A model generated the notes under the pieces. That model was not told the DNA's origin. It saw only the letters and a list, made by a program, of their open reading frames with translations, and did not search any database. A DNA stretch of 20,775 nt from positions 1 to 20,775 of IMG/VR virus record IMGVR_UViG_3300033153_001675; one strand, written 5' to 3'. The translations under genes and the position numbers were made by a program. The first letter of the stretch is position 1. Every line of letters starts with the position of its first letter. The DNA comes from a virus. Below are positions 1-20,775 of this stretch, in pieces.

Positions 1-1154
1 CTAACAAACTTATCTCTTAAATATTCTGTATCACCTGAAAAGTTAGATAAATATTGAGAGTTGTAGTCTGCAAAATAAACTAAAGCATTATAAGAGCTTG
101 TGCTTGGTGGAAAATTTTGAAAAGCTTCTTGAAGTTCGTTTAATGATGCACTACCTACAGAACATCTAACAGTAGCAGTATTATTTCCTAATGTATAACC
201 AGGTAATGAAAGTATTGTTATAACAGACTTTGTTCTACTATTAAACAATCGCATACTTGGGTATAAGTTTCCAGATAGGTTACTTACAGTAGATCCTGCT
301 GTTCCAAACACTGTAGCTTCTGTAAATTCGTCTGAAACATTTTTTGAACCTGTTTCTAATATAGTTATAGTAGTAGCGGTAGCGTCTGTTTGATCGTAAT
401 CTTGATTTAGTGTAAAACTTTTAGCTGTATTTGATGTACTTTGAATAATACAAGGTGTAGATTGAGTGTTTGTGTTAGGCATTTTTACAAACTGCCCTTG
501 TCTTATTTTAGCGTAATCTGCATTGCTTAAAGTAAAAGGACCAGGTCCAGTTAGTGTACCTCCAGTTACAGTAACAGTAAATTCATTAACTAAACTTATA
601 GCATTGTATGGATTATATTTAGCTACAGATATATTATCTTCTGTAGTGTAATGAGTAGAACTAGCTAAAGCTTTATCTACATTTATTCTTCTTGGTTGAT
701 TTCTATCATCAGTCCAAAATAATAAATCTTCAATTAAATCTATATTAAGTATAGGATGGGTAATAGAAAAATTTAAAAATCTACCTGATACTAATGTATG
801 AGTAGTATTATTTATAAAATCTCTCATTATTATTAAGTGAGTAGATCCTTTACCTGCAAAACTACCTAGTCTAGTACTTGAACTATCGTAATGATCAGTT
901 ATGTAAAAAAATCCTCTTTCTTTGCTTTGATCAATATATTGGCCTATAACTTGTCTATTATCATATATTGTAGTAGTAGTTAGATCAGTTACTAATTCAT
1001 TTCCTAGTACATTTTCAACAGATCCTACGTCATCACCTTCAGATCTACTTACATTAATATTCTGAGCATCTCTGTACTCGCCTTTACCTACCAGCCTTTC
1101 GTCTAAGTCTTTATTCATCTTAGACTTGATAAATATATTTTTCGCTAATGCCAT
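1..1154 (-). CDS. Large neck/stabilization (muzzle-like) structural protein, partial
   Basis: The first 384 codons of a protein that runs off the left edge. It starts at an ATG (1152-1154) five bases after the stop of the preceding gene, with an AT-only leader. The N-terminus carries KSKMNKDLDERLV (residues 10-22), then GEYRDAQNINVS and SEGDDVGSVENVLGN. I recognise this pattern from the large neck or 'stabilization' proteins of crAss-like and related marine podoviruses, which sit at the end of the short tail. The rest reads as repeated beta-strand segments rich in Thr, Ser and Asn, as expected for a beta-propeller-like structural protein, though the fold is inferred. It follows two ring-type proteins, which fits a neck/tail assembly cluster. 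Full length is unknown. Confidence 0.72.
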   Translation of the reverse strand, partial: MALAKNIFIKSKMNKDLDERLVGKGEYRDAQNINVSRSEGDDVGSVENVLGNELVTDLTTTTIYDNRQVIGQYIDQSKERGFFYITDHYDSSSTRLGSFAGKGSTHLIIMRDFINNTTHTLVSGRFLNFSITHPILNIDLIEDLLFWTDDRNQPRRINVDKALASSTHYTTEDNISVAKYNPYNAISLVNEFTVTVTGGTLTGPGPFTLSNADYAKIRQGQFVKMPNTNTQSTPCIIQSTSNTAKSFTLNQDYDQTDATATTITILETGSKNVSDEFTEATVFGTAGSTVSNLSGNLYPSMRLFNSRTKSVITILSLPGYTLGNNTATVRCSVGSASLNELQEAFQNFPPSTSSYNALVYFADYNSQYLSNFSGDTEYLRDKFV

Positions 1155-1158
1155 TTAA

Positions 1159-2361
1159 TTAGTGTTTAATCCATTTAGATTTACCTCTCATTACTTGAGT
1201 AAACTCTTCCAATTTAATATTGCTTAATCTTATTTTAGCGTTTCTTAATTTAGCAACTTTTTCTTTTTTATATCTTTGAACAATATATTCAGGTACTTTA
1301 GGTTTAACTGAAGTTACAGCATATAACATGTATGCATATAGAGCATCTTCTGCTAATTTAGGTATTTTAGTATTCTCATCATTATAAAGACCATCTGATA
1401 TATATTCTAATACGATTAATCTTTGGGCTAAATTACTACTAAAAGCAAATACGTTTCTTCTAGGATCATAAGTAAACCACCCATTTTTTTGGCTAACTTC
1501 TGGTTCAGCTCCATATCTTTGTCCATAAACATTTTTATACCAAGCGTTAGAATATACATCTGCCTCTGTAAAGTTTTCACTACCAGCTGAGCCTGCTATA
1601 TTGTTCTGGTTAGCTGATCTCCATCTATCATTTATTAAAGCTTGTTGAGACTCTAAATTATTTCCATATTGATCTTGAGTAGGAACACCTTGATCGTCTT
1701 GTATTACTGGAGCTGTAGGATTACTTGTTAATCTAGTATTATATATTATATGTTTAACACCAGCTTGATCTACCCAAGATAACTGAACATAGTTAACCAT
1801 ATCTTGTGGAGCTACTATAGACAAGTTATTAGGTATAGTTAGCTCTTGAGCTTTTATACTTCTTAACGTATCATAGCTAAACTCTTGTATACCTCTTTTA
1901 GCGTGGTATATTAAATCAGTTCTTTTAACTCTTGGTATAACTTTGTCTGTACCTACGTAATTTATCATAAAGTTATTAACTACTTCACTTAATGGAGTAT
2001 ATTGATAACCTCCATAGTTACTCCATCTACTTTGATCTATAAAAGCTACTTTAATTACAGACGTAGCTGGAACAACTACAGCAGTACCTATAGTTAATAT
2101 TTGAACAGCTACACCATTAGTTATAGTAGTACTTAAAGAAGTAGTAAAGTTATAAGGAGCTTGACCAAATTGCTTTACATTGTCAATAAAAACGTCAAAA
2201 TTATCAACAGAAGTTTGAGTTGCTCCATCGTTAAAAATTAACGGTGGTAAAGTTTGTGGCCAAGTTACTGAATTACTATTAGTACCATCGCCTAATTGAG
2301 CTACTTCACCTGAATAATATTCTGAGTTAGTTTGTTGTTTTTGATTTCCTAATGTATGCAT
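1159..2361 (-). CDS. Neck/tail ring-type structural protein
   Basis: A 400-aa protein with two parts. Residues about 20-118 are Thr/Val/Asn-rich and beta-like. The conserved core begins near residue 121 (YTPLSEVVNNFMINYVG) and includes KRTDLIYHAKRGIQEFSYDTL (144-156 is its centre) and a segment ending VNYVQLSW (179-186). The core resembles ring or head-to-tail connector proteins conserved in crAss-like and uncultured marine podoviruses. A basic region near the C-terminus (residues about 365-400) contains many Lys/Arg. The gene lies 3 nt downstream of the 357-aa neck protein and 4 nt upstream of the large neck protein, so the three are probably cotranscribed and assembled together. The structural role rests on motif memory and position; the exact ring cannot be assigned. 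Confidence 0.65.
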   Translation of the reverse strand: MHTLGNQKQQTNSEYYSGEVAQLGDGTNSNSVTWPQTLPPLIFNDGATQTSVDNFDVFIDNVKQFGQAPYNFTTSLSTTITNGVAVQILTIGTAVVVPATSVIKVAFIDQSRWSNYGGYQYTPLSEVVNNFMINYVGTDKVIPRVKRTDLIYHAKRGIQEFSYDTLRSIKAQELTIPNNLSIVAPQDMVNYVQLSWVDQAGVKHIIYNTRLTSNPTAPVIQDDQGVPTQDQYGNNLESQQALINDRWRSANQNNIAGSAGSENFTEADVYSNAWYKNVYGQRYGAEPEVSQKNGWFTYDPRRNVFAFSSNLAQRLIVLEYISDGLYNDENTKIPKLAEDALYAYMLYAVTSVKPKVPEYIVQRYKKEKVAKLRNAKIRLSNIKLEEFTQVMRGKSKWIKH

Positions 2362-2364
2362 GTT

Positions 2365-3438
2365 TTATCTTTTTTCGTTTGCTTCATCTTCAGCTAATTC
2401 TTTATAAGCTGCATTGACTACGCCAGGATCTTTTACGATTACACCAGAATATTTTAATATTTCCATAGTCACAGTATTTCTTTGCGAATCATCTATTTCA
2501 TAATCAATACTTCCTTGAGTTGTGTTAGTTTTAGTCATTAAATCTTTTGCTTCTATAAGTCTTAATGAAAAACCATTGTTTAACGATCCAAATGCGCCAG
2601 CAGCAACAGACAACGCGTTATTAACAGCATATCCTGAGCTGTTATCTAAAGTAGAAATTTTTATAGTAGTATTAGCGTTAGATAAAGTTATTGTACCTGA
2701 TCCTGCTACAGTTATATCTAATAAACAACCAGTTCCAGCTCCATTAGTTGATGTAACTACTCCAGTGTAAGTTCCAGCAACTGCTGTAGTTCCAACTGGA
2801 AAAGATGGAGCAACAGTAAAAGTTTGTCCTATAATCAGTTTAGAAGTAGAAAAAGTTCTAGAGTCATATATATATTGGCCTAAGTCACCCACATAAAATC
2901 CCCAACGTGGATCTGTAGGTTTACGCATATAACTAAACTTAACATCACTAACAGAAGTAACAGCTGGATTACCATTAGTTATCTGCGGATATACAGTTAG
3001 TTTATTATCTTTAAATGTTGCTATTGGAAATGTTTCACTCGGTTGAGTTAACGGTGACATGTTTAGTTGCCTAAATTCTCTTTGACTAACTAATTGTATT
3101 CTTGGCGAACCTTTAACGCCATTGTAAAATACACTTCCTAACCTATGTAAATCAGTTGGATAAGTATATACATTAGAAGGATTAGTGTTGGCTGATGCGG
3201 ACTCAAATTTTTCAAATAATTGATATTCGTCTCTTATATGCTCTATCCTACTAGCATATTCTTCATCTGTTTTAGGCATACGTAAATACTGATTGTAGTC
3301 TTCAAAGAAAGTTTCAAAAACTTCTAATTGAACTTGACTAGCTAAAAGGTTATATTCGTACGGCGTTAAATAACCTCTTTGTTCTTTATTCAAGATACTT
3401 AAAACTGTAGTGTAAACAGTATTTACATTAATTCCCAT
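2365..3438 (-). CDS. Tail-tubular/ring-type neck protein with beta insertion
   Basis: A 357-aa protein. The N-terminus (NVNTVYTTVLSILNKEQRGY, residues 4-23) followed by LTPYEYNLLASQVQLEVFE is a helical signature I recognise from neck/tubular proteins of marine and crAss-like podoviruses. A second conserved segment, SYMRKPTDPRWG (169-180), is interrupted by about 105 residues rich in Gly, Thr, Ser and Val before the conserved C-terminus (DYEIDDSQRNTVTMEILKYSG, about 312-332; IVKDPGVV). The insertion has the GxGY/NNxLSVAAG look of a small beta-sandwich or beta-repeat module found inside phage structural proteins. The gene starts just after a hairpin terminator (3452-3475), through the AT-only leader TATATATAAAT, and is followed at 3 nt by another neck protein. 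Confidence 0.66.
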   Translation of the reverse strand: MGINVNTVYTTVLSILNKEQRGYLTPYEYNLLASQVQLEVFETFFEDYNQYLRMPKTDEEYASRIEHIRDEYQLFEKFESASANTNPSNVYTYPTDLHRLGSVFYNGVKGSPRIQLVSQREFRQLNMSPLTQPSETFPIATFKDNKLTVYPQITNGNPAVTSVSDVKFSYMRKPTDPRWGFYVGDLGQYIYDSRTFSTSKLIIGQTFTVAPSFPVGTTAVAGTYTGVVTSTNGAGTGCLLDITVAGSGTITLSNANTTIKISTLDNSSGYAVNNALSVAAGAFGSLNNGFSLRLIEAKDLMTKTNTTQGSIDYEIDDSQRNTVTMEILKYSGVIVKDPGVVNAAYKELAEDEANEKR

Positions 3439-3451
3439 ATTTATATATATT

Positions 3452-3475
3452 AAAAAGGCGGCGCGTGGCCGCCTT
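3452..3475 (-). terminator. Rho-independent terminator after the 256-aa gene
   Basis: Reading the minus strand there is a perfect 8-bp stem, AAGGCGGC and GCCGCCTT, around a 5-nt loop, followed by a run that continues as TTT (five Ts counting the stem). It is strikingly GC-rich in an AT-rich sequence. It lies between the stop at 3491 and the start at 3438, so it should end or attenuate transcription after the 256-aa gene and ahead of the neck genes. Confidence 0.78.
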
Positions 3476-3490
3476 AATTATAATCACTTG

Positions 3491-4261
3491 TTATTTTAGT
3501 TTTTTCTGTATTGATTTATAAACTTCAATACCTTCATCTGTTTTTAACCAAGCTGCCATTGCTGAATATGGGTTTTCTTCAAATGGTACTGTCATTAATT
3601 TTCTACCATTACTAGTCCATTTAAATACTCTATTATCGTCAGCTAAAGTAATAATCTTAGCTTCAACCGCCTTGATAGCAAAGTTTCTTAATTCAACGTT
3701 TTCATCTTCAGCAAGATTTAAAAACAACTTAGGTTGCTGTTTAGCAAAGATTAATAAATCTCTTTTTAATTCTTTAGAAGATAATGCATTTACGCTTGAC
3801 CCTTTTTCAACTCTTAATATAGCTTCGGCTTTATCAATATCCATCTCATAAGCCATATTAGAAGCTGCAAGTTCTAGTTCTAACCAATCAAAATGGTCTT
3901 CTGCTTCCACTACAGCATCAAACTCTGTAAATATAATACCATTATGTGGATGTTTAGCTAAGAACTCTTGTAAATTTCTTTTTTCTTTAGGAACTTGTAA
4001 ATGTCCTTTTTCAAAAACAATATGTGCTAAAGTTACGTTACCTTTTTGTTCATCAACAAATATGCTTTTATGATTACTAGCATATCTCATTTCTCTTTCG
4101 TAACCTTTTTCTTTATCAAACCATACTAAAGGGTATCTAGCAGAATGTCTACTAGGTATAGTATGAGTTAAAGGCATTTTGTTTTTTAATAGATAATAAT
4201 TTCTATCTTTATACTCCCAATTATCTTTTTTCTCTGGAGTCTTTTTTACTTTTGTTTCCAT
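3491..4261 (-). CDS. Conserved marine-phage protein of unknown function, 256 aa
   Basis: A soluble, charged 256-aa protein with no membrane segment. Recognisable conserved pieces are LVWFDKEKGYEREMRYASN (about residues 45-63), an acidic helical stretch DAVVEAEDHFDWLELELAA (about 114-132), and a C-terminal SNGRKLMTVPFEENPYSAMA (about 217-236). I have seen this arrangement in proteins encoded next to the capsid gene in uncultured marine phages, but I cannot name a function. Position after the capsid gene suggests a head-completion, neck or assembly role. It is the only gene here enclosed by a hairpin terminator on each side (4283-4311 and 3452-3475), and its start directly abuts four TAATA repeats, so it may be transcribed or dosed separately from its neighbours. 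Confidence 0.6.
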   Translation of the reverse strand: METKVKKTPEKKDNWEYKDRNYYLLKNKMPLTHTIPSRHSARYPLVWFDKEKGYEREMRYASNHKSIFVDEQKGNVTLAHIVFEKGHLQVPKEKRNLQEFLAKHPHNGIIFTEFDAVVEAEDHFDWLELELAASNMAYEMDIDKAEAILRVEKGSSVNALSSKELKRDLLIFAKQQPKLFLNLAEDENVELRNFAIKAVEAKIITLADDNRVFKWTSNGRKLMTVPFEENPYSAMAAWLKTDEGIEVYKSIQKKLK

Positions 4262-4280
4262 AATATAATATAATATAATA
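4261..4280. repeat. (TAATA)x4 tandem repeat at a gene start
   Basis: Four exact copies of the pentamer TAATA on the plus strand, equivalent to a TATTA tract on the coding strand that runs directly into the ATG of the 256-aa gene. There is no purine-rich Shine-Dalgarno element. The tract may serve as an unstructured AU-rich ribosome entry region or as part of a promoter. A three-copy version lies at the start of the scaffold gene (7298-7312). Confidence 0.8.
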
Positions 4281-4282
4281 AT

Positions 4283-4311
4283 TAATAAAGACCCCGCCGA
4301 AGCGGGATCTT
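4283..4311 (-). terminator. Hairpin terminator with UUCG tetraloop downstream of the capsid gene
   Basis: On the minus strand, AAGATCCCGC and GCGGGGTCTT pair over 10 bp with one G·U wobble, closed by a TTCG tetraloop, which is an exceptionally stable RNA loop. The downstream tract is T-rich but not a pure T run (TTTATTAATT). On the opposite strand the same hairpin is followed by six Ts (4313-4318), so it could work in both directions. It lies after the small frameshifted gene and the capsid gene, and before the 256-aa gene. Confidence 0.72.
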
Positions 4312-4321
4312 ATTTTTTAGT

Positions 4322-4571
4322 TTAAGATAATGCTTCAATATCTGTAGCAGTAACTTTAGAACTTAACTCTGTTAATGGAGCTGGCCCTGAACAGCCTTCC
4401 ATTACATCAATAGCTTTTACAACAGTAAAAACATCTGCAGCAGTTAAGTTAGAAGCACCTGTTATTTGTACTTCTTTATTAGCCATATATCCTATGACTA
4501 CTTTGTTCGATGTTAATTTAACTGAACCTACACCATCGGCAGATACTATTTGCTAATTTTATGTGTCCCAT
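4322..4571 (-). pseudogene. Small post-capsid gene, frameshifted near 4547
   Basis: Two overlapping reading frames look like the halves of one small protein of about 82 aa. An ATG at 4569-4571, 31 nt after the capsid stop, opens MGHIKLANSI and then runs into nonsense and a stop. In the +1 frame the sequence continues as IVSADGVGSVKLTSNKVVIG, then MANKEVQITGASNL, ending at a TAA (4322-4324). Small marine-phage proteins starting with a hydrophobic strand plus 'SADGV' are familiar, so the fusion is believable. If translation instead starts at the internal ATG (4484-4486), an intact 54-aa protein results. Possible explanations are a real mutation, a sequencing or assembly error, or recoding; I see no classic slippery heptamer. 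The UUCG terminator follows directly. Confidence 0.55.
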
Positions 4572-4601
4572 AATTTCTATCTTTTAAATGTTAAACAATA
4601 A

Positions 4602-6116
4602 TTAAGCTCCTTTAAATAACACGAAGTTATTAGCAGCTTGAGTTACTAAACATCTTTCAGATAAGAAACTTACAGTCATAGCATCTAGAGTGTCAGTGTA
4701 TGCACCACCAACTGAACCAGTAATCCAAGACTTCATTCTTCGATCTTCAGTTTCAGAAGCTCTATATCTTACATGTAAGAAAGGACGTCTTATATTAGAT
4801 CCTAACATTTGATCGTACACTGTAGTAGTACCAGCTGGTATTAATACACCGTCGATTTCTTTGTCAAGTCCTCTTAATGAAGCATCATTTAAGTATTTCC
4901 AGTCAGTTTTATAGAAGTCATAAGAACCTCTTCTAAATCCTGAAAATCCAAAGTTTAATGCCATATCACCATCATTCTCAAATAATCCGAAAGAAGCAGC
5001 TTGTGTAGAAGCATAAGCTCCATTTACAGATGCAATCATATCGTCAAAGTCAAGAGCAGTAGATCTTGATAAGAATAACATGTTTTCTTCAATAGCACCT
5101 TGCTTATCTAAGTTTTTGAGTATTTCATCAAAATCACCTAAAGCACCTGAACCAGGAGCAGCAGCACCAGCAAAACCAGAGTATACGTTACCTCTTGCTT
5201 CGATAGCAGCAAATAAACCTTCAGAACCTTGAATGTTAGTAGTTAATGCAGCATTGTTAGCTCCACCATATTGGTATTGTACAGCATTACCAGCTTCAGT
5301 ATAAGCAGCGTTATACATATTTTCAGATTCAACCATAGCCATCTCTAACTGATCTTCAAATCTTAGTCTTGTTTCAGACTCAGACTTTAAATACCATAAA
5401 TAACCTGATTGACCGTCTTCTGTAGCAACTTCAACCCAACCAATTTGAGCAGTATCAGAACCATTAATCTCAAAGTTATCTTTAAGTATCATTGGTCTGT
5501 TAGAAAATTGAGTGAAAGTAGGCTGAATAGATCCTTGCATACCAATTGAACCTTTACCAAACTCAGAGCCGTAAACAAATACGTTACAACCACCAGCAGT
5601 TACAGGTAAAGAATTAGCAGCAGTACCATAAAACTTAACGTTTAACACATTAAGAGTAGCACCAGAAACAGCTTGTACTAAACCTTTTTGTACGATTAAT
5701 CCAGTTGCATTATCAGAAATTAATACTGTTTGTCCTTGTCTGATAGCACCTCTTCTGTCAGCAGCAGCAATATCTGGTTGCGCAACAGCTAAATCAATAG
5801 TAAGAGTAATATCAGCATCAGCTAACCCACCTGGAGCAGCAACAGTACAAGACTTATATGCAATATGTAATCTATTTTGTTCAGACCAAATTACTTGATC
5901 CGATGTCATCGGCATCTCTGCGCCGACCATTCTTAGGAAACCACCAATTGTTCTGTTTCCATAACGTTCCACCTCAGCTTCATAAAGCTCTGGTAAGTAT
6001 TGCTGAGCAAAACTACCTGTACTTCCATCAAACGTTAAATAGTTTGTATGTAGAGCTAATCTAGTTTGAGCTGGAACTAAACTTGCGGGAAAAGACCCAC
6101 TTGTAGCAAAAGCCAT
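4602..6116 (-). CDS. Major capsid protein
   Basis: A 504-aa protein, probably the HK97-fold major capsid subunit. The basis is its size, its place directly after a scaffold-like gene and two genes after the portal, and the motif GNRTIGGFLRMVGAEMP (residues 53-69) followed by VIWSEQNRLH (about 75-84). I recognise that motif from capsid proteins of uncultured marine podoviruses related to the crAss-like group. The middle is Ala/Gly-rich (about 270-335) and the C-terminal part carries a charged segment (RRPFLHVRYRASETEDRR, about 441-458). Codons are slightly less AT-biased than in the neighbours (frequent GCA/GCT), as expected for a highly expressed structural gene. No Shine-Dalgarno is visible before the ATG. 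The HK97 fold is inferred, not read from sequence. Confidence 0.82.
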   Translation of the reverse strand: MAFATSGSFPASLVPAQTRLALHTNYLTFDGSTGSFAQQYLPELYEAEVERYGNRTIGGFLRMVGAEMPMTSDQVIWSEQNRLHIAYKSCTVAAPGGLADADITLTIDLAVAQPDIAAADRRGAIRQGQTVLISDNATGLIVQKGLVQAVSGATLNVLNVKFYGTAANSLPVTAGGCNVFVYGSEFGKGSIGMQGSIQPTFTQFSNRPMILKDNFEINGSDTAQIGWVEVATEDGQSGYLWYLKSESETRLRFEDQLEMAMVESENMYNAAYTEAGNAVQYQYGGANNAALTTNIQGSEGLFAAIEARGNVYSGFAGAAAPGSGALGDFDEILKNLDKQGAIEENMLFLSRSTALDFDDMIASVNGAYASTQAASFGLFENDGDMALNFGFSGFRRGSYDFYKTDWKYLNDASLRGLDKEIDGVLIPAGTTTVYDQMLGSNIRRPFLHVRYRASETEDRRMKSWITGSVGGAYTDTLDAMTVSFLSERCLVTQAANNFVLFKGA

Positions 6117-6134
6117 AATTTATGTTTTTAGTTG

Positions 6135-7298
6135 TTATTTTTTTATTTTAAATTTCAACTTAGAACTATCTACACCACTAATCGCTTTTACTCGCAACCC
6201 ATTTATAAACATATCACCATTTGCTTGAGGTCTAACATCTTCACCAATATTCTTTGATTTAGACGTCATACTTCTTATAGCATCGGCTTTACCTTGTTCG
6301 TAAAAATGAGAAGCAATTCTATCAGGATTTTGTGCTGTATATAAAGCTTTGTGATAACCTTTAGCATCACCAATCGCACCATCTTTGTTCAAGAACTTCT
6401 GAAACAAACTATTTAAATTTGATTGTTTTTTAGCAATATCACTAGGGTTGTTTACGTTATATCTAAAAGTTTTTTCTCCAACTGAATATTCAAAACCTTT
6501 GAACTCTTCGTTGAATAACTTATTAGAGCTATTAAGAAATATTTCCCTATTCTTTGCTCCTTTTTCTTGTTCTTTGTTGTGTCTATTGAAAAAGTCCATA
6601 GCTTTTTGTTGTTCTGGAGTTAAACCACTAGATCTCAACTTGATTTCTTTGTAGTATTTACTCTTTGTTTCTTCCAAAAAGTTTTTGGCTTTAGCAATTT
6701 CTTCTTTATAAGCAAGTTTTTTCTTTTTTATTTCTCGCTCATCATCCACATCTTCTTCAATTTTAAAATTATCTTCCATTATAAAGTTAATTTCTTCTTG
6801 ATTTAAGTGTGGTTTAGTTCTTTTGTAGTATTCATTAAGTATAGCATCTTCATTATACTGTGAATAATCTCTATTTAATCTAGCATAATCTTCAATAGTA
6901 CCACCTGTTTCTTCCATAAAACTTACTAAAGCTTCTATATTTTCTGGAAGCTTTTTAGTTGGTGTTTCTTCTTTATGCTCTTGTACAATTTCTTGTACAA
7001 CTTCTTCTTTATTTTCTTCAGGAGTAATTTCTTCTAAAGGATTTACTTCTTCTTTTTTTTCTTCGGCAACCGGCTCAACACTTGGTTCGGGTGCTCTTTC
7101 CTCCACTTTTTCCACATCTGTGGTTTGTTTATCCTCATCCAAACTTCCTGTGCTTTGCTCTGGAACGGCATCTTCTTTTTCTTTTTCTTCTGGTTTTTTA
7201 TTCATATCAAGTTTATATACTTGATCGTTGTTTCTTTTTAAAGAAGGCTTTTTTATTTTCAAAGGCAAAGCCTCTTGCTCTTGTTTTGTTGTTGACAT
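6135..7298 (-). CDS. Scaffold-like capsid assembly protein
   Basis: A 387-aa hydrophilic protein. Residues about 33-118 are dominated by Glu, Lys and Pro and are probably disordered. A conserved helical section starts at TGGTIEDYARLNRDYS (131-146) and includes KTKPHL-like RTKPHLNQEEINFIMED and KKKLAYKEEIAKAKNFLEE. The C-terminus is basic (KLKFKIKK). Position between portal and major capsid genes, high charge and predicted coiled-coil content fit a scaffolding protein, and the DYARLN/YYKRTKPHL pattern is one I recognise from such genes in marine phages. No protease motif is visible. It starts immediately after three TAATA repeats (coding-strand TATTA tract) with no Shine-Dalgarno element. Confidence 0.68.
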   Translation of the reverse strand: MSTTKQEQEALPLKIKKPSLKRNNDQVYKLDMNKKPEEKEKEDAVPEQSTGSLDEDKQTTDVEKVEERAPEPSVEPVAEEKKEEVNPLEEITPEENKEEVVQEIVQEHKEETPTKKLPENIEALVSFMEETGGTIEDYARLNRDYSQYNEDAILNEYYKRTKPHLNQEEINFIMEDNFKIEEDVDDEREIKKKKLAYKEEIAKAKNFLEETKSKYYKEIKLRSSGLTPEQQKAMDFFNRHNKEQEKGAKNREIFLNSSNKLFNEEFKGFEYSVGEKTFRYNVNNPSDIAKKQSNLNSLFQKFLNKDGAIGDAKGYHKALYTAQNPDRIASHFYEQGKADAIRSMTSKSKNIGEDVRPQANGDMFINGLRVKAISGVDSSKLKFKIKK

Positions 7299-7312
7299 AA
7301 TATAATATAATA
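7298..7312. repeat. (TAATA)x3 tandem repeat at the scaffold gene start
   Basis: Three exact plus-strand copies of TAATA abut the ATG of the scaffold-like gene, the same arrangement as the four copies before the 256-aa gene. The shared 17-nt string spans the start codon and the repeats. It is probably an AU-rich translation-initiation leader. Confidence 0.75.
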
Positions 7313-7324
7313 GTTAAAAAATAC

Positions 7325-9736
7325 TTATTGCATATTAAATGCACTTAAGTTTAATCCATCAGGATTTTCTGTTTCAGTAAAATTAGTTGGAGGCGTATCA
7401 TTTTTTCTCTGACTAATCATTTCACTTTGTTGAGTACCTGATATTCTTGTTCTTTGATCTTTACGATCTTCAATTAGTTTTTCTTTTTCTCTCTTAAAAC
7501 CTACATCAAGCTGAGCTAACTGCATGTCATATCTAAACTTTAACTCCATCTCTTCTTTTCTCATTTGAGATTCTCTTTCAATTTTATTTATATTGAACTG
7601 AGATTTAGCTTGTTCTATTTGTACTTGTGTTTCGGCTAGCGCTTGTTGTTTTTGCATTTCAGCTAGCGCAGCCTTTTCAGCTGTTTGAGCGTTCGCTTGA
7701 GCTTGTGCTTGTATGTTAGCTTGTGCAGCTTGTTGATCTGCTTGTGCTTTTTTCTTTCTTCTATATTTTAACATTTGATTAGCTAAAGCTAGATTTTTAA
7801 CATTCCTTATATCTATAGCGTCTTCTAATGTTATAGAATTAGTTTTTAAAGCGATTTGAATATTTTGCTCAAGTTGTTCTTTTTCCTCTTCATCTGGCTC
7901 TAATTGTAAAAATATACCGAAGTCATGTATGTTTATTTTAGATAATTGATCTAAAGTACCTACATTATATTCTGATATACTATTTTCTAAAGCTTGTCTA
8001 GTTAATGGGTATTGCAGCGCATCAGCAACTCTTAATGATATATTTTCACAAGTTCTTAATGTTAAAAATAATTGAGCTTGCAATATATGCCTAGTAGCTG
8101 TATTACTATTAGCTGCAGCAAGTTTTTGTAAACCTACTAATGAGTTTTTATCTGGCGTACTACCATCTCGCGCTTCATTTAATCCTGTTACATCTCTTAT
8201 CATTTGTAAATAATACTGATAAGTCTGTATTAAAGTTCCTATTTTTCCGCCACCACTTCCAGTCTGTAACTCTTGTATAGGTACTTTACCTCTATTAGGA
8301 TCACCTTCTTGAGTCAAACTTCTACCTACAATACTACCAGTTTGGAAATACATGTTTAACGCTTCGGCTGGATTATACTTTGTACCATTGCCTAAATCAA
8401 CTTCGGCTAATCCGTCCATGTCTAAAAATACACCATCAGGAACTGTTCTAGCCAGCACTTGTTGTATTTTAAGATGTGTAAGTTGAATCATATCAGCAAA
8501 GCCTGTTATTCTTTTTACTAATGAATTAATTCTACCTTTGTATAATCTTGGTGCACATATATTATAATTCATATTAACCTTAACAGTATCACCAGTAGGT
8601 CTAGTCATATTTTTAGCTAGCTTCCACTCTAACATCATAGGATGTCCTAGTATTTTTGCTCCACTATACAATACTTCTATTGACCTAGTAATTACCTCAA
8701 AGTTTTCAGTTTCAGGTGGATTAAAAGTGTCAGGCTTTTCTAATACTTTTTCTAACCCAAAAGCGTTTTTCTTAATTTTAAATACTTGATCATGATAAGT
8801 TTTGTATTCAAAATACATAACTTGTACAGTTAAATCATCATATCTACCATTCCAGTTTCTTAAATATTCTGGATTACCTGGATATTTTTGTATTGTTTCT
8901 AGTTCTTCATCAGTTAACTGTGGAAACTGCTTTTTAATATCTGGTATAGAAACAGATTTAACTTCTCCTACATAATATAAGTTTTCAAAGTTAGGATCAT
9001 CTGTATAAGAATAAACCATAGCTGCTGGGTCTACATAATCTACAGTAACACCCTCAGCTTCATTAAATCTAGTTTTTACAGCAGCAATACCTAAAACAGT
9101 TAAATCGTAAGCTAGTCTTCTTCTAGTTAAATCGTATTTATTATTTTCTAATATATAGTTTATAGCTTCTTCTTCTGCAACTTCAACAGATTGTTTAAAA
9201 TCCATTTGCAAGTGTATTGCTAGTTCTTCTTTGTCTTGTGGCGCTGCATCAGGATTTTCAGAATTAAAAGCATTTACACCTAATATTTGTTTAGCTTCAG
9301 TTAAGTAATCTTTAGCTACAATATCAGTCATTAATCCAACAGCATAATCTGTTCTTTGTCTTGAACAAACAGGATCTTGAGCAAAAGCGTTTATCTCATA
9401 GTTTCTACCAGATATACCATTAACAACAATATCTACAAATTTAGCAATAACAGGTACAGGTTTCCAGTCTAAGTTTAAGTAACTTAAATCACCGTTTATA
9501 GCTAGCTCATCTTTATATTTTTGTACTGGTTGTTCACCTCTAGCATATAACCTTAAATTATGAAACTCGTTAAAATTAACAGCATAGCCAGGAGCATTTA
9601 CTCCACCTCTATAGTTTTTAAACCATTCACTTTCTATAGCTCTGCCTACGGCAAGCCCATACTCTAAAGTAGCTTTTTCTGCAGCTGGTACAACCTGATC
9701 TGGAAAAGAACTATTACTTGTGTAAGAAATTTGCAT
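7325..9736 (-). CDS. Portal protein
   Basis: An 803-aa protein, the size of portals in crAss-like podoviruses, encoded 4 nt after the large terminase. The N-terminal half has portal-like content: WKPVPVIAKFVDIVVNGISG (about residues 91-110), then a long alpha/beta body with LAYDLTVLGIAAVKTRFNE and VDPAAMVYSY, and a helical section with GLNEARDG. Residues about 655-765 form a long coiled coil rich in Gln, Ala, Lys and Glu, typical of the barrel or C-terminal extension in this group. The last 40 residues are polar and Asn/Thr-rich. The portal forms the dodecameric channel at one capsid vertex and docks the terminase. The assignment rests on length, order and motifs. Confidence 0.82.
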   Translation of the reverse strand: MQISYTSNSSFPDQVVPAAEKATLEYGLAVGRAIESEWFKNYRGGVNAPGYAVNFNEFHNLRLYARGEQPVQKYKDELAINGDLSYLNLDWKPVPVIAKFVDIVVNGISGRNYEINAFAQDPVCSRQRTDYAVGLMTDIVAKDYLTEAKQILGVNAFNSENPDAAPQDKEELAIHLQMDFKQSVEVAEEEAINYILENNKYDLTRRRLAYDLTVLGIAAVKTRFNEAEGVTVDYVDPAAMVYSYTDDPNFENLYYVGEVKSVSIPDIKKQFPQLTDEELETIQKYPGNPEYLRNWNGRYDDLTVQVMYFEYKTYHDQVFKIKKNAFGLEKVLEKPDTFNPPETENFEVITRSIEVLYSGAKILGHPMMLEWKLAKNMTRPTGDTVKVNMNYNICAPRLYKGRINSLVKRITGFADMIQLTHLKIQQVLARTVPDGVFLDMDGLAEVDLGNGTKYNPAEALNMYFQTGSIVGRSLTQEGDPNRGKVPIQELQTGSGGGKIGTLIQTYQYYLQMIRDVTGLNEARDGSTPDKNSLVGLQKLAAANSNTATRHILQAQLFLTLRTCENISLRVADALQYPLTRQALENSISEYNVGTLDQLSKINIHDFGIFLQLEPDEEEKEQLEQNIQIALKTNSITLEDAIDIRNVKNLALANQMLKYRRKKKAQADQQAAQANIQAQAQANAQTAEKAALAEMQKQQALAETQVQIEQAKSQFNINKIERESQMRKEEMELKFRYDMQLAQLDVGFKREKEKLIEDRKDQRTRISGTQQSEMISQRKNDTPPTNFTETENPDGLNLSAFNMQ

Positions 9737-9740
9737 TTAT

Positions 9741-11966
9741 TTATTTTATTATTTTAGAAATATTGCCATCATTGTTATATCTTTTAAAACCTAAGTTAAA
9801 AGACTTAATAATATTTTTAGGCGCAGGTCTATATTTATTTTTGTTACAAGCCATTATAGCTAAACCAGAACTTATAGTAGCATCATATTTAGTTCTGTTA
9901 TTAATGTTGAATTTAGCCCAGTCTTCTAAAGTTCTTTGAAAATACATTGAACCATAACCTTCTTTTATTCTGCCTACATTATCGTTTATATAAGTCTCTA
10001 TAGCAGCAGCATGTGCTTGTTTAATATCTTCGCTTGAGTTAGGTATACCACCTATTTCTCTTTCAGTTGTAGATAGTTTATTAGCTAATTTATCAGGACG
10101 ATTCATGCTAAAACCTCTATAACCTCTTCGCTTTAAATAGTATAATAATCTCGGCTTGTTATTTTCAGCAAGTATAGGCATGCCATAAAAATGTAAAGCC
10201 ATTAATACATCTTCAAAAAATATTTCAGCTGTCTGAGGTCTAGCTATATATTCTAAGAAAAACTGATTAAATGGAGCATCTTCCATAGAAAACTTTGTTA
10301 ATCCATGTAAAGCTCCTTTAGAACCTTTACCATCCACAGTACCGCTAATGTCGTAACTGTCACAGCCAAAAGCTCCAATGTGTTCGTTAGCAGGATATTT
10401 TGTTCCATTTTTAATTATTACTTTATTTTGTAAATTATGAGGAGGTACCCAGCTAACAAAAAACCTACCATTATTGCTTGGTATAAAACTTACTGTAGTA
10501 TCTTTTATCCCATTATTCCAAGTAAAATTACCTTGAGTTATGTTTGCTATATTGTTTAACTCTTCGTTGTAATCTATTTGTTGATATATTTTTGTTATAT
10601 TAAAAAGAGCTTGTTTACTTTCATCTCTAAACGCATGAGCTTCTGATCTTGGAAATTGTCTATAATATTCATTTAAACTATCTTGATCATGCTTTAATCC
10701 CTCAACTTCATTTTTCCAATGTTCAATAACTCCTGTTGTAATTTCGTAACCGTCAGCTCCTTCGACTCTATTTTCGCTAGTAACGAAGACAGGTGATCCA
10801 TAAGTATCGATGAATCCTTCGTAGTTCCACTCCATAGGTATGAACAAGCTATAGAGTCCAGAAGTTGTTTGTCCGTTTTTATTTCTTTTTGTAACGTCTG
10901 AATTGTAGTATAAGTGTTTAAAATTGTCTCCACCTTTATCTAATGCATTTGATGTTGAGCCCATCATACATTTACCTACAATCCTAGATCCTAGTCTTAA
11001 CGTAGTTTTTGTAACTCTCCAATTATTTAATATATTGTCAGGTCTTTCCCATTTGCCACTTTCATCATGAGCTAATAGTTTTAGTTTTTCACCATCATAA
11101 GAGTTATCACCTGTATTTTTCCAATCAATAGTTGTATCAAGTCCTTCTAGTTCTGTGAGCTGTTCATTATTTTCCAACTTTCTTCTAGTAAGTTTGGATG
11201 CCGGAACCCTATATGCCAGCTCAGTCTTTGGCCTATCCATACCGTCTTGAATTGGTTTGAAGAAAAACGGATAATTAACGGATATTGGGACAACTTTATC
11301 TGTAAACATTTTTTTGGCATCGGCTCCAGACTTGGAAAGTATACCGAATCTAGCATCGGAAGATATTGTAGCTTGGTTGACAAGTTCCGCGCTTGACATA
11401 AAAGAGAATCCAGATCGTCTGTTTTTAAGGTAGCACATACCGTAACATCTTTTATCTGCTTTACATGCTTCCCAAAATATAAAGAAGAGTCTGTTTGACT
11501 CTCTAAAATCTGGTGCTCCAACGTCGATTTTTGACCATTGCAAGTACATGTAATGAGTACCAGTAATGTAAGTAGCAATACCATCATTATAAAACCAAAA
11601 TCCCTGTTCTCGTCTAGTAAATTCATTGTCAATATAATCGTACCATTTTTCTTTAAAAGTTACAGAATGCTCTTCCCAGTCAAATCTAGTCTTTATTCTT
11701 TGTAATTCTTTTGGATATTCAAATCTTTCCCAGCGTTGTTCCTTTTTGTTTTTACTTCGTTTAAACGGTTCATCTGCTGCTGGTAAAGCGATGCGGAGAT
11801 TTTGTATTTCAATGATTTGTCCAATTTGTCCTGTTTTACTTATTACTATAAAATCATAATCAGAGTTATAACCATACTCCCATTTTTTAAACCTATTGTT
11901 TTTAGCTAATATTTTAGGATTTACAACGTCTTTAATTTCTTTCCAAAGAGTTTGTTCGTAAATCAT
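9741..11966 (-). CDS. terL: Terminase large subunit
   Basis: A 741-aa DNA-packaging motor. The ATPase domain occupies roughly residues 100-450: a degenerate Walker A, KNRRSGFSF (181-189), lacks the usual GxxGxGK[ST]; a Walker B-like KLLAHDE ends at D301/E302; and a coupling motif GSTSN is at 336-340. The C-terminal RNase H-like nuclease has candidate acidic residues at GCDSYD (D536, D539), ENN (E601) and KYDATISSGLAIMA (D694 region). The R-x-G-F-S form of Walker A is what I recall for crAss-like and other Bacteroidota phage terminases. It starts at an ATG overlapping the stop of the upstream small-terminase-like gene (ATGA), so translation is probably coupled. It acts at the portal, cutting and pumping DNA into the procapsid. 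Confidence 0.9.
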   Translation of the reverse strand: MIYEQTLWKEIKDVVNPKILAKNNRFKKWEYGYNSDYDFIVISKTGQIGQIIEIQNLRIALPAADEPFKRSKNKKEQRWERFEYPKELQRIKTRFDWEEHSVTFKEKWYDYIDNEFTRREQGFWFYNDGIATYITGTHYMYLQWSKIDVGAPDFRESNRLFFIFWEACKADKRCYGMCYLKNRRSGFSFMSSAELVNQATISSDARFGILSKSGADAKKMFTDKVVPISVNYPFFFKPIQDGMDRPKTELAYRVPASKLTRRKLENNEQLTELEGLDTTIDWKNTGDNSYDGEKLKLLAHDESGKWERPDNILNNWRVTKTTLRLGSRIVGKCMMGSTSNALDKGGDNFKHLYYNSDVTKRNKNGQTTSGLYSLFIPMEWNYEGFIDTYGSPVFVTSENRVEGADGYEITTGVIEHWKNEVEGLKHDQDSLNEYYRQFPRSEAHAFRDESKQALFNITKIYQQIDYNEELNNIANITQGNFTWNNGIKDTTVSFIPSNNGRFFVSWVPPHNLQNKVIIKNGTKYPANEHIGAFGCDSYDISGTVDGKGSKGALHGLTKFSMEDAPFNQFFLEYIARPQTAEIFFEDVLMALHFYGMPILAENNKPRLLYYLKRRGYRGFSMNRPDKLANKLSTTEREIGGIPNSSEDIKQAHAAAIETYINDNVGRIKEGYGSMYFQRTLEDWAKFNINNRTKYDATISSGLAIMACNKNKYRPAPKNIIKSFNLGFKRYNNDGNISKIIK

Positions 11967-12238
11967 TTACTTCTCCCTTCTGCAAAACCTTTAAATGGTT
12001 TAATTTCTCTTTTATTTTCTAAACCTTTTAAAATGTTCTCTTCTTCTTCTATACGTTGTAGTATTTCAAATGCGTCCATAATACAAAGCTTTTTAGTGGC
12101 TGCAGCATTTTTTAATCTATCTGCTGCTAAGTCATCTGAGTCATTAGTTATAATTTGCTCTTCTGCTACTTTAATTAACTCGTCTACAGCTTTACGCCCA
12201 GCTCGGATTATATTCTTTCTCGTCTCCTTCGTATTCAT
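11963..12238 (-). CDS. Small-terminase-like protein
   Basis: A 91-aa helical protein whose stop overlaps the large-terminase start (ATGA). Conserved pieces are NIIRAGRKAVDELIKVAEEQI (centre at residues 9-28), DLAADRLKNAAATKKLCIMDA (about 36-56) and ILQRIEEEENIL. The position directly before terL and the all-helical, basic N-terminal section fit a DNA-recognition subunit of the packaging motor, and I recall near-identical patterns ahead of terL in uncultured marine phages. No helix-turn-helix can be proven by eye. The ATG at 12236-12238 lies 47 nt inside the preceding GroES-like gene, with no better start further in, so the overlap is probably real. Confidence 0.6.
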   Translation of the reverse strand: MNTKETRKNIIRAGRKAVDELIKVAEEQIITNDSDDLAADRLKNAAATKKLCIMDAFEILQRIEEEENILKGLENKREIKPFKGFAEGRSK

Positions 12239-12776
12239 GGATTAAAGCTATATCATTTGATTTCATACAATAAAGTCGTTCACCTTCTACAATAAACTCA
12301 AACTCAGAGTTAGGCGTGAACGTAATAAGTGTCCCAGGTGTTATTTTAAGAGCTTCTAAGGAACTATTGCTATATTTAACTATACCAACATTAGGTTGCT
12401 CTTTACTAATGCTAAATTTCTCTTTATTTAAAATAGGTTTAACAAAGCAATAATTTAAATGGCTATTGCCATTATACATATATATTTGAAAAGGAGAACA
12501 AAAGTAAAGATCATCTTTAAAATATGTTCCACTGTTTCTTTCAATACCTTTTATATCATAATATCTTCTAAATATATTATGATGTACATATACTATATCA
12601 CCTGTTTTTACTTTAGTTTTAAAAGCTGCAGGCGTAGAAACGACAACAGCTTTCTTACTAACAAACTTATGATCTTCAATACTAGTGTTAACAATGAGGG
12701 TTTTATCATCGATCTTCTTTGTATTATCATACCTGTCGTTAAAAGGTTTTATTATAAATTGATATAAACTTTTCAC
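12192..12776 (-). CDS. GroES-like co-chaperonin, possibly with two barrel domains
   Basis: A 194-aa protein starting at GTG (12774-12776), whose first base is the last base of the preceding TAG. Residues about 26-100 hold KKAVVVSTPA (41-50), VKTGDIVYVHHN (56-67) and FKDDLYFCSPFQIYM (86-100). Residues about 108-183 hold VGIVKYSNSS (130-139), ITPGTLITFTPNSEFEF (145-161), EGERLYCMKSNDIALI (164-179). Both halves show the GroES order: valine-rich strand, vxxGDxVxf, then xxxxDIxxI. I recognise this as a tandem GroES-like layout seen in marine phage structural operons. Phage GroES analogues such as T4 gp31 work with host GroEL to fold the capsid protein, so a capsid-folding role is a reasonable inference given the neighbouring head genes. 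Confidence 0.55.
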   Translation of the reverse strand: MKSLYQFIIKPFNDRYDNTKKIDDKTLIVNTSIEDHKFVSKKAVVVSTPAAFKTKVKTGDIVYVHHNIFRRYYDIKGIERNSGTYFKDDLYFCSPFQIYMYNGNSHLNYCFVKPILNKEKFSISKEQPNVGIVKYSNSSLEALKITPGTLITFTPNSEFEFIVEGERLYCMKSNDIALIHEYEGDEKEYNPSWA

Positions 12777-13000
12777 TAGTATTTTAAATCGTATTCAACT
12801 GATATAGCCATATTACGATTAAACTTTTTCCAAGGTAATACTTCATTGTTTTTCTCAATGAATATATTATAAGACTGATCATTGTCTTCAAAAAGAATAT
12901 CGCTAATAGTATGTCCACCGTATACTTCCTGACCAGTAGAATAATGCATAGCATCATTTTTATAGTCAGAGCCTATACTAATCTTCCTTATTATTTTCAC
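12776..13000 (-). CDS. Conserved small phage protein, 74 aa
   Basis: I chose the GTG at 12998-13000 because a clean AGGAG lies six bases upstream; an in-frame TTG at 13024 would add eight residues but has no such support. The product begins KIIRKISIGSDYKNDAMHY and has NEVLPWKKFNRNMAISVEY near the C-terminus. I recognise the pattern from small genes beside head genes in marine phages, but no function is known to me. It overlaps the upstream gene by 23 nt and its TAG overlaps the GTG of the GroES-like gene by one base (TAGTG), so both junctions look coupled. It contains no membrane segment and no cysteine. Confidence 0.62.
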   Translation of the reverse strand: MKIIRKISIGSDYKNDAMHYSTGQEVYGGHTISDILFEDNDQSYNIFIEKNNEVLPWKKFNRNMAISVEYDLKY

Positions 13001-13214
13001 TGTATTCTCCTGTTTTAAGATCAACGTCTATATTACCATACTTATCTTGAAGTTTCTTTTTTACATTTTCTACAACTGATCTTTCTTGAGCAGCTTTAAT
13101 TAGTAGTTCGTTTTCAACAAGCCTCATGTGGCCTAGTTGATAAAGTGTATTGTTAAAATTATTAGAAACTTCTTTTACTTCAGATAACTCTTTTTTAGTT
13201 ATTTTATTTGCCAT
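12978..13214 (-). CDS. Small coiled-coil phage protein, 78 aa
   Basis: A 78-aa helical protein. Residues 6-55 are a continuous charged helix with heptad-like hydrophobics (VSNNFNNTLYQLGHMRLVENELL). The C-terminus carries DKYGNIDVDLKTGEY, a 'KYG-ID--TG-Y' ending I recognise from small conserved marine-phage proteins of unknown function. No catalytic motif is visible. It may act as a chaperone or assembly factor, but that is only inference from its position in the head operon. The start ATG follows three TTTAA repeats that include the stop of the methyltransferase gene, with no Shine-Dalgarno. The 3' end overlaps the next gene. Confidence 0.6.
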   Translation of the reverse strand: MANKITKKELSEVKEVSNNFNNTLYQLGHMRLVENELLIKAAQERSVVENVKKKLQDKYGNIDVDLKTGEYSENNKED

Positions 13215-13224
13215 TTAATTTAAT

Positions 13225-13794
13225 TTAATTTTTAATATATGCCCATGAAGAATCTAAAAATACTATTACTTCTTCTGGGTTAAATTTTTCGTCAACTGCT
13301 TTTTTGACGTCTGACCAACTGTAATCATGGCCAGCAATTATGCCTTTATACTTTAGCTTTGGTAGACATAATTCAATATCTTTTTTTACATCTTCATACT
13401 TGTGACTTGCGTCTATGTATATAAATTCAAACTCACCGTTTGGAAACTTAGGCACTTCATCATAGCTATAACCTTGGTGATGGTATATATTGTTAAAGTA
13501 TCTTGTATTTTTATTATACTCTGATTTAACTTTTGACCATGTATAACCAAATTCTTTATTAAACTCTTCAGTACCTTTGAATGGATCAACACTATGTATC
13601 TCGCTAAATATACCACTAGCAGCTATCATTTGAGTCGACTCACCCATGTAGCTACCTACTTCTAAAGCTTTACCGTAATCAGGTAAGTTATCGCAAACAT
13701 AATTTAATAAAAATGCAAAGCCAAAAAAATGATTATTTTTAGCTCTCCCACTCATTCTCCAAGGAAGATGAGTGTTAAATCTTTGAGTTATCAT
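13225..13794 (-). CDS. Class I SAM-dependent methyltransferase
   Basis: A 189-aa single-domain methyltransferase. Motif I, ALEVGSYMGE (43-52), binds SAM. SVDPF (68-72) provides the acidic residue after strand 2. FIYIDASHKYEDVKKDI (124-140) matches the D-x-SH-x-Y-x-x-V-x-x-D pattern of the Methyltransf_24-type small-molecule or sugar O-methyltransferases, and GIIAGHDY (151-158) is the usual following strand with metal-binding-like His/Asp. DNA-methylase signatures such as DPPY or PC are absent, so DNA methylation is unlikely. The substrate is unknown; a host surface sugar or a virion component are possibilities. The start ATG overlaps the upstream stop by one base (TAATG). Several aromatic residues near the N-terminus might contact substrate. 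Confidence 0.82.
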   Translation of the reverse strand: MITQRFNTHLPWRMSGRAKNNHFFGFAFLLNYVCDNLPDYGKALEVGSYMGESTQMIAASGIFSEIHSVDPFKGTEEFNKEFGYTWSKVKSEYNKNTRYFNNIYHHQGYSYDEVPKFPNGEFEFIYIDASHKYEDVKKDIELCLPKLKYKGIIAGHDYSWSDVKKAVDEKFNPEEVIVFLDSSWAYIKN

Positions 13795-14150
13795 TAATAA
13801 TACGCTAATATTTCAGTAGCAGTAGTACCATCAGTTCCATCTTTGCCATATATTTTTTTAACAAGTACAGGCATAAAAGTACCAGTAGGTACGCCTACAA
13901 ATTTAACAGGTGTAGTATCTCCTTCTAATAATACTTTAACATTACCTGTTCCGCCTACATATAAGCAAGCTCCTCTGTGTAGCACAGCTACTTCATCAGC
14001 AGCAGGTGTAGGTAGTACATCTTGAGCTACGTCATTTTTCCCAGTTCCACTAGCTATTGTTATAGCATTAGCAGAGTGAGCAAATCGTCTTGGCTCAGCA
14101 GCCATGTTACCTTCTAGTCCAGCAATATCTATTTCTATTGATCCAGCCAT
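13794..14150 (-). CDS. Decoration-like small virion protein (putative)
   Basis: A 118-aa Gly/Thr/Ala/Val-rich protein with alternating hydrophobics and no lysine-rich tail. The C-terminal FVGVPTGTFMPVLVKKIYG (84-102) followed by TTATEILAYY resembles a short beta-structured protein common in marine phage head regions ('FVGV-G-FLPV-VK-V' then 'TTA--I-A-'), which I believe is a decoration or spike-like virion protein. HRGACLYVGGTGNVKVLLEGD (core 59-77) fits jelly-roll-like strands. The role is inferred from pattern only. It starts two bases after the end of the holin-like remnant, behind a coding-strand run of AAAT repeats, and its TAA overlaps the start of the methyltransferase. Confidence 0.55.
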   Translation of the reverse strand: MAGSIEIDIAGLEGNMAAEPRRFAHSANAITIASGTGKNDVAQDVLPTPAADEVAVLHRGACLYVGGTGNVKVLLEGDTTPVKFVGVPTGTFMPVLVKKIYGKDGTDGTTATEILAYY

Positions 14151-14151
14151 T

Positions 14152-14509
14152 TTATTTATTTATTTTTGTTATTTTTTCAGCACCACGACTTCCGAAGTAT
14201 GCTACATAAACTGTTACCAGTAATGTTTTTAAAAGGTCTAGTGTTTTTACTTAGCCAAGAGTCTGACTTCATGTCTGCTCTCCATCTACTTGAAACCTCT
14301 TTTAACTCTTGCAAGTCTTGTTCTATCAGCTTCATAGCCTGCTCTTTATCAACAGCCTTGATCTTATTATCACTTGTTATAAGATTTTTTACTACACCAA
14401 GACCGCCTTGATCAGGTAATACGTCGCCAATAGCTTCTAAAACTTTAGGCGCTTTGCTAGCCAAAAAAGCTCCGATCTTAGTTTCTTTGAAAGTTTTTTT
14501 GCTTTCCAT
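14152..14509 (-). pseudogene. Holin-like gene with internal deletion and frameshift
   Basis: The ATG frame (start 14507-14509, overlapping the upstream TAA) encodes KETKIGAFLASKAPKVLEAI, then DVLPDQGGLGVVKNLI, a charged helix, and KSDSWLSKNTRP. This is the N-terminal part of a holin-like family in marine phages that normally continues into two or three membrane helices. Here the frame becomes FKNITGNSLC and stops at 14177. In the +1 frame, starting exactly at the same bases, the text reads LDLLKTLLVTVYVAYFGSRG then AEKITK and stops at 14152-14154. That is the expected final helix and tail of the family. The central helices (I expect roughly 30-40 residues) are missing. The junction lies in CTAGACCTT (coding strand), compatible with deletion between short direct repeats. 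Confidence 0.62.
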
Positions 14510-15300
14510 TACTTGTCTTTCTTTTTACCTATTAAGTTTTTAACCATCATAGCTCCTTTAATAATAGTAGCAGGATCTAACGCATTAGAGACAGTCTTTT
14601 GCTCTAACTGATCTGTTACTACATTTTTAATCCTGTCAGCATCTCCTGTGCTGCCTATTACAACAGTGTTATCTGTTTTAGCTTTAGTAGCGTTTCTATA
14701 TTGCGCAACTAATTCACTAGGCCCTTCTCTTAATATTTCTTCTTTTGTCTTAGGTCTTTTATAACCTAACTCTGGGTCATAAACTCTTTTATCTCTAACT
14801 TGAGAATATATCCTATTGTACAACTCAGTACCTATTTGATCTGCTGAAGGTTTAGCGTCTTGTTTAGGTTGTGTTTCAACTGTTTTAGGTTTATTTATAT
14901 ACTCTCTGCTTTTTTCAGACTCTAACTCTTGTTTTTGTCTATAAGCTTCCGCAGCTGCTGTAAAATCTTCAAAAGATTTATACTTGCTTTTTACGTTATC
15001 TCTATTTTCGTTCCAAGCATCTCTGTCAGTTCCTTCACCTTTTCTTTTAGATAAAACTTCTGTTTCTATATAATCTCCTTTTTCGTCTGTACCTTTAGTT
15101 TTTGTAGTAGATACTATTTCTTTTTTACTACTTTTTAAGTTTTCAGTCGCTCTATTATCAGCACTTTTCTCAACTTTTTTAACTTTATCACCTGGGCCTT
15201 CCATTAAATAAGTTGGAGTAACAAGACCTTTACGGACCATTGGGTTGTCTGATCCGTAAAGTTCTTTTGATTTTCCTTGGAATTTTAATTTAAAAGCCAT
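14509..15300 (-). CDS. Lys/Glu-rich hypothetical protein with MAFK start
   Basis: A 263-aa hydrophilic protein. It starts MAFKLKFQGKSKELYG. Residues 40-130 are rich in Lys, Glu, Thr and Asp, with a motif SKYKSFEDFTAAAEAYR (105-121) also present in the next gene upstream (15306-16496). The C-terminus LDPATIIKGAMMVKNLIGKK (centre about 241-259) could be a short amphipathic helix, followed by a basic end. No enzymatic motif is visible. It is the last gene before the holin-like remnant, and its stop overlaps that gene by one base. I cannot assign a function; a virion-packaged or ejected protein is possible but unproven. Confidence 0.6.
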   Translation of the reverse strand: MAFKLKFQGKSKELYGSDNPMVRKGLVTPTYLMEGPGDKVKKVEKSADNRATENLKSSKKEIVSTTKTKGTDEKGDYIETEVLSKRKGEGTDRDAWNENRDNVKSKYKSFEDFTAAAEAYRQKQELESEKSREYINKPKTVETQPKQDAKPSADQIGTELYNRIYSQVRDKRVYDPELGYKRPKTKEEILREGPSELVAQYRNATKAKTDNTVVIGSTGDADRIKNVVTDQLEQKTVSNALDPATIIKGAMMVKNLIGKKKDK

Positions 15301-15305
15301 AATAT

Positions 15306-16496
15306 TTATCTATTACTTTTGAAATGCTTAGATAATATGCTTCCTAGTTTTTTAAGTTGCTTACCAGGTGCAGCCATATTTTTAGCAGCATAACCACCAC
15401 CATCTTGATTAGTTTTCATTTTAGGCATACCACCGTGATGTTTTTCAGCCATACTATCATAACGCTTAGCATTAGTATCATAACGCATAGTATTAGTTTT
15501 GTAATTCATAGCCATAGTATCTTTCATGTTAGCATGGCTAATCATAGAGCTAATATCTTTATCTAGTCTTTTCTTACCTGCTTTGCTAGCATTTTTCTTA
15601 TCTTTTTCATCAGCAGCAACTCTAATAGCAATACCTTTAGCAGAATTGTTATACTTAATTTTTTGCTTAAAATAAGCAGCAGGCGTTTCACCTCCACCGT
15701 ATCTGTTACTTACTGTTTCTTCTTTTGATTCTTTTTTCATTTGTCTTACAGATTTTCCTCTTTGATCTGCTTCATTTTTTTTATAAGCTCTTGATCCGAG
15801 TAGTTTAGAATAAGTTGATCCTGGACTAGTATCTAAAGCTATGTCAGATGCTACTGCTGCATTTTCTGCATAATTTTTAACTTTTCCATCAGCGCTACGT
15901 TCTTTAACAAGTTTTTTAGCTTTTCTTAATTTTTTCCTTTCACTTGGTTTATCAGAAGCCATAGCTTTGTTTTCAGGTTTTTTACCTTCTAGTTTATCTA
16001 TCTTCTTGTTAATTCTATCAGTTTTATTTGAAGCTCTTTTAGTTTTTCTAGCTTCTTGAGCAGCAACTCTTTTAACTTTTCTTTTAACTTTACCCTTCAT
16101 GTCAGAGTCTTTGATAGCTTGCTTAGCGCCTTTAGCATCTCCAGCTTTAATAGCGTCTTCAGCTTTTTGCATAGTAGTTTTAGCTTTAGGAGCTTTTGGC
16201 TTAACAGGTGCTATTGGCTTAGCTTTTATTGGATCCATTTTAACTTTGCTATCAGATTTAGTTTTAGCAAGTTCCTCTTTACTTATTCCTTTTTCTTTAG
16301 CAGTTTTTGTTGGTTCTGTAGTTCCGTATTTTTTAGTGTTATAAGCTTTAGCAGCTTTCTCAAAGTCTGCAAAAGTTTTATATTTACTTTTGTCGGCATC
16401 TTTATATGCTTCTTTGTAAGTTTTCATTGCCATAGTATGTACTTTTTTAGTTATGGCTTCAAACTCTTTTTTGTATGTCATTGCTTTACCAGGCAT
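15306..16496 (-). CDS. Large Lys/Ala-rich basic protein
   Basis: A 396-aa protein dominated by Lys, Ala, Asp, Glu and Arg. Residues 25-53 carry KTYKEAYKDAD then SKYKTFADFEKAAKAYN, the motif shared with the following gene. Residues about 78-105 are Pro/Lys-rich, like the histone H1-type tails of DNA-binding proteins. Residues about 130-205 are strongly basic (KVKRKVKRVA, RKKLRKAKKLVKE). A Met/Asn/Tyr/Asp-rich stretch around 325-350 repeats M-x-Y-x-T-N-x-x-R-Y-D. The C-terminus is QLKKLGSILSKHF. Nucleic-acid binding is likely from composition; the rest is unknown. Its long antisense open frames arise from this composition. The ATG lies 6 nt after the HEDVH gene stop. Confidence 0.62.
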   Translation of the reverse strand: MPGKAMTYKKEFEAITKKVHTMAMKTYKEAYKDADKSKYKTFADFEKAAKAYNTKKYGTTEPTKTAKEKGISKEELAKTKSDSKVKMDPIKAKPIAPVKPKAPKAKTTMQKAEDAIKAGDAKGAKQAIKDSDMKGKVKRKVKRVAAQEARKTKRASNKTDRINKKIDKLEGKKPENKAMASDKPSERKKLRKAKKLVKERSADGKVKNYAENAAVASDIALDTSPGSTYSKLLGSRAYKKNEADQRGKSVRQMKKESKEETVSNRYGGGETPAAYFKQKIKYNNSAKGIAIRVAADEKDKKNASKAGKKRLDKDISSMISHANMKDTMAMNYKTNTMRYDTNAKRYDSMAEKHHGGMPKMKTNQDGGGYAAKNMAAPGKQLKKLGSILSKHFKSNR

Positions 16497-16502
16497 GATT
16501 TT

Positions 16503-16865
16503 TTATTTTTCGTTATTATATGCTTCTTGTTCCCAAGGAAAAGATGGGTGACCATCGATCATCCATTTTCCATTGTATTTTATTTTTCCATTTTTTCTAG
16601 GGTAAACTTCCCCGTTCCAAGTAACGGTATCTGCGGTATAATTTAAACCTCGTTTACCATTAGTTTTTTCAAATAACTCAAACTGATCAACATGTACATC
16701 CTCATGCTTTCGCACTTTGTCATACTCTTTACTACCAACTTGAATATCTAAGTCTATTGTTATAGCTCCATTTTTATGAGCCCTACCCATAACATTAGGC
16801 GGTTCGTCTTTGTGATACACAGGCGTGTTATCCACAATGTATGGTGGTCTCATTTTAAAAGCCAT
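16503..16865 (-). CDS. Putative zincin-type metalloprotease, 120 aa
   Basis: A 120-aa protein beginning MAFKMRPPYIVDNTPVY. It contains HEDVH (residues 54-58, in RKHEDVHVDQFE), an exact HExxH zinc site with E55 as the catalytic base. Downstream, PWEQEAY (110-116) offers E112 or E114 as a third zinc ligand, the spacing and 'WE-EA' form seen in small bacterial gluzincin-like proteins. Between them are two short strands with Trp and Tyr (VTWNGEVYPR). No signal peptide or membrane segment is present, so it would act in the cytoplasm or be packaged in the virion. Its start overlaps the stop of the Cys-rich mini-protein gene by one base (TAATG). The protease activity is predicted only; the substrate is unknown, though the adjacent basic proteins are candidates. 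Confidence 0.58.
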   Translation of the reverse strand: MAFKMRPPYIVDNTPVYHKDEPPNVMGRAHKNGAITIDLDIQVGSKEYDKVRKHEDVHVDQFELFEKTNGKRGLNYTADTVTWNGEVYPRKNGKIKYNGKWMIDGHPSFPWEQEAYNNEK

Positions 16866-17032
16866 TAATCGTATTTTACTCTGTTATTTTTAGTATTGTA
16901 AGGAAAGTTTTTATTAAACCAATCTTTCCTATCATCACAACCACAACCGCCAGGTATCATATCAGCTATACGCTTTATACCTGTAGCAGTTGTAAATCTT
17001 TCAATTGTATCGCCAAGTCCTCTATCTTTCAT
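16865..17032 (-). CDS. 55-aa Cys-containing conserved phage protein
   Basis: A 55-aa gene with 1-nt overlaps at both ends (TAATG). The product starts KDRGLGDTIERFTTATGIKR (residues 2-21), then IPGGCGCDDRKDWFNKNFPY (26-45), with a C-G-C pair and a following D-D-R-K-D-W. I recognise 'GLGDTIEKFTKATGI...GGCGC--RKDWLN' as a very common small protein in uncultured phages. Its function is unknown to me. The closely spaced cysteines could bind metal, alone or as an oligomer. It contains no membrane helix. It is less basic than its neighbours upstream and precedes the putative protease gene. Confidence 0.66.
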   Translation of the reverse strand: MKDRGLGDTIERFTTATGIKRIADMIPGGCGCDDRKDWFNKNFPYNTKNNRVKYD

Positions 17033-17319
17033 TACCATTTAACTTTATCCGCCCAATAAGCAGCTGACATTTTACCTTTAGCTATATTTTTAGCATGCCT
17101 TGCTTTAAAGCTTTTTCTTTTAGCTTTCATACGAGCAGACTCACCAGCTTTAGGTTTTCCAGCTGTACCAGACAATGAATTAACTTTTTTACCTTGTTGA
17201 CCAAATCTAATAATTTTTTCTTTACCTCCAGCACAAGCTTTAACTATATGAGATTTAGTCTTATGACTAGGTGTTCTTTTAGGTTTATTACACTTTAGTG
17301 TTTTTTTATCTACAGCCAT
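17032..17319 (-). CDS. 95-aa Lys-rich basic mini-protein
   Basis: A 95-aa protein with about 28 Lys/Arg and 4 Asp/Glu by hand count (net about +24). It holds SHKTKSHIVKACAGGKEKII (19-38) followed by RFGQQG, then KARHAKNIAKGKMSAAYWAD (72-91). These two motifs recur in a phage and giant-virus small basic protein family I recognise but cannot name. Cysteines sit at K-C-N (9-11) and A-C-A. The strong charge suggests binding DNA or RNA. The start overlaps the upstream stop by one base (TAATG), and the stop overlaps the next start the same way, so translation is probably reinitiated from gene to gene. Confidence 0.66.
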   Translation of the reverse strand: MAVDKKTLKCNKPKRTPSHKTKSHIVKACAGGKEKIIRFGQQGKKVNSLSGTAGKPKAGESARMKAKRKSFKARHAKNIAKGKMSAAYWADKVKW

Positions 17320-17588
17320 TACTTCTTTTTCTTTTTAGATGAAGCGCCACAAGGCTCGCCTGTAGCAACATTAATCCAGTTTTCTTTTTGAAACCAGTCT
17401 CTAAGTGTAGCACCTTTTTTACGAGCTCCTTTAACAAAGCTTTTGCTAGATCTTTTATATTTACCCTGCGAAGCAGCAGATCTTTTAGCTCTAACAACAG
17501 CATCTCTCTCGGCTTTACTCATTGATCTTACCTTGCTAGCAGGTAGACAGACTTTCTTGGTGCCACCACCTTTAATCTTTTTTACCAT
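17319..17588 (-). CDS. 89-aa Lys/Arg-rich mini-protein
   Basis: An 89-aa protein with about 27 Lys/Arg against 5 Asp/Glu (net about +22). Motifs are SMSKAERDAVVRAKRSAASQ (residues 22-41) followed by GKYKRSSKSFVKG, ARKKGATLRDWFQKENWINV (54-73) and GEPCG, ending in five lysines. The 'GATLRDWF-KE-W--V-TG-PCG' ending is one I know from small proteins of marine phages and some giant viruses, function unknown. The ATG lies inside the preceding gene with a 17-nt overlap and its stop overlaps the next start by one base. The composition points to nucleic-acid binding. Confidence 0.66.
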   Translation of the reverse strand: MVKKIKGGGTKKVCLPASKVRSMSKAERDAVVRAKRSAASQGKYKRSSKSFVKGARKKGATLRDWFQKENWINVATGEPCGASSKKKKK

Positions 17589-17868
17589 ATAATCTTCTTA
17601 TAGATGCTTTACATCGTTTAGCTATTTTAGCTTGCTCTGGTTTTCCGCCAAACCTAGAACGCTGTTCCATTACTGTTAGTATTTGTATTTTTCTAGCAAA
17701 AGGTTTATTAACTTTTTTAACTTTACTGCAAGTAGCACGAGCATCGGCAGGCGTAGCAAACTTAATACCAACAGTATCTTTTGGATTTTCATCTGTATAT
17801 AATCTTCTACCAGAGCCTTTAGGTTTTTTACCAGTGCCTTCTTTTGGATCTTTATTTTTCTTTGCCAC
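17572..17868 (-). CDS. 98-aa basic mini-protein, GTG start
   Basis: A 98-aa protein with about 29 Lys/Arg and 9 Asp/Glu (net about +20), starting with GTG (17866-17868) inside the last codons of the preceding gene (17-nt overlap). Conserved pieces are DENPKDTVGIKFATPADARA (26-45), KPFARKIQILTVMEQRSRFG (55-74) and IAKRCKASIRRLYGKK. I recall the 'ENPKDT--IKFAT--DA-AT--KVK' pattern from uncultured marine phages. Function is unknown. It has two cysteines, in A-T-C-S-K and K-R-C-K. The GTG start could lower expression, or translation may depend on ribosomes already reading the upstream gene. Confidence 0.65.
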   Translation of the reverse strand: MAKKNKDPKEGTGKKPKGSGRRLYTDENPKDTVGIKFATPADARATCSKVKKVNKPFARKIQILTVMEQRSRFGGKPEQAKIAKRCKASIRRLYGKKD

Positions 17869-18100
17869 TGCCTAATTTTTTCATAGCTGCGTTTCTAGCA
17901 CACTTCATTTTTTTAGCATAGCTAGGATTCTTTTTTCTATTAAAAACTATTTGTTGATTTAAAGAACCAACAATAGCTTTTTTGTTTCCTTTTCTAGATT
18001 TAATTAACCAGCTGGCTAAGTCACCACATGACAACTCTTTAAACTTGCCTTTGGCATCTGCGTACTCGCTGTCTTTCCACTCAGGTCTTTTCTTTGCCAT
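17852..18100 (-). CDS. 82-aa basic mini-protein
   Basis: An 82-aa protein with about 23 Lys/Arg and 7 Asp/Glu (net about +16). It starts with MAKKRPEWKDSEYADAKGKF and contains LSCGDLASWLIKSRKGNKKA (23-42), then SLNQQIVFNRKKNPSYAKKM. The 'GDLA-WLIK-RKG------SLNQQIVFNRKKNPSYA' part is familiar from marine phage mini-proteins. It has two cysteines, C25 and the one in K-C-A-R (residue about 67). Function is unknown; its charge is consistent with nucleic-acid association. Its ATG overlaps the stop of the 57-aa gene by one base, and a 17-nt overlap leads to the next gene. Confidence 0.65.
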   Translation of the reverse strand: MAKKRPEWKDSEYADAKGKFKELSCGDLASWLIKSRKGNKKAIVGSLNQQIVFNRKKNPSYAKKMKCARNAAMKKLGSGKEK

Positions 18101-18273
18101 TATATTTTACAGTTATGCATGTTAATAAACCAATTAGCTAGTTGCACATCTCGTTTAGTAGCTTCTTTTCTTGACTTAAGTTTTTTAACTTTAGCACAAG
18201 TTACATCACCACCATACAATTTATTTATTCTAGCTTTTAACGTGCCGCGATATTCACCGCCACGCTTTTTCAT
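18100..18273 (-). CDS. 57-aa basic mini-protein
   Basis: A 57-aa gene starting with an ATG that overlaps the stop of the previous gene (ATGA) and ending with a TAA that overlaps the next ATG (TAATG). The product has about 16 Lys/Arg and 4 Asp/Glu (net about +12). It reads MKKRGGEYRGTLKARINKLY, then GGDVTCAKVKKLKSRKEATK (21-40) and ANWFINMHNC. Cysteines lie at residue 26 and near the end. The 'LFGGDVTCAK' type core looks related to the small basic proteins beside it, but I can assign no function. Tight coupling on both sides makes it a genuine gene despite its length. Confidence 0.62.
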   Translation of the reverse strand: MKKRGGEYRGTLKARINKLYGGDVTCAKVKKLKSRKEATKRDVQLANWFINMHNCKI

Positions 18274-18560
18274 TTCTTTTTTCTACCTAAATATTTACCT
18301 GGGTTTCTAGTACATCTAACACCCCACCCACTAGCATAAGCACTAGGCCATACTTTAAATTTTCTTTTAGCAGCAGCTTTACAAGCAGGAGATATTTTAG
18401 TTCTTTTTATTTTAGCAGCTACACTACCACTTTCTAACGCATCTGCCGTGTCTCCTACAACTTTTTGCTGATTACCATGAGCAACAACAGCGCCACCTAA
18501 TTGCTCTTCAACTTCTCTTAGTTTTTTTACTGTTTTCTTTATTTTCTTTTTTTTACTCAT
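18270..18560 (-). CDS. 96-aa basic mini-protein with WPSAYASGWGVRC motif
   Basis: A 96-aa protein with about 26 Lys/Arg and 6 Asp/Glu (net about +20). The N-terminus is a Lys-rich helix (residues 1-20); a neutral Gly/Ala/Val linker follows. The C-terminus holds SPACKAAAKRKFKVWPSAYA (57-76), SGWGVRCTRNPGKYLG, and a final Lys run. 'KFKVWPSAYASGWGVRC' is a conserved ending I recognise from small marine phage and giant-virus proteins of unknown function; the two cysteines (C60, C83) may pair or bind metal. It follows the spanin-like gene by three bases and its stop overlaps the 57-aa gene, opening the coupled block. Confidence 0.66.
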   Translation of the reverse strand: MSKKKKIKKTVKKLREVEEQLGGAVVAHGNQQKVVGDTADALESGSVAAKIKRTKISPACKAAAKRKFKVWPSAYASGWGVRCTRNPGKYLGRKKK

Positions 18561-18563
18561 TGC

Positions 18564-18977
18564 TTAAAGTTTTCTACCTTTTTTATCAACTTTAACTTCC
18601 TTTACTATAACTCTAGTACTAGGTTTTTTGTTTTGTAATTCTTCTAACTGTCTATTAAGCTCTTCTAATTTACCATCAGCTTCCGTTCCATCTTTAATCA
18701 TACTAGCAGTTATACTAATTTCTTCCTTTAATATATCTTGAGTTTGTTCTAGCATTTCTACTTGATCTTTCAACTGCATAATCATTTTCTCGTTCCACTC
18801 TTCTTTTAGTTCATATTCTAAACGAGTGACTTCTATAGGTGGTAGCTTTTTAGCTTCTTCAATATCTGCTTGCAATGTATAATACATACCTACAAAAGAG
18901 GCTGTAACCATTATTATAGCTACTACAGTTTTTAAGTCAAGTTGTATGTTGGTGTTTTCAGAGATCTTTGTACTCAT
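18564..18977 (-). CDS. i-spanin-like protein (Rz-type), 137 aa
   Basis: A 137-aa protein with one N-terminal membrane helix (residues 17-35: TVVAIIMVTASFVGMYYTL) followed by a long periplasmic-type coiled coil (about 38-108) rich in Glu, Leu and Lys, and a basic C-terminus. That is the layout of an inner-membrane spanin (Rz). It directly follows the amidase and overlaps it by 20 nt, which matches lysis-gene order in many phages. No partner o-spanin with a lipobox is visible nearby. I chose the ATG at 18975-18977; an in-frame TTG upstream at 19013 would give a 149-aa form but is a poor start. The spanin role is inferred; a generic membrane-anchored coiled-coil protein remains possible. Confidence 0.62.
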   Translation of the reverse strand: MSTKISENTNIQLDLKTVVAIIMVTASFVGMYYTLQADIEEAKKLPPIEVTRLEYELKEEWNEKMIMQLKDQVEMLEQTQDILKEEISITASMIKDGTEADGKLEELNRQLEELQNKKPSTRVIVKEVKVDKKGRKL

Positions 18978-19371
18978 TAGTTGCATCAAATGACGGGCAT
19001 GCTTTATTAGCAAACTCGTTGTGTGAATATATACTAGCTTCAGGGTACATTGCTTTTAAAGTATAAAGCACTGACAGTAAAGCGTCTTTTTGTTTTTCAG
19101 TTCTAGTATCTTTCGGGGTCTTGCCATCTTCTTCAACGCCTCCGCAATAACAAATTCCTATAGAATTACGATTGTGCCCTTTGCAATGAGCCCCGATTTT
19201 AGCTATATCTCTACCACTTTGTATGTCTCCATTTATGTCAATGTAGAAATGATAGCCTATGTCTGACCAGCCTCGACCTTCTACGTGCCACTTTCTTATT
19301 GTGTCTACACTTATATCTTGGCCTTCTCTTGTAGCTGAGCAGTGAATAATTATCTCTTTAATATTTCTCAT
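18958..19371 (-). CDS. N-acetylmuramoyl-L-alanine amidase (T7 lysozyme-type endolysin)
   Basis: A 137-aa Amidase_2/PGRP-type endolysin that cuts the amide bond between muramic acid and L-alanine in peptidoglycan. Zinc ligands line up with T7 lysozyme: H10 in EIIIHCSAT, H117 in YSHNEF and C125 in KACPSFD. The catalytic Y40 (GYHFY) and K123 are present, and AHCKGHNRNSIGICYCGG (61-78) is the usual central motif. There is no signal peptide, so it needs a holin to cross the membrane. Length is close to T7 lysozyme (151 aa), with no separate cell-wall domain. It starts at an ATG overlapping the upstream stop (ATGA) and is followed by the spanin-like gene. Confidence 0.93.
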   Translation of the reverse strand: MRNIKEIIIHCSATREGQDISVDTIRKWHVEGRGWSDIGYHFYIDINGDIQSGRDIAKIGAHCKGHNRNSIGICYCGGVEEDGKTPKDTRTEKQKDALLSVLYTLKAMYPEASIYSHNEFANKACPSFDATNEYKDL

Positions 19372-19781
19372 GATGTCGGATTTAGTCTATTAACTTCTCC
19401 TACCAACTTTAAAGTTTCAGAAGCCTTATCTATATCTTGCTTTTGTTTTGCTTTTAAATCTTGCTTAGCTGCTCTTTTATATTTACCAGCAGCACCAGAT
19501 TTTCTAATAGCTTTTTTATCACCTGTTTCTATAGCTCCTTCTAATGTTTTCTTTTGCTCTCCAGTTAAAGAATTATCTTTTTTCTTGCCAGGTTTTACTT
19601 CATCTGGTTCAGCTTTACTTATATTAGAACTAATAGGTGGAACTATATAACCGCTTTCATCACTGCCTAACATGTCTTCTATAGACTTTAAGTTAGCTAC
19701 AGTTTCATCAGCTGGATTTTTTATTTTACCTACCATGCTTACCATAGTGCTGATGTCTCTTCGCTTTTTAAACTTCTTCAT
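19368..19781 (-). CDS. Hydrophilic hypothetical protein, 137 aa
   Basis: A 137-aa protein with no membrane helix and no recognised domain. The N-terminus is basic (KKFKKRRDIS); the middle is Pro/Ser/Asp-containing and probably disordered; residues about 68-125 are Lys/Ala-rich and helical (KKAIRKSGAAGKYKRAAKQD, then LKAKQKQDIDKASETLKLVG). The basic C-terminal half resembles the composition of the downstream mini-proteins. It overlaps the small membrane-protein gene by one base (TAATG) and the amidase by four (ATGA), so it belongs to the lysis operon by position. Its role is unknown. Confidence 0.6.
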   Translation of the reverse strand: MKKFKKRRDISTMVSMVGKIKNPADETVANLKSIEDMLGSDESGYIVPPISSNISKAEPDEVKPGKKKDNSLTGEQKKTLEGAIETGDKKAIRKSGAAGKYKRAAKQDLKAKQKQDIDKASETLKLVGEVNRLNPTS

Positions 19782-19936
19782 TACTTATTTTTTAGCTTCC
19801 ACCATTTATGAGCCGTGTAACCTATAGTCATTAATAGCAGTATTACTTCTAATATTGGTTCCATCCAATCTAAACTTGCGATTGTAAATGAAGTTATATT
19901 TAAACAATATAACTTTAAATCTTCTATACCAATCAT
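19781..19936 (-). CDS. 51-aa single-helix membrane protein, candidate holin
   Basis: A 51-aa gene whose ATG overlaps the previous stop (ATGA) and whose TAA overlaps the next ATG. It has one strong hydrophobic helix (residues about 27-41: EPILEVILLLMTIGY) after a mixed N-terminal segment, and ends in HKWWKLKNK, a positive tail typical of tiny phage holins and membrane disruptors. It lies two genes upstream of the amidase. Small size, a single helix and a basic tail fit a pinholin- or class III-like holin, but any phage membrane peptide could look similar. It gains weight because the other holin-like gene (14152-14509) appears broken. Confidence 0.5.
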   Translation of the reverse strand: MIGIEDLKLYCLNITSFTIASLDWMEPILEVILLLMTIGYTAHKWWKLKNK

Positions 19937-20073
19937 TTGTTAGCGTTTAAAACTGCGTTTCCTTTGTATTCGCAATTATCAATTTTTAAAGTTGTTTTAA
20001 TTGTTTCGTCTCTAGAAACCATAGTTCTTTCGCCTAATGGTTTTTGTTTTGGGCTTATATCTTTTCCTGACAT
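19933..20073 (-). CDS. 46-aa hypothetical protein
   Basis: A 46-aa gene starting at ATG 20071-20073, 12 nt after the end of the 221-aa gene, and ending in a TGA that overlaps the ATG of the membrane-protein gene (ATGA). The product reads MSGKDISPKQKPLGERTMVS then RDETIKTTLKIDNCEYKGNA. It is polar, with no membrane helix and one cysteine. Nothing in it is recognised. The tight four-base junction with the next gene is the main support that it is real. Confidence 0.5.
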   Translation of the reverse strand: MSGKDISPKQKPLGERTMVSRDETIKTTLKIDNCEYKGNAVLNANK

Positions 20074-20084
20074 TTTTTTATATT

Positions 20085-20750
20085 TTAAAATGAAGCTTTA
20101 AGAAGGCTTCCTAGTTTTTTCTTTTCTCCAGTGTTTGGATCTACATAAGAAGTAGTTACTCTTCCATCTCCTTTACTCATGTTTGTTTTTCTTTGTTCTT
20201 CCATTTCAACCTTAGTAGAGTCTCTTTCTTCACCTGTAGACGCATTATAAGATTTACCACTACCACTTGGACTATATTCAACATCTAGTTCTGGCAATAC
20301 AGTTCCTGTAGGAACAAATGGCTTTTCACCTTCAGTTCTTGCAATTGGATTTTTCATTCTTGCCACTGGATTTGGTACATATTGGTTTCCTGGTACATTA
20401 CCACTTCCTGGTAAAGCTCCTGGTATATTTGGATTTACTTCTGTAAATTGTTTCATGCCTTGAGCGTTAACTATGGCACCATTTTGAAAAGGCATTTGAC
20501 CCATATCAGTTTGATTGATCATGTTATTGTTCATCATACGGACTGGTGATCCAGCTCTATTAGTTATTGTAGCGTTTTCTACAGCAGCTTTAAACTTAGG
20601 ATTATTATCTAACTTTCCATCTGCAGCAGCTTTTTTTAAACCTTCGTTAAAATTTGCCATGCTACTATTAGGATCTATTCCTCTGTTATTTCTACTACCA
20701 CCTAGAACTATATCTATTGAGTGGCCTCTTGTTTTTCCTGGTACTCCCAT
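20085..20750 (-). CDS. Low-complexity Asn/Pro/Gly-rich hypothetical protein, 221 aa
   Basis: A 221-aa protein with a probably disordered middle. Residues about 70-105 are rich in Asn, Met and Gln (MMNNNMINQTDMGQMPFQNG at 72-91), about 105-150 in Pro, Gly, Asn and Val, and 155-200 in charged residues. The start MGVPGKTRGHSIDIVLGG is more ordered. The C-terminus EKKKLGSLLKASF resembles the end of the 396-aa basic protein (QLKKLGSILSKHF). No enzyme motif is seen. It starts at an ATG overlapping a preceding TAA by one base, so it is coupled to a gene off the right edge. A virion or ejected protein is conceivable but not shown. Confidence 0.55.
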   Translation of the reverse strand: MGVPGKTRGHSIDIVLGGSRNNRGIDPNSSMANFNEGLKKAAADGKLDNNPKFKAAVENATITNRAGSPVRMMNNNMINQTDMGQMPFQNGAIVNAQGMKQFTEVNPNIPGALPGSGNVPGNQYVPNPVARMKNPIARTEGEKPFVPTGTVLPELDVEYSPSGSGKSYNASTGEERDSTKVEMEEQRKTNMSKGDGRVTTSYVDPNTGEKKKLGSLLKASF

Positions 20751-20775
20751 TATTTTAATTTATCTTTGTTTGCAT
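20750..20775 (-). CDS. C-terminal end of an upstream gene, partial
   Basis: Only the last seven sense codons (ANKDKLK) and a TAA are inside the window. That stop overlaps the next ATG as TAATG, the junction used repeatedly in this operon, which is why I take this frame rather than the other two. Nothing about the product can be said. Confidence 0.25.

Follow-up and report, generated by a model that had tools for sequence, protein, structure and literature searches.

The family closest to the gene examined here is PHROG 3427, annotated as 'holin', into which the ca. 150-aa relatives from IMG/VR also fall. A described counterpart is the holin gp14 of Nonlabens phage P12024S (NC_018271), which shows 42% identity over 84% of an intact relative of the gene; it is annotated as a holin directly after the endolysin gene, and its holin function is an annotation only. 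In contrast to the P12024S arrangement, the holin-like gene of the window (i.e., the whole 20,775-bp stretch of DNA analysed, a virus record corresponding to a marine phage contig) is broken and lies 4.5 kb from the amidase gene, and unlike PHROG 3427 members it lacks ca. 33 profile positions, with the reading frame changing at that site. The Pfam family PF11351 (GTA_holin_3TM) also matched the intact relative weakly (residues 51–106), but membership was rejected because the score of 16.0 bits stayed below the cut-off of 24.8 and the protein has two hydrophobic helices rather than three. Among cultured phages, the terminase of the window is nearest to those of phages of Flavobacterium, Cellulophaga, Tenacibaculum and Maribacter, and a gene for a GroES-like co-chaperonin (phrog_13932, E-value of 1e-18) is situated near this terminase at 12192–12776. 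A search of cultured-phage DNA with positions 13000–16000 of the window gave no match, and a search of plasmids with the intact protein gave no relative.

An uninterrupted protein of 149–151 aa is encoded in all 80 of the closest IMG/VR relatives (the best 80 of 181). One of these, locus L001 on the 16.6 kb contig G001, aligns with the window gene at the DNA level without any mismatch, interrupted only by one gap of 95 nt, and its intact protein matches phrog_3427 continuously from position 14 to 139 of 141 (E-value of 2.3e-21). The N-terminal part of the intact protein is soluble and helical, whereas hydropathy peaks were found at residues 93–111 (2.12) and 120–138 (1.35). An AlphaFold model of low confidence (pLDDT 58) agrees in secondary structure with the helical N-terminal part and places further helices at residues 84–112 and 119–148. 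The intact relative was thus positive both for the phrog_3427 profile and for C-terminal transmembrane helices. A holin role is predicted for the intact gene from its family annotation, the pair of C-terminal helices and the location of gp14 behind the endolysin gene in P12024S. As a membrane lysis protein, its product would insert a two-helix hairpin in the inner membrane and so let the endolysin out.

Both ends of this protein can still be read in the window, but in different frames (Table 1). The minus-strand ATG frame starting at 14509 encodes 110 aa including ...SDSWLSKNTRP, and the +1 frame contains LDLLKTLLVTVYVAYFGSRGAEKITKINK before reaching its stop at 14152; as the preliminary description of this locus had noted, the two frames run through the same bases at 14233–14241 (AAGGTCTAG on the plus strand). 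When the frames were scanned separately, the left half matched phrog_3427 at profile positions 14–79 of 141 (E-value of 3e-9) and the right half at positions 113–139 of 141 (E-value of 0.006). Because each frame by itself finds the same family, their coexistence at 14152–14509 is more than chance, and the halves follow each other in profile order with ca. 33 positions missing in between, as had been anticipated for the remains of a single family. The proposed loss of a central piece, joining the halves out of frame, is borne out by the single gap relative to L001, and the 95 nt absent come close to the insert of about 100–150 bp that had been predicted.

Specifically, the 95 missing nt encode hydrophobic helix 1, the loop and the beginning of helix 2, so that the rest of helix 2 is shifted out of frame. 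The earlier view that the central membrane helices had been lost therefore holds for the first helix and the loop, but was overstated in that the intact protein has two helices, the second of which is frameshifted. The product of the window's own ORF contains no hydropathy segment above 0.9, and this truncated protein (92 native and 18 foreign residues, without a membrane helix) is presumably inactive. The holin-like gene, conserved elsewhere, is present in the window as a null form.

Table 1. Location of the interrupted holin-like gene, its parts and other features in the window.
Feature	Position	Strand	Remark
89-aa gene with second private deletion (20 nt at 4548/4549)	4322..4571	-	intact in G001 and G006
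Small tail-fibre-like gene (phrog_12296)	13794..14150	-	other alleles in close relatives
Holin-like gene (phrog_3427) with 95-nt internal deletion	14152..14509	-	358 nt vs. 453 nt in near-identical G001
Right half, second transmembrane helix and tail (LLKTLLVTVYVAYFGSRGAEKITKINK), +1 frame	14152..14232	-	DNA strongly conserved among relatives
ORF of left frame	14177-14509	-	110 aa: native part plus 18 foreign residues, then stop
Deletion junction	14231..14232	.	1-nt ambiguity in placement; 95 nt of G001 absent here
Left half, 92 native codons (MESKK...SKNTRP)	14234..14509	-	
Amidase_2 endolysin	18958..19371	-	4.5 kb from holin-like gene
51-aa protein with hydrophobic helix near amidase	19781..19936	-	

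The 3′ end of the holin-like gene is itself subject to marked conservation. Over its last ca. 90 nt (window positions 14152–14240, compared across L001–L080) the top synonymous codon had a mean frequency of 0.90, compared to 0.76 before this part, and the observed mean was reached in none of 20,000 permutations. Moreover, several relatives were identical to L001 at 81 of 81 nt at the gene end, while being only 82–94% identical just upstream. This conserved end sits immediately before the variable phrog_12296 gene, the alleles of which (ca. 91–179 aa) have a common G-x-x-GN-x-x-A-x-PRVF-like N-terminus and conserved flanking genes in several relatives. The conserved gene end may serve as a recombination linker next to a cassette that has been exchanged.

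Among the contigs searched, the 95-nt break is private to the window, and so is a 20-nt deletion in the 89-aa gene at 4322–4571. The frame of the latter gene was open in 27 of the 27 relatives identified, of which some are truncated at the end of their contig. The gene is also intact in G006 (locus L089), another near-identical contig, which differs from the window by 4 SNPs over 4.2 kb; the first ca. 26 nt of this gene are nearly invariant at the DNA level among relatives. Over the 16 kb shared with G001, the window differs by the two large gaps, both of which are out of frame, by 15 SNPs at scattered positions, of which 13 are synonymous, and by a divergent patch at 20563–20727. This ca. 165-bp patch is strongly diverged from G001, alters part of the N-terminal region of a 221-aa protein, and suggests either that a segment was exchanged or that G001 is erroneous at its end. 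Around the two interrupted genes, no indels of at least 10 nt were present in 53 comparably close contig pairs (224,760 aligned bp with 513 substitutions). Neither junction was found in IMG/VR when sought as an exact 35-mer and 34-mer, and a looser search with a 20-mer matched only two contigs, both unrelated.

Since a second, unrelated and frame-breaking private deletion is present while the remainder of the window is near-identical to intact contigs, we lean towards the missing DNA being an error of this contig, originating from assembly, gap closing, polishing or a library chimera. In this case, the intact holin-like gene would be present in the actual phage population. The zero mismatches with L001 outside the gap, the intact gene in all of the best 80 of 181 relatives and the lack of comparable indels in 225 kb all speak for such an error, and the earlier suggestion of a recent event, an assembly error or a minority variant fits these data. 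In addition, one end of each deletion coincides with a transition between conserved and variable DNA. Assembly is made difficult at such sites by microdiverse strains, and for viral metagenomes the confounding effect of microdiversity on assembly has been documented (PMC6487183). The main point against a contig error is the clean junction, which contains no N. It likewise counts against such an error that de Bruijn assembly normally depends on real k-mers spanning a junction, and that no strain mosaic is present in the flanks. It also weighs against a contig error that contigs very near the window may be missing from the searched set and that two deletion events are few.

A genuine recent deletion is a serious, if less probable, possibility. 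The phage genome, or a minority of the molecules in the sample, would in that case have lost both pieces (95 nt and 20 nt), and the phage would be either defective or able to lyse its host via another protein, such as the 51-aa membrane protein encoded close to the amidase. Such a deletion is consistent with the clean junctions without N and the flanks identical to G001, and with the grouping of the amidase gene and two further hydrophobic-helix genes at 18.5–19.9 kb, away from the holin-like gene. The region 18564–19936 (encoding the amidase, a 149-aa and the 51-aa protein) is possibly a separate lysis cassette, and the 51-aa protein, which has no PHROG or Pfam match, is possibly another holin. 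The neighbouring 149-aa protein displays one membrane helix and a charged, coiled-coil-like region. Nevertheless, the holin-like gene is intact in every relative seen (the best 80 of 181), both gene-breaking deletions stand beside mostly synonymous changes while none of such size occur in 225 kb of similar pairs, and neither junction was seen elsewhere in IMG/VR. That the deletion is real and has moreover become fixed in a living lineage, with the conserved holin-like gene just lost as dispensable and lysis proceeding via another small membrane protein near the amidase, appears improbable. Most likely, the locus does not represent a new kind of gene, but a contig error or a defective copy.

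The preliminary description had attributed the event to recombination between two copies of CTAGACCTT, given that the single copy left in the window is read through by both frames. This origin is very unlikely: G001, although otherwise identical across the gene, has CTAGACCTT only once, and the other breakpoint reads GTTGACTTATTAAAAAC in L001–L005. The exact microhomology at the 95-nt junction amounts to 1 nt, a value that 48% of random breakpoints equal or exceed, and the best 10-nt match between the breakpoints (6/10) is reached by 15% of random breakpoints. The 20-nt junction shares only 1 nt as well. The 95-nt event thus does not appear to be repeat-mediated as far as the parent G001 indicates, a verdict that takes G001 as the parent and that a direct ancestor with a different second site would escape. 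The ends of the 95-nt deletion also carry a 7-nt complementary run of A and T only (an inverted repeat encountered at 2% of random places), and no inverted repeat was present at the ends of the 20-nt deletion; as a cause, this element was rejected as too weak.

It is equally hard to credit that the short form is functional, be it as a soluble truncated protein or as a product joined by +1 ribosomal frameshifting. Although 110 aa can be read from the left frame without a stop and the sequence of the right frame is conserved, the best 80 of 181 relatives all encode the protein in one frame, none being short or needing a shift, and the truncated product is devoid of a strongly hydrophobic segment. 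The short form is accordingly not the normal gene, and the idea of two different overlapping genes, for which it can be said that both frames are open, can safely be set aside since the halves match one profile in order and the relatives fuse both in one frame.

These findings argue that a gene found broken in one metagenomic phage contig alone should first be compared with near-identical contigs and only then be interpreted biologically. Should the deletion prove real, it would provide a natural test of whether lysis in these flavophage-like viruses depends on the conserved holin-like protein.
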